DNA of 64,000 nucleotides from Cryobacterium sp. MP_M3 (lineage in GTDB: Bacteria; Actinomycetota; Actinomycetes; Actinomycetales; Microbacteriaceae): positions 62,001-126,000 of the forward strand of contig NZ_JADOVI010000008.1 of assembly GCF_015752155.1 (NCBI RefSeq), given 5' to 3'. Under the pieces are notes generated by a model. It worked only from the letters and a program-made list of their open reading frames with translations. It was not told the DNA's origin and did not search any database. This document shows positions 1 to 64,000 of this stretch, one piece after another; position 1 is the first letter of the stretch, and each line of letters starts with the position of its first letter. Made by a program: the position numbers and the translations under genes.

Positions 1-308
1 CCCTCGGCCAGCTGAGCCCAGACATCCTCATGGAACTCGGTGCGGGCGAACTCCTTGACGGAGTCGTGCACCACCTTCATGAAGTCCTCGTTGTCCCAGT
101 CCCGCCGGGCGAAGCCGACCAGGGCGAACCCGGGCGGCAGCAGGCCCCGGTTGGCCAGGTCGTAGACGGCCGGCATGAGTTTCTTCCGTGAGAGGTCTCC
201 GGTCACGCCGAAAATGACGAGGCTGCTGGGCCCCGCGATTCGATTCAGGCGGTAGTCGGAGGGCGATCGCAGCGGGTTGAACTCCGGGGTGATTTCCACC
301 GGGGACAT
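1..308 (-). CDS. zwf: Glucose-6-phosphate 1-dehydrogenase, N-terminal part (cut by window edge)
   Basis: This is the N-terminal ~102 residues of the NADP-dependent enzyme that opens the oxidative pentose phosphate pathway in the cytoplasm. Reading from the ATG at 308 gives MSPVEITPEFNPL, then the family's Rossmann nucleotide-binding signature FGVTGDLSRKKLMPAVYDL at about residues 33-51. The rest of the protein (normally about 500 aa) lies beyond position 1. It is the last visible gene of the tkt-tal-pgi-zwf operon, 60 bp after the pgi stop, so it supplies NADPH from the same transcript that makes the non-oxidative enzymes. In actinobacteria opcA and pgl usually follow; they would be outside the window. 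Confidence 0.93.
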   Translation of the reverse strand, partial: MSPVEITPEFNPLRSPSDYRLNRIAGPSSLVIFGVTGDLSRKKLMPAVYDLANRGLLPPGFALVGFARRDWDNEDFMKVVHDSVKEFARTEFHEDVWAQLAE

Positions 309-368
309 GCAGCTCCTTCAGGGTGTGCACAGCGGCGTGGCCGTGGCCGGCCGGGTGACGGGATTCGG

Positions 369-1976
369 TTAGCGGAGGGCAGCGAACAGTGACGCCACGT
401 TCGCTTCCGGCTGGGTGAGCGTGAGCGTGAGCACCGGGCGACCATGGTCGGCCAGAACGCTCGCGTCTCCACTGGCCTGGGCCTGGATGAGCTCGCCGAA
501 CGTGAACGGGCGCTCCGGGATGTCCAGGTCGACGGGGGGAGTGGCGAGGATCTGCAGGAAGACACCGGTGGCCGGGCCGCCCTTGTGCAGCTGACCGGTC
601 GAGTGCAGGAACCGAGGTCCCCACCCGAAGGTCACCGGGCGCTTGGCGAGGGCCGCGAGCAGGTCGCGGATCTCGGCGAGCTGCGGCAGGGCCAGGCGGT
701 TGACGTAGGCCTGCACGGACACATAACCGTCCGGGCCGAGCTCCTCCAGGAGCGCGTCGATCGCGGATGCCAGGTCACTGGCGGCCCCGATCACGTGGGC
801 AGTTCCCCTGACCTCGATGCCGTCCGCGATGAACGCCGCGGGAGCGGGTTCCGGGCGGGCGTCGAGCAGGCCGCGGGTGGCGATCTTGGCAGCCTCCACG
901 TCGGGCTGATCGAACGGGTTGATGCCGATCAGGCGCCCGGCGATGACCGTGGCGTACTCCCAGACCAGGAACTGCGCCCCGAGGGTTCCGCTGACGCGGA
1001 TCTCATCCGCGCCGTCTCGGGCGGAGTAGACCTCCACCCCGGCATCGGCGACGAGGCGCACGACCTGGACGTCGGGGAGGTTCTCCGAGAGCTCGGGGGC
1101 ATCCAGGCCGACGACGACCGGGAGGATGCCCTTTCCCTGTTTGCCGGTGGATTCGGCGATGAGCTGTTCGGCCCAGTCGGCGAAACCGACGATGTGCGTG
1201 CCGTCGGCGACGATGGCGAGCTTGTCCCGGCGCGGCGTGGTGGCGGCGATCGCCGCACCGAGGATGAGCCCCGGGTTCTCCGGGCTGTCCACGGCAAGCG
1301 CGATCGAGATCGCCTCGGCCTCGTCGAGCAACTCGGCGATGTCCACCCCGGCCAGGCCGGACGGCACCAGACCGAAGGCGGTCAGCACGGAGAATCGACC
1401 GCCGACGGTGGGATCGGCGTTGAAGACGCGGTAACCGGCGGCGCGCGCGGACGCGTCCAGCGGGGAGCCAGGGTCGGTGACGACGATGATCCGCTCGGCC
1501 GGGTCGATGCCGGCTTCGCGGAAGGCACGTTCGAACACGCGACGCTGGCTGTCGGTCTCCGCGGTCGAGCCCGACTTGGAGGAGACGACAAGAGCGGTCG
1601 CGGCGAGGTGCTCGCCGAGTGCGGCAAGGACCTGGCCGGGGTCGGTCGAGTCGAGTACCGTCAGCGGCACTCCGGCGGTGCGGGTGATGACCTCCGGCGC
1701 GAGCGAGGAGCCGCCCATGCCGGCGAGGGCGATCCGGTTCACTCCCGCGGCGCGCAGTTCGTCGCGCAGCGCCAGGATCTCGGGGATGAGCGGACGGGAG
1801 TCGGAAACCGACTCGGTCCAGCCCAGTCGCTTGGCAGCCTCGTCCTCGGCTTCCGGACCCCACAGGGCCGGGTCGAGCGCGGTGATACCGGACGCGACCA
1901 TGTCGGCGACGAGGGTCGGGACCGTGCTGCGCACGGCGTCGGCGGCCGCGCCGCTGACCGAGATGCGGAAGCTCAC
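369..1976 (-). CDS. pgi: Glucose-6-phosphate isomerase
   Basis: A cytoplasmic enzyme of about 535 aa interconverting glucose-6-phosphate and fructose-6-phosphate. It carries the SIS-domain segments [15 protein letters not shown] and [13 protein letters not shown] and the C-terminal signature [12 protein letters not shown], typical of PGI. It is of the divergent type often found next to transaldolase rather than an E. coli-like sequence. The start is the GTG at 1976, which overlaps the tal stop by 4 nt (GTGA), so translation is probably coupled to tal. A frame open further upstream runs antiparallel to codon use inside tal and is not used. It sits between tal and zwf in one operon. Confidence 0.92.
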
Positions 1977-3106
1977 AGTGCTGCCGTCGTGGTGGCCTTC
2001 GCTGCGTCGAGCGCCACGGAGACGGTTTCGAGGAGTTCGTTCCAGGACACGATGAACTTGGCGACACCCTCGGCCTCGAGGACCTGGGTGACGTCCACGT
2101 AGGAGACGCCTTCGTTCGCGAGGGCGTCGAGCACGGCATTGGCCTCGTCGTAGGCGCCGGTGACCGAGTCGGCGGGGATGACACCGTGGTCGAGCGTCGC
2201 CTCGAGCGTCTTCTCGGGCATCGTGTTGACGACCTCGGGTGCGACCAGGTTGGTCACGTAGAGGGTGTCCGGCAGGGCCGGGTCCTTGACGCCGGTGGAT
2301 GCCCAAAGGGGGCGCTGCTTGTTGGCGCCGGCATTGAGCAGGCCGAGGGCGCGCTCGCTGGAGAACGCCTGCTCGAAGACCTCGTAGGCCAGCTGGGCGT
2401 TGGCGACGCCGGCCTTGCTCTTGAGGGCGAGGGCAGCATCCGTGCCGATGGCTTCGAGGCGCTGGTTGATCTCGGTGTCGACGCGGGACACGAAGAACGA
2501 GGCCACGGAATGGATCGTCGACAGGTCGAGGCCTGCGGAGCGGGCCTTCTCCAGGCCGGACAGGTAGGCGTTGATGACCTGGCGGTGACGCTCGAGGCTG
2601 AAGATCAGGGTGACGTTCACGCTGATGCCCTGCGCGATGGTCGCGGTGATCGCGTCGAGACCTTCGATGGTCGCCGGGATCTTGATCATGGCGTTGGGAC
2701 GGTCGACCTTGGCCCAGAGTTCCTCGGCCTGGGCGACCGTGCCGGCCGCGTCGTGGGCGAGGCCGGGCTCGACCTCGATCGAGACCCGGCCGTCGACGCC
2801 GCGGGTGCCGTCGTAGACCGGGCGGAAGATGTCGCTGGCGGCCCGGACGTCGTCGGTCGTGATCTCGAAGACGGCCTCCTGTACGGTGGCGCCGCCGGCG
2901 GCGAGGGCCGCCACCTGCTCCACGTACGCGTCGCCCTTGCTCAGGGCGCCGGCGAAGATGGTGGGGTTGGTGGTCACACCGACGACGTTCTTCGTGTCGA
3001 TCAGATTCTGCAGGCCGCCGGAAACGATGCGTTCGCGGGACAGGTCATCGAGCCAGATGCTGACGCCGGCAGCGGAAAGCTGGGCGAGGGGAGTGTTCTC
3101 GGTCAT
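1973..3106 (-). CDS. tal: Transaldolase
   Basis: A 377-aa transaldolase of the non-oxidative pentose phosphate pathway. It transfers a dihydroxyacetone unit from sedoheptulose-7-phosphate to glyceraldehyde-3-phosphate through a Schiff-base lysine. Visible signatures are [13 protein letters not shown] near residues 42-54 and the catalytic-lysine segment NAMIKIPAT near residue 137. Length fits the actinobacterial TalB-like form (about 370 aa). The start ATG at 3106 has an upstream purine-rich site (revcomp AGGAGAATCACT). It is 59 bp downstream of tkt and overlaps pgi by 4 nt, so it forms the middle of the tkt-tal-pgi-zwf operon. Confidence 0.95.
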
Positions 3107-3165
3107 AGTGATTCTCCTAGTGAAGCGGGTGATTCAGGTGTGGGGGATGGGCGCCGTCGAGGAGC

Positions 3166-5259
3166 TCAGTGGGCGGCGAGCGATTCCTTGGCGGCGGCGA
3201 CGACGGCCTCCGTTGTGATACCGAATTCGCGGAACAGGGTCTTGTAGTCCGCCGATGCGCCGAAGTGCTCGATGGAGATGCTGCGGCCGCGATCGCCGAC
3301 GTAGCTATTCCAGGTCAACGCGATTCCGGCCTCGATCGATACCCGGGCCGTCACAGTTTTCGGAAGGACCGACTCGCGGTACTCCGCTGACTGTTCCGTG
3401 AACCATTCGAGGCTCGGCGCCGACACGACGCGCGCGTTGATGCCCTCAGACTTCAGCTGGTCCCTGGCGGCCAGCGCCAGTTGCACCTCTGAGCCGGTTC
3501 CGATCAGGATGACGTCGGGGGTGCCGTTGGCGGCCTCCGCCAGGATGTAGGCGCCCTTGGCCACGTTCCGCGCCGAGGCGAGGACGTCACCGGATGCTTC
3601 GCCGTCGCCGCGGGTGAACACCGGGATGTTCTGGCGGGTCAGCACGATCCCGGCCGGGCCGTTGCGTCGTTCGAGGATCGTCTTCCAGGCCCACGACACC
3701 TCGTTGGCGTCGCCGGGGCGCACCACGTCCAGGCCGGGGATGGCGCGCAGGGTCGCGAGCTGCTCGATCGGCTGGTGGGTGGGACCGTCCTCGCCGAGGG
3801 CGACGGAATCGTGCGTCCAGACGAAGATCGAAGGGGCCTTCATCAGCGCGGCAAGCCGGACCGCTGGGCGCATGTAGTCGCTGAAGATCAGGAACGTGCC
3901 GCCGAACGGGCGGGTGTTGCCGTGGAGCACGATGCCGTTGAGGATGGCGGCCATCGCGTGCTCGCGGATGCCGAAGTGCAGCACTCGGCCGTACTCGTTT
4001 CCCGTCCACTCATGGGTGGAGTGCTCGCCGGGAATGAACGAGGCTGCACCGCCGATGGTGGTGTTGTTCGACTCGGCGAGGTCGGCCGAGCCGCCCCAGA
4101 GTTCGGGGACGACGGCGCCGAGCGCCGTCAGGACCTTGCCGGATGCCGCGCGCGTCGACACCTCGGTGCCGCCTTCGAACACGGGGAGGGCCGCTTCGAC
4201 GCCCTCGGGGAGTTCGCCGGACAGGACCCGGTCGAGCAGCGCCTTGCGCTCGGGGTTGGCCTCAGCCCAGACCCGGAACGCGGCATCCCACTCGGAGTGC
4301 GCGGCCGCGCCGCGGTCGAGTGCCTTGCGGGTGTGCTCGATGACCTCGTCGGCCACCTCGAAGGTCTGCTCCGGGTCGAAGCCGAGAATCACCTTGACGG
4401 CCGCCAGTTCGTCGGCGCCGAGCGCCGAACCGTGGATCTTGCCGGTGTTCTGCTTTTTCGGGCTGGGCCAGCCGATGATGGTCTTCAGGATGATCAGGGA
4501 CGGCTTGTCGGTGACGCCCTGGGCGGCCTCGATCGCGTCGTTGAGCGCCTGCACGTCTTCGACGTAGGAGCCCGTCTTCTTCCAGTCGACCGTCTGCACG
4601 TGCCAGTGGTAGGCCTCGTAGCGGGCCGCGACGTCTTCGGTGAAGGCGATGTTGGTGTCGTCCTCGATCGAGATCTGGTTGCTGTCGTAGATCGCGATCA
4701 GGTTGCCGAGCTGCTGGTGGCCGGCCAGCGAGGACGCCTCGCTGGTGATACCTTCCTGCAGGTCGCCGTCGCCGGCGATCACGTAGACGAAGTGGTCGAA
4801 CACGCTGGTGCCCGCCGCCGCGTCCGGGTCGAACATGCCGCGCTCGAAGCGAGAGGCGTAGGCGAAACCGACCGCGGAGGCTAGTCCCTGGCCGAGGGGA
4901 CCCGTGGTGATCTCGACACCGTCGGTGTGACCGTATTCGGGGTGGCCCGGTGTCTTCGAACCCCAGGTACGAAGGGCCTTGAGGTCGTCGAGTTCGAGGC
5001 CGTAGCCACCGAGGTACAACTGAACGTACTGCGTGAGGGAGCTGTGTCCGACCGAGAGGATGAACCGGTCGCGGCCGATCCATTCATTGTCGGCAGGGTC
5101 GCGGCGCATGACCTTCTGGAACAGGAGATAGGCGGCGGGTGCAAGGCTCATCGCCGTTCCCGGGTGCCCGTTCCCGACCTTCTCGACGGCGTCAGCCGCG
5201 AGGAGACGTGCGGTGTCGACCGCCTTGTTGTCAATCGAATCCCACTGCAGTGCTGCCAC
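3166..5259 (-). CDS. tkt: Transketolase
   Basis: A thiamine-diphosphate enzyme of about 697 aa moving two-carbon ketol units between pentose and triose/hexose phosphates. The TPP motif begins GDGDLQEGITSEASSLAG and ends near IAIYDSNQIS (GDG-X-N pattern). Other landmarks are NGHPGTAMSLAP near residue 31 and the C-terminal EDGPTHQPIEQLATLRAIPG. I chose the GTG at 5259 (V-AALQWDSIDNKAV), which aligns with the usual N-terminus and has GAAGGG upstream. The same frame stays open to an ATG at 5310, giving 714 aa. It is the first gene of the tkt-tal-pgi-zwf operon and diverges from ctaB, a very common actinobacterial arrangement. Confidence 0.95.
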   Translation of the reverse strand: MAALQWDSIDNKAVDTARLLAADAVEKVGNGHPGTAMSLAPAAYLLFQKVMRRDPADNEWIGRDRFILSVGHSSLTQYVQLYLGGYGLELDDLKALRTWGSKTPGHPEYGHTDGVEITTGPLGQGLASAVGFAYASRFERGMFDPDAAAGTSVFDHFVYVIAGDGDLQEGITSEASSLAGHQQLGNLIAIYDSNQISIEDDTNIAFTEDVAARYEAYHWHVQTVDWKKTGSYVEDVQALNDAIEAAQGVTDKPSLIILKTIIGWPSPKKQNTGKIHGSALGADELAAVKVILGFDPEQTFEVADEVIEHTRKALDRGAAAHSEWDAAFRVWAEANPERKALLDRVLSGELPEGVEAALPVFEGGTEVSTRAASGKVLTALGAVVPELWGGSADLAESNNTTIGGAASFIPGEHSTHEWTGNEYGRVLHFGIREHAMAAILNGIVLHGNTRPFGGTFLIFSDYMRPAVRLAALMKAPSIFVWTHDSVALGEDGPTHQPIEQLATLRAIPGLDVVRPGDANEVSWAWKTILERRNGPAGIVLTRQNIPVFTRGDGEASGDVLASARNVAKGAYILAEAANGTPDVILIGTGSEVQLALAARDQLKSEGINARVVSAPSLEWFTEQSAEYRESVLPKTVTARVSIEAGIALTWNSYVGDRGRSISIEHFGASADYKTLFREFGITTEAVVAAAKESLAAH

Positions 5260-5415
5260 TTGGTCTTGACCCTTCGTAGACAAAGGGGGCAGGTTGTCGA
5301 GAACCCGCACCCATTGGATTGAGCGCGCCCGTGGACATCGACGTCATCCAGGCATTGCGGCAGAGGCCCGACTTCGGTGGATCCGCGCATGCACCGAGAT
5401 TGGCGAGCACCCCCC

Positions 5416-5421
5416 AGTATA
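5416..5421 (-). promoter_or_regulatory. Probable -10 box of the tkt operon promoter
   Basis: On the minus strand this hexamer reads TATACT, a near-perfect sigma-A -10 box, about 157 bp before the tkt start. No convincing -35 is visible at 17 bp. If used, the tkt mRNA has a leader of roughly 150 nt (5260-5409), in which I see no known riboswitch or strong hairpin. Confidence 0.5.
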
Positions 5422-5524
5422 GGCAGTCGTCGAGAAACGGCCGAGCGATGTGACGCTGGATGGCACCGGATCCCCGATGCCCCGGTCCGGAGCGCCCCTG
5501 CCTTATCCGCACGGCCGGATCGCC

Positions 5525-5530
5525 TAGACT
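5525..5530 (+). promoter_or_regulatory. Probable -10 box of the ctaB promoter
   Basis: TAGACT fits the TANNNT pattern and ends 9 bp before the ATG at 5540 and 30 bp before the in-frame ATG at 5561. The transcript would therefore be leaderless, or nearly so, for the first ATG. Confidence 0.45.
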
Positions 5531-5539
5531 CGTCTCACA

Positions 5540-6481
5540 ATGCACAGCGTAAGAGGAGTCATGCCCGGACCCGTCTCAACCCCGACCGTGAGCCGAACCC
5601 GCTCATTCCGGCGCACGTTCCTGGCCTACCTGTCTCTGACCAAACCGAGGGTCGTCGAGCTTCTGCTCGTCGTGACCGCGCCGACCATGTTCCTGGCGCA
5701 GCAGGGCATCCCGAGCCTGTGGCTGGTCCTGGCGACCCTGGTCGGCGGTGCGTTCAGCGCCGGATCGGCCGGCGCCTTCAACTGCTACATCGACCGGGAC
5801 ATCGACCGGGTGATGGACCGCACCAAGGGCCGTCCGCTGGTGACAGGGGAGCTGACCGATCGTCAGGCCCTCGTGTTCGCGTGGGTGCTCGGTGCCGTGT
5901 CCATCGTCTGGCTCTGGGTGTTCACCAACTGGCTCGCCGCACTGCTGTCGCTCGGCGCCATCCTGCTCTACGTGGTCTTCTACACGCTGGTACTCAAACG
6001 GCGCACCGCGCAGAACATCGTCTGGGGCGGTATCGCCGGCTGCATGCCGGTCCTGATCGGCTGGGCCGCGGTCACCGGAGACCTGTCCTGGCCACCGTTC
6101 ATCCTGTTCCTGATCATCTTCCTCTGGACCCCGCCGCACTACTGGCCGCTCTCGATGAAATACCGCAGCGAATACCAGGCCGCCGGGGTGCCGATGCTCG
6201 CGGTCATCCGCGGGCGCAGCCAGGTCGGCCTGCAGGTCATCCTCTACGCCTGGGCGACGGTCGCCTGCTCACTGCTGCTCATCCCGATCGCCGACATGGG
6301 GCTTGTCTACGCCTTCACGGCACTGGTCAGCGGCGGCTGGTTCATCTATGAAACGCACCGCCTGTACAGCCTCGCCATCCGGCACGAGCACGTGTCGCCG
6401 ATGCGGGTCTTCCACGGTTCGATCGTCTATCTGACTCTCTTGTTCGTCGCCGTCGGCATCGACCCGCTGCTGCCCTTCTAG
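5540..6481 (+). CDS. ctaB: Protoheme IX farnesyltransferase (heme O synthase)
   Basis: An integral membrane prenyltransferase of the UbiA family, about 313 aa. It attaches a farnesyl group to heme B to make heme O for cytochrome oxidase. The aspartate-rich substrate site is [20 protein letters not shown] (about residues 83-102), and [15 protein letters not shown] marks the second conserved loop. Several hydrophobic helices span the rest. Two starts are possible: ATG 5540, close behind a -10 box and so leaderless, or ATG 5561 (MPGPVSTP), preceded very closely by AAGAGGAG. The gene diverges from tkt. Its partner ctaA lies 4 kb away beyond the osmoprotectant operon. Confidence 0.94.
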
Positions 6482-6548
6482 CCTTCCCCATCTTCCTGCG
6501 GCCGGGCCCTGACCATGACCGGTCCCCGTTCGGGGGGCGACTCTGCTG

Positions 6549-6580
6549 TAGTCTGACCTTGCCTCCTGTTCGCAGGAGGC
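6549..6580 (+). promoter_or_regulatory. Promoter -10 and UUCG hairpin in the leader of the osmoprotectant ABC operon
   Basis: TAGTCT at 6549-6554 is a plausible -10 box. A perfect 8-bp stem follows at once (GCCTCCTG / CAGGAGGC, 6561-6580) closed by a TTCG tetraloop. It would sit at the very 5' end of a leader of about 95 nt. It has no T-tract, so it looks more like an RNA-stabilising or regulatory hairpin than a terminator. A smaller CCCC-GTTC-GGGG hairpin lies just before it (6523-6534). Confidence 0.4.
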
Positions 6581-6657
6581 GATCCGCCCCGGCCTACGCG
6601 ACGTGCCATCAACTGCCGTGTCAGTTCCGTCAGTCACCCACGTGAAGAGGTCTCGAA

Positions 6658-7299
6658 GTGCTGGATTTCCTGGGCGACCGGTATGAGCAGATCCTGTTCT
6701 CCAGCTGGCAGCACTTCAGCCTCGTCGTGCAGTGCCTGGTGCTGGCGACAGTGCTGGCCGTGGTCATCGCCGCGCTGGTCTACCGCAGCCCGGCTCTGAC
6801 CGGCGTCGTGAACTCGGTCTCCGCCATCGGCCTGACCATCCCGTCCTTCGCCCTGATCGGCCTGCTCATCTCGCCGTTCGGTTTCGGTGTGCTGCCCGCC
6901 GTCATCGTGGTCGCGTTCTTCGCCACGCTGCCCATCCTCCGCAATGCCGTCGTCGGCCTGTCCGGCATCGCGCCGACCGTGGTCGAGGCGGCACGGGGGA
7001 TCGGCATGAGCAGATTCAGGTCCCTGGTCCAGGTGGAGCTGCCGCTCGCCTGGCCGATCATCCTGACCGGCATCCGGGTCTCTGCCCAGATGGTGATGGG
7101 CGTGGCCGCTGTGGCGGCCTACGCGCTCGGCCCAGGCCTCGGCGGGTTCATCTTCTCCGGCCTCTCCCGGCTCGGGGGCGCCAATTCGTTCGAATCCGTG
7201 GTCACCGGTGTCGTCGGGGTCATCATCCTGGCCCTCATCCTTGATCTCCTGCTCGTCGGCCTCGGCCGCCTGACCATCCCGCGAGGTATCCGTGCCTGA
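6658..7299 (+). CDS. Osmoprotectant (glycine betaine/choline-type) ABC transporter permease
   Basis: A membrane permease of about 213 aa of the OpuCB/ProW class. It has several hydrophobic helices and the ABC-permease coupling (EAA) loop, visible as VVEAARGIGMSRFRSLVQVE. The GTG start at 6658 (V-LDFLGDRYEQILFSSWQHF) is preceded by GAAGAGG. It is the first of four consecutive genes (permease, ATPase, permease, binding protein), the classic composition of quaternary-amine importers. Its stop overlaps the ATPase start by 8 bp. The exact substrate cannot be read from the sequence. Confidence 0.85.
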   Translation: MLDFLGDRYEQILFSSWQHFSLVVQCLVLATVLAVVIAALVYRSPALTGVVNSVSAIGLTIPSFALIGLLISPFGFGVLPAVIVVAFFATLPILRNAVVGLSGIAPTVVEAARGIGMSRFRSLVQVELPLAWPIILTGIRVSAQMVMGVAAVAAYALGPGLGGFIFSGLSRLGGANSFESVVTGVVGVIILALILDLLLVGLGRLTIPRGIRA

Positions 7300-8596
7300 A
7301 CACACACCCGCCAAACCGGCCGACTCCGTCGTGACCGGGGCCGGCATCCTGCTCGACCACGTGACCAAGCGGTACCCAGGCCAGGCCAGGCCGGCCGTCG
7401 ACGGCCTCACCATGGAGATCCCCGCCGGCAAGACGGTCATGCTGGTCGGCCCATCCGGCTGCGGCAAGACCACGACGCTCAAGATGATCAATCGACTGAT
7501 CGAACCGTCCGAGGGCCGGATCGTCGTGGACGGCGACGACGTCACGCAGATGAACGGCGACCGGCTCCGTCGGGGAATCGGCTACGTGATCCAGGCCGGC
7601 GGACTGTTCCCGCACATGACGGTCGCCACGAACATCGGCATCGTGCCCCGGATGCTCGGCTGGACCAGGGAGCGTGTTGCGGCTCGGGTCGACGAACTGC
7701 TCGAGCTGGTATCCCTTGACCCTGAGCAGTACCGGGACCGATACCCCAAGGAACTCTCAGGGGGTCAGCAACAGCGTGTGGGGGTGGCCCGTGCCCTGGC
7801 TGCCGACCCGCCGGTGCTGTTGATGGACGAGCCCTTCGGGGCGGTGGATCCGATCACCCGCCTCCGCCTGCAGGACGAGCTGATCAACATCCAGGACGAA
7901 CTGCAGAAGACCATCGTCTGCGTGACCCACGACTTCGACGAGGCCGTGAAACTGGGCGACTGGATTGCGATCTTCGACGAGGGCGCCCAGCTCGTGCAAT
8001 ACGACACACCGGAACGGATCCTGGGCAACCCGGCTAACGAGTTCGTGGAGAACTTCATCGGGTCAGGGGCCGGGCTGAAACAGCTCACGCTGACAAGGGT
8101 CGCCGATGTGGGAATGGAGAAGGCGGTCCTCGCCCGGCCAGGCGAGCCGGCGGGGGACGTCCTCGCCCGGATCGTCGCCGCCGGGCACGGCCACGCCGTG
8201 GTCGTCGACTCGCGGGAACGTCCCATCCAATGGCTGTCCCGCCGCAAACTGGACCGGCTCGAGACGATCGGTTCGACGCCGGATCCGGCCCTGCCCGTGG
8301 TGGGGAGCAGGGCGACGCTCAGCGACGCGCTCGACACGATGCTCGTGTCCAGCGCCGGGGCTGCGCTCGTGACGGGCCGCCGTGACGTGTTCAAGGGCGT
8401 GATCGACATCAAGACCGTCATGGACGCGATCGGCCGGTCTCAGGATGCGGCGGCGCTGGACTCCACGGATGCCCCGGTCGGGCTGAACACGGGCATCTTC
8501 AGCACACCAGCCACCGGCGACGAGGGCGACGACAGTGCTCCCGCCGACAATCCCGGCCCGTCGGGTGCGGCCGGCGACGCCCCGGCAGCGCCGTGA
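7292..8596 (+). CDS. Osmoprotectant ABC transporter ATP-binding protein with CBS domains
   Basis: An OpuCA/ProV-like ATPase of about 434 aa that powers import of compatible solutes. Walker A is GPSGCGKTT (about residue 52), the ABC signature is LSGGQQQRVG, and Walker B is PVLLMDEPFGAVD, followed by the H-loop CVTHDFDEA. After about residue 265 the C-terminal part has the length and pattern of a tandem CBS module (GHAVVVDSRERPIQWLS; ATLSDALDTMLVSSAGAALV). In this family that module senses ionic strength. The tail from about residue 390 is Ala/Gly/Pro-rich. The GTG start overlaps the preceding permease, and the stop overlaps the next permease through GTGA. Confidence 0.9.
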   Translation: MPEHTPAKPADSVVTGAGILLDHVTKRYPGQARPAVDGLTMEIPAGKTVMLVGPSGCGKTTTLKMINRLIEPSEGRIVVDGDDVTQMNGDRLRRGIGYVIQAGGLFPHMTVATNIGIVPRMLGWTRERVAARVDELLELVSLDPEQYRDRYPKELSGGQQQRVGVARALAADPPVLLMDEPFGAVDPITRLRLQDELINIQDELQKTIVCVTHDFDEAVKLGDWIAIFDEGAQLVQYDTPERILGNPANEFVENFIGSGAGLKQLTLTRVADVGMEKAVLARPGEPAGDVLARIVAAGHGHAVVVDSRERPIQWLSRRKLDRLETIGSTPDPALPVVGSRATLSDALDTMLVSSAGAALVTGRRDVFKGVIDIKTVMDAIGRSQDAAALDSTDAPVGLNTGIFSTPATGDEGDDSAPADNPGPSGAAGDAPAAP

Positions 8597-9339
8597 GCAG
8601 GGCCCCCGCGCCAGGCCGCGCCGCCTGGCGCGGCCTGGCGCTCCAACTGGCCGGGATCGTCGCCGCCGGACTGGGCCTCGCGGGCTGGCTGGCCACCGCT
8701 GACCTGTCGAAGACCGAGCTGACGACGCTCGCCCCGGCCGCACTGTGGGGCTACACCGTCGAACACCTGCAACTCACCCTCGTCGCCGCCGTGATCGTGC
8801 TGCTGATCGCGGTACCGCTCGGCGTCGCCCTCACGCGCACCGCGATGCGGCGGTTCACCGGCCCGGTGCTCACCGCCGCGAACATCGGTCAGGCCGCCCC
8901 CGCCATCGGGCTGGTCGTGCTCCTCGCATTCTGGCTGGGTTTCGGTTTCTGGGCGGCGACCATGGGCCTCGTGCTCTACGCCCTGCTGCCGGTGCTGCGG
9001 AACACCATCGTCGGGCTCCAGCAGGTGGACGCCCGGCTGGTGGAGGCCGGCCGGGGGATGGGGATGAGCGCCGCCGCCGTGCTGCTGCGGGTCGAACTCC
9101 CGCTCGCGGTGCCGGTCATGCTCGCCGGCATCCGCACCGCCATGGTCCTGCTGGTCGGGACCGCTGCCCTCGCCACGTTCATCAACGGGGGTGGACTTGG
9201 CATCCTGATCACGACCGGGGTCAACCTGAAGCTCACCTCCGTGCTCGTGACCGGCTCGCTGCTGGTGGCGCTCCTCGCCCTCCTGGTGGACTGGCTCGGC
9301 CGCGTCGTCGAACAGCTCGCCCGGCCGAAGGGCCTCTGA
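8593..9339 (+). CDS. Osmoprotectant ABC transporter, second permease
   Basis: About 248 aa and the partner of the first permease (OpuCD/ProW class). Multiple transmembrane helices are visible. Its EAA loop reads VEAGRGMGMSAAAVLLRVE, paralogous to the EAA loop of the first permease. The GTG start at 8593 overlaps the ATPase stop (GTGA). The first ~20 residues are Arg/Ala-rich and cytoplasmic-looking. Two non-identical permeases indicate a heterodimeric membrane channel. Confidence 0.85.
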   Translation: MSRAPAPGRAAWRGLALQLAGIVAAGLGLAGWLATADLSKTELTTLAPAALWGYTVEHLQLTLVAAVIVLLIAVPLGVALTRTAMRRFTGPVLTAANIGQAAPAIGLVVLLAFWLGFGFWAATMGLVLYALLPVLRNTIVGLQQVDARLVEAGRGMGMSAAAVLLRVELPLAVPVMLAGIRTAMVLLVGTAALATFINGGGLGILITTGVNLKLTSVLVTGSLLVALLALLVDWLGRVVEQLARPKGL

Positions 9340-9383
9340 TGCCACCCCGGTCCACCACGCCGACACACGAGAACGGCCGAACC

Positions 9384-10379
9384 ATGACGAATCCACGACG
9401 ACGCCTCGTCGCCCCGGCAGTGCTGCTGGTCGCCGGGCTCGCCCTGACCGGCTGCGGACTGTCGCCGGCCACCTCCTACGTGCCGGCCGTCGGCCCGGGC
9501 ACCATCCGGCCGATCCCCGGACTCAAGAACGCGTCGCTCACGGTCACCTCGAAGAACTTCACCGAGCAACTCATCCTCGGGAAGATCGCGGTGCTGGCCG
9601 CACAGGCCGCCGGGTTCTCCGTCACGGACCTGAGCAACCTGCCCGGAAGCCAGCCCGCGCGCGAACTCCTCGCCCTCGGCCAGGCCGACTTCATGTGGGA
9701 GTACACCGGCACGGCCTGGCTGACCTACCTCGCCCAGTCCGAGGGCATCCCCGACCAGGCAGCCCAGTGGAAGGCCGTGCACGACGCCGACCTGGCGAAC
9801 GGGCTCACCTGGGGTAGTCCCGCCCCGATGAACAACACCTACGCCCTGGCCATCCGCAGCGAGGCGGCCGCGAAGCTCGGCGGAATCAGCACGATGTCGC
9901 AGATCGCGGCGCTTCCCGCGGCGGAACGCACCTTCTGCGTCGAGGCGGAATTCAACTCCCGCTCCGACGGCTTCAACCCGATGCTCAAAACCTACGGGCT
10001 CGAGCGTGGAACCGCCGCGGGCGTCCCGGACGCCAACGTAGGAATCTACGACGGCGGTGCGGTGTACAGCGCCACCGACAAGGGGGACTGCAACTTCGGC
10101 GAGGTGTTCACCACTGACGGCCGCATCGACTCCCTCGGGCTGACCGTGCTGACCGACGACCGGGCGTTCTTCCCTGCCTACAACGTGGCCCCCGTGTACT
10201 TCACCGACACCTTGACGAAGCACCCGGAGCTGGCGGATGTCTTCGACCAGATCACGCCGGCCCTCACCGACAAGGTGCTCAGGGCCCTCAACCGCAAGGT
10301 CGACGTCGACGGTGAAGAACCCGCCGACGTCGCCTTCGCCTGGATGAAGGCCCGGGGATTCATCACCGATCCCGATTAA
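9384..10379 (+). CDS. Osmoprotectant ABC transporter substrate-binding lipoprotein
   Basis: About 331 aa. A lipoprotein signal peptide is clear: MTNPRRRL, a hydrophobic run, then the lipobox LTGC at residues 21-24, so Cys24 would be lipidated and the protein held on the outer face of the membrane. The mature part begins with the family signature LTVTSKNFTEQLILGKIAVL, typical of OpuCC/ProX-like glycine-betaine/choline-binding proteins. An in-frame ATG at 9339 overlaps the permease stop (TGATG) and would add 15 residues. Either start could be used, but 9384 gives a normal signal peptide. It converges on ctaA, the two stops sharing the bases TTAA. Confidence 0.88.
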   Translation: MTNPRRRLVAPAVLLVAGLALTGCGLSPATSYVPAVGPGTIRPIPGLKNASLTVTSKNFTEQLILGKIAVLAAQAAGFSVTDLSNLPGSQPARELLALGQADFMWEYTGTAWLTYLAQSEGIPDQAAQWKAVHDADLANGLTWGSPAPMNNTYALAIRSEAAAKLGGISTMSQIAALPAAERTFCVEAEFNSRSDGFNPMLKTYGLERGTAAGVPDANVGIYDGGAVYSATDKGDCNFGEVFTTDGRIDSLGLTVLTDDRAFFPAYNVAPVYFTDTLTKHPELADVFDQITPALTDKVLRALNRKVDVDGEEPADVAFAWMKARGFITDPD

Positions 10380-11317
10380 CGGGCGGCGGCGCTCTCCGCG
10401 AGCGGGCCGGCCGCCGGCGACGCCTTCGCCGACGGCACCGTGAGGTTCAGGACGAGCGCGGTCATGCCCGCCACGAGAACGCAGGACAGCACCATGTGAA
10501 TGCCGACCAGCGCGGGCGGGAGCCCGACGTTCGCCTGGAGCAGGCCGACGCCGATCTGGCCGGCCTCGATGATCAGCAGCAGCACGGCCCAGCCGCGCGG
10601 CGGGAGCGTCAGGGCGACCGAGGCGATCACGAGGGCGATCGTCAGGGCGAGGGTGGCATAGGCCGGCCAGCTGTGCACGTGCTGAAGCAGCTCGGAGTCG
10701 AGGCCGTTGCGCGGCGCGTTCGCGTCCCCGGCGTGCGGGCCGGAACCGGTGGTGACGATCCCGACGAGGATGGTGACCAGGACGAGCGCGCTCGTGACGT
10801 ACGCGAGGAACCGGAACCAGCCGGGGACGGCCGGCACCCGGGGTGGGTTTCCGGTGTAGACGCGGTGCAGGAAGACCGTGCAGAGAACGACCAGGGCGAC
10901 GGAGATGACGAAGTGCAGCCCGACCACGTACGGGTTGAGTTTCACGAGCACGCTCACCCCGCCGATGACCGCCTGCGCGGGGATGCCCAGGCCGGCCAGC
11001 AACGCAAGCCAGAACAGGTCGGGACGCGACCGGCGCAGTCGCACGACCGCCAGGAACGCGGCGATCGCGACCAGCCCCAGCACGACGCCGAGCAGCCGGT
11101 TGCCGAACTCGATCACGCCGTGGATGCCCATTTCGGGCGTGTTGACGAAGGATGCGTCCGTGCACCGGGGCCAGGTCGGGCACCCGAGGCCGGAACCGGT
11201 GAGCCGCACCAGACCTCCCGTGCCCACGAGAAGGATCTGGGCGGCGAGGTAGATCCAGGCCACCACTCGAACCCGTTTGTCAACGCTCGTGGGCAACCAT
11301 TCCGAAATCCGTTTCAC
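10376..11317 (-). CDS. ctaA: Heme A synthase
   Basis: A COX15/CtaA-family membrane enzyme of about 313 aa that oxidises the C8 methyl of heme O to give heme A for aa3-type oxidase. It has eight hydrophobic segments. The external cysteine pair of Gram-positive CtaA is present (GLGCPTWPRC), as are the heme-ligand regions HGVIEFGNRLLG, VGLHFVISVALV, LLQHVHSW and VGIHMVLSCVLV. I prefer the GTG at 11317 (V-KRISEWLPTSVDKR), which has AGAGGA about 10 nt upstream. An ATG at 11347 (MCHSEEE) in the same frame has no ribosome-binding site. It diverges from the suf cluster. Confidence 0.92.
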   Translation of the reverse strand: MKRISEWLPTSVDKRVRVVAWIYLAAQILLVGTGGLVRLTGSGLGCPTWPRCTDASFVNTPEMGIHGVIEFGNRLLGVVLGLVAIAAFLAVVRLRRSRPDLFWLALLAGLGIPAQAVIGGVSVLVKLNPYVVGLHFVISVALVVLCTVFLHRVYTGNPPRVPAVPGWFRFLAYVTSALVLVTILVGIVTTGSGPHAGDANAPRNGLDSELLQHVHSWPAYATLALTIALVIASVALTLPPRGWAVLLLIIEAGQIGVGLLQANVGLPPALVGIHMVLSCVLVAGMTALVLNLTVPSAKASPAAGPLAESAAAR

Positions 11318-11418
11318 CGGTTCTGCTTCCTCTTCGCTGTGGCACATGTGAAAACGCCGGATCGCACTACTAATCCCACCGCTAACCTGTAGAATTAGGT
11401 GTTTCCTGGGCGGCTCGA

Positions 11419-11439
11419 CCGCGGTTGACACAACCGCGG
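11419..11439. promoter_or_regulatory. Perfect 9-3-9 inverted repeat between ctaA and sufB
   Basis: The arms CCGCGGTTG and CAACCGCGG are exact reverse complements separated by ACA. The palindrome lies in the 268-bp region between the divergent ctaA and sufB genes, about 147 bp upstream of sufB. That makes it a good candidate binding site for a dimeric regulator of one or both genes. The middle TTGACA could also act as a -35, but no -10 stands at the right distance. No regulator gene adjoins it. Confidence 0.45.
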
Positions 11440-11585
11440 CTGAGAACCACGTCGTCCTTAAACATCTTAGGTACGCAACGTAGCCGCCCACACAACCCGT
11501 TCCCTCGCCGGGTCTCCTTCGGAAGACCCGCCCGGGAATGACCGGACTAATATCCGGGTTGTCGTGGATGGGAGAAGAGGTATAT

Positions 11586-13004
<1,419 letters not shown>

Positions 13005-14255
13005 ATGTCCGCCGCCCCCACACCTACACACGCCCCACCCACTCAAGAATCGGCAGTGACCCCCACGGTGCCAACAACCGAAGCAATGCCCACCGAAGAG
13101 CAGCACGGAATCAAGGAACACTCGGACGGGCGGTTCGGTTTCGTGCCGGTCCAGACCCGTTCCGGCCGTTTCAAGAGCTTCAACGTCGCGGACTTCGCGC
13201 CGGTGACCGGGCGCGAGGCCGTCTGGAAGCTCTCGCCGGTCGCCAAGTTCACCGATCTCACGGCCGGGGAACTGGACGGTTCCGTCTACCCCGTGGAGTC
13301 CACCCCGGCCGCCGACATCACCGTCGGCTGGGTCGACCGGGATGATTCCCGGATCGGCACCGCCGGGGCCCCGGAGGAACGCGCTGCCGCCAACGCCTGG
13401 AGCAGTTTCGACCAGGCCCTGGCGATCACGGTCGGCGGCGAAGAGGCGAAGGAGATCACGGTCACCCGTGCCCACCTCGGCTCCGCGCCTCGCGGCGCGC
13501 ACACCATCATCGAAGCGAAGCCGTTCAGCCAGGCCGTGGTGATCCTCGAGAACATCGGGGACGCGCGCCTCACCGAGAACGTCGAGATCATCCTCGGCGA
13601 GTCGGCGAACCTCACCGTGGTGACACTCCAGGAATGGAACGCCGGTGCGGTGCACCTGGCCAACCACTTCGCCTCGATCGGACGCGACGCGCGCCTCAAG
13701 CACATCGTGGTGTCGCTCGGCGGCAGCATCGTGCGGGTCAACCCGTCCGTCCGCCTGGCCGGACCCGGCTCTGACACCGAACTCCTCGGGCTCTACTTCG
13801 CCGACGCCGGGCAGCACCTCGAACAGCAGGTCTACGTGAACCACGATGCGCCGAACAGCCGCAGCCGGGTGACCTACAAGGGCGCGCTGCAGGGCACCGG
13901 AGCGCGGACCGTCTGGATCGGCGATGTGCTGATCGGCCGCACGGCGGCCGGCACCGACAGTTACGAGCAGAACCGCAACCTCGTGCTGACCGAAGGCACC
14001 CGCGCGGACTCGATCCCGAACCTGGAGATCGAGACCGGCGACATCAAGGGTGCCGGCCACGCCAGCGCAACGGGACGCTTCGACGACGAGCAGCTCTTCT
14101 ACCTGCAGTCTCGCGGCATCACCGAGGATGAGGCCCGTCGGCTCGTCGTGCGCGGCTTCCTCAGCGAAATCGTGCAGCAAATCGGGTCCAAACCGCTCGA
14201 GGACCGGCTCCAGGCAGCGATCGAAGCGGAACTCCGCGGAACAGAGGAAAAGTAA
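13005..14255 (+). CDS. sufD: Fe-S cluster assembly protein SufD
   Basis: About 416 aa, the paralogous partner of SufB in the SufBC2D complex. The C-terminal half keeps the family signature: NRNLVLTEGTRADSIPNLEI, then IKGAGHASATGRFDDEQLFY with the conserved histidine of the iron-accepting site. The ATG directly abuts the sufB stop. The first ~25 residues are Thr/Pro-rich and poorly conserved, so an internal start at 13086 (MPTEEQHG) cannot be excluded. It is followed after 2 bp by the Rieske ferredoxin gene. Confidence 0.94.
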   Translation: MSAAPTPTHAPPTQESAVTPTVPTTEAMPTEEQHGIKEHSDGRFGFVPVQTRSGRFKSFNVADFAPVTGREAVWKLSPVAKFTDLTAGELDGSVYPVESTPAADITVGWVDRDDSRIGTAGAPEERAAANAWSSFDQALAITVGGEEAKEITVTRAHLGSAPRGAHTIIEAKPFSQAVVILENIGDARLTENVEIILGESANLTVVTLQEWNAGAVHLANHFASIGRDARLKHIVVSLGGSIVRVNPSVRLAGPGSDTELLGLYFADAGQHLEQQVYVNHDAPNSRSRVTYKGALQGTGARTVWIGDVLIGRTAAGTDSYEQNRNLVLTEGTRADSIPNLEIETGDIKGAGHASATGRFDDEQLFYLQSRGITEDEARRLVVRGFLSEIVQQIGSKPLEDRLQAAIEAELRGTEEK

Positions 14256-14257
14256 CC

Positions 14258-14584
14258 ATGGCGTCCACGAAAATCTGCGCGTTCGACGAGCTCGAACCGA
14301 ATGAGGCCGTCAAGGTCGAAATCGACGGAGTACCCATCGTGGTCGTCCGCGACGCAGCCGGCGACGTGTTCGCCATCGGCGACACCTGCACGCACGGGGA
14401 CATCTCCCTGTCCGAGGGATTCGTCGAAGACGACACCGTCGAATGCTGGGCGCACGGTTCCAAGTTCTCCCTCAAAACGGGCAAGCCCCTGAACCTGCCG
14501 GCTTACGAGCCGGTACCGGTCTTCAAGGTCGAGCTGATCGACGGTGATGTCTACATCGACCCTTTGGTTATCGTGCCCGTCTGA
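14258..14584 (+). CDS. Rieske [2Fe-2S] ferredoxin
   Basis: A 108-aa Rieske-type protein. The cluster ligands are visible as C44-T-H46-G and C63-W-A-H66-G (CxH...CxxH spaced 16 residues apart). It resembles the small ferredoxin subunits of non-heme-iron oxygenases, but no oxygenase gene is nearby. Its place between sufD and sufC, 2 bp after sufD, suggests it works with the Fe-S assembly machinery, for example as an electron donor or cluster carrier; that role is inference. The ATG at 14258 is preceded by GAGGAAAAGTAACC. Confidence 0.9.
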   Translation: MASTKICAFDELEPNEAVKVEIDGVPIVVVRDAAGDVFAIGDTCTHGDISLSEGFVEDDTVECWAHGSKFSLKTGKPLNLPAYEPVPVFKVELIDGDVYIDPLVIVPV

Positions 14585-14667
14585 CCTGGTCGACTTCCGA
14601 CCCAGTGGCCACCAGCCACCCCAACGTACCGGCGCCAGCGCCGGAGAATGAAAGAGATAGCGAATCC

Positions 14668-15432
<765 letters not shown>

Positions 15433-15436
15433 AAAC

Positions 15437-15766
15437 ATGGTTTCAACGCTGACACCGGCGCGATTCGACGAAATCGAAGAAGCGCTCAAAGACGTCATGG
15501 ACCCCGAGCTGGGCATCAATGTCGTCGACCTCGGCCTGATCTACGACCTCGGCTGGGACGACGAGAACGACGCCCTCATCATCCACATGACGCTGACCTC
15601 CGCGGGCTGCCCGCTGACCGACGTGCTCGAAGAACAGACCGCCGAGGCCCTGGACGGCGTCGTCGACCAGTTCCGAATCAACTGGGTCTGGATGCCGCCG
15701 TGGGGCCCCGAGAAGATCACTGACGACGGGCGCGACATGATGCGCGCCCTCGGCTTCTCGATCTAG
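15437..15766 (+). CDS. DUF59/MIP18-family metal-sulfur cluster assembly factor (SufT-like)
   Basis: 109 aa. The DUF59 signature MDPELGINVVDLGLIYDL (about residues 20-37) and the reactive-cysteine loop LTSAGCPLTD are present. Proteins of this family (SufT, PaaD-like) help mature Fe-S proteins. It starts 4 bp after sufC and is the last gene before a strong terminator, so it closes the suf operon. No cysteine desulfurase (SufS) or SufU lies between sufC and this gene, unlike many actinobacterial suf operons. Confidence 0.92.
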   Translation: MVSTLTPARFDEIEEALKDVMDPELGINVVDLGLIYDLGWDDENDALIIHMTLTSAGCPLTDVLEEQTAEALDGVVDQFRINWVWMPPWGPEKITDDGRDMMRALGFSI

Positions 15767-15810
15767 CACACGGTCTCCCGCCCCGGCCGACGGGGCAGAG
15801 TGAACACGGG

Positions 15811-15848
15811 ACGGATGTTCGCGCAGCCTGGCTGCGCGGACATCCGTT
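15811..15848 (+). terminator. Rho-independent terminator of the suf operon
   Basis: A 15-bp stem (ACGGATGTTCGCGCA with TGCGCGGACATCCGT, one G-U pair) with a short loop is followed directly by TTTTGT. It lies 45 bp after the stop of the DUF59 gene and separates the suf operon from the TetR gene. Confidence 0.85.
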
Positions 15849-15900
15849 TTGTCGTGCGGGGCCGGGCGACGGGCGGCCGCGACGTGCACAAACACAGGTT

Positions 15901-15933
15901 GGAATGCCATTCCAGTGAGTGGAATGCTATTCT
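15901..15933. promoter_or_regulatory. Two operator-like palindromes over the tetR promoter
   Basis: GGAATGCCATTCC (15901-15913) is a perfect 6-1-6 palindrome. GGAATGCTATTCT (15921-15933) is an imperfect copy exactly 20 bp downstream, two helical turns away. The second copy contains the -10 hexamer TATTCT (15928-15933), 6 bp before the ATG at 15940. A repressor bound here would block the promoter, so autoregulation by the adjacent TetR protein is the simplest reading. Confidence 0.65.
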
Positions 15934-15939
15934 AAGAAA

Positions 15940-16572
15940 ATGGAGAAGTCGCCTGATTCACCGGCAACGCGGCGCACGAGGCAGGGCGCGGCCACCCGAG
16001 AGGTGATCGTCGAGGCGGCCCAGCGGCTCATGTTCGACCGCGGGTACATCCCGACGTCGATCGCCGCGATCGCGGAGCACGCCGGCGTCGCAGTGCAGAC
16101 CATCTACAACTCCATCGGCGGCAAGGCCGACGTGCTCGCGGCGGTGCTCGATCGAGCCGCCGCCGCGGAGGCTCCGGGCCCGGGGTCCGCTGGCGGACCC
16201 GGACCCGGACCGGGAGCGCCCGCCCGGTCGGCGGGCGAGGTCATCCGCAGGCTCGCGGCGGGGATCGTCGAGGTCAACACCCGAACCGCCGGGGTTCACC
16301 GGGTGATCCTTCAGGCCGCGGGCGTCGACCCCGACGTGGCGAAGCTCGAACTGCGGCGCTCGTCCCAGCGCCTCTACCAGTACGGCGAGGCCGCCACGGC
16401 CCTGCGCGGACTGCGCGGCCTGCGTGCGGGCCTGAGCGACCACGAGGCCGCGGCCGCGATCTGGGCGATCGGGCACCCGCAGGTGTATCGGTCGTTGGTT
16501 CTTGATCTCGGCTGGTCCGGCGCGGCCTACCGGGACTGGGTCGAAAAGACGCTCTCCGCGGCGCTGTCTTAG
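15940..16572 (+). CDS. TetR/AcrR-family transcriptional regulator
   Basis: About 210 aa. The N-terminal helix-turn-helix domain is typical of TetR: TREVIVEAAQRLMFDRGYIP, then TSIAAIAEHAGVAVQTIYNS (about residues 18-58). The C-terminal ligand domain has a Pro/Gly/Ala-rich linker near residues 75-95. I take the ATG at 15940 (MEKSPDSP), just 6 bp after the -10 box, as a leaderless start. A GTG at 15919 would lie inside the operator. The gene stands alone between the suf terminator and the ABC-F gene, with no obvious target neighbour except itself. Confidence 0.88.
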   Translation: MEKSPDSPATRRTRQGAATREVIVEAAQRLMFDRGYIPTSIAAIAEHAGVAVQTIYNSIGGKADVLAAVLDRAAAAEAPGPGSAGGPGPGPGAPARSAGEVIRRLAAGIVEVNTRTAGVHRVILQAAGVDPDVAKLELRRSSQRLYQYGEAATALRGLRGLRAGLSDHEAAAAIWAIGHPQVYRSLVLDLGWSGAAYRDWVEKTLSAALS

Positions 16573-16603
16573 CTTCGCGCGCGCACGGCGACGGGCGAAC
16601 AAA

Positions 16604-16609
16604 TATACT
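16604..16609 (+). promoter_or_regulatory. Probable -10 box of the ABC-F gene
   Basis: TATACT is a strong -10 hexamer 58 bp before the GTG start of the ABC-F gene. The transcribed leader would contain the small hairpin GGCCC-GGTT-GGGCC (16618-16631). Confidence 0.5.
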
Positions 16610-16667
16610 GGATAGCTGGCCCGGTTGGGCCGGAGACTCCCACAACCCCCGTGAACGGACTATTGCT

Positions 16668-18266
<1,599 letters not shown>

Positions 18267-18291
18267 TCACCGTGGCCCGTCCAGTCGGGCG

Positions 18292-18317
18292 CCCGGCATC
18301 CTGACCCGGATGCCGGG
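18292..18317. terminator. Hairpin between convergent ABC-F and SURF1 genes
   Basis: A perfect 10-bp stem (CCCGGCATCC / GGATGCCGGG, loop TGACCC) stands 25 bp after the ABC-F stop and 11 bp after the SURF1 stop. There is no T-tract on either side, so it is a probable but non-canonical bidirectional terminator. Confidence 0.5.
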
Positions 18318-18328
18318 GCCCGGCAGGG

Positions 18329-19171
18329 TCAGTGCGGGGAGTCGATCAGGTCGTCTTCGACCTCGGCGTCGCTGCGGGGCTTCGCGGCCTGCCGTCTGGC
18401 CCGCTCGAGGGCCCGGGCTCGTTCCTGCGGGTCGTCGGCGTTGACCGACCGGAATTCCTGGCGAATCGCCCAGCCCAGTCCGACGAACGCGAGCAGCGCG
18501 AAGACGAACCATTGGAACGCGTAGGACAGGTGCGGGCCCTCGTCCCGCGCCGGCCGGGTGACCGCCACCGGGCGTTCTCCCGGCGCCGGGTCCTCCGACT
18601 TCATCAGGCCGTAGGCCCCGGTGTACGTCGGTAGGTCGAGCCTTCCCTGCACCTCGGTGAGGTTGATCGTGGCGATCTGGTTCCCGAGCGCCGAACGACC
18701 GGCCAGGGACGGTTCGCCTGCCTTCAGCCGGGCGACGACGGTCACCTCGCCGTCGGGCGCCTCAGGGACCGATGCCGGTGCCTCCGGGGTCTCGCCGGTC
18801 GGCAGCCAGCCGCGGTCGACGATGAAGACCGTGCCGTCCTTCAGGCGAAGCGGCGTGAGCACCTCGAAGCCGGGGTGGATGTTGAGCGGACGGTTCCGCA
18901 CGATCAGTTCGTCGGCCTTGAGGTATGTTCCGCTCATCACGACGGGCAGCCATTTCTGGGACTCGGCGAAGGACCGCGGGTCGGGCAGAGCCTGCGCCAG
19001 CGGGATCGGCTCGGAATCGAAGTTGGCGTCCACTTTGACGATCTCGGCCAGGGCTTCGGCCCGGCGGGCGAGCTGCCAGGTTCCCAGTCCCGCACAGATC
19101 GCGGCGAAGAGGATGGTGAGCGCGAGGTAGCCGGCCCAGCGCCGGGTGAACGCGAATTTCCAGCCGATCAC
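18329..19171 (-). CDS. SURF1-family cytochrome oxidase biogenesis protein
   Basis: About 280 aa. One transmembrane helix lies near each end (RWAGYLALTILFAAICAGLG at about residues 10-29, FQWFVFALLAFVGLGWAI near 225), enclosing an extracytoplasmic domain. This is the SURF1 layout. The motifs LGTWQLARRAE, VIVDRGWLPTGE-like (FIVDRGWLP) and the C-terminal SYAFQWFVF are characteristic. SURF1 helps assemble the heme a-containing subunit, consistent with ctaA and ctaB in this window. The GTG start at 19171 overlaps the preceding small gene's stop (GTGA). The tail is charged and cytoplasmic. Confidence 0.9.
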   Translation of the reverse strand: MIGWKFAFTRRWAGYLALTILFAAICAGLGTWQLARRAEALAEIVKVDANFDSEPIPLAQALPDPRSFAESQKWLPVVMSGTYLKADELIVRNRPLNIHPGFEVLTPLRLKDGTVFIVDRGWLPTGETPEAPASVPEAPDGEVTVVARLKAGEPSLAGRSALGNQIATINLTEVQGRLDLPTYTGAYGLMKSEDPAPGERPVAVTRPARDEGPHLSYAFQWFVFALLAFVGLGWAIRQEFRSVNADDPQERARALERARRQAAKPRSDAEVEDDLIDSPH

Positions 19172-19395
19172 GCCTGGTCCGTCTCGACAGACAGAGGGGC
19201 AACCGTGAGCGGGAAGTCGCGCGCCGCCAGGAACTCCCTGAGGTAGTCGACGTGAAGGTCGCAGGCGAGCCAGGTCTTGAACCGGTCGCCGGTGTGGATG
19301 CGGGGATTGCGCCAGTCCAGTCGCCAGATCGCATCCGAGCGGCAGCCGGCCCGGGAGCAGGTCGCGGTCTCCAGGTCGGTGCCGAGACCGATCAC
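19168..19395 (-). CDS. Small conserved protein with a putative zinc site (C-x4-C ... C-x2-H)
   Basis: 75 aa from GTG 19395. I know it only as a small conserved actinobacterial protein with no proven function. It contains Cys13 and Cys18 (ATCSRAGC), an aromatic stretch IWRLDWRNPRIHTGDRFKTW, then Cys45 and His48 (LACDLH). That spacing looks like a compact zinc-ribbon or treble-clef site. It overlaps DUF3099 upstream and SURF1 downstream, each by GTGA, so the three are translated as a tight unit. A link to oxidase assembly is inferred from position only. Some databases label relatives 'acetone carboxylase', which the size makes implausible. Confidence 0.75.
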   Translation of the reverse strand: MIGLGTDLETATCSRAGCRSDAIWRLDWRNPRIHTGDRFKTWLACDLHVDYLREFLAARDFPLTVAPLSVETDQA

Positions 19396-19682
19396 GGCGG
19401 GCCGCTCTCGTCCGGCTTGCGGTACACCTCGATCGCGCCGGGCCGGACCACGGTGCCGGCCGGGGCGCCACCGTGCACGTTCGCCACGACGACGGCGAAG
19501 TAGGGGAGGAGGATGGCCCCGGCGGCGCAGAGCAGCAGCCACCAGCCGTGCACGAACAGCATGAGCACGATGCAGACCATCCGGATGCCCATGGCCACCG
19601 AATACTTGATCATCCGGGCGCGTCGCTCCGCCTCCGGCGACGGAGGTAAAGAGGTGATCGACTGCTGTTTCATGAATGCCAT
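19392..19682 (-). CDS. DUF3099-family membrane protein
   Basis: 96 aa with two closely spaced transmembrane helices (about residues 27-44 and 46-66): MGIRMVCIVLMLFVHGWW, then LLLCAAGAILLPYFAVVVAN, the DUF3099 signature ending in LPY.AVV.AN. The short tail is hydrophilic. It is the first gene of the DUF3099/small protein/SURF1 unit. A second ATG (MKQQSITSLPP) lies three codons in. Function is unknown. Confidence 0.82.
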   Translation of the reverse strand: MAFMKQQSITSLPPSPEAERRARMIKYSVAMGIRMVCIVLMLFVHGWWLLLCAAGAILLPYFAVVVANVHGGAPAGTVVRPGAIEVYRKPDESGPP

Positions 19683-19810
19683 CGCTCCGGTCAGCCGGCT
19701 AAAGATTCGCTTGATAAGCCTACGTCTCGTCGACCGACGACACGGACGCCGTAAACTGAAATCTACGTGCGCGCGGCTGTTCGTTCGCTGGGAAAAGATT
19801 GGACCACCCC

Positions 19811-20521
19811 ATGACGACTGTCAGGACCGTTCTCGTGACCGGGGGAAACCGAGGAATCGGCTTCTCCATCGCCGAGGAGTTCGTCAAGCAGGGACACCGG
19901 GTCGCGGTGACCGCCCGCTCCGGCCAGGGGCCGGAGGGCAGCCTGACCGTGCGCGCTGACGTCACCGACGCCGCCTCGATCGACGCCGCGTTCACCGAGA
20001 TCGAGGCCGCGCTCGGCCCGGTCGAGGTCGTCGTCGCCAACGCGGGAATCACCCGGGACACCCTGCTGATGCGGATGACCGAGGACGACTTCACCTCCGT
20101 GATCGACACCAACCTCAGCGGAGCGTTCCGGGTCGTGAAACGAGCCTCCAAGGGGATGCTCAAGGCCCGCTTCGGCCGGATCGTTCTGATCTCCAGCGTC
20201 GTCGGCCTGTACGGTTCCGCCGGGCAGGTGAACTACTCCGCGTCCAAGAGCGGCCTGATCGGGCTCGCCCGGTCCGTCACCCGGGAACTCGGGGCCAGGG
20301 GGATCACGGCGAACGTCGTCGCGCCCGGCTTCATCGAGACCGACATGACCGCGCAACTGTCCGAGACCCAGCAGGCCGACTACAAGAAGAGCATCCCGGC
20401 CGGTCGTTTCGCCACCGCCGGTGAAGTCGCGCGGGTGGTCACCTGGCTGGCCGGCGACGACGCCGCCTACATCTCCGGAGCGGTCATCCCCGTCGACGGC
20501 GGATTGGGCATGGGGCACTAA
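19811..20521 (+). CDS. fabG: 3-oxoacyl-ACP reductase (SDR family)
   Basis: About 236 aa. A classical short-chain dehydrogenase with the cofactor motif TGGNRGIGFSIAE (about residues 10-22), NAG (VVVANAGITRDTL), the catalytic Ser (VLISSVVGLYGS), Tyr-x3-Lys (VNYSASKSGLIG) and the FabG-like ending [11 protein letters not shown]. It would reduce 3-ketoacyl-ACP with NADPH in fatty-acid elongation. ATG 19811 follows GGAAAAG; a TTG four codons earlier is less likely. The stop shares bases with the convergent serB stop (CTAA). TAAACT at 19752-19757 may be its -10 box. Confidence 0.9.
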   Translation: MTTVRTVLVTGGNRGIGFSIAEEFVKQGHRVAVTARSGQGPEGSLTVRADVTDAASIDAAFTEIEAALGPVEVVVANAGITRDTLLMRMTEDDFTSVIDTNLSGAFRVVKRASKGMLKARFGRIVLISSVVGLYGSAGQVNYSASKSGLIGLARSVTRELGARGITANVVAPGFIETDMTAQLSETQQADYKKSIPAGRFATAGEVARVVTWLAGDDAAYISGAVIPVDGGLGMGH

Positions 20522-21165
20522 CCGCGCAGGCCGAGCACGGGCAGCACCTGGCTGAGGTCGCAGACGTCGATCGCCAGGTCGGCCCGTGCGCGCACCACGG
20601 GTTTCGCGTTGAAGGCGATGCCCAGCCCTGCCGCCTGCATCATCAGCAGGTCGTTCGCGCCGTCGCCGACGGCGACGGTCTGCCGGAGCGGCAGCGACTC
20701 CGCCGCGGCCCACTCCGTGAGGGCGGCCGCCTTGGCCCTGGCATCGATGATCGGACCGACCAGGCCGCCAGTCAACCGGCCGTTCACCGCCTCCAGACGG
20801 TTCGCCCGCCAGTGGTCGAGGCCGAACCGGGCGGCGAGCGGGTCGAGGACCTCATGGAACCCCCCGGACACCACCCCGACGCTGCAGCCGTGGGCGTGCA
20901 GGCCCGAGATCAGGTCGTGCACCCCCGGCGTCGGCCGGATCAACGCTCCGACGTCCGCGAAGACACCGGTGGACAGTCCGGCCAGGGTCTTCACCCGCGC
21001 CCGGAGGCTCGCGGCGAAGTCGATCTCACCGCGCATGGCCTGCTCGGTGACCTCCGCCACGAGTTCGAGGGAGCCGGCGGCGTCCGCCAGCAACTCGATG
21101 ACCTCGTTTTCGATGAGGGTGGAATCGGCATCAAGGACAACGAGGAATCGAGCGGGGACGGTCAC
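20518..21165 (-). CDS. serB: Phosphoserine phosphatase
   Basis: About 215 aa, HAD superfamily, catalysing the last step of serine synthesis. The nucleophile motif is [19 protein letters not shown] (DxDST near residue 9), motif II is [15 protein letters not shown], and motif III is [26 protein letters not shown], as in SerB. The GTG start at 21165 overlaps the glgC stop by GTGA, an unusual metabolic pairing that implies co-translation with glycogen synthesis. It lacks the N-terminal ACT domains of longer actinobacterial SerB2. It converges on fabG with a shared stop tetranucleotide. Confidence 0.9.
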
Positions 21166-22406
21166 GGGTGTACGTGCACGCCCTTGCCGACCACGGTGAT
21201 GCCGGAATCGGTGACGCTGAAACCCCGGGCCAGGTCGCGGTCGCGGTCGACGCCGATTTCGGCGCCGGCGCCGACGATGACGTCCTTGTCGAGGATCGCC
21301 CGGCGCACGATCGCGCCCGGCTTGATCTGCACCCGGTCGAAGACGATCGAGTCCACCACCTGGGCGCCGGAGTCGATCGCGGCCCACGGGCCGAGCACGC
21401 TGCGTTCGATGTGCGCACCGGAGATGACGCAACCGAGGGAGACGATCGAGTCGATCATGGTGCCGAGGGCGCCATGGGCGTCGCGGACGAACTTCGCCGG
21501 CGGCGAGTTCAGCTGCTGGCTGAAGATCGGCCACTTCTGGTTGTAGAGGTTGAAGACGGGAAGCGCGCTGATCAGGTCCTGGTGGGCCTCGAAGAACGAG
21601 TCCATCGTTCCCACATCGCGCCAGTAGTACCGGTCGCGGTCGGTCGAACCCGGCACGACGTTGCGCTTCAGGTCGTACACGCCGGCTTCGCCGCGGGACA
21701 CGAAGTCCGGGATGATGTCGCCGCCCATGTCGTGGCTGGAATCGGTGCGTTCGCCGTCGCGGAGAACGGCCTCGATCAGCGCGTCGGCGTTGAAGACGTA
21801 GTTGCCCATCGAGGCGAACACCTCGTGCGGGGCATCGGCGAGGCCGACGGCATCCTTGGGCTTCTCACGGAAGTCCCGGATGTGATCCGGCGTGGCCGCG
21901 TCGACCTCGATGACGCCGAACTGGTCGGCGAGTTCGATCGGCTGCCGGATTGCGGCGACGGTCGCCTGCGCCCCGGAGGCGATGTGGGCGGCGATCATCT
22001 GGCTGAAGTCCATGCGGTAGACGTGGTCGGCGCCGACGACGACGACGATGTCGGGCTTCTCGTCGTGGATCAGGTTCAGGCTCTGCAGGATCGCGTCGGC
22101 CGAGCCGCTGAACCAGCGTTTGCCGAGCCGCTGCTGGGCGGGCACCGAGGCGATGTACGAGTTGAACAGGCCGCCGGAGACATGCCACGTCTGCGAGACG
22201 TGGCGGTCCAGGCTGTGCGACTTGTACTGCGTCAGCACCACGATCTGAGTGAGGCCGGAGTTGATGAGATTGGACAGCGCGAAGTCAATCAACCGGTAGT
22301 GGCCGCCGAACGGCACTGCCGGCTTCGCGCGGTCCTCGGTCAACGGCATCAGCCGTTTTCCCTCGCCGCCAGCAAGCACGATTCCAAAGATCTTCTTCGA
22401 CTCCAT
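21162..22406 (-). CDS. glgC: Glucose-1-phosphate adenylyltransferase
   Basis: About 414 aa. It makes ADP-glucose from ATP and glucose-1-phosphate. The nucleotidyltransferase motif [20 protein letters not shown] stands at residues 11-30, followed by [17 protein letters not shown]. Downstream are [14 protein letters not shown] and a C-terminal left-handed beta-helix with IxSxG-type repeats. The ATG at 22406 ([10 protein letters not shown]) is used; an open frame continues upstream without support. It diverges from glgA with only 80 bp between starts, and it is translationally coupled to serB. Confidence 0.95.
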
Positions 22407-22474
22407 ACCCTTACAGTAGGGCCATCCGGAGCACTGGACCAGCACGGATGGGTGTGTCTTGGGTCGCGCTGCGC

Positions 22475-22480
22475 TAGCTT
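22475..22480 (+). promoter_or_regulatory. Probable -10 box of glgA (leaderless)
   Basis: TAGCTT ends 6 bp before the ATG of glgA, so transcription would start at or within 1-2 nt of the start codon. No Shine-Dalgarno sequence is present, which agrees with leaderless translation. Confidence 0.5.
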
Positions 22481-22486
22481 TACTGC

Positions 22487-23668
22487 ATGCGAGTGGATCT
22501 GTTGACCAAGGAGTACCCCCCGGAGATTTATGGCGGAGCCGGCGTGCACGTCGCCGAGCTCGTGCGCGCCCTGCGCACGGACATCGACGTGGTCGTTCGG
22601 TGCTTCGGTGCGCCACGTGACGCCGCCGACACGTTCGCCTACGGCGTCCCCGCCCAGCTCAAAGATGCGAATGCCACGCTGGCCACCCTGGGCGTCGACC
22701 TGCAGATGGCCCAGGACGTGCAGGGGGCCGACATCGTGCACTCCCACACCTGGTACGCGAACGGGGCCGGACACATCGCCAAGCTGCTCCACGGCGTGCC
22801 GCACGTCGTGACCGCGCACAGCCTCGAACCGCTCCGGCCGTGGAAGGCGGAACAACTGGGCGGCGGCTACCGGGTGTCCAGCTGGATCGAGCGAACCGCG
22901 TTCGAGGGCGCGGATGCCGTGATCGCCGTCAGCGACGGCATGCGCCGCGACATCCTCCGCAGCTATCCCGCGCTCGACGAGGCCCGGGTGCAGACGGTCT
23001 ACAACGGCATCGACCTCGAGCGGTGGAAGCCCACCGTCGACCATGACATCGTGCGCGCCCTCGGCATCGACCCCGACCGGCCCGCCGTGGTCTTCGTGGG
23101 CCGGATCACCCGTCAGAAGGGCCTGCCCTACCTGCTGCGCGCGGCCGCGGCCCTCCCCGCCGACGTGCAGCTGGTCCTCTGCGCCGGCGCGCCCGACACT
23201 CCCGGGATCCTCGCCGAGGTCACCGCGGGGGTCGAAGCCCTGCAGCGCGAGCGCACCGGCGTCGTCTGGATCGACCGGCTGCTCCCGCAGCACGAGCTCG
23301 CGGCCGTCCTCACCGCCGGAACGGTCTTCGTCTGCCCGTCGGTCTACGAGCCGCTCGGCATCGTCAACCTCGAGGCGATGGCCTGCGGTCTGCCCGTCGT
23401 CGGAACCGCCACCGGCGGTATCCCCGAGGTCGTCGCCGACGGCGTCACCGGCCGCCTCGTGCCGATCGACCAGGCAACCGACGGCACCGGCACACCGATC
23501 GACCCTGACCGGTTCGTCGCCGACCTGGCGAGGACCCTGGCCGAAGTGCTGTCCGATCCCGAACTCGCGGCTCAGATGGGCCGCGCCGGGCGGGTCCGCG
23601 CGGAGGAAATGTTCAGTTGGAGCCAGATCGCCACCCGCACCCGGGAGATCTACGCCTCACTGCTCTAG
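22487..23668 (+). CDS. glgA: Glycogen synthase (corynebacterial-type GlgA, GT4-like)
   Basis: 393 aa, about 80 residues shorter than E. coli GlgA and typical of the actinobacterial type. It has a GT-B fold: the N-terminal [19 protein letters not shown], then [19 protein letters not shown] and the C-terminal donor site [20 protein letters not shown]. It elongates alpha-1,4-glucan from ADP-glucose, or makes maltose-1-phosphate as in GlgM; the sequence does not separate these. It diverges from glgC, its substrate supplier. Confidence 0.92.
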
Positions 23669-23706
23669 CACCGGCCGGGGCGTGCCCGGCGCCCGGCGAC
23701 GGCAGA

Positions 23707-23712
23707 TAACAT
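23707..23712 (+). promoter_or_regulatory. Probable -10 box of the ModF-like ATPase gene (leaderless)
   Basis: TAACAT lies 6 bp before the ATG at 23719, matching the spacing seen at other leaderless candidates in this window. No ribosome-binding site is visible. Confidence 0.4.
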
Positions 23713-23718
23713 GGCTGT

Positions 23719-24501
23719 ATGGTCAACGTTCTTCACTTCACCGACGTCTCCGTCGTCCGGGCTGGCACAACCATCCTCGACTCAGTGAATTGGAGTGTTG
23801 AAGACAATCAGCGCTGGGTGATCCTCGGCCCGAACGGCGCCGGCAAGACGACGCTGCTGCAGATCGCGGCCGCCCTGATGCACCCGTCGAGCGGTCGGGC
23901 CGAAGTGCTCGAAGAGCCCATCGGCGGCACGGACCTGTTCGAGCTTCGCCCCCGGATCGGCTTCGCGTCCACCGCGATGGCCCGGAAGGTTCCCGCCAAC
24001 GAGAAGGTCCTCGACGTCGTCATGACGGCCGCCTACTCGGTGACGGGCCGGTGGAACGAGGAGTACGAGACCATCGACGAGCGCCGCGCCCAGCGCGTGC
24101 TCGCCGAATGGCGACTCGACCACCTCGCCGACCGGAAGTTCGGCACACTCAGCGACGGCGAGCAGAAGCGTGTGCAGATCGCGCGCTCGATCATGACCGA
24201 CCCTGAGGTCCTGCTCCTGGACGAACCGGCAGCCAGCCTCGACCTGGGCGCGCGCGAAGAACTGCTTCGCCTGCTCGGCGGCTTCGCAAGCGAACCGAAG
24301 TCCCCGGCCATCATCATGGTCACCCACCACGTCGAGGAGATCCCCGTCGGGTTCACCCACGTGCTGCTCCTGTCCGGCGGCCGCGTGGTCAGCGCAGGGC
24401 CTCTCGCCGAGGCGCTGACTGCCGAAGCGCTCACCGAAGCGTTCGGGCTGCCGATCGAACTGCGCGAAACCGACGGGCGCTTCACCGCCCGCGCGGCCTG
24501 A
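23719..24501 (+). CDS. ABC transporter ATP-binding protein (ModF/YlmA-like)
   Basis: 260 aa with a single ABC domain: Walker A GPNGAGKTT, signature LSDGEQKRVQIARS (LSDGE rather than LSGGQ), Walker B VLLLDEPAASLD and H-loop MVTHHVEEIP. The variant signature and the LDEPAASLD sequence are typical of the stand-alone ModF/YlmA group. No permease gene accompanies it, so it may act alone or with a distant partner. Its role is unknown. Confidence 0.85.
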   Translation: MVNVLHFTDVSVVRAGTTILDSVNWSVEDNQRWVILGPNGAGKTTLLQIAAALMHPSSGRAEVLEEPIGGTDLFELRPRIGFASTAMARKVPANEKVLDVVMTAAYSVTGRWNEEYETIDERRAQRVLAEWRLDHLADRKFGTLSDGEQKRVQIARSIMTDPEVLLLDEPAASLDLGAREELLRLLGGFASEPKSPAIIMVTHHVEEIPVGFTHVLLLSGGRVVSAGPLAEALTAEALTEAFGLPIELRETDGRFTARAA

Positions 24502-24548
24502 CCAGCCCGAACCCCGGCGGAATGGCCGCCGCCGCGGCCGGGTTCTGC

Positions 24549-24640
24549 TAAACTCGACAGTCGGTCCTACGACCACATAGCTTTTCTGCCGCACCTGGCG
24601 AGACTGTTCTCGCCAATCGAAGCGCACCTCACCAATCGAA
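24549..24640 (+). promoter_or_regulatory. Promoter and structured leader of rpmE2
   Basis: The -10 hexamer TAAACT (24549-24554) starts a leader of about 100 nt. It contains a 6-bp hairpin (GGCGAG-ACTGTT-CTCGCC, 24597-24614), the direct repeat CCAATCGAA at 24613-24621 and 24632-24640, and GCACCT twice (24591, 24624). Ribosomal protein L31 genes are known to carry autoregulatory leader RNAs in several phyla, so an L31-binding leader is plausible. Confidence 0.45.
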
Positions 24641-24659
24641 CAGCAATAAGGAAGTCTTC

Positions 24660-24911
24660 ATGAAGTCTGACATTCACCCCACGTACGCTCCCGTGGTTTT
24701 CCGCGACCTCGCGTCGGGTGCGACGTTCCTTACCCGTTCGACGGTCTCCAGTTCCAAGACCATCGACTGGGAAGACGGCGCCACCTACCCGGTCATCGAC
24801 GTGGAAATCTCCTCCGAGTCGCACCCGTTCTACACCGGCAAGCAGCGCATCATGGACTCCGCCGGACGGGTCGAGAAGTTCAACTCGCGCTACAAGGGCT
24901 TCGGCAAGTAA
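24660..24911 (+). CDS. rpmE2: Ribosomal protein bL31, type B (zinc-free form)
   Basis: 83 aa. The sequence [20 protein letters not shown], then [20 protein letters not shown] and NSRYKGFGK, is diagnostic of the type B bL31. It has no CxxC zinc motif. It is a large-subunit protein at the intersubunit bridge. In many bacteria the zinc-free form is induced under zinc starvation by Zur, but I see no Zur-like palindrome here, so it may be the only constitutive copy. The site AAGGAAG precedes the ATG. Confidence 0.95.
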
Positions 24912-24955
24912 CCAGCCCCGCAGCGGCGCGGCGACACGCCGCGGCACCATAGTGA

Positions 24956-24984
24956 AGGCGACCAGCCGAGGCTGGTCGCCTTTT
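24956..24984. terminator. Rho-independent terminator after rpmE2
   Basis: The stem GGCGACCAGCC / GGCTGGTCGCC closes a tight loop and is followed by TTTTCTG. It lies between convergent rpmE2 and the exonuclease gene. Confidence 0.85.
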
Positions 24985-25020
24985 CTGTTGTCAATTCCGT
25001 CCTGGTCAGCGCTGTCCTGG

Positions 25021-25707
25021 TCAGCGCTCCGGCCAGCCGCCGGATGCGACGAACTCCGGGTCGCGTTCGCGGCGCATGTAGGTCTGGAAGCTTTCGGCCT
25101 GCTCGAGCGACCACTTCGCCTGCAGGTCATGCAGTTCGGAGACGGTGACCGGGAGCTTGGCCGCGTGGGCGCGCGCGATCGCCTGCGCGACCCGGCCGGC
25201 CGCGATCGCATCCGCACCGGAATCGTGCGCGTCGTCGAGGGAAACGCCGTAGAACGCACTGGTCACTTCCAGGGTGCGCTTGCCCTTGCGGTAGCGGTCG
25301 ACTGCCTTGTCGATCACGAGCGGGTCGACGACCGGCGACGGCGCCACAAGCGGAGAGACGCCGTGGCGCAGCGACTCCCGGTTGAGCAGGGTGAGGTCGT
25401 AGGGCGCGTTGTAGGCCACCAGGGGAAGGCCGCGGCCGAGGTGCTCGCGGATGGTCGCCACGATCTCGGCAACCCCTTCGGCGGCCCCACGCCCGTTCTC
25501 CGCCGCGTACTCGGTCGTGATGCCGTGCACATTCGTGGCCTGGGCCGGAATCTCGATGCCGGGGTCGAGCAGCCAGTCCACCCTCTCGAGCACCTCCCCG
25601 GCCCGGTCGATGACGGCCACGGTCGCCGAGACGATCCGGCTCGTCTCCACGTCGATGCCGGTGGTCTCGAGGTCGAATACGGCCAGGGTGTCGCTCCAAT
25701 TGCTCAT
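25021..25707 (-). CDS. DnaQ-type 3'-5' exonuclease domain protein
   Basis: About 228 aa. The DEDD exonuclease motifs are visible: ExoI LAVFDLETTGID (DxE, about residues 9-20), ExoII VAYNAPYDLTLLNRE (N-x3-D) and ExoIII DDAHDSGADAIAAGRVAQA (HxAxxD-like). It could proofread DNA as a free-standing epsilon-like protein or degrade RNA oligonucleotides; the sequence does not decide. The ATG at 25707 is preferred over the GTG two codons earlier. The gene is single, between rpmE2 and treS. Confidence 0.88.
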   Translation of the reverse strand: MSNWSDTLAVFDLETTGIDVETSRIVSATVAVIDRAGEVLERVDWLLDPGIEIPAQATNVHGITTEYAAENGRGAAEGVAEIVATIREHLGRGLPLVAYNAPYDLTLLNRESLRHGVSPLVAPSPVVDPLVIDKAVDRYRKGKRTLEVTSAFYGVSLDDAHDSGADAIAAGRVAQAIARAHAAKLPVTVSELHDLQAKWSLEQAESFQTYMRRERDPEFVASGGWPER

Positions 25708-25785
25708 GGGCACAGCCTACGGGCGACCACCGTCACTGCCCGCCGCCGGCCCGGCCGCCGTGCAGCCGCCATCGCAGTGCGGCCG

Positions 25786-27483
25786 CTACCCGCAGTGCAG
25801 CCAGTAGAAGCTCTGCGCCCCGAGCGTCAGGGTGAGCACGCCCGCGTCATCGAAGCTCGGGAACACCGCACCGCCGAAGATGTCGTACAGGCGAGTGCCG
25901 GCCAGGTCCGGGTCGTCGATCCGGAACGCGATCGGGTTGTGCGAGAAGCTGAACACACAGAGGACCGTCTCCGGCTGGTCGCCGAAATTCGTACCGGACC
26001 CGGCGTATTCGCGGGTGAAGGCGAGCACGGACTCGTGGTCGGTGGCCAGCACCCGGATCAGGCCCAGGCCGAAGGTCGGGTGGAGCTTGCGCACATGGAT
26101 GACGTTGCGGATCCAGTGCAGCAGCGACCCCGACTGGGCCAGATGGGATTCCACGTTCGTCTGGGTGTAGTTGTAGACCAGCGACTGCACGAGCGGCAGG
26201 TAGAGCTTGCCCGGGTCGGCGGCGGAGAATCCCGCGTTCCGGTCGGGCGTCCACTGCATCGGAGTGCGTGAGCTGTCCCGGTCGGGGAGCCAGATGTTGT
26301 CGCCCATCCCGATCTCGTCGCCGTAGTACAGGAACGGGCTGCCGGGCAGGGCGAACAAGAGGGCATGGGCGAGTTCCAGCTCGCGCCGGGAGTTGTCCAG
26401 CAGTGGGGCGAGCCTGCGGCGGATGCCGATGTTCGCGCGCATCCGTGGGTCGTAGGCGTACCAGCCGTACATGGCCTGGCGGTATTCCTCACTGACCATC
26501 TCCAGCGTCAACTCGTCGTGGTTGCGGAGGAAGACGGCCCAGCCCGCCGATTCGGGGATGTCCGTCGTTTCCGACAGGACGCGCACGAGTTCGCCGGCGC
26601 GCTGGGAGCGCAGGGAATAGAAGATGCGCGGCATCACCGGGAAGTCGAAGGCCATGTGGCATTCCGGCTCCGCGTCGGTGCCGAAGAAGGCCGCCACCTC
26701 GCGCGGCCACTGGTTCGCCTCCGCGATCATGATCCGTCCCGGGTAGTCCCGGTCCAGCAGCATCCGCAGTCTCCGGACGAACTCGTGGGTGGGAGGTTCA
26801 CCCTCACCGTTTCCTTCCTCCGACTCGTACAGGTACGGGATCGCGTCGAGCCTGAACCCGTCGACGCCGAGGTCGAGCCAGAACCGGACGACCTCGTGGA
26901 TCGCCTCGTGAACGGCCGGATTCTCGAAGTTGAGGTCTGGCTGGTGGGAGAAGAACCGGTGGAAGTAGAACTGCCGCCGGACGGAGTCGAAGGCCCAGTT
27001 GGACTCCTCGGTGTCCGTGAAGATGATCCGGATGTCCGGGTACTTGTCGTCGCTGTCGCTCCACACGTAGTAGTCGCCGTACGGCCCGTCCGGGTGCTCC
27101 CTGGACTGCTGGAACCAGTCGTGCTGGTCGGAGGTGTGGTTCAGCGGCAGGTCGATGACGATGCGCATATTGCGCTCGTGGGCTTTCGTGACCAGTTCCT
27201 TGAACTCCTCGAGCGTGCCGAACTCCGGCAGGATCGAGCGGTAGTCCGACACGTCGTAGCCGCCGTCTTTCAGCGGGGAGGAGAAGAACGGCGGAATCCA
27301 GAGAGCGTCGATGCCCAGCCACTGCAGATAGTCGAGCTTGGAGATCAGGCCGGCGAGATCGCCGGAGCCGTCGGCATTGCTGTCGACGAATGACCTGACC
27401 ATGACCTCGTAGAACACGGCGCGCCGATACCAGCGCGGATCGAGGGTGAGACCGGGAAGCCGGATGGGTGCGGTGAAACTCAC
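25786..27483 (-). CDS. treS: Maltose alpha-D-glucosyltransferase / trehalose synthase (GH13)
   Basis: About 565 aa. The GH13 catalytic set is present: DGFRLDAIPYLYE (nucleophile Asp), IMIAEANQWP (acid/base Glu) and FLRNHDELTLE (transition-state Asp). The TreS hallmarks WYRRAVFYEVMVRSFVDSN and WLGIDALWIPPFFSSPLKDG stand at the N-terminus. It interconverts maltose and trehalose. The GTG start at 27483 (V-SFTAPIRLPG) has AAGGAA upstream. There is no fused or adjacent maltokinase (Pep2) or GlgE in the window. It diverges from the hydrolase gene. Confidence 0.93.
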   Translation of the reverse strand: MSFTAPIRLPGLTLDPRWYRRAVFYEVMVRSFVDSNADGSGDLAGLISKLDYLQWLGIDALWIPPFFSSPLKDGGYDVSDYRSILPEFGTLEEFKELVTKAHERNMRIVIDLPLNHTSDQHDWFQQSREHPDGPYGDYYVWSDSDDKYPDIRIIFTDTEESNWAFDSVRRQFYFHRFFSHQPDLNFENPAVHEAIHEVVRFWLDLGVDGFRLDAIPYLYESEEGNGEGEPPTHEFVRRLRMLLDRDYPGRIMIAEANQWPREVAAFFGTDAEPECHMAFDFPVMPRIFYSLRSQRAGELVRVLSETTDIPESAGWAVFLRNHDELTLEMVSEEYRQAMYGWYAYDPRMRANIGIRRRLAPLLDNSRRELELAHALLFALPGSPFLYYGDEIGMGDNIWLPDRDSSRTPMQWTPDRNAGFSAADPGKLYLPLVQSLVYNYTQTNVESHLAQSGSLLHWIRNVIHVRKLHPTFGLGLIRVLATDHESVLAFTREYAGSGTNFGDQPETVLCVFSFSHNPIAFRIDDPDLAGTRLYDIFGGAVFPSFDDAGVLTLTLGAQSFYWLHCG

Positions 27484-27579
27484 AGGATTCCTTCCGGGCC
27501 CGGGCTCTGATCGACGGGAACAGCACGAGTCTAGATTCACCGGTACCGGGTCTGTCGAGCCCGATCGGAGAGTCAGCCC

Positions 27580-27585
27580 TAAACT
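27580..27585 (+). promoter_or_regulatory. Probable -10 box of the hydrolase-glycosyltransferase operon (leaderless)
   Basis: TAAACT ends 7 bp before the ATG at 27593. No ribosome-binding site is present, so the first gene is probably translated from a leaderless mRNA. Confidence 0.5.
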
Positions 27586-27592
27586 GGGTCTG

Positions 27593-28492
27593 ATGAACGT
27601 TCCTTCGCCGTATGACGAACTGCTCGCCCGGATTCCCGTCACCGTGCACACCGTGACCGTGCTCGGAAGCGACACCCGGTACTGGGAGTACGGCGATCCG
27701 GCAGCGGCCACGACGATCGTGATGGTGCACGGGTTCCGCGGCGACCACCACGGCCTGGAGCCCGTCGTCGCGCAGCTCCCCGGCTTCCGGATCATCTCCC
27801 CGGACCTGCCCGGGTTCGGCGAATCGGGCCCGCTGACCCCGATCCGGCACGACATCGCCGGTTACGGCCGCTGGTTGTCCGAACTCGTCGACGTCCTGGC
27901 GATCCCCGGGCGCACGGTCATCCTCGGGCACTCGTTCGGCTCGATCATCGTGGCCGCCGCGATCGCGGGCGGCCTCACCGCCGACGAGGTCGTGCTGGTG
28001 AACCCGATCGCCGCGCCGGCGCTCTCGGGGCCGCGCGGCATCCTGACCCGGCTGGCCGTGTTCTACTACTGGGCGGCGGCGAAGCTGCCCGAGCGGCTCG
28101 GTTTCGCCCTGCTCCGCAACCGTGTGATCGTGCGGGTGATGAGCATCACGATGGCCAAGACCGGCGACCGGGACCTCCGCCGCTGGATCCACAACCAGCA
28201 CGACCGGTACTTCTCCGCGTTCGCCGACCGTTCGGTCGTGCTCGAGGCGTTCACCGCGTCCGTGGGCTCCGACGTCAGCGAATTCGCCGCCGCCATCCCG
28301 CAGCCCACCCTGCTCGTCGCCGCCGACAAGGACGACATCACCCCCGTAGCCGCCCAGCACCGGCTGCAGGCACTGTTCCCGCAGGCGACCCTGCGAGTGA
28401 TCCCCGACGTCGGCCACCTGATCCACTATGAGGTTCCCGCCCAGGCCGCGGATGAGATCCGCCGCTTCCTCGCCCAGGAGTCTCCGGAATGA
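27593..28492 (+). CDS. Alpha/beta-fold hydrolase
   Basis: 299 aa. The fold's signatures are clear: oxyanion region VMVHGFRGDHHGLEPV, nucleophile elbow VILGHSFGSIIVAAAIAGG, acid AADKDDITP and histidine DVGHLIHYEVP. It is a cytoplasmic serine hydrolase with an insertion of about 60 residues forming the lid (YYWAAAKLPERLGFALLRN). Substrate is unknown. It overlaps the following glycosyltransferase by ATGA, so the two may act on one pathway, for example cell-envelope lipid or glycan metabolism. That link is inference. Confidence 0.88.
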   Translation: MNVPSPYDELLARIPVTVHTVTVLGSDTRYWEYGDPAAATTIVMVHGFRGDHHGLEPVVAQLPGFRIISPDLPGFGESGPLTPIRHDIAGYGRWLSELVDVLAIPGRTVILGHSFGSIIVAAAIAGGLTADEVVLVNPIAAPALSGPRGILTRLAVFYYWAAAKLPERLGFALLRNRVIVRVMSITMAKTGDRDLRRWIHNQHDRYFSAFADRSVVLEAFTASVGSDVSEFAAAIPQPTLLVAADKDDITPVAAQHRLQALFPQATLRVIPDVGHLIHYEVPAQAADEIRRFLAQESPE

Positions 28493-29559
28493 AGATCGTG
28501 TTCGACTGCCGCTACACCCGGTTCGACCGGCACGACGGCATCAGCCGGTACACCGCGGGCCTGGTCACCGAATTGGGCAAGTTGCACCCCGTGATCATGC
28601 TGATCAGCGACCACCGGCAGCTCGCCCTCCTGCCGGCCCTGCCCTGGCAGCTCGTGAGCGGCCCCACCAGCGTCCGTGAACCGCTCGTCGCCCGCCAGGT
28701 CAACCGGCTGCATCCCGACGTCGTGTTCAGCCCCATGCAGACCATGGGGTCCTGGGGCCGCCGGTACCGGCTGATCCTCACCGTGCACGACCTGATCTAC
28801 TACCGCAACCGCACCCCGCCACGTGACTTCCCGGCCGCGGTCCGCCTGCTCTGGCGTCTGTACCACCTGGCCTGGTGGCCGCAACGGATGCTCCTGAACC
28901 GGGCCGACGCGATCGTGACGGTCTCGGCGACCACCCGCGACCTGATCCGGGACCACGCCCTCACCCACCGGCCGGTCACCGTGGTTCCCAACGCGGCCGG
29001 CGCGCTCAGCGCGGACCCCGTGCAGCGCACGACGCCTGAAACGGGTCGCCTCGTCTACATGGGCTCGTTCATGCCGTACAAGAACGTCGACACGCTCGTT
29101 CGCGCCGTGGCCGGGCTGCCGGGGCACGAACTGCACCTGATGAGCCGGGTCGGCGAGTCCGAACGCGCCCGGCTCACCGCGCTTGCCCCCCAGGCGAGGC
29201 TGGTCTTCCACGACGGTGCCAGCGACACGGAGTACGCGGCGGTGCTCCGCAGCGCGACGGCATTGGTGACCGCCTCCCTGGACGAGGGCTTCGGGATTCC
29301 GCTGGTCGAGGCGATGAGCCAGGGGATCCCGGTCGTGGTCAGCGACATCCCCATCTTCCGCGAGATCGGGGGCGACGCGGCCCTGTACTTCGACCCGGCC
29401 AGCCCGGACGCCCTCGCCGCGGCCATCAGCCGGCTCGACCAGCCGGGGGAGTGGGCCGAACGTTCACGGCTCTCCGTCGCCGCGGCGGGCCGGTTCACCT
29501 GGGCGGATTCGGCCCGCAAGCTCCTGGATCTGATCACCGCCACGGCCGCGCCGCACTGA
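28489..29559 (+). CDS. Glycosyltransferase family 4 protein
   Basis: 356 aa with a GT-B fold: N-terminal FDCRYTRFDRHDGISRYTAG, GT1-domain core RLVYMGSFMPYKNVDTLVRA and donor-binding site ASLDEGFGIPLVEAMSQGIP with the EGFG..L.EA.. pattern. No membrane helices are seen. It probably transfers a sugar to a lipid- or polysaccharide-linked acceptor at the cytoplasmic face. The ATG overlaps the hydrolase stop by 4 nt. Confidence 0.9.
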   Translation: MKIVFDCRYTRFDRHDGISRYTAGLVTELGKLHPVIMLISDHRQLALLPALPWQLVSGPTSVREPLVARQVNRLHPDVVFSPMQTMGSWGRRYRLILTVHDLIYYRNRTPPRDFPAAVRLLWRLYHLAWWPQRMLLNRADAIVTVSATTRDLIRDHALTHRPVTVVPNAAGALSADPVQRTTPETGRLVYMGSFMPYKNVDTLVRAVAGLPGHELHLMSRVGESERARLTALAPQARLVFHDGASDTEYAAVLRSATALVTASLDEGFGIPLVEAMSQGIPVVVSDIPIFREIGGDAALYFDPASPDALAAAISRLDQPGEWAERSRLSVAAAGRFTWADSARKLLDLITATAAPH

Positions 29560-29600
29560 GCCGGCCGGCCGGTTTCGAGTTCACAGCCGGTCGCGAGGCC

Positions 29601-30200
29601 TCAGCCGGTGTAGTGCGTGTTCTCGGCGAGGGTGCGCACGGTCGCGTCGAAGTACTCGAGCTCCAGCCGCCCATCACGCCAGACGAATTCGTGCACCGAC
29701 CCGTTGGCGATGATCTCGTCGTGGCGGGGCCGTTCACCGCCGGTGCTGTTGCGGATCAGAGTTCCGATCACGCCGCCGTGACAGATGACGAGCACGGACT
29801 GGCCGGGCCGGGCCGCGGCGACGAGGCCGAGCGCCGGCAGCACCCGGTCCAACACCTCCTGACGCGTCTCCAGTCCGGGCACGGCGACCCCGTTGGGGAA
29901 CCGGGACTGCCGCTCGGCGAAGGTGAGCCCCTCGATCTGGCCATGGTGACGTTCGGTGAGCGCCTCGACCACCTCCGGCTGCGCCAATTCGAGCTCGCCG
30001 GCGATGATCCGCGCGGTCTCGTGCGCCCGGTCAAGCGGGCTCGTCACGATCGCGTCCCAGTGCCGGCTGCGCAGCCGCAGGCCGGTCTCCGCGGCCTGGG
30101 CCCGTCCGGTCGAATTGAGCGGGATATCCGTGCTGCCCTGGATCCTGGTGCGCAGGTTCCACTCGGTCTGCCCGTGGCGCACTATCGAGAGTCTGGTCAT
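29601..30200 (-). CDS. Histidine phosphatase family protein (phosphoglycerate mutase-like)
   Basis: 199 aa. The RHG motif LSIVRHGQTEWNLRTRIQGS stands at residues 4-23, with the second catalytic His in VLVICHGGVIGTLI and the proton-donor Glu in VEALTERHHGQIEG. The layout fits broad-specificity phosphatases such as GpmB/CobC rather than true mutase. ATG 30200 (MTRLSIVRHG) is preferred; an ATG at 30224 is in frame. It lies 33 bp after the sirtuin gene on the same strand, likely co-transcribed. Confidence 0.9.
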   Translation of the reverse strand: MTRLSIVRHGQTEWNLRTRIQGSTDIPLNSTGRAQAAETGLRLRSRHWDAIVTSPLDRAHETARIIAGELELAQPEVVEALTERHHGQIEGLTFAERQSRFPNGVAVPGLETRQEVLDRVLPALGLVAAARPGQSVLVICHGGVIGTLIRNSTGGERPRHDEIIANGSVHEFVWRDGRLELEYFDATVRTLAENTHYTG

Positions 30201-30233
30201 GGCCGCCGTTCCGTCATCGCGCATGGACCGGGA

Positions 30234-31085
30234 TCAGTCGACCAGACGGGCCGCGAGGCCCGCGAGCGTCTCCGACGTCCCGGCCTCCAGCTTAATCAGC
30301 GCCCGGCCGTCTCCCTTGGTGACGCCGCGGTTGATGACCACGATCGGCAGTTTGCGACGCCTGGCCTGTTCGAGCAATCGGATCCCCGAATTCACCACCA
30401 GGGAGGACCCGGCTATGACGAGGGCCTCCGCGCCGGCCACGAGCGCGGTCGCCTCGGTGAACTTGACGGTCGGCACCAGCTCGCCGAAGAAGACGACGTT
30501 GGGCTTGAGCATGCCACCGCACACGGTGCAGGCGGGGATGACGAAACCCTCAACGTCGGCGACGTCCGCGTCCCCGTCCGGCGCCACCCGCACGGCATCG
30601 GGTTCGCCGAGGAACGGATTGTCCTGTTCGAGGCGGGCCGCGACGCTGTCCCGGCCGAACGCCTGGCCGCAGGCGAGGCACACGACCAGGTCCATCGACC
30701 CGTGCAGGTCGACGACGTGCCGCGAACCGGCCCGCGTGTGCAGGCCGTCGACGTTCTGCGTGATCACCCCGGAGATCGCGCCATGCTGCTCGAGCCGGGC
30801 CAGCGACCGGTGGCCGAGGTTCGGTTCGGCCGCGCGGAACCGATGCCAGCCGAGATGGCTGCCCGCCCAGTAGCGTTTGCGCGCCCGCTCGTCCTCAACG
30901 AAGGTCTGGAAATTCATCGGGGTGCGCACCGGCGCGCCCTTGCCCCGGTAGTCGGGAATGCCGGAATCGGTGCTCATCCCGGCGCCGGTGAGCACAGCGG
31001 TCTGCTTGCCGCGCAGCAGTTCCGCGACGGTGTCCAGTGCCTCGGCGGCGACCGCGTCGGAGACCGGAATCGTCTCGGTGGTCAT
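30234..31085 (-). CDS. NAD-dependent protein deacylase, sirtuin family
   Basis: 283 aa. The sirtuin core is complete: NAD-binding GAGMSTDSGIPDYRGKG (about residues 34-50), ITQNVDGLHTRAG, the catalytic His in VVDLHGSMD, the zinc-ribbon pairs CLACG and CTVCG, and PNVVFFGELVP. The region between the Cys pairs is longer than in CobB and acidic (PDGDADVADVEG). It removes acyl groups from lysine using NAD. It is divergent from the SpoU methyltransferase gene. Confidence 0.93.
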   Translation of the reverse strand: MTTETIPVSDAVAAEALDTVAELLRGKQTAVLTGAGMSTDSGIPDYRGKGAPVRTPMNFQTFVEDERARKRYWAGSHLGWHRFRAAEPNLGHRSLARLEQHGAISGVITQNVDGLHTRAGSRHVVDLHGSMDLVVCLACGQAFGRDSVAARLEQDNPFLGEPDAVRVAPDGDADVADVEGFVIPACTVCGGMLKPNVVFFGELVPTVKFTEATALVAGAEALVIAGSSLVVNSGIRLLEQARRRKLPIVVINRGVTKGDGRALIKLEAGTSETLAGLAARLVD

Positions 31086-31202
31086 GGTGCTCCATCCTCT
31101 GTCCCTCCGAGTCTAAACTCGCGGGTTTTGGTGTGGGTGACAGATCCGGGTGACGGACCTGACAGGCTGGAGTCGCTCATTCCCTCGAAAGGCGCCATCG
31201 CT

Positions 31203-32042
31203 GTGCAGATCGTTCACATCACCGACCTCGACCTGCCCGGTCTTGCCGACTACGCACGACTGACGGATGTCGCGCTGCGGCGCGTCGCCGAACCGGCGGG
31301 GGGCCTCTATATCGCCGAGTCCAGCAAAGTCATCGTGCGGGCTCTCGCGGCCGGGCACCAGCCGCGTTCCGTGCTCGTCCAGGAGCAGTGGCTGCCCGAT
31401 GTGCTCCCGTTGCTGGCGGAGTGGCCCGACGTGCCCGTCTACGTCGGCGAGGCGGGCGTCCTCGAGAAGCTGACCGGGTACAACCTTCACCGGGGTGCAC
31501 TGGCCGCGATGCACCGCCCGCCCCTGGCCGCGGTCGCCGACCTGATCCGGGACGCCCGGCGCATCGTCATCCTCGAGGACATCGTCGATCACACCAACGT
31601 CGGGGCGATCTTCCGTTCGGTCGCCGGACTCGGCGCCGACGCGGTGCTGATCACCCCGCGCTGCGCCGACCCGCTCTACCGGCGCAGCGTCAGGGTCAGC
31701 ATGGGAACCGTGCTGCAGGTGCCGTGGACGCGGCTGCCCGAGTGGGGTGAGGCCGCACCGCTGCTTCACGCCGCCGGCTTCCACCTCGCAGCACTGGCCC
31801 TGTCGGACGATGCGGTGAGCCTGGACCGGTTCGCCGCGGACGCGCCGGAGCGCCTCGCCCTCATCCTCGGCACCGAGGGCGACGGGCTCAGCGCACTGGC
31901 CATCTCCGCCGCGGACACGGTCGTCACGATCCCGATGCTGCACGGCGTCGATTCGCTCAACGTCGCCTCCGCCAGTGCCGTCGCCCTGTACGCCCTGCGC
32001 GTCCCCGCGCCGGCCGACGGTAGAATTGACGGATGCCGCTGA
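31203..32042 (+). CDS. TrmH/SpoU-family RNA 2'-O-methyltransferase
   Basis: About 279 aa. The C-terminal SPOUT domain shows motif 1 DHTNVGAIFRSVAGLGAD, motif 2 LILGTEGDGL and motif 3 PMLHGVDSLNVASASAVALY, which form the knotted AdoMet site. The N-terminal ~110 residues form an L30e-like RNA-binding region. The target (tRNA or rRNA ribose) cannot be read from sequence. The GTG start at 31203 (V-QIVHITDLDLPG) follows AAAGG. The last 10 bp overlap the start of the carboxypeptidase gene. Confidence 0.92.
   Translation: MQIVHITDLDLPGLADYARLTDVALRRVAEPAGGLYIAESSKVIVRALAAGHQPRSVLVQEQWLPDVLPLLAEWPDVPVYVGEAGVLEKLTGYNLHRGALAAMHRPPLAAVADLIRDARRIVILEDIVDHTNVGAIFRSVAGLGADAVLITPRCADPLYRRSVRVSMGTVLQVPWTRLPEWGEAAPLLHAAGFHLAALALSDDAVSLDRFAADAPERLALILGTEGDGLSALAISAADTVVTIPMLHGVDSLNVASASAVALYALRVPAPADGRIDGCR
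32021..32026 (+). promoter_or_regulatory. Probable -10 box of the D-Ala-D-Ala carboxypeptidase gene (leaderless)
   Basis: TAGAAT, inside the 3' end of the methyltransferase gene, ends 6 bp before the ATG at 32033, so this gene probably has its own leaderless transcript. Confidence 0.5.
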
Positions 32043-33271
32043 CCCGACGCCAAACCTTCCGCCGTCGTCGCCTCGCCGTGATCGGGGTTCTCGCCGTCGT
32101 CCTGGGCGGCGTCGGCTACCTCGCCGGCACCGGCCTCGCCCCGGTCCCCGAGGCCGCCGCGAGCCTGACCCAGCCGGCCGCGCTGACCCAGCCCGCCGCC
32201 CAGCTGACCTGGCCGGGGGCCGGGTCGGGCGCCATCGGCGCCGTCGGCTACGACGGGGTGCTCGGCTCCGGCGGCGAGCAGGGCACCGTGCCGATCGCGA
32301 GCATCACCAAGATGATCACCTCGCTCGTCGTGCTCGACAAGAAGCCCCTGACCGGCAAGCAGGCCGGACCCGACATCGCGTTCTCCGACAAGGACGTCGA
32401 CATCTACTACGACGTGATCGCCGAGAACGGGTCCGTCGCGCCCGTGTCCGCCGGTATGGTCCTCAGCCAGCGCCAGACCATGGAGGCCATGCTGCTTCCG
32501 TCGGCGAACAACTACAGCATCTCCCTCGCCGTCTGGGCCTTCGGCTCGGTCGATGCCTACCTGGCTGCGGCCCACGACTGGCTTGCCGCGCACGGCCTGG
32601 ACCACACGTCCGTGGCGGACACGAGCGGTCTCTCCCCGGGCAGCAAGAGCAGCCCGTCCGACCTGATCGAGATCGGCAAACTCGTCGTCGCCGACCCGGC
32701 CCTCGCCTCGATCGTCTCCGAACGCACCGCCGACCTGCCCACCATCGGCACCGTCACCAACACCAACAAGCTCCTCGGCAAGCACGGCGTCACCGGGTTG
32801 AAGACCGGCACCACCGACGAGGCCGGGGCCTGCCTGCTCTTCTCCGCGGAATTCAACGTCGGCTCCGAGACCATCACCCTGGTCGGCGTCGTGCTCGGCG
32901 GCACGGACCACACCGAACTCAACGCCTCCATCTCCGCGCTGATCGAGAGCGTGAAGCCCGGGTTCCGGGAGGTCACCCTCACCGACAAGGGCGCCGCGTA
33001 CGCCTCCTACGACACCAAGTGGGGCCAGGAGAGCCACGCGGTCGCCGCGAAGGCCGCCTCCGTTCTCGTCTGGTCGGACACGCCGGTCACCGCCGTGGCC
33101 ACGGCACGTCCGATCACCCTCGGTGACGCCGGAGACAAGGTCGGCGCGGTCGACTTCGCCGTGGGCGGCAAGACCGTCAGCGTTCCCCTCGTACTCGACA
33201 AGACCATCGACGACCCGGGCCCCGAGTGGCGGTTCAGCCATCCCGGTGAACTGGCCGCCGCCGAGAAATAG
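32033..33271 (+). CDS. D-alanyl-D-alanine carboxypeptidase (penicillin-binding, S11)
   Basis: 412 aa. The N-terminus has an Arg-rich start and one hydrophobic segment (RRLAVIGVLAVVLGGVGYLA, about residues 13-32), an uncleaved anchor or signal peptide. Catalytic motifs are S-x-x-K (ASITKM), S-x-N (PSANNYS) and K-T-G (GLKTGTT). The substrate is the D-Ala-D-Ala end of peptidoglycan stem peptides. The ~110 residues after the catalytic domain may form a second domain. A short repeat TQPAALTQPAA precedes the catalytic domain. Confidence 0.9.
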   Translation: MPLTRRQTFRRRRLAVIGVLAVVLGGVGYLAGTGLAPVPEAAASLTQPAALTQPAAQLTWPGAGSGAIGAVGYDGVLGSGGEQGTVPIASITKMITSLVVLDKKPLTGKQAGPDIAFSDKDVDIYYDVIAENGSVAPVSAGMVLSQRQTMEAMLLPSANNYSISLAVWAFGSVDAYLAAAHDWLAAHGLDHTSVADTSGLSPGSKSSPSDLIEIGKLVVADPALASIVSERTADLPTIGTVTNTNKLLGKHGVTGLKTGTTDEAGACLLFSAEFNVGSETITLVGVVLGGTDHTELNASISALIESVKPGFREVTLTDKGAAYASYDTKWGQESHAVAAKAASVLVWSDTPVTAVATARPITLGDAGDKVGAVDFAVGGKTVSVPLVLDKTIDDPGPEWRFSHPGELAAAEK

Positions 33272-33292
33272 GAACCCGGCCCGGCCGGTCCG

Positions 33293-34081
33293 TCAGGCCG
33301 GGGTTCGGCTGAACGGCCCGGCCTCCGGACGCTTGGGCAGCACGTGGTCGCCGGAGGACTGGTGGCGGATCCGCCGGAGCACCCATGGGACGAGGTACTC
33401 GCGCGCCCACAGGATGTCCTCACTGCGGGCCTTCCGCCAGGTCGTTCCCGGCATCGGCTCCGGCACGAGCGCTTCGAGGGTATTCGTCACGTTCAGCACG
33501 TCGAGCACCATCCGCGCCACGGTGTGGTGGCCGAGCGCGTTCAGGTGCAATCGGTCTGGGGCCCACATTCCGGCTGCCTGGATCTCGGTCAGCGACCAGA
33601 GATCGGCGACCACGCAGTCGTACCTCGCCGCGATGGCCCGGATGTTCTCGTTGTAGATCGCGACCTTGCCCCTGATGCCGCGGAAGACGGGGGAGAACCC
33701 GACGTCGGCGCCCGTGAACAGCACGATGGTCGCTCCGTCGGCGGCGAGCCGGCTCACGGCCTCTTCGCACCGGGCGGCGATGACGTCAGGGTCGGAGCCG
33801 GGCCGGAGCACGTCGTTGCCGCCGGCGGAGATGGTGATCAGGTCGGGGTGCAGCGCGAGAGCCGGCTCGATCTGCTCGTCGATGACCTGGCCGATCAGCT
33901 TTCCGCGGACCGCGAGGTTCGCGTAGGCGAAATCCTCTGTGCCCTGGCTGAGAACCTCGGCCACCCGGTCCGCCCAGCCGCGGTGCCCGCCGGGGCTGGC
34001 CGGTTCCGGATCTCCCACCCCCTCCGTGAAGGAATCGCCGAGGGCGACGTAGCGGGACCACGGGTGCTTCGGCGTCGTCAT
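33293..34081 (-). CDS. SGNH/GDSL-family hydrolase
   Basis: 262 aa. The blocks of the family are present: block I ALGDSFTEGVGD with the nucleophile Ser, block II/III ISAGGNDVLRPG, and block V DRLHLNALGHH with the catalytic Asp and His. No signal peptide is seen, so it is probably cytoplasmic. The ATG at 34081 is 6 bp after a possible -10 box (GACAAT on the minus strand). It converges on the carboxypeptidase and diverges from the helicase. Confidence 0.9.
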   Translation of the reverse strand: MTTPKHPWSRYVALGDSFTEGVGDPEPASPGGHRGWADRVAEVLSQGTEDFAYANLAVRGKLIGQVIDEQIEPALALHPDLITISAGGNDVLRPGSDPDVIAARCEEAVSRLAADGATIVLFTGADVGFSPVFRGIRGKVAIYNENIRAIAARYDCVVADLWSLTEIQAAGMWAPDRLHLNALGHHTVARMVLDVLNVTNTLEALVPEPMPGTTWRKARSEDILWAREYLVPWVLRRIRHQSSGDHVLPKRPEAGPFSRTPA

Positions 34082-34125
34082 GCTTCCATTGTCCCCGCTC
34101 GTACCAAACTGTCGGCGCACCTTGC

Positions 34126-34131
34126 TAGATT
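34126..34131 (+). promoter_or_regulatory. Probable -10 box of the helicase gene, back to back with the SGNH promoter
   Basis: TAGATT ends 7 bp before the GTG at 34139. On the other strand GACAAT (34088-34093) precedes the SGNH ATG by 6 bp. The whole divergent region is only 57 bp, so the two promoters must overlap. Confidence 0.45.
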
Positions 34132-34138
34132 TTAGGGA

Positions 34139-35953
34139 GTGACTACTTTGCCTGCCTTCGGACCAATCCAGGGAACGAGTGCAGCCGAACACCTGTCCCC
34201 GTCCTTCCCTGAGCGCGCAGCCTGGGGCACGGCGAACAAGCTGCGGGCATGGCAGGCCGAGGCTCTCGAAGCGTATTTCGTGCACCAGCCGCGCGATTTC
34301 CTGGCCGCGGCCACGCCGGGGGCCGGCAAGACCACCTTCGCCCTGCGGCTGGCGGCCGAGCTGAAGGCCAGGCGGCTGATAGACCGGATCACCGTCGTCG
34401 CCCCGACCGAGCATCTCAAGCGCCAGTGGGCGGATGCGGCCGCCCGGGCGGGCATCCGGCTCGACCCGAGCTTCAAGAACGCGAATGGGCGCTACGGCAG
34501 CCACTTCCACGGCGTTGCCGTCACCTACGCCCAGGTGGCCAGCCGAGCGGCCTTGCACCGTGAACTGACCCAGTCCAGCCGCACCCTGGTCATCCTCGAC
34601 GAGGTGCACCACGGCGGCGACGCACTGAGCTGGGGCGACGCCATCCGGGAGGCCTTCGAGCCGGCCACCCGCCGGCTCTCCCTGACCGGCACCCCGTTCC
34701 GCTCCGACACCTCGCCGATCCCGTTCGTGAGCTACCTGCCCGACGAGCACGGCATCCGGCTGTCCCAGAGCGACTACAACTACGGCTACGGCCGCGCCCT
34801 CGAGGACGGCGTGGTGCGCCCCGTCATGTTCATGGTCTACGCCGGACACATGAAGTGGCGCACGAGGGCCGGTGACGAGATGGAGGCGAAGCTCGGCGAG
34901 GGCAACACCAAGGACATCACCTCGCAGGCCTGGCGCACCGCTCTCGAGCCCACCGGGCAGTGGATCCCGGCGGTTCTGCGCGCGGCCGACTCACGGCTCA
35001 CCCAGGTGCGCCACGGCATCCCCGACGCCGGCGGACTCGTGATCGCGACCGACCAGACCACGGCCCGCGCCTACGCCACCATCCTCGAGGAGATCTCCGG
35101 GGAGCCGGTCACGGTCGTGCTCTCCGACGAGAAGGAATCCAGCGACCGGATCGACGAGTTCTCGCACAACACCCGCCGGTGGATGGTGGCCGTGCGGATG
35201 GTGTCAGAGGGCGTCGACGTGCCCCGGCTGGCCGTGGGCGTCTACGCGACGAGCGCGTCCACCCCGCTGTTCTTCGCCCAGGCGATCGGCCGATTCGTGC
35301 GGGCCCGGCGCCGCGGTGAGACCGCGTCGATCTTCCTGCCGAACGTGCCGGGCCTGCTCAGCCTCGCCAACGCACTCGAACTCGAGCGGGACCACGCCCT
35401 CGACCGCAGCAACCGCGACGACGGCGACGACGGGATGTACAACCCCGAAGACGCCATGGTCGCCGCCGCGAACAAGGAGGAGAAGGGCTCTGACGAGCTC
35501 GGCGAGGAATTCCTCTGGCAGGCCATCGACTCGCAGGCCACCTTCGACATGGTCATGTTCAACGGCGACGAGTTCGGCGAGCTGGCCGAGCCCGGGACCG
35601 ACGAGGAATTCGACTTCATCGGCATCCCCGGCCTGCTCGAGCCTGAACAGGTCTCCGAACTGCTCCGCCAGCGGCAGACCCGCCAGGCCAAGCGGTCGAC
35701 GGACCGGCGCAAAGACCCCGTGACAGGTGAGATAGCGCCGGAGGAACCACCGCCGCTGTACCGCACGTTGAAGGAACAGCGCACCCTGCTCGCCAGCCTG
35801 GTCGGCATGTGGTCCAAGCTCGCCAGCGAACCGCACGGCATGGTTCACGCCGAACTCCGGCGCGAGTGCGGCGGTCCCGCCGTCGCTCAGGCCAGCGTCA
35901 CGCAGCTGCAGAAACGGATCGACCTGCTCCGCCGCCGCCTCGGTCGCAGCTGA
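34139..35953 (+). CDS. DEAD/DEAH-box family helicase (SF2)
   Basis: 604 aa. SF2 motifs: Q-like LRAWQAEAL, motif I ATPGAGKTTF, motif II LDEVHHGG (DEVH), motif III SLTGTPFRSD, motif V VRMVSEGVDVPRLAVG and motif VI FAQAIGRFVRARR. The two RecA-like domains are followed by about 150 residues rich in acidic and charged segments, including a K/R-rich patch (RQTRQAKRSTDRRKDP). This resembles restriction-type or general ATP-dependent DNA helicases. No methylase or nuclease lies beside it, so a defence role is not supported. The GTG start is close to GGGAG. Confidence 0.9.
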   Translation: MTTLPAFGPIQGTSAAEHLSPSFPERAAWGTANKLRAWQAEALEAYFVHQPRDFLAAATPGAGKTTFALRLAAELKARRLIDRITVVAPTEHLKRQWADAAARAGIRLDPSFKNANGRYGSHFHGVAVTYAQVASRAALHRELTQSSRTLVILDEVHHGGDALSWGDAIREAFEPATRRLSLTGTPFRSDTSPIPFVSYLPDEHGIRLSQSDYNYGYGRALEDGVVRPVMFMVYAGHMKWRTRAGDEMEAKLGEGNTKDITSQAWRTALEPTGQWIPAVLRAADSRLTQVRHGIPDAGGLVIATDQTTARAYATILEEISGEPVTVVLSDEKESSDRIDEFSHNTRRWMVAVRMVSEGVDVPRLAVGVYATSASTPLFFAQAIGRFVRARRRGETASIFLPNVPGLLSLANALELERDHALDRSNRDDGDDGMYNPEDAMVAAANKEEKGSDELGEEFLWQAIDSQATFDMVMFNGDEFGELAEPGTDEEFDFIGIPGLLEPEQVSELLRQRQTRQAKRSTDRRKDPVTGEIAPEEPPPLYRTLKEQRTLLASLVGMWSKLASEPHGMVHAELRRECGGPAVAQASVTQLQKRIDLLRRRLGRS

Positions 35954-35975
35954 CCAACTCACGCCGTACGGGGAC

Positions 35976-37199
35976 TCAGACGACGACCTCCTCGGGAATC
36001 CGGACCGCTCGGCCCGGCGCGACGTCGCCGGCCACGTCCAGCGCGGCCAGGATGTCCGCCATCAGGTCGTCGACGTGCTCCAGCCCGATCGACAGCCGCA
36101 CGACGGCGGCGGCCGGCCGGGCACCGGCCTCGACCGGCCGGTGGGTCAGCGAGGCGGGGTGCTGAACGAGCGAATCGACCCCGCCGAGGGAGACCGCGTG
36201 GGTGATCAGCCGGCAGGCCTCGGTGAAGCGCACGGCCGCGTCGAACCCTCCGGCGAGGTCGAGGGCGATGATCGATCCGGCGCCGGCGCTCTGCCGGTTC
36301 AGCAGGCCCTGCGGGTCCTGGCCGGGCAGGCCGGGATAGTGCACCCGGGCGAGCGCCGGATGCCCGACGAGCCGTCCCGCGATCTCGGCCGCGGTGGCCT
36401 GCTGGGCGAGAACCCGCACGGGCAGGGTGCGGAGCCCCCGGTGCAGCAGATACGCCCCGAACGGATGCAGGATCCCCCCGGTCAGCGCGCGCACCTGGCG
36501 CAACCGCACCACCCAGCCGGCCGGACCGGACACGGTTCCGCCCATCGCGTCACCGTGGCCGCCCAGGTATTTCGTCGCACTGTGCAGCACCAGGGTCGCA
36601 CCTGATTCGAGCGGCCGCTGCAGCACCGGCGTCGCAAAGGTGTTGTCGACCAGCAGGGGAACCTCGCCGGCGGCATCCGCCACCGCCCGGATATCGGTCA
36701 GTTCCAGGGTCGGGTTCGCGGGCGTCTCGAGGATGACGAGCCCGGTGTCGGCCCGGATCGCCGCGGCCACGCCGGCCGCGTCGACCCAGGTCACTGTCGT
36801 GCCCAGCAGTCCGGTCGCCAGTACGTGGTCGGTGCCGCCGTAGATCGGTCGCAGGGCCACCACGTGCGGCTTGCCCGCGGCCACGGTGGCGATCAGCACG
36901 GCAGCCAGGGCGGCCATCCCGCTGGCGAAGGCGACGGTGCCCTCCGCGCCCTCGAGGGCGGACAGCGCCGTCTCGAACCGGGCGACGCCCGGCTGCCACA
37001 AACGTTGGTAGACGGCGGACTCGCCCGGCACCAGGGTGCCGCCCGTGGCGAGGTTCTCATAGGAATCGCCGCCGGCCTCGACCTCGCTGAGCGGGTTCGT
37101 CGTCGACAGGTCGATCCCAGGAACATGCATCCCGGCCTTGGTCAGGCCGTCCATCCCGGCGTGCACGGCAATGGTTTCCAGGTGCGGCATCGTTGGCAT
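35976..37199 (-). CDS. PLP-dependent trans-sulfuration enzyme (cystathionine/methionine gamma-lyase-like)
   Basis: About 407 aa of the Cys/Met metabolism PLP family. It carries the PLP-lysine segment VLHSATKYLGGHGD, the cofactor-phosphate region VAFASGMAALAAVL, the loop VDNTFATPVLQRPL and the C-terminal RLSIGLEHVDDLMADI. It is probably a C-S lyase acting on methionine, cystathionine or homocysteine; specificity cannot be assigned. The divergent Lrp-type gene recalls the mdeA-mdeR pair, which supports a methionine-gamma-lyase role. Starts at 37190, 37199 and 37202 are all possible, with GAGGA just upstream. Confidence 0.88.
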   Translation of the reverse strand: MPTMPHLETIAVHAGMDGLTKAGMHVPGIDLSTTNPLSEVEAGGDSYENLATGGTLVPGESAVYQRLWQPGVARFETALSALEGAEGTVAFASGMAALAAVLIATVAAGKPHVVALRPIYGGTDHVLATGLLGTTVTWVDAAGVAAAIRADTGLVILETPANPTLELTDIRAVADAAGEVPLLVDNTFATPVLQRPLESGATLVLHSATKYLGGHGDAMGGTVSGPAGWVVRLRQVRALTGGILHPFGAYLLHRGLRTLPVRVLAQQATAAEIAGRLVGHPALARVHYPGLPGQDPQGLLNRQSAGAGSIIALDLAGGFDAAVRFTEACRLITHAVSLGGVDSLVQHPASLTHRPVEAGARPAAAVVRLSIGLEHVDDLMADILAALDVAGDVAPGRAVRIPEEVVV

Positions 37200-37222
37200 C
37201 ATCCTCAGACCAAAACAGATTC

Positions 37223-37284
37223 TGTGTCCGCACACAAGGCCTCCTGCAGGGTCTTCCGTCTGGACGGGGATTGTCGCATAAACT
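37223..37284. promoter_or_regulatory. Divergent control region between the lyase and Lrp genes
   Basis: A small palindrome TGTGT-CCGC-ACACA (37223-37236) stands near the lyase side. TAAACT (37279-37284) is a likely -10 box for the Lrp gene, 24 bp before its ATG. Lrp-type regulators often bind such sites between themselves and a divergent target. Confidence 0.4.
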
Positions 37285-37308
37285 GCTCGTCAAGGAAAGT
37301 GTGGGTCC

Positions 37309-37788
37309 ATGGAACCGAAGAAATCCGAAATCGACCGGGTCGACCGTGCGCTCCTCCGCGCCCTGTCGGTCAACGCGAGGGCCTCCGGCGCCGCCCTGGC
37401 GGCGGAGATCGGCGTAGCCGAGTCGACCGTGTCCCTTCGGCTGCGCCGCCTGCAGCAACTCGGGCACATCCGCGGCTACCGGGCGAACATCGACCTGGCC
37501 GCGCTCGGCGCCTCCCTCCAGGCGTTGATCTCGGTGCGCCTGGTCAAGCACGCGAGGGTGCAGATCGACGACTTCCGCAACGCGGCGCCGCACTGGCCTG
37601 GCGTGATCGGCCTGTTCCACACGGCCGGAGCCGACGACTACCTGCTGCACGTGGCTGCTGCGGATGCCTCCGACCTGCGTGACTTCGTGCTGGAGCATCT
37701 CGCGGAGCATCCGGCCGTGGCCCACACCGAGACCAACCTGATCTTCGAGTACGTCGACGGGGACGGCTGGCAGGACCTGGTCAAGTAG
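37309..37788 (+). CDS. Lrp/AsnC-family transcriptional regulator
   Basis: 159 aa. The N-terminal winged helix is IDRVDRALLRALSVNARASG, then ALAAEIGVAESTVSLRLRRL (about residues 8-50). The C-terminal RAM ligand domain follows, with HTAGADDYLLHVAAADASDL and HTETNLIFEY. It normally binds an amino acid and controls the adjacent divergent gene, here the sulfur-amino-acid lyase. The ATG at 37309 has AAGGAAAG upstream. Confidence 0.93.
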   Translation: MEPKKSEIDRVDRALLRALSVNARASGAALAAEIGVAESTVSLRLRRLQQLGHIRGYRANIDLAALGASLQALISVRLVKHARVQIDDFRNAAPHWPGVIGLFHTAGADDYLLHVAAADASDLRDFVLEHLAEHPAVAHTETNLIFEYVDGDGWQDLVK

Positions 37789-37845
37789 CCGCAGCCGGTC
37801 GACGAGCCCCTGGCGCTACGATTGTGCCGTCAGGGAGGACGGGGC

Positions 37846-38433
37846 ATGGACAAGGGCAGGCTCGAGGCCTTCAGCGACGGGGTGCTGGCCATCGTCATCA
37901 CCATCATGGTGCTGGAGTTGCGGGTGCCGGAGGAGCCGAGCTGGGCCGGGCTGGCCGGCGTGCTGCCGACCTTCCTGAGCTACCTGCTCAGTTTCGTCTA
38001 CGTCGGCATCTACTGGAACAACCACCACCACCTGTTCCAGCTGGCCGGCCGGGTCAACGGCACCATCCTCTGGGCGAACCTGCATCTCCTGTTCTGGCTG
38101 TCCCTGTTCCCGTTCACCACCCGGTGGACCGACGAGTCCGGATTCGCGCTCGTGCCCGTGCTCGTCTACGGCGGCAACCTGCTGCTGGCGGCCGTGGCCT
38201 TCTACGTCCTGCAGGCAACCCTGGTCCGCCAGCAGGGGAGGGATGGAGCCCTCGCCCGCGCGCTCGGCCGGGACTGGAAGGGGAAGTCCTCGCCGGTGAT
38301 CTACCTCGCCGGGCTTGTGCTCGCCCTGCTGCATCCGCTGGCCGGAATGGCGGCCTACCTCGTGGTCGCGCTGCTCTGGCTCGTGCCAGACCGCCGGGCC
38401 GAGCGGTTTCTTGCCCCTTCAGCGGGAGAGTGA
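37846..38433 (+). CDS. TMEM175-family potassium channel-like membrane protein
   Basis: 195 aa. The signature of the TMEM175 pore helix is at the very start: GRLEAFSDGVLAIVITIMVLEL (written as two parts, RLEAFSDGV and AIVITIMVLEL; the FSD motif lines the pore). Then WNNHHHLFQ and several helices follow. Bacterial members are K+-permeable tetramers. A strong site, AGGGAGG, precedes the ATG at 37846; an ATG eight codons earlier is less likely. It is a single gene. Confidence 0.9.
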   Translation: MDKGRLEAFSDGVLAIVITIMVLELRVPEEPSWAGLAGVLPTFLSYLLSFVYVGIYWNNHHHLFQLAGRVNGTILWANLHLLFWLSLFPFTTRWTDESGFALVPVLVYGGNLLLAAVAFYVLQATLVRQQGRDGALARALGRDWKGKSSPVIYLAGLVLALLHPLAGMAAYLVVALLWLVPDRRAERFLAPSAGE

Positions 38434-38475
38434 ACGGGGGAGTGAGCCCGGCTGGTCCCGGGCCGCCTGCAGGTC

Positions 38476-38512
38476 TTAAAAAACAACGCCCCCCGCCGAA
38501 GCGGGGAGCGTT
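38476..38512 (-). terminator. Rho-independent terminator of the cold-shock gene
   Basis: On the minus strand a 12-bp stem (AACGCTCCCCGC / GCGGGGGGCGTT, one mismatch) with loop TTCG is followed by GTTTTTTAAG. It lies 23 bp after the csp stop. Confidence 0.9.
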
Positions 38513-38535
38513 GAAGCAGCTTATGTGGCTGTTAT

Positions 38536-38739
38536 TTAGAGGGCGCGGATGTTCTCGGCCTGGGGACCCTTGGGGCCCTGGGTTACCTCGAACTCGACCT
38601 TCTGGTTCTCGTCGAGCGACTTGTAGCCGTTCGATGCGATCGCGGAGTAGTGCGCGAAGACATCGGCGCTTCCGTCGTCGGGAGCGATGAAGCCGAAGCC
38701 CTTTTCAGCGTTGAACCATTTCACGGTACCTGTTGCCAT
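38536..38739 (-). CDS. Cold-shock domain protein (CspA family)
   Basis: 67 aa, exactly the family size. RNP1 is [10 protein letters not shown] and RNP2 is DVFAHYSAI, preceded by [14 protein letters not shown]. It binds single-stranded RNA/DNA and acts as an RNA chaperone. A very strong site, GGAGGAG, precedes the ATG. The gene has a leader of 130 nt or more and a strong terminator, so it is a single-gene unit with post-transcriptional control likely. Confidence 0.97.
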
Positions 38740-38888
38740 TTTTGAAACTCCTCCAGGAGTGTTAGAAAGACCTCGACTTTCGAGGCCGTTCGTCGCGGTA
38801 TTCGTCGTCCGCTTCCGAAAGGAATACGCCGCGGGAACCGAAGTCACCGCGTTTTAAGACGTGCAAGCACTACAACTACTGAGATAAC
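38740..38888 (-). promoter_or_regulatory. Long 5' leader of the cold-shock gene
   Basis: The region upstream of the csp ATG is AT-richer than its surroundings and contains nested short hairpins: CCTCG-AAAGT-CGAGG (38771-38785), TTCC-TTTC-GGAA, and the pair GTATTC/GAATAC (38798-38803 with 38822-38827). Long structured leaders are a known feature of cspA-type mRNAs. The exact promoter is not clear to me. Confidence 0.45.
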
Positions 38889-38987
38889 ACTAGCCCACGT
38901 CGCCCGGTGCGAACTCTTTTCTGTGAGAATTTGAGGCTAAAGCGTTATGTTTCCTGAAAGTCGTGCACAAAGTGGGCGGGGCCTGCA

Positions 38988-39854
38988 CTAATCCACGGTC
39001 ACGAAGTCGATGAGGTGTTCCACCCGGCCGAGCAGTTGCGGCTCGAGGTCGGCGAAGGTCCGCACCCGGCCGAGGATCCGCTGCCAGGCCCGGGCGATGT
39101 CGGCCTGATCCTCGTGGGGCCAGCCGAGGGCCTCACAGATCCCGTGCTTCCATTCGATACTGCGGGGAATGTCGGGCCAGGCTGCGAGCCCCAGGCGCTC
39201 GGGCTTGACCGCCTGCCAGACGTCGACGTACGGATGCCCGACAACGAGCACGTGACGGCCGTACGGCCCGCGCGCCACGGCGTCGGCGATCCGGCTCTCC
39301 TTGGAGCCGGCGACGAGGTGGTCGACCAGCATCCCGACCTTGCGGGTCGGCCCCGGCTTGAACTCGGCGAGAAGTTCCTCGAGGTTGTCCACGCCCTCGA
39401 TGTACTCGACGACGACGCCCTCGATCCGGAGGTCGGCGCCCCACACCTTCTCGACCAGCTCGGCGTCATGGCGCCCCTCGACGAAGATCCGGCTGCCGCG
39501 GGCGACCCGGGCCGGGGCATCCGAGACGGCCAGGGAGCCGGAGGCGGTGCGGGCGGGCTTCCGGGATGCTGCGCGGGCGGGGGCGACGAGCACGACGGGC
39601 CGGCCGTCGATCAGGAAGCCGCCGCCGAGCGGGAACAGGCGCAACTTGCCGTGGCGGTCCTCCAGCGTGACGACGCTCTTCTCGATCCGCACCACGGCGC
39701 CGCAGAAGCCAGTGGCAACCTCTTCGACGACGAGGCCGGCGGTCGCGTCCTGGGACGGGATGACGGTGCGACCCACGTCGCGCCAGCCTGCGTGGAGCAC
39801 ATCCGCGCTGTAACTGTCCTGCGGGTCGCCATCGTGCATGTCTCGGTCGTCCAT
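38988..39854 (-). CDS. DUF3097-family protein
   Basis: 288 aa, cytoplasmic. The conserved core of DUF3097 is easy to see: RIFVEGRHDAELVEKVWG, then VVVEYIEGVDNLEELL and GMLVDHLVAGSKESRIAD. The VEGRHDAELVEKV and VLVVGHP segments look like a Toprim-type metal site (E ... D-x-D), as in nucleases and primases; this is my reading, not established function. The gene lies 57 bp after dnaE2 on the same strand, so it may be transcribed with the SOS mutasome. Confidence 0.85.
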   Translation of the reverse strand: MDDRDMHDGDPQDSYSADVLHAGWRDVGRTVIPSQDATAGLVVEEVATGFCGAVVRIEKSVVTLEDRHGKLRLFPLGGGFLIDGRPVVLVAPARAASRKPARTASGSLAVSDAPARVARGSRIFVEGRHDAELVEKVWGADLRIEGVVVEYIEGVDNLEELLAEFKPGPTRKVGMLVDHLVAGSKESRIADAVARGPYGRHVLVVGHPYVDVWQAVKPERLGLAAWPDIPRSIEWKHGICEALGWPHEDQADIARAWQRILGRVRTFADLEPQLLGRVEHLIDFVTVD

Positions 39855-39911
39855 TCCTGTTGTCTGGCCAGGGGCCCAGATCCCCGGCGCCGGATTCCGC
39901 CTCGATCGACG

Positions 39912-42900
39912 CTAGCGGAAGTCACGCGAGATCGTGGTGGCGGTGATGGTGAGCGGCTCGAAACGGTCGGCGATCAGGTTGGTCACACCCTCTGGAGAGC
40001 GCTCGAGAATGCCGCGCACGATGAGGGCCGGTGATTCCCGGGCGACCCGCCGGAACCGATTCCAGACGCCGAGTCCGGCGATCACATTGAGGGTCCCCGT
40101 CTCATCCTCCAGGTTGAGGAAGGTGACCCCGCCCGCGGTCGCCGGGCGTTGCCGGTGCGTGACGACGCCGCCCACTTCGAGCCGACGGCCGCTTTCGCGC
40201 TGCGCCAGGGCGTCGATCGGCACCGCTCCCCGAGCGGCGAGCGACGCTCGGGCATGCCGGATCGGATGGTCGTCGGGGGAGATGCCGGTGGCCCACAGGT
40301 CGTAGACCACCTGTTCAGCCGCGGTGAGCAGCGGCAGCAGCGGCGGCTGGACCGACACGGACGTGCCGGCGAGGTAGCCGGATCGCTCCCAGGATGCGTC
40401 GCCGGCGGTCCACAGGGCGGCGCGGCGGTCCAGGCCCAGCCCCTGGAACGCGCCGGCGGTGGCGAGCGCTTCGAGCTGGTCGGTGCTCAGCCGGACCCGG
40501 CGGGCGACATCCGCCATCGACCGGTAGGGCCCGTTCTCGGCACGTTCGGCGACCAGCCTGCGGGCGAGATCCTGGCCGATCCCGGTCACCGCGGCCAGCC
40601 CCAACCGCACGCTGAACGCCCCATCGCGCCGGTGCTCGCGGAAGTCGGGAGGAACGGCCCGGTCGAAGGGGCCGACAGGAGGCTGCTCCGCGTGGAGGCA
40701 GGCGGGGCGCCCGCTCCCTCCCGGCGTGCTCCCGCCCGGGACTCCAGCGGGGCGTTCCAGCGATGCGTCGGGCTCCGACCTGAGGATGTCGGGCCGGAGC
40801 ACCTGGACTCCGTGCCGCCTGGCGTCCGCCACCAGCGACTGCGGGGAGTAGAACCCCATCGGCTGGGCGCGCAGGAGCGCGGCGAGGAAGGCGGCGGGAT
40901 AGTGCAGCCGGAGCCAGGCGCTGGAATACACGAGCAGGGCGAAACTGATCGAGTGGCTTTCGGCGAAACCGAAATTGGCGAAGGCCTCGATCTTGGCGTA
41001 GATCGAGTCGGCCACCTCACCGGTGATGCCGTTGGACGCCATTCCCGCGTAGAGGCGGGCCCGGAGGGTGGAGATCTTCTCCACCCCGCGCTTGGAGCCC
41101 ATCGCCCGGCGCAGCAGATCGGCGTCCTCGCCGGTGCAGCCGCCGACGGCCATGGCCATCTGCATGAGTTGCTCCTGGAAGAGGGGCACGCCCAGGGTGC
41201 GTTCGAGCACCGGTTCGAGCTTGGGGTGCAGGTAGGTCACCGGTTCCTGGCCCAGCTTGCGCCGGATGAACGGATGCACCGCCCCACCCTGGATCGGGCC
41301 GGGCCGGATCAGGGCGATCTCCACGACGAGGTCGTAGAACCGGCGAGGCTGCAACCGCGGCAGGGTGCCCATCTGGGCGCGGCTCTCGACCTGGAACACC
41401 CCGACCGAGTCGGCCCGGCAGAGCATGTCGTAGACGCCCTGCTCTTCCCGGGGGATGGACTCGAGGCTCCAGGACTCACCCAGCTCCTCCCGCACGAGGT
41501 CGAAGGTGTACTGCAGGGCGGCCAGCATGCCCAGTCCGAGCAGGTCGAACTTCACCAGGCCCATCCAGGCGCAGTCGTCCTTGTCCCACTGCAGGACGGT
41601 GCGCTGGTCCATCCGGGCGTGCTCGATCGGGCAGACCTCGCCGACGGGCCGGTCGGTGAGCACCATCCCGCCGGAGTGGATTCCGAGGTGGCGTGGCGCG
41701 GTGAGGAGTTGTTCGGCCAGGTCGGACACGAGCGGGGGAATGTCATGGTCGACGCTCGCCACAGCCTCTCCCGACCGCTCCACCTGCTTCGACCACGCGT
41801 CCTGGCGGCCGGTGCTGTAGCCCAGGGCGCGGGCCACGTCCCGGACCGCGGATTTCGGCCGGTAGGTGATCACGTCGGCAACCTGGGCGGCGTTCAACCG
41901 TCCGTAGCGCCGGTAGACGTACTGGATCACCTCCTCCCGGCGGTCCGAGTCGAAGTCGACGTCGATGTCGGGCTCCTCGTCACGGAGGCTGGAGAGGAAG
42001 CGTTCGAAGGGCAGCCGGTAGAAGATCGAATCCACGGCGGTGATCCCGAGCACGAAACAGACGGCTGAGTTCGCGGCCGAACCGCGACCCTGGCAGAGGA
42101 TGCCCCGTCCTCGGGCGAATTGGACGATGTCGCGCACGATCAGGAAGTAGCCGGGAAAGTCCTTCGCCTCGATCACGGCGAGTTCCTTCTCGATCCGTTC
42201 ACGCACGTTGTCATTGAGGCCCGGATAGCAGCGGGTCGCACCCTCCCAGACCAGGGCGCGGAGCCAGCTCATGGGAGTGTGTCCCTCCGGCACATCCTGG
42301 CTCGGCAGGCGAGGTCGGGCCCGGCGAAGCGAGAAGGCGAGTTCCCTGGCCAGCGGGACCGTGTTCGCTACCGCGCCGGGGTAGCGGCGGAATCGGGCGG
42401 CCATTTCGTCGCCGGCACGGAGGTGGGCGCCGGCCGTTGCGGGCAGCCAGCCGTCGAGTTCGTCCAGGCTCCGTCTGGCGCGCACGGCCGCGACGGTGGC
42501 GGCCAGCCGGGCATGCTCAGGACTGGCGTAGTGCACGTTGTTCGTGGCCAGCAGAGGCAGGCCCGCCCGTTCGGCGAGCGCGGCGAGGGCGTCGTTCGTG
42601 CTGGAGTCGAGCTGGTTGCCATGGTCGAACAATTCGACGTAGACGTTGTCCCGGCCGAAGAGCCGCACAAGCCGGGTCAATTCCGTGGCCGCGGCGGCCT
42701 GGTCCCCGGTCGCCAGGGCAGCCCGGACGGCGCCCTTGCGGCATCCGGTCAGGACGGCCCACTGGCCGGCCGACTGCTCTGAGAGTCGTTCGAGGTCGTA
42801 GACCGGCCGTCCTTTCTTGTCGCCGGCGAGCTGTGCCTGCGTGATGGCCCCGGCCAGCCGGTGGTAACCGGTCTGGCCTCGGGCAAGCACGACGAGGTGG

Positions 42901-43337
42901 GTGCCCTCCGGATCGGGTATCCCGTTCTGCGGACCGGACAGGCCGAGGGACAGCTCCGCACCGAAGACCGTGCCGACCTCGGGGTGACTCTCGGCCGCCT
43001 CCGCCAGGCGGACCACCCCATAGAGCCCGTCGTGATCCGTCAGGGCGAGCCCGGTCAATCCGAGGCGGTTCGCCTGTTCGAGGAGCTGTTCGGGGGAGCT
43101 TGCGCCGTCGAGGAAGCTGAAGCTGGAGTGCGCGTGCAACTCGGCATAGGGCGTTGAGCCTGGAGTGGGCCGTGCCGTGACGGCTGGTTCCTCGTCTGGG
43201 CGGTAGGGCGCTCGTCGTCGCGACCAGGCCGGGCTGTCTCCACCGTCGGCGTTGGGCGGTGTGGCGGTCGGGCGGCGCCGGTCGGAGAGCGCGCGCTCCA
43301 GTTCCGACCAGGAGATCGGCGGGTTGCTCCATCCCAT
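39912..43337 (-). CDS. dnaE2: Error-prone DNA polymerase III alpha subunit DnaE2
   Basis: 1141 aa. It has an N-terminal PHP domain (YAELHAHSSFSFLDGASSPE, LALTDHDGLYGVV), palm with catalytic Asp residues in EEPDIDVDFDSDRR, GRGSAANSAVCF fingers motif and a C-terminal OB domain (VTFLNLEDETGTLNVIAG). It lacks the tau-binding extension of the replicative enzyme. With ImuA and ImuB it forms the actinobacterial mutasome for translesion synthesis. A Gly/Pro-rich insertion of about 40 residues (DASLERPAGVPGGSTPGG onward, near residue 850) lies between palm-related and HhH parts. The ATG is 78 bp after imuB. Confidence 0.94.
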   Translation of the reverse strand: MGWSNPPISWSELERALSDRRRPTATPPNADGGDSPAWSRRRAPYRPDEEPAVTARPTPGSTPYAELHAHSSFSFLDGASSPEQLLEQANRLGLTGLALTDHDGLYGVVRLAEAAESHPEVGTVFGAELSLGLSGPQNGIPDPEGTHLVVLARGQTGYHRLAGAITQAQLAGDKKGRPVYDLERLSEQSAGQWAVLTGCRKGAVRAALATGDQAAAATELTRLVRLFGRDNVYVELFDHGNQLDSSTNDALAALAERAGLPLLATNNVHYASPEHARLAATVAAVRARRSLDELDGWLPATAGAHLRAGDEMAARFRRYPGAVANTVPLARELAFSLRRARPRLPSQDVPEGHTPMSWLRALVWEGATRCYPGLNDNVRERIEKELAVIEAKDFPGYFLIVRDIVQFARGRGILCQGRGSAANSAVCFVLGITAVDSIFYRLPFERFLSSLRDEEPDIDVDFDSDRREEVIQYVYRRYGRLNAAQVADVITYRPKSAVRDVARALGYSTGRQDAWSKQVERSGEAVASVDHDIPPLVSDLAEQLLTAPRHLGIHSGGMVLTDRPVGEVCPIEHARMDQRTVLQWDKDDCAWMGLVKFDLLGLGMLAALQYTFDLVREELGESWSLESIPREEQGVYDMLCRADSVGVFQVESRAQMGTLPRLQPRRFYDLVVEIALIRPGPIQGGAVHPFIRRKLGQEPVTYLHPKLEPVLERTLGVPLFQEQLMQMAMAVGGCTGEDADLLRRAMGSKRGVEKISTLRARLYAGMASNGITGEVADSIYAKIEAFANFGFAESHSISFALLVYSSAWLRLHYPAAFLAALLRAQPMGFYSPQSLVADARRHGVQVLRPDILRSEPDASLERPAGVPGGSTPGGSGRPACLHAEQPPVGPFDRAVPPDFREHRRDGAFSVRLGLAAVTGIGQDLARRLVAERAENGPYRSMADVARRVRLSTDQLEALATAGAFQGLGLDRRAALWTAGDASWERSGYLAGTSVSVQPPLLPLLTAAEQVVYDLWATGISPDDHPIRHARASLAARGAVPIDALAQRESGRRLEVGGVVTHRQRPATAGGVTFLNLEDETGTLNVIAGLGVWNRFRRVARESPALIVRGILERSPEGVTNLIADRFEPLTITATTISRDFR

Positions 43338-43415
43338 CAGGGTTCTCCTTCCGGATTCCGGCCGGATGGCCTGAGGGGCATGAGTGGCCTGAGCGGCATG
43401 ATGGGCCAGGGTCGC

Positions 43416-45008
43416 TCAGTCATAGCGGCCCTCCGCCCACCAGCGGCGGTCGTCGAGTTGGAGAAGCCAGGCGGCGCCGTCGGCATCGACGATTTGCACC
43501 CGGTCGACCTGGCGGCCGCCTCCCGGTCGCCACCAGCCCTCATGCACGGGCCACGGGCCGGCCCAGGCGACCACCGGACGCAGGTCGTCCTGATGCCCTG
43601 CGGGGGAGAACTGCACGGGATCGGCGGGGAGGAGACCGCGCTCGTCCACCAGGACCTGGCTTCCGTCCTGGGTGAGCAGGCAGACGGGTCGTCGCTCCCG
43701 GAACACGGTTGCCGGCAAGGGCCCTGCCAGGCTCCCCGGCCACGGGGCCGCGGCGGACCCGGCCGGCCCGGCGTGACGGCCGGCAGGCGCATCCCCCCAG
43801 GGGACGAAGACCTGGCGCTCGGCGAGCAGCCTGCCGCCGCCGACCACGGCCGTGACCACCCCCTCGTGCCCCAGCATGCTCTGCACCCGGGACAGGGCGT
43901 GATGAATGCGTTCGTCTGGTCCGGAGCCCCAGAGTCCCGGCTCGTGGTTGCCGGCCGCGTCGACCTCCTCCGGGAGGGTCCGGAGCCAGCACACCGCCGA
44001 GTCGAGCCCGGGATCGCCGGCCCCGCTGCCCTGCAGCTGCCAGCGCACCCGGTCGACGACGTCGGCGGCGTCGAACCAGCGCGGATGCCGCCAGCTGCGA
44101 CCGACCATCCGGCCGGAGTCCAGGCCGACCTCGACCCGGAGGGTCGTGCAGACCAGGCGGGCGCCGGCGAGGCCGTCGACGAATCCGTCGGCCGGCGCGC
44201 GGGCCGCGAAGGCGACCTGGTCGATCCGGTCGAGGGGAGGCTCGAACCGGAGCAGCAGGTCGCGCTGCGGGGGCGGCACCCTGGCCTGCACGGGAGCCGG
44301 ATCGTCGCCGCGGGCCTGCGCCTGCGCCGCCATACCCGCGGGCCCGAACCGCTGCGCGACCTGTGCGGCGGGAAGGGCGGCGAGATCGCCCAGGGTGTGC
44401 ACGCCCAGGCGCCGCAGCAGCAAGGCCAGCCGCGCGTCCACGACCAGGGCGACCGGCATTCCGGCCAGGAAGCCGGGTGAGTGTCCGGGCGGCACCGCCC
44501 GGACCGTCGCCCGTTGAGCGCTCCGCGCGGCCTGCTCAGCGGCGAACGGCCCGTCGGCGATGCCGACCCGGGCATCGGCGACCCCCAGGTCGAGGACAGC
44601 GTCACGGATGGATTGCCCGGCCGGTTCCTCGCCGCCGTAGAACCGGGCGGGACCCCGGGCCCGCACGGCGCAGGTGCCCGGGCGGATCGTCGCCACGCCG
44701 GGGGCAACCTCCTCGAGCCGGGCCAGCACCGGCTCGAACGCCCGCTCGTCCAGCAGCGGGTCGTAGGGCAGCACGACGAGGCTCCCGCACCGGTATTGCG
44801 CCTCGCGGAGCGTCAGCCCGCGCCGCACCCCGTCAGCCCGCGCCGACGCCGACGCCGCGAATACCGTTCCCTGGGAGATCAGGGCCAGCGGTGCATCGCG
44901 GGGGAGACCGGCCTCCGCGCCGGCGGCGGCGACCGGCCAGTCCGGGCACCAGAGCACGATCGTCCTCGAGGATGCGGGCGGGGTCGGGGGAAGCTCAGGG
45001 GCGACCAC
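43416..45008 (-). CDS. imuB: ImuB, Y-family polymerase-like mutasome subunit
   Basis: 530 aa. It aligns with Y-family polymerases (TIVLWCPDWPVAAAGAEAG, ALISQGTVFAASASARADGV, RLGVHTLGDLAALPAAQVAQ) but lacks the acidic catalytic triad; the first motif has WCPDW in place of DMDAF. That is the hallmark of ImuB, which acts as an adaptor linking DnaE2 to the sliding clamp. The GTG start at 45008 is 2 bp after imuA. The C-terminal part (VVTAVVGGGRLLAERQVFVP) matches the ImuB-specific tail. Confidence 0.92.
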   Translation of the reverse strand: MVAPELPPTPPASSRTIVLWCPDWPVAAAGAEAGLPRDAPLALISQGTVFAASASARADGVRRGLTLREAQYRCGSLVVLPYDPLLDERAFEPVLARLEEVAPGVATIRPGTCAVRARGPARFYGGEEPAGQSIRDAVLDLGVADARVGIADGPFAAEQAARSAQRATVRAVPPGHSPGFLAGMPVALVVDARLALLLRRLGVHTLGDLAALPAAQVAQRFGPAGMAAQAQARGDDPAPVQARVPPPQRDLLLRFEPPLDRIDQVAFAARAPADGFVDGLAGARLVCTTLRVEVGLDSGRMVGRSWRHPRWFDAADVVDRVRWQLQGSGAGDPGLDSAVCWLRTLPEEVDAAGNHEPGLWGSGPDERIHHALSRVQSMLGHEGVVTAVVGGGRLLAERQVFVPWGDAPAGRHAGPAGSAAAPWPGSLAGPLPATVFRERRPVCLLTQDGSQVLVDERGLLPADPVQFSPAGHQDDLRPVVAWAGPWPVHEGWWRPGGGRQVDRVQIVDADGAAWLLQLDDRRWWAEGRYD

Positions 45009-45010
45009 GG

Positions 45011-45700
45011 TCAGCCTGCCCGTTCCCGGAGGAACCCGGCCGCGTCGTTCGACGGGTGCGGTTCACCGCCCCCGAAGACCACCGAGGCCTTTCGCGTCGT
45101 TCCTCCGCCGTGCCCGGCGGCGGCGACGACCGTGACGCACACCCCGGACAGGGCCCCGTGGCCGGGACCCAGCCCTTCCCAGTCCCGGGCCTCGAGGGTC
45201 AGCTCCGCCTCGCACTGCGCCCACGGTCCGGCGACGAGGAGGACACCTCCCCGCTGGCGGAGCCGCGCGGCGAGACGGGCGGCATCGGCGGAACGCGCCT
45301 GGAGCGGCGGGCGCACGGCCACGACCGGCAGGACGTCCACGAGTGCGGCCGTCACGGCCAGCCAGCGTTCACCCGGCAACGGCACCTGAATGGTGCGGTC
45401 GAGGGCGATTCCCAGGCCTGCGGCCGCTTCGATTCCGAAGTCCGGCAGGCTGACGACCCCGCACCATGCGCCCTCCCGCGACGGGGCGGCGAGGAGGGCC
45501 ATCAACAGCAGGGTGGAGTTCGGCACCGTGTACACGCACCCGCGCCGCAGCCCTCCACCGGGGAAGAGCCCGGCCAGGGCAGGCAGGGTCGGCAGATGGC
45601 CGCCGAGTCGGGTGGCCTGCATCGCGTCGATCCGGTCCTGGAGCCCGGACGCAGGCCCACCACCGGACGGTGACGACAGGGTGGCGGTTGCACTGGACAC
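45011..45700 (-). CDS. imuA: ImuA-type RecA-like mutasome protein
   Basis: About 229 aa. It resembles the RecA-fold ImuA' proteins: LAGLFPGGGLRRGCVYTV takes the place of a P-loop but lacks GKT, followed by LLLMALLAAPSREGAWCGVV. It works with ImuB and DnaE2 in SOS mutagenesis. I set the start at the GTG 45700 (V-SSATATLSSPSGGG), because the frame's upstream codons cover the SOS promoter. That GTG is 6 bp after the -10 box, so translation is probably leaderless. It lies 31 bp downstream of the SPFH gene. Confidence 0.88.
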   Translation of the reverse strand: MSSATATLSSPSGGGPASGLQDRIDAMQATRLGGHLPTLPALAGLFPGGGLRRGCVYTVPNSTLLLMALLAAPSREGAWCGVVSLPDFGIEAAAGLGIALDRTIQVPLPGERWLAVTAALVDVLPVVAVRPPLQARSADAARLAARLRQRGGVLLVAGPWAQCEAELTLEARDWEGLGPGHGALSGVCVTVVAAAGHGGGTTRKASVVFGGGEPHPSNDAAGFLRERAG

Positions 45701-45706
45701 ACCACC

Positions 45707-45735
45707 ATAATCGAACGTATCTTCGATTAAGTCAA
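45707..45735 (-). promoter_or_regulatory. SOS promoter of imuA-imuB-dnaE2 with embedded LexA box
   Basis: On the minus strand the -35 is TTGACT (45730-45735), the spacer is 17 bp, and the -10 is GATTAT (45707-45712). Inside the spacer and touching the -10 is TCGAACGTATCTTCGA (45711-45726 as read on the plus strand), which matches the actinobacterial LexA box TCGAAC-N4-GTTCGA with one mismatch. LexA bound here would cover the promoter. The -35 overlaps the stop codon of the SPFH gene. Confidence 0.8.
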
Positions 45736-46535
45736 TGGTCTCTCTCGGCGGCATTTCCGGTCGCCGCGGCTGCCTCACGGGCGAGGAAGGCGCCGAGTTC
45801 ACCGATTGTGCTCATCAGCGGCGCCGGGAAAACGACCACGGTGTTCTTGTCCACCCCGATCTCAACGAGGCTCTGCAGGTTCCGGAGCTGCAGGGCCAGC
45901 GGGTGCGCCATCATCGTGTCCGAGGCGTCGCCGAGGGCGGCCGCGGCAAGGGACTCGCCCTCCGCGTTGATGATCTTCGCCCGCTTCTCCCGTTCGGCCT
46001 CGGCCTGCCTGGCCATCGCCCGCTTCATCGTGTCGGGGAGCAGGATGTCCTTGAGCTCGACGAGGGTGACCTCCACGCCCCAGTCCAGGGTCTGCACGTC
46101 GAGGATCTCGCGAATATTGACGTTGAGGATGTCCGTCTCGGCGAGGGTCTCATCCAGGGTGTGCTGGCCGACGACCTTCCGCAGCGTGGTCTGGGCGATC
46201 TGGTCGATCGCGGCGTGCACGTTCTCGATGGCGATCACCGACTTCACGGGGTCGACGATCCGGAAGTAGGCGACGGCGGACACCCCCACGCTGACGTTGT
46301 CCCGGGTGATGATGCCCTGGGATTGGATCGGCAGGGTCACGATCCGCAGGGCCACGCGGTGCAGCACATCGACGAACGGGATGATGAAGGTCAGTCCGGG
46401 CTGGCGCGTGCCGATCAGACGCCCGAACCGGAGCACCACGCCCTGCTCGTACTGTTTAATCACCCGGATTGAATTCGTGGCGACGATGAACGCCAGCACG
46501 AGCACGACCGCCAGAACCACGATGAACACGACCAT
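45732..46535 (-). CDS. SPFH/Band 7 (stomatin-like) membrane protein
   Basis: 267 aa. One N-terminal transmembrane helix (VVFIVVLAVVLVLAFIVA, residues 2-19) is followed by the Band 7 domain (YEQGVVLRFGRLIGTRQPGL, LDWGVEVTLVELKDILLP) and a charged helix (RQAEAEREKRAKIINAEGE). This is the slipin layout without a partner NfeD gene. It organises membrane microdomains or associates with proteases. Its stop codon overlaps the -35 of the imuA promoter. It diverges from the SRAP gene. Confidence 0.93.
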   Translation of the reverse strand: MVVFIVVLAVVLVLAFIVATNSIRVIKQYEQGVVLRFGRLIGTRQPGLTFIIPFVDVLHRVALRIVTLPIQSQGIITRDNVSVGVSAVAYFRIVDPVKSVIAIENVHAAIDQIAQTTLRKVVGQHTLDETLAETDILNVNIREILDVQTLDWGVEVTLVELKDILLPDTMKRAMARQAEAEREKRAKIINAEGESLAAAALGDASDTMMAHPLALQLRNLQSLVEIGVDKNTVVVFPAPLMSTIGELGAFLAREAAAATGNAAERDH

Positions 46536-46639
46536 GGGGGACTCGCTTCCACGGCGAACAGGCGCCGATGCCCCGATTCTGCTCCCACCGGCGCCCGCCC
46601 GCCAGTGCCCCGGCGCATGGTCACCGGCAGCAGCGGTAG

Positions 46640-46645
46640 TAGCCT
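46640..46645 (+). promoter_or_regulatory. Possible -10 box of the SRAP gene (leaderless)
   Basis: TAGCCT ends 6 bp before the ATG at 46652, matching the spacing at other leaderless candidates. It is a weak match, and no ribosome-binding site is seen. Confidence 0.35.
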
Positions 46646-46651
46646 GTCGCT

Positions 46652-47365
46652 ATGTGCGGGCGATTCATCATCACGGATACGGCGTCTGACCTCGCCGCCA
46701 TGTTCGACGTCGCGCACGAGGGTGAAAACCTTCCCGAGCCCTCGTGGAACATCAAACCGACCGAGCAGATACCGATCGTGGTCGAATCGGCGAAGTCCGG
46801 GCCCGTCGTGCGCCGCCTCGAATCCGCGCGGTGGTCCCTCGTCCCGTCCTCCTCCACCGAACTCGCCCTCGGCTACCCCACCTTCAACGCCCGCGCCGAG
46901 ACGGCGGCGGAGAAGGCCACCTTCCGCGCCTCGGTCGCGTCCGGCCGTGCGCTCATCCCCGCGACCGGCTACTTCGAGTGGCACGCGGTCGGCACGGAGA
47001 AGACGCCCTATTTCATCCACTCGGATGACGGCCTGCCGCTCGCGTTCGCCGGCCTCTATTCGTGGTGGCGCAATCCTGTCCTCGCCGCCGACGATCCGGC
47101 GCGCTGGGTGCTCACGGCGACCATCCTCACCACCGACGCGGACGGCCCGCTGCGCGACCTCCACGACCGGATGCCCGTGGTGCTTCCCGAGGAATGCTGG
47201 GACCAGTGGCTCGACCCGCACACGGTCGGCGACCAGGCCCTCGTCGACGCTGCCGTCGAGGCATCCCGGGAAGCGAGCGCGGCGCTCCGCTTCCACCAGG
47301 TTGCCCCGGTGACGGGGAACGGCCCCGAACTGATCGAACCGGTCGGCGCGCGAGCTGCGGGCTGA
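46652..47365 (+). CDS. SRAP-domain protein (HMCES/YedK family)
   Basis: 237 aa. The catalytic residues of the family are present: Cys2 directly after Met (MCGRFIITDT), the Asn of FNARAETAAEK, Glu in TGYFEWHAV and His in LHDRMPVVLPEE. SRAP proteins cross-link to abasic sites in single-stranded DNA and so protect them from breakage. The gene stands next to the SOS mutasome block, and both deal with damaged DNA templates. Start at ATG 46652. Confidence 0.94.
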   Translation: MCGRFIITDTASDLAAMFDVAHEGENLPEPSWNIKPTEQIPIVVESAKSGPVVRRLESARWSLVPSSSTELALGYPTFNARAETAAEKATFRASVASGRALIPATGYFEWHAVGTEKTPYFIHSDDGLPLAFAGLYSWWRNPVLAADDPARWVLTATILTTDADGPLRDLHDRMPVVLPEECWDQWLDPHTVGDQALVDAAVEASREASAALRFHQVAPVTGNGPELIEPVGARAAG

Positions 47366-47460
47366 CCGGCCGCCCGTTCCCTCCCCGGGACTTTCACCCG
47401 GTACGCTCGACTCATCGGCCCGGCGAACCTGTGCGGGCACCCCTTGAGAGGACCCCCCCC

Positions 47461-47625
47461 ATGAAAGTCGTCGCCTTCATCGTCGCCATGGCGATTTTCA
47501 TCCTCGGATTCTGGCTCTTCGGGCTCGCCTTCGCGGTGACCGTCGGCCAGCTGCCGATCTTCTTCGGCGGAATCCTCTGCGTCGCCTTCGCCGTGTACAT
47601 CCCGGTCCAGCTGCTGCGCGACTAG
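47461..47625 (+). CDS. Small two-helix membrane protein
   Basis: 54 aa: MKVVAFIVAMAIFILGFWLF, then GLAFAVTVGQLPIFFGG and ILCVAFAVYIPVQLL. Nearly the whole protein is hydrophobic, forming two transmembrane helices with a short cytoplasmic end. GAGAGGA precedes a C-run before the ATG. No known family is recognised. It is 6 bp upstream of the SMP-30 gene and may be co-transcribed. Confidence 0.72.
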   Translation: MKVVAFIVAMAIFILGFWLFGLAFAVTVGQLPIFFGGILCVAFAVYIPVQLLRD

Positions 47626-47631
47626 ACCGTC

Positions 47632-48477
47632 ATGCTCGCCGAGCAATTCACCGACCCGGTCGCCTTCCACGCTGAGGGTCCGGTCTGGTCGGATGGCTGG
47701 GGCGGCCTGCGCTGGGTGGACATGTTCGCCGGCGACATCCTGTCGCTCGACGGCGACACGGTCAACCGCCGCAACGTCGGTCCCTTCGTGGCGGCATTGC
47801 GTCCCCGGGCATCTGGCGGCGCGGTGATCGCCCTCGAACGGGGGTTCGCCCTCGAGGACGCCTCCGGTGACCTGACCCGTCAGGATTGGTTGTGGGACGA
47901 ACCGGGCATGCGGATGAACGAGGGCGGCTGCGACCCGCATGGCCGGTTCTACTGCGGGTCGATGGCCTGGGACCAGCGGGCAGGGGCCGGGTCGCTCTAC
48001 CGGCTCGAGGCCGACGGCCGGGTCAGCGTGGTCCAGGAGGACCTGACCATCTCCAACGGGCTGGAGTGGAGCCCGGACGGGTCCCTCGCCTACTACAACG
48101 ACACCCCCACCGGCCGGGTCGCCGTCTTCGACTACGACGCCGAATCGGGCCTGACCGGACTGCGCACCTTTGCCGAGATCCCCGCCGACGCCGGCTACCC
48201 CGATGGGCTGACCGTCGACAGTGACGGATGCGTCTGGGTGGCGCTCTACGCGGGAGGGGCGGTGCGGCGCTACACGCCGGACGGCATCCTCGACGGAGTC
48301 GTCGAGGTCGGGGCGCACCGGGTCACCGCCTGCACCTTCGGCGGTCCTCGGCTCGACCGGCTGTTCATCACCACGTCGCGCGAGGACCTGGAACCCGGGG
48401 AAGACCCCCTGGCCGGATCCCTGTTCGTGGCCGACGTGGGGGTCACCGGACGGCCCGTTCGGGAATTCGCCGGCTGA
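47632..48477 (+). CDS. SMP-30/gluconolactonase/LRE family protein
   Basis: 281 aa. Six-bladed beta-propeller of the SMP-30 type: AEGPVWSDGWGGLRWVDM (metal-ligand Glu15), MRMNEGGCDPHGRFYCGSM, TISNGLEWSPDGSLAYYNDT and YPDGLTVDSDGCVWVALYAG with the conserved Asn and Asp ligands. It probably hydrolyses a sugar lactone in the cytoplasm. The ATG follows the small membrane protein gene by 6 bp. It nearly abuts the convergent DUF1345 gene (3 bp apart). Confidence 0.92.
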   Translation: MLAEQFTDPVAFHAEGPVWSDGWGGLRWVDMFAGDILSLDGDTVNRRNVGPFVAALRPRASGGAVIALERGFALEDASGDLTRQDWLWDEPGMRMNEGGCDPHGRFYCGSMAWDQRAGAGSLYRLEADGRVSVVQEDLTISNGLEWSPDGSLAYYNDTPTGRVAVFDYDAESGLTGLRTFAEIPADAGYPDGLTVDSDGCVWVALYAGGAVRRYTPDGILDGVVEVGAHRVTACTFGGPRLDRLFITTSREDLEPGEDPLAGSLFVADVGVTGRPVREFAG

Positions 48478-48480
48478 GCG

Positions 48481-49203
48481 TCAGCGCAGGAGCCCGGCGA
48501 CGAGGTTGATCAGGGTGGCCAGGATGACCGAGCCGAACAGGTAGGACAGCAGGCTGTGGCGGAGCGCCGTCATCCGAATCGAATGGTCCTCGATGTTCGT
48601 GTCCGACACCTGGAAGGTCATCCCCAGGGTGAAGGCCAGATAGGCGAAGTCCCCGTAGTCGGGCGGTGCCGTCTGGTTGAAGTCGATCCCGCCGTCGACG
48701 CCGGAGTAGTACAGCGACGCGTACCGCAAAGTGAAGAGCGTGTGCAGCAGGACCCAGGACAATGCGACGCTCAGCACAGCCACCCCGGCCTGGATGCCCT
48801 GCTGGCCGGCGGTGGTCTGGGTTACCAGTAGGAGGAACGCGACCGCGCCGAGGCTGGCCAGGCTGGTGAGTACGATCAGGAGGTCCGCGACCCCCCGCGA
48901 CGGGTCTTCCCTCGTCGCATGGCCGGCGGTTGTGACGGCATCCATCGGGGCGATCGTGAGCCAGACCCAGGCGACATAGGTGATGCAGGCCACGCCCCAG
49001 CCGGCGATCGGCGCGAGTGCCCAGTCGCCGGACAGGCCGGTCAGCACCGCCGCCGCGATTCCCAGCACCGCCATCACGACCAGGCGGGTGCTCGAACGGT
49101 GGACCTTCAGGACTCCGATGGGCTTCACCCGCTGATCGTCCCACAGAAACCGGCCGGGGTGCCCCTGGCCGGCAGCGTGGCGCGTGCGGCGAGATTCCAG
49201 CAA
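48481..49203 (-). CDS. DUF1345-family membrane protein
   Basis: Up to 240 aa with five hydrophobic segments. The DUF1345 hallmark is in the C-terminal half: LYYSGVDGGIDF, DYGDFAYLAFTLGMTFQVSD, then LRHSLLSYLFGSVILATL. Function is unknown. The start is uncertain: TTG 49203, or GTG 49128 (V-KPIGVLKVHRSS), which has GGACGA upstream and gives about 215 aa. It diverges from the J-domain gene. Confidence 0.85.
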   Translation of the reverse strand: MLESRRTRHAAGQGHPGRFLWDDQRVKPIGVLKVHRSSTRLVVMAVLGIAAAVLTGLSGDWALAPIAGWGVACITYVAWVWLTIAPMDAVTTAGHATREDPSRGVADLLIVLTSLASLGAVAFLLLVTQTTAGQQGIQAGVAVLSVALSWVLLHTLFTLRYASLYYSGVDGGIDFNQTAPPDYGDFAYLAFTLGMTFQVSDTNIEDHSIRMTALRHSLLSYLFGSVILATLINLVAGLLR

Positions 49204-49260
49204 CGATCGATAGGGTGAATACAGGAAAATCGACCGTTGAACCCGAAAGTGACCGCGAGG

Positions 49261-50196
49261 ATGTCAGAAAGCCCGGCCGCGGCTTCACCTTATGAGGTGT
49301 TGGGCGTCACGCCGTCGGCGAGTGCCGAGGAGCTTCGCCGCGCCTACCGCCGTCTGCTGCGCCAGACGCACCCGGATGTCGGCGGCAGCGCCGTGCAGTT
49401 CCACGCCGTGCAGGTGGCCTGGGAACGGGTGGGCACTCCCGACAGCCGGGCCGCCTACGACGGCCTGCGCTACCCGGACTCCGGTGAGCCGCCCGTCCAC
49501 GCCGCCCACGCCTCGGCGCACACGGCCGGCCAGGCCACTCGCTCCGGGCTCAAGGCGCGGATGTACGGCCACCCGGGCGGGCTGGCGCGGCAGCGCTACC
49601 TCGACCTCCTGCGCGAATGGGCCGGCCGCGGCACCACCATCGACGACCCCTACGCGCCGGCGCTCGTGCGGTCGGCCCCGCGGGAGATCCGTCACTGCCT
49701 GGCGAAGGCCCTCGCCGAAGAGTCCACCGCCCAGCAGATCAGCGGACTGGGGATCGGCTTCACGGCGTGGCACGACGTTGCCGCGGGCGGGCACGTCGAC
49801 AAGATCGACCATGTCGTGCTCGGGCCGGCCGGGCTGTTCGGGGTGCTCTCCGAGGACTGGGGCGCACCCGTCCAGTTGCGGCGCGGCGAACTGGTCGGCG
49901 AGTCCCTCCACGACGAGGACCACCCCGTCGACAACTTCACGGATGCCGCCCGCGCCCTGGCCAGGTCGCTCCGGGTGCGCTTCACCGCGATCGTGATCGT
50001 GCTGCCCGACGATGCCGTCTCGGAGCCCCTGACGGTTCCGGGTCGCGGACGGCGCCCCACTGTGATCACCGTTCCCCGGTCACGGCTGGTCGGGCTGTTG
50101 CGCGACGGCCTGCCCGGCATGGAGCGAGGCAGCTTCGAGAAGGTGTTCGAGCTGCGGAGCCGTCTGCAGGACGGCATCCGCTTCATCGCGGACTAG
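49261..50196 (+). CDS. J-domain protein with a NERD-like C-terminal region
   Basis: About 311 aa. Residues 10-70 are a J domain (PYEVLGVTPSASAEELRRAY) with the HPD motif at 37-39 (QTHPDVGG), so it should stimulate a DnaK-type chaperone. There is no G/F or zinc-finger region. From about residue 160 on the sequence resembles the nuclease-related NERD domain: HVDKIDHVVLGPAGLFGVLS, followed by a beta-rich stretch. The ATG at 49261 is chosen; a TTG at 49237 is possible. The stop is shared with the convergent HAD gene (CTAG). Confidence 0.82.
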   Translation: MSESPAAASPYEVLGVTPSASAEELRRAYRRLLRQTHPDVGGSAVQFHAVQVAWERVGTPDSRAAYDGLRYPDSGEPPVHAAHASAHTAGQATRSGLKARMYGHPGGLARQRYLDLLREWAGRGTTIDDPYAPALVRSAPREIRHCLAKALAEESTAQQISGLGIGFTAWHDVAAGGHVDKIDHVVLGPAGLFGVLSEDWGAPVQLRRGELVGESLHDEDHPVDNFTDAARALARSLRVRFTAIVIVLPDDAVSEPLTVPGRGRRPTVITVPRSRLVGLLRDGLPGMERGSFEKVFELRSRLQDGIRFIAD

Positions 50197-51068
50197 CGAA
50201 GTCCGAGCTTGTCCACCCAGAAGCCGAGGAACTGCGCCCCGGCCTCGTCGTGGATCAGGTCGCCCTCGACGATGATCGGATAGGGGCGGTCGAGGATGCC
50301 GTCGGCCGGTCGCACGTCGACGTGGGACACGTCATAGCCGGCCGCGTGCAGGTGGTCGGCCATCAGGTAGTCGCTGCGCGAGTCCCCGACCGAGCGCCAG
50401 ACGCTCGGGAGCGGACCGGACTGGGCGAAGAAGGCGAGCGCGCGCTCGGCGCCCCGGTCCTTGTCGAGGGTGACCGACTCGATGTCGGTCGAGATGATCG
50501 TCGGGTCGATCCGGAACGGCACGGCACCGTCCGCGTCGGCCACGACCCGATCGCCGAACCGCACCCCGAGACCGAGACCGGTCAGCACCGAGAACGCGGC
50601 CTCGTTGAACCGCGCGGCGGCGGCCTGGTAGACGGCGTGGTCGGCATCCGTGCGTTGTTCGACGGAGACCATCGCCTGCTTCGTCTCGTCGAAGAACATG
50701 GTGTCGGCGAAACGGTCGGACACCAGCCGGCGCAGGGCCTCGACGGCCTCGGCGGGGAGGGCGACGGAGTCATCGACGACGACCGCGCCGATGCCGGCGG
50801 CGGTGATCGGGAACCAGACGGCGCCCTTCTCGCAGACACCGTACATGCGCATCGTCTCGGGCAGCCCCGCGGCGCGGAGGGGAACGACGACCTGGTCCCG
50901 GATGAACGCGACCGACCGTCCGGTGACGAACGCGATCGGGACGTTGGCGCCGGCCAGGGTGATCAGGTCGGTGATGATGCTCGCGGTGGCGATGGTGCGG
51001 GTCACCGGGCTGGCGATCGGCCCGTCCACGTCGAGCAGGAGTCCAAGTGGGGAGAGAGATTCGGGCAT
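50193..51068 (-). CDS. HAD-superfamily hydrolase
   Basis: About 291 aa. HAD motif I is LGLLLDVDGPIASP (DxD with nucleophile Asp), motif II VPIAFVTGRSVAF, and motif IV region WRSVGDSRSDYLMADHL (GDSxxD). The middle carries a cap (DETKQAMVSVEQRTDADHAV). It resembles Cof/trehalose-phosphatase-like sugar phosphatases, but the substrate is not identifiable. ATG 51068 (MPESLSPLG) is preferred to the frame's longer form. It converges with the J-domain gene. Confidence 0.85.
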   Translation of the reverse strand: MPESLSPLGLLLDVDGPIASPVTRTIATASIITDLITLAGANVPIAFVTGRSVAFIRDQVVVPLRAAGLPETMRMYGVCEKGAVWFPITAAGIGAVVVDDSVALPAEAVEALRRLVSDRFADTMFFDETKQAMVSVEQRTDADHAVYQAAAARFNEAAFSVLTGLGLGVRFGDRVVADADGAVPFRIDPTIISTDIESVTLDKDRGAERALAFFAQSGPLPSVWRSVGDSRSDYLMADHLHAAGYDVSHVDVRPADGILDRPYPIIVEGDLIHDEAGAQFLGFWVDKLGLR

Positions 51069-51119
51069 GAGCCCATTGTTCCACGCGTCGTCAGACCGCA
51101 CCGGCGGCCGTGGGGCTGC

Positions 51120-51932
51120 CTACCGCGCCTCGACGATCACCTTTCCGTTCGTCGTCTCCGCGACGATGCTCCGGAGGGCGGCCGGATCGGTGCGTACGGA
51201 CCCGGTGTCCACGTCTCCGTTCGTCGTTCGGGCCTGCACCCGGTAGGCCACGCCGTCGTCCGGCAGCCGCACGGTGACGGACCCGTTGGTACTGCGGGCC
51301 TCGACATTCCGCGGCGGGTCGAGGAAGACGAGGTCGACGCTCCCGTTCGTGGTGGTCGCCGAAGCCTCGCGGGAGGAGGAGTCCCGCACGGTGATCGCGC
51401 CGTTCGTCGTGTGCAGGTCGATCCGCTCCCGCGTTCCGCTGGCGGTGATCGCGCCGTTCGTCGTGGCCAGGCGGAGCGGGCCGGTCAGTCCGGCGGCCGT
51501 GATCCTGCCGTTCGTGGACTGGGCCGTCACCGGCAGCGAAGCGGGGAGGGTCACCGACACGTCGAACTGGCAGAAGCCGAACCACTGCTCAGGGCAGCCG
51601 CCGGTGACGGTGGTCACGCCGTCGACGGTCGTCGCTGTGATGCGGGGCTGGGCCCCGAGATAGCGGCCGGTGGCTTTGACGTGCACCCGGTCGTCGCCGC
51701 CCGGCTGGAAATCCAGGGCGGCATCGGGGATGTCGACGGTGACCCTGCGCCCGGCTGCCGCGTCCGCGGCGAGGTCGACAGCGCCGACACGGATGTTGGT
51801 CACGGCCACGATCACACCGCCGAGGACCACGAGCAGCACGAAGACGAGGCCGAGGATGAGCCCCAGCCGGACAGGGGCGGACATCCGCCTGGCCGGTTCG
51901 CCTGGCGGGAAGTGCCCCTGCGCCTGAGTCAT
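51120..51932 (-). CDS. DUF4097-family beta-repeat membrane protein
   Basis: About 270 aa. One transmembrane helix near residues 24-46 (LGLILGLVFVLLVVLGGVIV) anchors an extracytoplasmic domain made of seven short repeats with the core TTNG/STNG plus I or V (STNGRITAAG, TTNGAITASG, TTNGAITVRD, TTNGSVDLVF, STNGSVTVRL, TTNGDVDTGS, TTNGKVIVEA). Such repeats form a beta-solenoid. GGGAGGGCCAG precedes the ATG at 51932. DUF4097 proteins are putative adhesins or envelope-stress factors; no partner gene is adjacent. Confidence 0.85.
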   Translation of the reverse strand: MTQAQGHFPPGEPARRMSAPVRLGLILGLVFVLLVVLGGVIVAVTNIRVGAVDLAADAAAGRRVTVDIPDAALDFQPGGDDRVHVKATGRYLGAQPRITATTVDGVTTVTGGCPEQWFGFCQFDVSVTLPASLPVTAQSTNGRITAAGLTGPLRLATTNGAITASGTRERIDLHTTNGAITVRDSSSREASATTTNGSVDLVFLDPPRNVEARSTNGSVTVRLPDDGVAYRVQARTTNGDVDTGSVRTDPAALRSIVAETTNGKVIVEAR

Positions 51933-52085
51933 CTGGCCCTCCCGCACTTTCGCTCGATGGTCCTGTCCGGCTTCTCTGGGCGAGACTACCCTCGTCGGCC
52001 CGCCGCGTCGGCCCGTCGTGTCACGGGCGACCGGACAGCACAGCGGGCCACACGCGGGCGCACGCAGCGCCTATCCTTGATCGAG

Positions 52086-52448
52086 ATGATTACGAGACGT
52101 ATGGCCGCCCTGCGGCTGGATATTCCGCTGGAGATGGCGCAGCGGCACGAGCTCCCGTCGCGGATGACCGAGGCCGAGCTGAGGGAGATCGAGCGCAACC
52201 CGCCGGCCTGGCTGGTGCAGTCGCGTGCCAATCGCACCGGCAAGAAGCCGGTCTGGGTGGAACTCACCTGTGCCGTCTGCGGTTTCTCCGAGGCGGCCCG
52301 CCCGAAGAAGTGGTGGCCGGCCTTCACCTACCTGACCTGTGACCACCACGGTTCGGACGAGCTGCCCGATCCCGCGGGCGGCATGAGCCGCACCGAAGTC
52401 GACGGCATCGGCACCCGGTTCATCGGCATCGTCGACGAGGCCCCCTGA
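52086..52448 (+). CDS. Small conserved protein with a putative zinc site
   Basis: 120 aa. I do not recognise a named family. It has a helical N-terminal half (MAALRLDIPLEMAQRHELPS, then TEAELREIERNPPAWLVQSR) followed by a possible zinc knuckle, Cys62-x2-Cys65 and Cys85 with His87/His88 (LTCAVCGF; LTCDHH). TATCCT at 52072-52077 may be a -10 box 8 bp before the ATG. It is divergent from the DUF4097 gene and stands alone. DNA- or RNA-binding is possible but unproven. Confidence 0.7.
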   Translation: MITRRMAALRLDIPLEMAQRHELPSRMTEAELREIERNPPAWLVQSRANRTGKKPVWVELTCAVCGFSEAARPKKWWPAFTYLTCDHHGSDELPDPAGGMSRTEVDGIGTRFIGIVDEAP

Positions 52449-52517
52449 CCCGCCCTCCCCGCCCAGCCCGTACCCAGTCCGGTACCCCACCCGAACCCAG
52501 CCCGTCACCCCACCCGG

Positions 52518-52560
52518 CACCCCGGTGACCGCCCACCCCGGTGACCGCCCACCCCGGTGA
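52518..52560 (+). repeat. Tandem 16-bp repeat
   Basis: CACCCCGGTGACCGCC is present in two exact head-to-tail copies (52518-52533, 52534-52549) and a third copy broken after CACCCCGGTGA (52550-52560). It is intergenic, about 70 bp after the small zinc-protein gene. The preceding Pro-codon-like C-rich run (52452-52517) is not coding. Confidence 0.85.
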
Positions 52561-52565
52561 TGGGT

Positions 52566-52651
52566 GTTCTGAATTCAGGTGTAGAGCCCGGAACAGTGCG
52601 ACGGACGCCCGCCGGCGCCCTGGTTTCGAGGCGTTCTCCTGAATTCGGAAC
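52566..52651. repeat. Imperfect inverted repeat with EcoRI-like cores
   Basis: GTTCTGAATTCAGG (52566-52579) and CCTGAATTCGGAAC (52638-52651) are reverse complements in 13 of 14 positions, enclosing 58 bp. Within the right arm a smaller stem GCGTTC...GAACGC (52631-52653) could also form. No open frame of interest lies inside. Confidence 0.7.
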
Positions 52652-52661
52652 GCCCCGCGGG

Positions 52662-52704
52662 CCTCTATGGCGGCGGCCGCGAGCCGCGAGCACCGCCGTA
52701 GAGG
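52662..52704. terminator. Hairpin downstream of the sulfur-transfer fusion gene
   Basis: CCTCTATGGCGG (52662-52673) pairs with CCGCCGTAGAGG (52693-52704) in 11 of 12 positions. The loop contains GCCGCGA twice. It lies 9 bp beyond the stop of the minus-strand fusion gene and so may end its transcript, but there is no T-run. Confidence 0.45.
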
Positions 52705-52712
52705 GAACCGTC

Positions 52713-55232
52713 CTAGATGAACAGGGTGGTGTTCGATTCTGCCGCCTCGCCGAGGAAGGTGGCGACCCCGCCGAGTTCGACGCCGTCCATCAGGTCCGAC
52801 GGCGCGATGCCGAGCAGGTCCATGGTCATGGTGCAGCCGATCAGGCGCGCGCCGCCGGCCTGGGCCGACTTGATCAGCTCCGGCAGGGAGGCGACCGCGT
52901 TGTCCTTCATGACTTTCTTGATCATGGCTGCGCCGGCGCCCAGCATGTTCATCTGCGACAGCGGCATGCTCCCGGCGCTGGAGGGCATCATGGTCGCGAA
53001 CATCTTGTCCATCAGCTTGCGTTCGCGCTTGGGCGGATCGATGCGGCGCAGGGCGTTGAGTCCCCAGAAGGTGAAGAACATCGACACCTCCTCGCCCATG
53101 GCGATCGCGCCGTTGGCGATGATGAAGGCCGCGATGACCTTGTCGAGATCGCCCGAGAAGACGACGAATGAGGTCTTGCCGGGCCGGGGCTCCGTCGGCG
53201 TGTTGGCCGACGTGGTCGCCGCTGTGGCCGCCCCGCCCTTGCGCATGGTCGCGACGTAACCGGATCCCTCCGGCTCGATGGCCAGCAGTTGGTGGCCGTT
53301 CCGCCTGGCCCAGACCGGCGCGTCGCTGGCGAAGCCGGGGTCGGAGACGTGCACGACGACCTCGTCGCCCGGGGTGAGCGACTTCATCTTGTCGGAGAGC
53401 TTCATGATCGGCCCGGGGCAGGCCAGACCCGAGCAGTCCAGGTCGACCCGGAGTCCCGTGCCCTGGCTGAGCGCGGTCGCCCGGGCCGCCGCCGCACGAA
53501 TGTCGGCGGACTCCGCGTATGCGGTCATCGGCAGGGGCGGTTCGTCACTGTCCGGCTTGACCTCGTGCCAGGAGCGGAACGTGTCGGACCCGCCGGAAAG
53601 GGTGGCGATGTCGGTGAAGCCGCGCTGCACGAGCGCCCGGTAGGCCAGGTAGCTGCGGAAACCGACCGCGCAGTACAGGCGGAACGGAGCCGTGCGGTCC
53701 CAGGCCTCGCTGGCCGAACGGATGTCGCCGAGCGGCACGTTCTCGGCTCCCGGCAGGTGCCAGATCGAAAATTCCTCCGGGGTGCGCACGTCGATCAGGC
53801 GGGTGCCGCGGGTCGCTTCGGGATAGTCCTGGGCGTACCAGAGGGTGAGGTCGCCACGGAGCACGTTGCTGGCGACGAAGCCGGCCATGTTGACGGGGTC
53901 CTTGGCCGAGCCGAATGGCGGGGCGTAGGCCAGCTCGAGTTCTTCGAGGTCATAGACGGTCAGGCCGGCGCGGAGGGCGGTGGCGAGCACGTCGAGGCGC
54001 TTGTCCACCCCATCGAAGCCGGCCGCCTGGGCGCCGAGGATCCGGCCGGTGTCGGGGGAGAAGAGCACCTTCAACTGCATCATGGCCGTGCCGGGGTAGT
54101 AGCCGGCGTGCCCGGAGGGGTGCACGTGCACCGCCCGGTAGGGAACCTCGGCGGCGAGCAGCTGGCGCTCGGTGGCGCCGGTGCCGCCCGCGACCATGTC
54201 GAACACCTTCACGATCGACGTGCCCTGGGTGGACCGGTATTCGGTCGTGCGGCCGCAGATATTCTCGGCGGCCACCCGGGCCTCCCGGTTCGCCGGGCCG
54301 GCGAGCGGGGCGAGCCACTGCCCGGGCAGCACGGTGTGGGGGGTCTCGACGGAGTCGCCCGCTGCCCAGATGTGCGGGTCGGAGGTGCGCATGTGCGTGT
54401 CGACGGTCACTCCGCCGCGCGGGCCGAGCTCCAGCCCGGCGTCCCTGGCGAGCAGGGTGTTCGGGCGCACGCCGGCGGAGAGGATGACCAGGTCGGCTTC
54501 GAGCACGGACAGGTCGGTCAGTTCGACGTTCAGACCGCCGCCCTTCCGTTCGGTGAAGGCGGCGGCCGCCGTGGACAGGTGCAGGGTGATCCCCCTGCTC
54601 CGCAGGTGGTGCTCCACCGGCACCGAAAGCTCGTGGTCGAGCGGTGGGAGGATCTGGTCGCTCATCTCGACCACGTCGACGAGTGCGCCGCGGTGCTTGA
54701 GGTTCTCGGCCATTTCGAGCCCGATGTAGCCGGCGCCGATCACGACGGCCCTGACCGGTCCGCGTGCGCCGGTGGCGGCCTGCGCGATCGCGGCGTCGAG
54801 CTGTGCCTTGATCACGTCCATGTCGCCGATCCGCCGGAGCACGTGCACGCCGGCCAGGTCGATGCCCGGCAGGGGAGGGCGAAGCGGTTCGGCGCCGGTG
54901 CAGAGGGCAAGGGCGTCATAATTTTCAACGTATTCGCGTCCGCTGTCGACCTCGCGGATCGTCACCGTCTGCGCCGCCCGGTCGATTGCGGTGACCTCGT
55001 TCCCGACCCGCACATCGATGTCGAGGGATTCACGCAGGCTCTCTGGGGTTTGTAAGAGGAGACGGCTGCGATCCGCGATGACTTCGCCGATATGGTAAGG
55101 CAGGCCGCAGTTGGCGAAGGAGACGTGATGGCCCCGTTCGAGCACGATAATCTCAGCGAACTCATCCAGACGGCGAGCACGCGCGGCGACTGAGGCGCCA
55201 GCGGCGACCCCGCCAACGACGACGATCTTCAT
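52713..55232 (-). CDS. Multidomain sulfane-sulfur protein: CoA-disulfide reductase + rhodanese + TusA + DsrE2
   Basis: 839 aa with four modules. (1) Residues 1-450: FAD/NAD(P)H disulfide reductase with VVGGVAAGASVAARAR, active Cys42 in SFANCGLPYHIG and VIGAGYIGLEMAE. (2) About 455-560: rhodanese with Cys521 in YCAVGFRS. (3) About 595-665: TusA/SirA with Cys605 in LACPGPIMKLSDKMK. (4) About 685-839: DsrE2-like domain with Cys800 in LIGCTMTMDLLG. The set suggests reduction of CoA persulfide or disulfide and relay of sulfane sulfur between cysteines in one chain. A CsoR/CstR-like palindrome stands just upstream. Cytoplasmic. Confidence 0.92.
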   Translation of the reverse strand: MKIVVVGGVAAGASVAARARRLDEFAEIIVLERGHHVSFANCGLPYHIGEVIADRSRLLLQTPESLRESLDIDVRVGNEVTAIDRAAQTVTIREVDSGREYVENYDALALCTGAEPLRPPLPGIDLAGVHVLRRIGDMDVIKAQLDAAIAQAATGARGPVRAVVIGAGYIGLEMAENLKHRGALVDVVEMSDQILPPLDHELSVPVEHHLRSRGITLHLSTAAAAFTERKGGGLNVELTDLSVLEADLVILSAGVRPNTLLARDAGLELGPRGGVTVDTHMRTSDPHIWAAGDSVETPHTVLPGQWLAPLAGPANREARVAAENICGRTTEYRSTQGTSIVKVFDMVAGGTGATERQLLAAEVPYRAVHVHPSGHAGYYPGTAMMQLKVLFSPDTGRILGAQAAGFDGVDKRLDVLATALRAGLTVYDLEELELAYAPPFGSAKDPVNMAGFVASNVLRGDLTLWYAQDYPEATRGTRLIDVRTPEEFSIWHLPGAENVPLGDIRSASEAWDRTAPFRLYCAVGFRSYLAYRALVQRGFTDIATLSGGSDTFRSWHEVKPDSDEPPLPMTAYAESADIRAAAARATALSQGTGLRVDLDCSGLACPGPIMKLSDKMKSLTPGDEVVVHVSDPGFASDAPVWARRNGHQLLAIEPEGSGYVATMRKGGAATAATTSANTPTEPRPGKTSFVVFSGDLDKVIAAFIIANGAIAMGEEVSMFFTFWGLNALRRIDPPKRERKLMDKMFATMMPSSAGSMPLSQMNMLGAGAAMIKKVMKDNAVASLPELIKSAQAGGARLIGCTMTMDLLGIAPSDLMDGVELGGVATFLGEAAESNTTLFI

Positions 55233-55280
55233 GGAAGTGCCTTTCGGTTGGCCGGATCAGCGACAGGGCCATCCCGGCAG

Positions 55281-55296
55281 ATACCCCCAAGGGTAT
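55281..55296. promoter_or_regulatory. CsoR/CstR-like operator
   Basis: ATACCCCCAAGGGTAT is a palindrome (ATACCC-CCAA-GGGTAT). G/C tracts flanked by TA in this arrangement are typical of operators of the CsoR family, which includes the copper sensor CsoR and the persulfide sensor CstR. It lies 49 bp upstream of the sulfur-transfer fusion start and 96 bp before the DUF2127 ATG, so it could control either or both. No csoR-family gene is in the window. Confidence 0.6.
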
Positions 55297-55391
55297 GCTG
55301 GGGTCTAGTGCTGAGAGTACACCTCGACCTGCCGGAGGGCCGAATCGACGCTCGGCGGGCGTGCGGCCCGGTTGCGTGCTTTGATGGCTGC

Positions 55392-55919
55392 ATGAGTGCC
55401 GCATCCGCCTCCCGAACCCGGCCACCGGGTCGCCGGCTGGAACTCGTCTACCGGGCCGGCATCGTCCTCAAGGGGGTCGACGGCCTGGTGGAACTGGCCG
55501 CCGGGCTGGCGCTCTGGCTGGTTCCGACGCTGCCGGCCACCCTCCTCGCCCCGCTCATGCGAACGGATGCCGACGACCGGGCCACCCGCATCCTGATCGC
55601 GCAGTGGGCCGGCCGGCTCGACCGCGACCTGGCCGGCGGACCGCACCTGTTCGTCGTGGCCTTCCTGCTCGCGCACGGCCTGGTCAAGATCGTCCTGGTC
55701 TTCTGCCTGCTCAGGGAGTACCCGTGGGTGTACCCATATGCACTCGCAGTGCTGGGATTGTTCGCGGCGTATCAGCTCTATGCGTTGATCTTCGCTCCCG
55801 GGATCGGCATGTCCGTCCTGATGCTGCTCGACCTGGTCATCATCGGGCTCGTCTGGCGGGAGTGGACCGTCCTCCGCGCCCGCCGGATCGTTGCCTCGCC
55901 GCCCGGCCACAACCGCTGA
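55392..55919 (+). CDS. DUF2127-family membrane protein
   Basis: About 175 aa. It has the DUF2127 pattern: YRAGIVLKGVDGLVELAAGL as first helix, then LFVVAFLLAHGLVKIVLVFC and further helices ending in DLVIIGLVWREW. Four transmembrane segments are likely. The start at ATG 55392 (MSAASASRTRPPG) is a reasonable choice; the open frame extends over the operator, which is unlikely to be coding. Function unknown. The next membrane protein gene starts 13 bp after its stop. Confidence 0.8.
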   Translation: MSAASASRTRPPGRRLELVYRAGIVLKGVDGLVELAAGLALWLVPTLPATLLAPLMRTDADDRATRILIAQWAGRLDRDLAGGPHLFVVAFLLAHGLVKIVLVFCLLREYPWVYPYALAVLGLFAAYQLYALIFAPGIGMSVLMLLDLVIIGLVWREWTVLRARRIVASPPGHNR

Positions 55920-55932
55920 ATAGAACGAGCTC

Positions 55933-56400
55933 ATGCTGAACTCGTCAGGACAGGAAACCGGTTATGTCGTGGCCGCTCTGCTCTTCCAGATGCTCCTCGT
56001 CGCCCATTTCGCGCTGCGCCGCTGGAGATTCGATGTCGCGGTGCGGTACGGCTGGATCGTCTACGCGTTAGGCATCCCCGCCGCCGCACTGAGCGTGCTG
56101 CTCCTGGCGGGCGGAGCCCCCCGGTGGCAATGGACCGGCGGATTCCTGTACCTCGCCTGGGCGGCGTTCGGATTCGTGGTCGAGTACGTGCGGCAGATCG
56201 AGTGGCGCAGTCCGGTCCGGTGGCCGGTCTTCGTTCCGTACCTGGCCCTCTACTTGGCAACCTCGATGTTCTATTGGTGGCCGTTGGCCAGGGTCGGCCT
56301 GTGGGCGTGGCTGGCCGGCGCCGTCCTGTTCGTCGCGGCCACCGTGCTCAACGTCACCTCGCATCGCGCGCCAGACGGCAGGACGCCACCCACGCCGTGA
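55933..56400 (+). CDS. Uncharacterised membrane protein
   Basis: 155 aa with four to five hydrophobic helices (GYVVAALLFQMLLVAHFAL, YGWIVYALGIPAAALSVLL, WTGGFLYLAWAAFGFVVEYV, FVPYLALYLATSMFYWWPL, WLAGAVLFVAATVLNV). The motif YVRQIEWRSPVRWP sits in a cytoplasmic loop. I do not recognise a family. It follows DUF2127 by 13 bp and precedes the MMPL transporter by 53 bp, so the three may be transcribed together. Confidence 0.7.
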   Translation: MLNSSGQETGYVVAALLFQMLLVAHFALRRWRFDVAVRYGWIVYALGIPAAALSVLLLAGGAPRWQWTGGFLYLAWAAFGFVVEYVRQIEWRSPVRWPVFVPYLALYLATSMFYWWPLARVGLWAWLAGAVLFVAATVLNVTSHRAPDGRTPPTP

Positions 56401-56453
56401 CCCGGGGGGAGTACTTTGGCGATAGCCGCTCACATTCCGAAGGACGACTGACC

Positions 56454-58760
56454 ATGCTGCACACCCTCGGGGTCTTCATCGCCCGCCATCGCTTCATCGT
56501 GCTCATCGCCTGGGCGGTCGTCCTCGCCGCGTTCATCGCGACGGCGCTCGGCGGGGTCGCCGGGGAGACCCTGTTCCAGCGGCTCTCCAGCGCCGGCCCC
56601 ACGGTGAAGGGTGAGGCGAGCGAGGCGGAGCAACTGCTCCAGGGCACCGGCAACAAGGACACCGAGTCGTTGTCGCTGCTGGTCTACGGCGTCGTGCTCT
56701 CCGCGGCACAGGCTCGCGAGGCCGGGCCGGCCACGATCCTCGCCGAGGCCGCGGCAGACCTGAGAAGAATCGACGGCGTGACCGAGGTGGTCAACCCCCT
56801 GGAGATCCCGCCGCTGCCGAACGACCAACCGAACCCGGCCGCGGCACCGCTGTTCGCGGCGCACGGCCGCGGGCTCCTCCTGAACGTCGCCATGTCCACG
56901 AGCGCCGGTCGGCTGAGCGACACCGTTCTCATGCCTGTCCAGGCCCGGCTCGAGGCGGCCGCCGTCGACCTGCGGAAGGCCGCGCCCGATGCGACTGTCG
57001 AGGTGGGCGGCACCCCGTTGCTCGTGGACTCACTCGTCGCCGTCGCCGAGGCCGACCTGCAGAAGGGCGAGCTGATCTCCCTTCCCATCGCCCTGCTGGT
57101 CATGCTCCTGATCTTCGGCGGGTTCCTGGCGGCCGGCATCCCGTTGATCGGCGCGATCGCGTCCATCGTCGGCGCCCTCGGCACGCTCTACGGCTTCAGT
57201 TTCCTGATGGACATCGACACGACGGTGCTGAACGTCATCACGGTGATCGGCCTCGGCCTCTCCATCGACTATGGCCTGCTCATTGTCAGCCGCTTCCGGG
57301 AGGAGTTCCGGGCGCTCGTTCTCCGCACGCCCACAACGCCCCGGGCGGACGACGGGGCGCAGGATGCCGCGGCCCATCCGGGCAGGCACGAGCACGACCA
57401 CCAGAGCCGGCATGACCGCCACGAACTCATGCTCCAGGCGGTGGGGATCACCATCGACACGGCAGGGCGAACGGTGCTTTTCTCCGGGCTGACCTTCGCC
57501 ATCGCCACCGTGGGCCTGCTCGTCTTCGAGCCAACGATCATCCGTGCCATCGCGGTCGGCGCCGTCTCGGTCGTGCTGATCGCGATCCTGACGGCACTGG
57601 TGCTCGTGCCGGCGCTGCTCGGGTACTTCGGCGAACGGTTGCTGCAGCCCGGCCTGCTGACCCGCATCCCCGGCCTGGGCGGTCTCCTCACCCGGTTCGG
57701 CGACGTGGCGCCCAAGGAAGGTGTCTTCTCGAAGCTCACCCGCGGTGTGCAGCGGGCCCCGGCCCTGATCGCCCTGGTCGGGATCGCCGCACTGCTCCTG
57801 CTCGGCAGCCCCGTGCTCGGCATGAACGTGACGAACAGCGGCTCGGACGCCATCCCGAGGTCGTCCAGCCAGTACGGTTTCGTGACGACCCTGAACGACC
57901 ACTTTCCGCTGGCCACCGGGGCGAAGGTGCAGCTGGTCTCCGACACCGACGAGACCTCCGCCGCGGCCTGGGCGGACCAGGTCAAGGCGCTGCCGCACGT
58001 CACCGATGCCACCCCGCCGGCCGACGTCAACGGCCACTGGGTCTCCCGGGTCAGCGTCGACACCCACGAGGGGCCGGCCGTCGTGCGGGAGATCCGGGCT
58101 GATCGTCCCTCGTTCACCAACTGGGTGGGCGGCTCGGATGCTGCGTCGGTGGACTACACCGATTCGCTCCAGCGCGGTGCGCCGTGGGCGGCTCTCATCA
58201 TCGCCGTCGCCACATTCGTGCTTCTGTTCCTGATGACCGGGTCGGTGGTCATCCCGGTCACGGCCCTGGTGATCAGCACGATCTCGCTCGGCGCCTCGGT
58301 GGGAGTGCTGGTCTGGGGCTTCCAGGAGGGCAACCTCTCCGGGGTGCTCAACTTCGACCCGGCCACGATCTCGGGCGTCGACCCCCTCGTGCTGACCCTC
58401 GTCCTCACCTTCGGCTTCGGTCTGGCCATGGACTACGAGATGTTCCTGCTGTCGCGGATCAAGGAACACCACGACCAGGGCGAGGGCACGCGGCTGGCGA
58501 TCGAGACCGGCCTGCAGAGCTCAGGCCGGATCATCACCTCGGCCGGCCTGATCATCGTGCTCGTCTTCGCCGGGTTCGCAACCGGGGACCTGATGCAGAT
58601 GAAGCAGATCGGGATCGCGCTGGCGGTGGCGGTGCTCCTGGACGCCACTCTCGTTCGCGCCGTCCTGGTGCCCTCGGTGATGACATCGCTGGAGAGGATC
58701 CTTTGGTGGGCACCGGGGTGGATGCATCCGTTACACGCCCGGTTCGGACTGCGCGACTAG
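56454..58760 (+). CDS. MMPL-family RND transporter
   Basis: 768 aa with the duplicated RND topology: one helix, a large extracytoplasmic domain, five or six helices, and the same again. Conserved pieces are VITVIGLGLSIDYGLLIVSR in the first half and LVLTFGFGLAMDYEMFLLSR in the second, each with the proton-relay Asp-Tyr. It exports lipids or hydrophobic compounds by proton motive force. A cytoplasmic loop after SRFREEFRALV holds a His-rich segment (residues 308-324, six His in 17). AAGGACG precedes the ATG. It converges on the MFS gene with shared CTAG stops. Confidence 0.9.
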   Translation: MLHTLGVFIARHRFIVLIAWAVVLAAFIATALGGVAGETLFQRLSSAGPTVKGEASEAEQLLQGTGNKDTESLSLLVYGVVLSAAQAREAGPATILAEAAADLRRIDGVTEVVNPLEIPPLPNDQPNPAAAPLFAAHGRGLLLNVAMSTSAGRLSDTVLMPVQARLEAAAVDLRKAAPDATVEVGGTPLLVDSLVAVAEADLQKGELISLPIALLVMLLIFGGFLAAGIPLIGAIASIVGALGTLYGFSFLMDIDTTVLNVITVIGLGLSIDYGLLIVSRFREEFRALVLRTPTTPRADDGAQDAAAHPGRHEHDHQSRHDRHELMLQAVGITIDTAGRTVLFSGLTFAIATVGLLVFEPTIIRAIAVGAVSVVLIAILTALVLVPALLGYFGERLLQPGLLTRIPGLGGLLTRFGDVAPKEGVFSKLTRGVQRAPALIALVGIAALLLLGSPVLGMNVTNSGSDAIPRSSSQYGFVTTLNDHFPLATGAKVQLVSDTDETSAAAWADQVKALPHVTDATPPADVNGHWVSRVSVDTHEGPAVVREIRADRPSFTNWVGGSDAASVDYTDSLQRGAPWAALIIAVATFVLLFLMTGSVVIPVTALVISTISLGASVGVLVWGFQEGNLSGVLNFDPATISGVDPLVLTLVLTFGFGLAMDYEMFLLSRIKEHHDQGEGTRLAIETGLQSSGRIITSAGLIIVLVFAGFATGDLMQMKQIGIALAVAVLLDATLVRAVLVPSVMTSLERILWWAPGWMHPLHARFGLRD

Positions 58761-60190
58761 GCCGGGCGGTTCCGCGCTGGAGTGCGTGGCATCGACACGG
58801 CGGCCGCCACCGTGAACACAGCGGTGATCACCACGGCGAGGAAGACGGCTGCGGATGCCGCCTCCACGGTGGCCGGATACCCCGCCGCGGCGCGAGACGC
58901 GCTCGGCCCGGCGGCCAGGAAGATGCCGTTGGCGACCGCCCCGAAGATCGCGACCCCGACCGCGCTGCCCACCGACCGGGAGAACAGATTGGCCCCGGTC
59001 ACCACTCCGCGTTCATCCCACTCCACGCTGGACTGTGCGGCGATCAGTGTCGGCGTCGCCACGAGGCCGAGTCCCAGCCCGACCACGAAACAGGTGGCCG
59101 CCACGACGAAGACCGACGGGGAACCCGAGGTGGCGGCCAGCGCCACGACCCCGAGCATGACCAGCACCATTCCGATCAGGGCGGTGTTGCGGAACCCGAT
59201 CCGCAGATAGAGGCGGCCGGAGAGCGACGCCGAAATCGGCCAGCCGATGGTCAGTGCGGCCAGGGCGAGGCCGGCGATGAGCGGCGCGGTGCCCAGTGCC
59301 CCTTCGAGGTAGGTCGGCACGAACGAGGTGAGCCCGATCAGGATGGCGCCGACCCCGACCGAGACGAGAGCGCTGCTGAGCAGGAGGTGCCGCCGGAACA
59401 CCCAGAGCGGCAGGACCGGCTCGGCTGCCCGGCGCTCGGCGAATCCGAAACCGACGAGCAGGGCGCCGCCCAGGCCGAACGCGCCGATGCTCTCCGGTGA
59501 GGACCACGCCCAGGCCTGGCCGCCCTGGAGCACGGCCAGGATCAGGAGGCTGAGCGCCCCGGTGAGCAACCCTGCGCCGAGGTAGTCGATCCGGTGGCGG
59601 CGTGGCTCGACGCTCTCGTGGAACGCGCGGAGCAGCATCCCGGCGGCCAGGATGCACAGGGGGATGTTGACGAAGAAGATCCAGCGCCAGGACAGGAACT
59701 GGGAGAACAGGCCGCCGAGGGTCGGCCCGACGACGGATGAGATGGCCCACACACTGGCCAGGTAGCCCTGCACCTTGGCGCGCTCGACAACGGTGTAGAT
59801 GTCGCCCGCGATGGTGACGGCCATCGGCTGCACAGCGCCGGCGCCCAGACCCTGGATCGCGCGGAAGGCGATCAACGCGGGCATGCTCCAGGCCAGCCCG
59901 CACAGCACCGAACCGAGCAGGAACAGCCCGATGCCGACGAGCACGATCGGCTTGCGGCCGAGCGTGTCGGCGAGTTTCGCGTAGACCGGGACCGACACGG
60001 CCTGGGCGAGCAGATAGATCGAGAACAGCCACGGGAACTGGGCGAATCCGCCGAGGTCCTTGACGATCGTCGGCACCGCCGTGGCGAGGATGGTCGCATC
60101 GATCGCGACCAGACCGGTGGTCAGCATCAGTGCGATCAGCACAGGGCCGCGCTCGGAGCGGAAACCCACATCGACGTTACTCACTCGCAC
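58757..60190 (-). CDS. MFS transporter, DHA2-type drug exporter
   Basis: 477 aa with about 14 hydrophobic helices. MFS signatures are LADTLGRKPIVLVGIGLFLL (motif A), AIQGLGAGAVQPMAVTIAGD and the antiporter motif C-like AISSVVGPTLGGLFSQFLSW. N-terminal LMLTTGLVAIDATILATAVP is typical of the DHA2 multidrug group. The GTG at 60190 (V-RVSNVDVGF) or that at 60184 could be the start. It is divergent from the encapsulin operon, with 187 bp between. Confidence 0.9.
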   Translation of the reverse strand: MRVSNVDVGFRSERGPVLIALMLTTGLVAIDATILATAVPTIVKDLGGFAQFPWLFSIYLLAQAVSVPVYAKLADTLGRKPIVLVGIGLFLLGSVLCGLAWSMPALIAFRAIQGLGAGAVQPMAVTIAGDIYTVVERAKVQGYLASVWAISSVVGPTLGGLFSQFLSWRWIFFVNIPLCILAAGMLLRAFHESVEPRRHRIDYLGAGLLTGALSLLILAVLQGGQAWAWSSPESIGAFGLGGALLVGFGFAERRAAEPVLPLWVFRRHLLLSSALVSVGVGAILIGLTSFVPTYLEGALGTAPLIAGLALAALTIGWPISASLSGRLYLRIGFRNTALIGMVLVMLGVVALAATSGSPSVFVVAATCFVVGLGLGLVATPTLIAAQSSVEWDERGVVTGANLFSRSVGSAVGVAIFGAVANGIFLAAGPSASRAAAGYPATVEAASAAVFLAVVITAVFTVAAAVSMPRTPARNRPA

Positions 60191-60329
60191 CCATCCGTCC
60201 GGGGCCGGCGCCCACCCTCACTGCAAGCGCCGGATGCGCCCCCGCATTCCCAGGGGAACCGAAACCCGAACGCAGCGGGTTGCGGGGGGCTGACGTTTTC
60301 GGGGCGCTGACAGGAGTGCCGCCCGGGCG

Positions 60330-60335
60330 TATCCT
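60330..60335 (+). promoter_or_regulatory. Probable -10 box of the encapsulin operon
   Basis: TATCCT, 42 bp before the ATG of the cargo gene, would give a leader of about 35 nt that contains the very good ribosome-binding site AGGGAGGA (60364-60371). I see no iron-box (IdeR-type TTAGGTTAG) near it. Confidence 0.45.
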
Positions 60336-60377
60336 CGACAGCGGAATCGGCGACCGGCCGCGCAGGGAGGACAGGCA

Positions 60378-60773
60378 ATGGGATTCGACCAGTACCACGA
60401 GCCGGCCGGGGAGCTGTCGGCGGAGACCCGCACCTTCGCCCGTATGTGCGCCAACCTGACCGAAGAGGCGGAGGCGATCGGCTGGTACGAGCAGCGGATG
60501 TCCCTCGAGCCTGACCCTGTCGCCCGGGCCATCATGGCCGATTCTCTCGGCGAGGAGTTCAAGCATTTCAGCATGGACCTCGAGTTCCTCCTGCGGCGCA
60601 AGCCGCTCTGGCGGGAGATCGCCCGCGGGATCCTGTTCCAGACCGGGGACATCGTCGAAATCGGGGAGCGTGCGGAGGCCGCCGCCAGCGCTGGCCACGG
60701 TTCGGGCGATGCGCCCGAACGGCCGGACACCGGGTCTCTCGGCATCGGGAGCCTGAAGGGAATGGGCTCATGA
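60378..60773 (+). CDS. Encapsulated ferritin-like protein (EncFtn) with encapsulin targeting peptide
   Basis: 131 aa. It aligns along its length with EncFtn: YHEPAGELSAETRTFARM, LTEEAEAIGWYEQRMSLEPD and GEEFKHFSMDLEFLLRRKPL. The ferroxidase ligands known from Rhodospirillum EncFtn (Glu32, Glu62, His65, Tyr39) correspond to Glu30, Glu60, His63 and Tyr37 here. After a flexible Gly/Ser/Asp linker the C-terminus is GSLGIGSLKG (residues 119-128), a textbook encapsulin cargo-loading peptide. It oxidises Fe(II) inside the shell. The stop overlaps the shell-gene start (ATGA). Confidence 0.93.
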   Translation: MGFDQYHEPAGELSAETRTFARMCANLTEEAEAIGWYEQRMSLEPDPVARAIMADSLGEEFKHFSMDLEFLLRRKPLWREIARGILFQTGDIVEIGERAEAAASAGHGSGDAPERPDTGSLGIGSLKGMGS

Positions 60774-61582
60774 ATCAGGATCACCTGCTGCGCCACCTCG
60801 CCCCGATCTCGGATCGAGGCTGGGCCCTCATCGACGCCGAGGCCGCCGAACGGATCGGCGTCGAACTGGGTGCGCGCCGCCTGGTCGATTTCGCCGGCCC
60901 GCACGGCTGGGGGCACTCGGCCACCAGCCTGGGATCGACCGAGCCGGCCGCAGCCGTCCCCGTCGACGGGATCACCGCGTTGCGACGTCGCGTCCTGCCG
61001 CTCGTCGAAGTGCGGGCCGACTTCGCACTGTCACGGCAGCAGCTGCAGGACTACGACAGGGGAGCCGTGGCCACCGACCTCGGCGCTCTCGACGACGCCG
61101 TCGCAAGCATGGCCCGGATCGAGAACGTGGCGGTCTTCCATGGTTGGGCCGGCGCAGGACTGACCGGCATCGCCGAGGCCACGGTGCATCCCGACGTGCA
61201 GCGGGTCGAGGATTTCAACGACTACCCCGCACGCATCGCCGACGCCGTCGACCTGCTCCGGCGGGCCGGAGTCGGCGGCCCGTACGGTCTTGCCGTCGGG
61301 CCGGCCGACTACACCGCGATCGTCTCCGCGATCGACCACGGCGGCCTCTCCGTGTTCAGGCACGTCGGGGAGATCCTGGGCGGGCCGATCGTGTGGACGC
61401 CCGGAGTGCACGGCGGCGTGGTGCTCAGCCTGCGCGGCGGCGATTTCCTCTTCGAATCCGGGCAGGACGTGTCGGTCGGCTATGACCACCACGACGCCGA
61501 CCGGGTGCACCTCTACCTGGAGCAGAGCTTCAGTTTCCGGGTGGCCACGCCGGAGGCGGCCGTGGTGCTCGCCCGCAAGTAG
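60770..61582 (+). CDS. Encapsulin shell protein (family 1, linocin M18-like)
   Basis: 270 aa, the usual length of family 1 shell proteins with HK97 fold. It begins MNQDHLLRHLAPISDRGWAL, characteristic of linocin/encapsulin. The P-domain region includes VDGITALRRRVLPLVEVRAD, and the A-domain DYTAIVSAIDHGGLSVFRHV. It ends YLEQSFSFRVATPEAAVVLA. Such proteins assemble into nanocompartments that load cargo carrying the peptide seen in the preceding gene. Its ATG overlaps the EncFtn stop, so shell and cargo are translated together. Confidence 0.96.
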   Translation: MNQDHLLRHLAPISDRGWALIDAEAAERIGVELGARRLVDFAGPHGWGHSATSLGSTEPAAAVPVDGITALRRRVLPLVEVRADFALSRQQLQDYDRGAVATDLGALDDAVASMARIENVAVFHGWAGAGLTGIAEATVHPDVQRVEDFNDYPARIADAVDLLRRAGVGGPYGLAVGPADYTAIVSAIDHGGLSVFRHVGEILGGPIVWTPGVHGGVVLSLRGGDFLFESGQDVSVGYDHHDADRVHLYLEQSFSFRVATPEAAVVLARK

Positions 61583-61607
61583 GCTGGCACCGCGCCCGGC
61601 ACGAGAA

Positions 61608-61634
61608 AGGCCCCGGCGACGAACGCCGGGGCCT
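61608..61634. terminator. Terminator between the encapsulin operon and the flavocytochrome gene
   Basis: An 11-bp perfect stem (AGGCCCCGGCG / CGCCGGGGCCT, loop ACGAA) begins 26 bp after the encapsulin stop. Read on the minus strand, TTTCTCG follows. It probably serves both convergent units. Confidence 0.7.
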
Positions 61635-61754
61635 CATGCACTGTCTCAACCAGCGCTCGTCCGTTCACAGCAGAGCTGCTCACGGAAGTCTGGAACCAGC
61701 ATACCGGTGTTGGGCGCGGTGACGGTCGGCGGTCCCCGTCCCCGTCATCGCCGG

Positions 61755-63095
61755 TCAGAATTCGAAGACTTCCTCGTGCAACCGGGCGACCGGGTGCCCG
61801 ACCACGATCAGCCCCGTCCGGACCGCGCCGGACAAACCAGGCGACGCGCAGATGTAAACGTCCCTTTGGGCGACGTCGGGAACCATTCGGACCAGATTCG
61901 CGCCTGTCATCTGGTTTTCCGGGCGACTCGACCGGCCGATCATCCAGACGATCGTCGCCCCGCGCAGTCGAGCGACCTCCTCGAGCTCGTCGCGGAAGAT
62001 CACGTCGGCCGGGCTCGACGCACGGTAGAGCAGGGTCAGCGCGCCGTCGCCCACCTCAAGCTCCTCGAACAGGACCCTCATCGGTGTGATCCCGACACCA
62101 CCCGCGATCAGGAGCACGGATTCCGTCGTCCGCCGGCGGGCGGTCAGCGCGCCGTAGGGTCCCTCGGCGATCACGAACGTGCCGGGGCGCACGGAGTGCA
62201 GAAACCGAGTGCCGCTCCCGAGCGCCTTGACGGTGATCCGGAGCAGATCGCCACTCGGCGGCGCAGACAAGGAGAAGGGATGCGCGGAGCGCCAGGCGCC
62301 GACCGTGAGAAAGCGCCAGCGGAAGAACTGGCCGGCCTCAACGCTCAGTTCGTCGATGTGCCTGCCGCGGAGCACGATGCTCATCACGCCGTTCGCCTCA
62401 GGGACCAGCCGTTCTATCCGCAGGCGATGGCGCCAGGCATGCTCCAGTGGCTTGATCAGCCGATAGCGCAGCGCGAGACCGAGGGAGTAGACGAAGAGCA
62501 GGCTCCAGGCGATCTGCAGGGCCGGCTCACCGGCAAGGTTCGGGCCGGCCAATTCGTGCGCGAACGACAATGCCAGGGCGACATAGGTGAGCAGATGGAT
62601 GCCGTGCCAGGCCTCGTAGGACATCCGGCGGCGGGCTATCCGGACCGACACGATCGCGATCATTCCGAACAGCACCGATCCAGCGGTGGCTGCGGCCAGG
62701 CCCGGCAGCTCCAGCAGGGCCGTCGTGGCCGCGATGAGATCCACGTCATGGCCCACGGCCCAGGACTGCACGGCGTCGACCGCGTGGATACTCATCAGAA
62801 GGATGAAGACGCGACCGCCCCTGGTATGCCAGCGCGAAAGTCGGTCAGCACCCACCATGCGTTCGAGGAACGGCGCGCGGGACATCAGCACCACCATCAC
62901 CGCAACGACATATCCGGCCAGGAAGCCGGTGACGTGGGCGAGCAGGGCAAAGTCGGCCGGGGCGGGAACCGGCGCATCGACAAAGGCCAGCGCCGCCGCG
63001 AGCCCTCCGCCGACCACGATCAGCGTCTTGACGGAGAGGGCAACGGCGAGGGGGTGCGGCGTTCGCGGCGTCGACGACAGCCCGTGACGGCTCAC
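61755..63095 (-). CDS. Ferric reductase-like transmembrane flavoprotein
   Basis: 446 aa. Residues 15-230 form about six transmembrane helices with paired heme-ligand histidines (SIHAVDAVQSW, YEAWHGIHLLTYVALALSFAHE). The rest is a ferredoxin-reductase-type domain: FAD site AHPFSLSAPPSGD, NAD(P)H site LLIAGGVGITPMRVLFEELE and C-terminal VYICASPGLSGAV. It passes electrons from NAD(P)H through FAD and heme across the membrane. It converges on the encapsulin operon. A possible role is ferric-iron reduction or supply of electrons to an FMN-binding partner not seen here. GTG start at 63095. Confidence 0.9.
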   Translation of the reverse strand: MSRHGLSSTPRTPHPLAVALSVKTLIVVGGGLAAALAFVDAPVPAPADFALLAHVTGFLAGYVVAVMVVLMSRAPFLERMVGADRLSRWHTRGGRVFILLMSIHAVDAVQSWAVGHDVDLIAATTALLELPGLAAATAGSVLFGMIAIVSVRIARRRMSYEAWHGIHLLTYVALALSFAHELAGPNLAGEPALQIAWSLLFVYSLGLALRYRLIKPLEHAWRHRLRIERLVPEANGVMSIVLRGRHIDELSVEAGQFFRWRFLTVGAWRSAHPFSLSAPPSGDLLRITVKALGSGTRFLHSVRPGTFVIAEGPYGALTARRRTTESVLLIAGGVGITPMRVLFEELEVGDGALTLLYRASSPADVIFRDELEEVARLRGATIVWMIGRSSRPENQMTGANLVRMVPDVAQRDVYICASPGLSGAVRTGLIVVGHPVARLHEEVFEF

Positions 63096-63239
63096 GGACG
63101 CGTTTCACTGGTGAGGACGTCCACGATGCCCCATTTCAGGGTGGGAGGCGGTCCAGTCGCCGGCTGGGCAGCCGGGGCTCTCATTTCTGCCCAGCTTTCC
63201 GAGGAAGTCTCACCTTGGGGAATGCAAGGGCTCAGACGC

Positions 63240-64000
63240 CTACAGTGTCGCCCGCACCTGCACAATCGAGCCGGCCGGAGCATATGGAACGGTGCGGCCG
63301 TCGATCGCGACCCCGTCGACGACCAGGCTGGCCCGCGACCCTTCCCGCCCCGAGTTGACCACGGTGACGACATACGTCGCCCCCCGGGCGCGACGGGTCA
63401 CAGTGAATTCCGGGATGTCCGGACCGATCTGCGGGTCGATGACCAGGCCGTGGTGGTCGGCGCGCACTCCCAGCAGGTACTGGGACACGGCGACGAAGTT
63501 CCACGCCGCGGTGCCGGTGAGCCAGGAATTCTTGGCCTCGCCGTGCCTGCTCGCTTCCTTGCCGGCGATCATCTGCGCGTAGACGTACGGTTCGAGGCGG
63601 TGCACCTCGGAAATCTCTTCCCGATAGGCGGGCGTGATCTTGCGATAGTCGTCGAAGGCCCTCGCCCCGCGGCCGAGCACGGTCTCGCCGATGATGACCC
63701 AGGGGTTGTTGTGGCAGAAGATTCCCCCGTTCTCCTTGTAGCCCGGCGGGTAGGTCGACACCTCGCCGAGTTCGATGCGGTAGCTCTGATACGCCGGGTA
63801 CTGCAACACAAGGCCGTGGTCGGTGCCGAGCAACCGGTCCACCGAGTCCAGGGCGCGAACCGCCGGACTCGTCGCAGTCGGGGTGCCGTCCGCATTGTGT
63901 TCGACGCCCACCCCGGCCAGCACGGCGAAGCCCTGCGGCTCGATCCAGATCTGTCCCTCGGTGTCGTCGTGCGAGCCGACCTTGTTGCCGTAGAAGTCGT
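63240..64000 (-). CDS. GH94 glycoside phosphorylase (cellobiose phosphorylase-like), C-terminal part
   Basis: The C-terminal ~253 residues; the N-terminus lies beyond the window. The (alpha/alpha)6 barrel end shows [40 protein letters not shown] and [20 protein letters not shown], all typical of cellobiose/chitobiose phosphorylases. The final jelly-roll ends SIVQVRATL. It splits a beta-glucosidic disaccharide or oligosaccharide by phosphate to give a sugar-1-phosphate; specificity is not readable. The 144 bp between its stop and the flavocytochrome start holds no clear promoter. Confidence 0.92.

Follow-up and report, generated by a model that had tools for sequence, protein, structure and literature searches.

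A J-domain protein of Microbacteriaceae with a NERD-type fold and no motif lysine: a probable DnaK co-chaperone

Introduction

What is the role of a protein in which a J domain is joined to a nuclease-related (NERD) fold? The question is raised by a gene in a 64,000-nucleotide stretch of the Cryobacterium sp. MP_M3 genome (contig NZ_JADOVI010000008.1, positions 62,001 to 126,000), which is termed the window here. A preliminary description of the sequence saw in the gene product, termed J-NERD below, an N-terminal J domain followed by a NERD-like region, and proposed that it recruits chaperones to nucleic-acid or stress-related substrates. The sites at which Hsp70 works are determined by class C J proteins, and a client is known for few of those in bacteria. 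Automatic annotation presumably names the protein 'J domain-containing protein'. A search of the open-access literature, with subscription papers mostly outside its scope, found no description of a J-domain/NERD or J-domain/nuclease protein. A pseudo-nuclease serving as chaperone adaptor is not known to have been described. The protein is of interest because it is common in one actinobacterial family and, in the window genome, is present alongside two ordinary DnaJs; it offers a compact system in which to ask what NERD domains bind.

Gene and domain layout

The open reading frame begins with the ATG at 49261, ends with the stop codon at 50196 on the + strand, and encodes 311 amino acids. There is an in-frame TTG upstream at 49237, yet homologue alignments begin at the methionine of 49261. 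The features are as follows.

49261..50196, +: J-NERD gene, 311 aa, stop codon included
49288..49461, +: J domain, residues 10-67 (Pfam DnaJ; matches to J-domain structures)
49369-49377, +: HPD, residues 37-39, in the J domain
49477..49545, +: variable linker, residues 73-95 (pLDDT <50)
49552..49680, +: family-specific extension, residues 98-140 (GHPGG..R..Y....REW.GRG), mostly helical in the model
49681..49875, +: NERD-like core, residues 141-205, holding E153, E154, D183-H184 and S197-E198-D199
49846..49854, +: L196-S197-E198, aligned by hhalign over the NERD (N/D/E)-x-K motif, the Glu at the lysine position
49876..50193, +: remaining C-terminal domain, residues 206-311, less conserved (median dN/dS 0.29)

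The full-length predicted structure has a pLDDT of 81.5, with linker residues 73-95 disordered. Mean entropy is 2.55 bits in residues 71-97, as against 1.04 in the J domain and 1.08 in the NERD core. No segment of the window protein is likely to span the membrane, the top 19-residue hydropathy being 1.26.

The J domain and chaperone class

The J domain is clear by several measures. Pfam DnaJ matches residues 10-67 with an E-value of 6.4e-14 (52.2 bits versus a cut-off of 27.8), the first 70 residues of the model match J-domain structures with Z about 10, and the HPD lies between predicted helices 22-36 and 44-57. All 35 aligned orthologues, scanned singly, match DnaJ. HPD is intact in 155/155 family members examined, and orthologues thus retain the J domain; it should be pointed out that members were sampled by family similarity, so that J-less relatives may be under-sampled. 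NCBIfam returns J-domain models only, plus one match at E 0.014.

Neither a G/F region nor a zinc finger is found in J-NERD by sequence inspection and Pfam scan, and features of both are visible in the genome's own DnaJs. By inspection, the one on contig C10 is a type II DnaJ, and the one on contig C6, which has CxxC motifs, is of type I. J-NERD therefore brings the J proteins of its genome to three and is the sole class C one. Mycobacterium tuberculosis is described as having two DnaJs (PMC10803776), and the DnaJ pair of the window genome resembles them. With class C (type III) J-domain proteins, J-NERD shares an HPD-containing J domain, an unrelated C-terminal domain and the lack of a zinc finger and G/F region; it differs from them in having a NERD-type nuclease fold as that C-terminal domain.

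Homology of the C-terminal half to NERD

The segment singled out in the preliminary description, IDHVVLGPAGLFGVLS, comprises residues 182-197, and the pattern DH...GP.G.[FYWV] occurs once across the six frames of the window. The proposed search against the NERD model gave a mixed outcome when single proteins were scanned. The window protein matches Pfam NERD over residues 150-241 with an E-value of 0.003 and falls short of the cut-off (18.5 versus 22.1 bits), and four of ten scored orthologues exceed it (L078, L101, L106 and L110), one (L080) having no match. NERD is matched at E<=1 by 34 of 35 aligned orthologues scanned singly, the best at 6.8e-8. When the NERD model was run against the genomes of 40 relatives, the cut-off was reached at J-NERD in 19 of 25 genomes of the genus and in G049, with the best match in G001 (34.2 bits); the window's own gene is not among the 19, and two of the 20 J-NERD matches reach the cut-off only with neighbours in frame.

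Profile comparison gives a firmer result. With hhalign, 30 C-terminal halves were aligned with five NERDs of the genus at a probability of 96.4% and an E-value of 1.3e-9 over 99 columns. By sequence comparison, then, the C-terminal domain is homologous to NERD beyond chance, and the combination of J domain and NERD-like region first noted from the letters alone is borne out by both sequence and structure prediction. J-NERD has in common with NERD proteins (PF08378) a helix with a Glu and the D-H...GP.G.F signature, of which D183 is found in 154/155 and H184 in 155/155 members. It differs from them in its fusion to a J domain, its position in a separate clade and the lack of the motif lysine.

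Predicted fold

No solved structure was matched by sequence for residues 101-311. Modelled alone, the C-terminal half has a pLDDT of 90.2 and a pTM of 0.89. The best solved structure by VIA-align is McrC (Z 8.3, rmsd 3.6 over 131 residues, 5% identity), followed by AF1548 (7.6), Cdn1 (7.5), VC1899 (7.2) and Can2 (7.1). Among the 50 matches listed, 40 are nucleases or nuclease complexes by title, including Holliday junction resolvases, restriction enzymes and NucC; most have Z between 4.7 and 7.7, and most VIA-align Z scores are between 5 and 8, a range for which the tool cautions that similarity may be due to chance. Foldseek gave no match at E<=0.001 with the C-terminal model, McrC ranking first at E 0.059, and with the full-length model its list was filled by J domains. 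The assignment to a nuclease fold is made because the matches are mostly nucleases and because the sequence is homologous to NERD. On the model, the C-terminal domain resembles the PD-(D/E)XK-type common core; the prediction is thus of a nuclease-like fold and not of an unrelated one. J-NERD would share this fold with McrC and other PD-(D/E)XK nucleases, but the canonical catalytic motif is not kept.

The former active site

Residues were counted in 155 family members: 131 distinct orthologues (distinguished by the last 240 residues, from 177 loci, the window copy being L006), 18 rows from divergent genomes, which were not de-duplicated, and six members of a hydrophobic subfamily described below. 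hhalign places L196-S197-E198 over the NERD N-T-K, E153 over the glutamate of the GE motif and D183 over the aspartate. A lysine at position 198, that of the NERD motif lysine, is found in none of the 155. The position is occupied by Glu in 126/131 orthologues, 10/18 divergent rows and 0/6 of the hydrophobic subfamily, and position 196 is acidic in 1/131, 1/18 and 5/6, respectively. E154, H184 and S197 are invariant (155/155) and D183 is present in 154/155. Of the acids in the site, E154 and D183 are thus conserved, and E153 (143/155) and E198 vary. K181 is found in 121/131 orthologues, and arginines R110, R144 and R299 are conserved.

In ordinary NERDs the motif lysine is present in 37 of 41 (30/32 from related genomes and 7/9 further ones). 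The related-genome set came from 34 loci, two of which (L202 and L206) gave no open reading frame match and were omitted; the rows were not de-duplicated, and in five NERDs outside the first pattern the motif was read by eye, all having Lys. Since four ordinary NERDs also have no lysine (L004, L213, L221 and L246), its absence is not unique to J-NERD. The position of the motif acid in the 32 related-genome NERDs is Asn in 20, Asp in 10, Ser in one and Thr in one. As the acid is mostly Asn in ordinary NERDs, its loss does not distinguish J-NERD; the lysine does.

An active nuclease by the standard motif was rejected as the main reading, as the lysine is in no member, and nuclease activity appears unlikely from the sequence. 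The near-invariance of E154, H184, S197 and D183 nevertheless means that the old active-site region is strongly constrained. Among 11 sequences of the genus, with 23 to 51 of the 55 pairs usable, the NERD core has a median dN/dS of 0.10 (31 pairs), the J domain one of 0.14 (23 pairs) and residues 206-311 one of 0.29. These ratios point to purifying selection on the J domain and NERD core in the genus. With the canonical set absent, yet three site residues fixed and dN/dS low, the site looks like one kept for binding or structure rather than one that is decaying. Such constraint is unexpected for plain loss of function and could reflect ligand binding or chemistry.

Distribution and descent

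A full-length orthologue is present in 37/37 genomes of the genus, with 63-100% identity, and the window protein is 95% identical to proteins of Cryobacterium strains. With the C-terminal half as query (E<=0.001), 280 of the 398 Microbacteriaceae genomes gave a match, as did 62 of the 85 genera; at least two of the 280 genomes (G367 and G445) carry ordinary NERDs only. Of 22 divergent genomes searched again, 19 have a joined J-NERD (G164 being counted through locus L140), G374 has it in two frames, and G367 and G445 have none. In G374 (locus L240, C1:2466398-2467026) the J half is out of frame with most of the NERD half, through either a broken gene or an assembly error. The remaining 118 of 398 genomes have no match to the query; of 15 genomes unmatched either here or in the order-level search below that were searched again with a profile, 14 gave nothing and one a weak match (E 0.14). 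The unmatched genomes indicate that J-NERD is dispensable in some lineages. Among the unmatched genomes listed, 11/20 have a size of 1.8 Mb or less.

At the level of the order (E<=1e-8), 48/396 genomes match: 31 Microbacteriaceae, 12 from one further family (f14) and five weak NERD-type matches. The class gives 20/394, comprising 19 Microbacteriaceae and one f14, and the phylum 5/246, of which two are Microbacteriaceae and three lack a J domain. The soluble J-NERD thus occurs in Microbacteriaceae and in a second family of the same order. Searches of 72,556 plasmid and 50,697 phage records gave no match to the C-terminal half.

Phylogenetic analysis places 22 J-NERDs in one clade apart from 27 related-genome NERDs with support of 100/100 (29 J-NERDs had been picked, the other seven not being among the representative rows). 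Within the clade, 15 Microbacteriaceae rows group together (96/96) and seven f14 rows are outside. The simplest reading is a single fusion, with mostly vertical inheritance thereafter.

A hydrophobic subfamily

J-NERD paralogues with one or two hydrophobic stretches are found in G030, four g56 genomes and one g93 genome (loci L218:2083-3486, in G030, and L247-L251; open frames of at least 458 aa). The stretches separate the GHPGG extension from the NERD core, and their hydropathy is weaker in G030. Three of these proteins were scanned: DnaJ is above the Pfam cut-off in all three, and NERD is matched in one, just below cut-off. The site reads E-S-V, D-S-G or M-S-M, with no lysine, and both E198 and D199 are missing (6/6). 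This subfamily is rarer than the soluble form and is probably membrane-anchored. Pieces of a hydrophobic-type paralogue are also found in two frames in G019.

Genomic neighbourhood

A comparison of 46 loci found no steady operon partner and pointed to no client. Cryobacterium neighbours include DUF1345-like, HAD and SMP-30-like genes, named by eye; the set is complete in one Cryobacterium locus and partial in another and in Glaciibacter. In the other 43 loci (40 from other genera and f14, and L078-L080) these neighbours are missing, save for one HAD match 5.7 kb away. An endonuclease/exonuclease/phosphatase-family gene is found near J-NERD in nine of 46 loci (1.2 to 6.8 kb), a DUF7059/methyltransferase gene in six of 46, an AP_endonuc_2 TIM-barrel gene in all seven f14 loci, and an Hsp20 gene in two loci. 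A small gene with an S4 RNA-binding domain is present in seven of 46 (L146, L153, L155, L156, L160, L167 and L177), 1.3 to 3.1 kb away and on the opposite strand. Recurring neighbours are tentatively taken for remnants of ancestral gene order. The most frequent neighbour cluster (10/46 loci) appeared to be low-complexity by eye, and several clusters are shadow frames.

A few kb upstream of J-NERD, window positions 43416-45802 contain what by eye is an ImuB/ImuA-like mutagenic-repair pair; among the 46 loci, ImuA/ImuB are near J-NERD elsewhere only in L036, also Cryobacterium. HAIR, CIRCE, LexA and SigH-like patterns are not above shuffles in 127 unique upstream regions, with one mononucleotide shuffle per region as a weak control.

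What the NERD-like half may do

The best reading, to which we assign a probability of roughly 0.6, is that J-NERD is a class C J co-chaperone whose NERD-type fold, devoid of the motif lysine, takes DnaK to a client or site. The J domain would dock on DnaK and trigger ATP hydrolysis, as the intact domain and HPD suggest. The NERD-type PD-(D/E)XK fold would be the binding module that directs DnaK to a single client or cellular location, the flexible linker connecting the two halves. One may go further, tentatively and at somewhat less than even odds: a nuclease fold would have been converted to the sole purpose of targeting DnaK, the soluble and membrane-anchored J-NERDs together being pseudo-nuclease DnaK adaptors for a lineage-specific machine, such as a nucleoid, ribosome, division or envelope complex. 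The chaperone half of the earlier proposal is therefore the natural reading of the J domain. Its nucleic-acid or stress-substrate half fares less well, given the lack of the motif lysine in 155/155 members and the lack of heat-shock or SOS operator enrichment upstream, as judged against a weak control.

PD-(D/E)XK folds often bind nucleic acid, and as a sub-case of the adaptor reading J-NERD might be a non-cutting J protein that brings DnaK to the nucleoid, the ribosome, or repair or RNA complexes, a reading close to the earlier proposal. Besides this general property of the fold, conserved R110, R144 and R299 are consistent with such targeting, as is the S4-domain gene within 3.2 kb in 7/46 loci. 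That neighbour, which we take to be Hsp15-like, makes a ribosome link worth testing; however, it is missing from 39 loci and is not co-directional, and ImuA/ImuB proximity is confined to Cryobacterium and LexA enrichment is lacking upstream. This sub-case is doubtful.

A second sub-case, an adaptor to cell-division or envelope proteins, is by analogy with SmdA and seems unlikely. In Staphylococcus aureus, SmdA is a membrane NERD protein needed for division and morphology (PMC9040797). It lacks several of the most conserved NERD residues, and according to its authors the role of NERD in bacteria was unstudied before (PMC9040797). SmdA is thus a counterpart to J-NERD as a NERD-like domain that has lost conserved residues and is functional without demonstrated nuclease activity (PMC9040797), and the hydrophobic inserts of the J-NERD subfamily fit an envelope location. 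But SmdA, compared here by description, has an N-terminal membrane helix and, in the available part of the source, no mention of a J domain (PMC9040797), and no membrane segment is likely in the window protein.

An active nuclease with a rearranged site is quite improbable. Here E153/E154, D183 and E198 or D199 would hold the metal, K181 would replace the lysine, and DnaK would exert control via the J domain. The predicted fold, the retention of D183 (154/155) and E154 (155/155), the frequency of K181 (121/131) and E198 (126/131), and the acid at 196 in 5/6 of the hydrophobic subfamily are in its favour. Yet the motif lysine is in no member, only 2/149 soluble members have an acid at 196, E153, K181 and E198 vary (D183 in one member), and the hydrophobic subfamily is without E198 and D199. 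A part in anti-phage defence, suggested by the occurrence of NERD and PD-(D/E)XK domains in defence genes, has very little to commend it, as no PADLOC family is matched at E<=1, no plasmid or phage record is matched, and the gene is present in 37/37 genomes of the genus. A DnaJ can have a role in how a defence protein senses phage (PMC12169576).

Other NERD and J-domain relatives

The minus strand of L220 (G024) encodes another protein with a J domain; it has a hydrophobic stretch at its C-terminal end and does not match NERD. The NERD model also matches a short protein family (2-64 matches), presumably YraN, which in L005 adjoins a ComM-like gene. The window's genome has, in addition, three NERD proteins with hydrophobic C-terminal ends within 36 kb (L001, L002 and L004; G000:C9:115175-151044), in one of which, L004, SSM replaces N-T-K.
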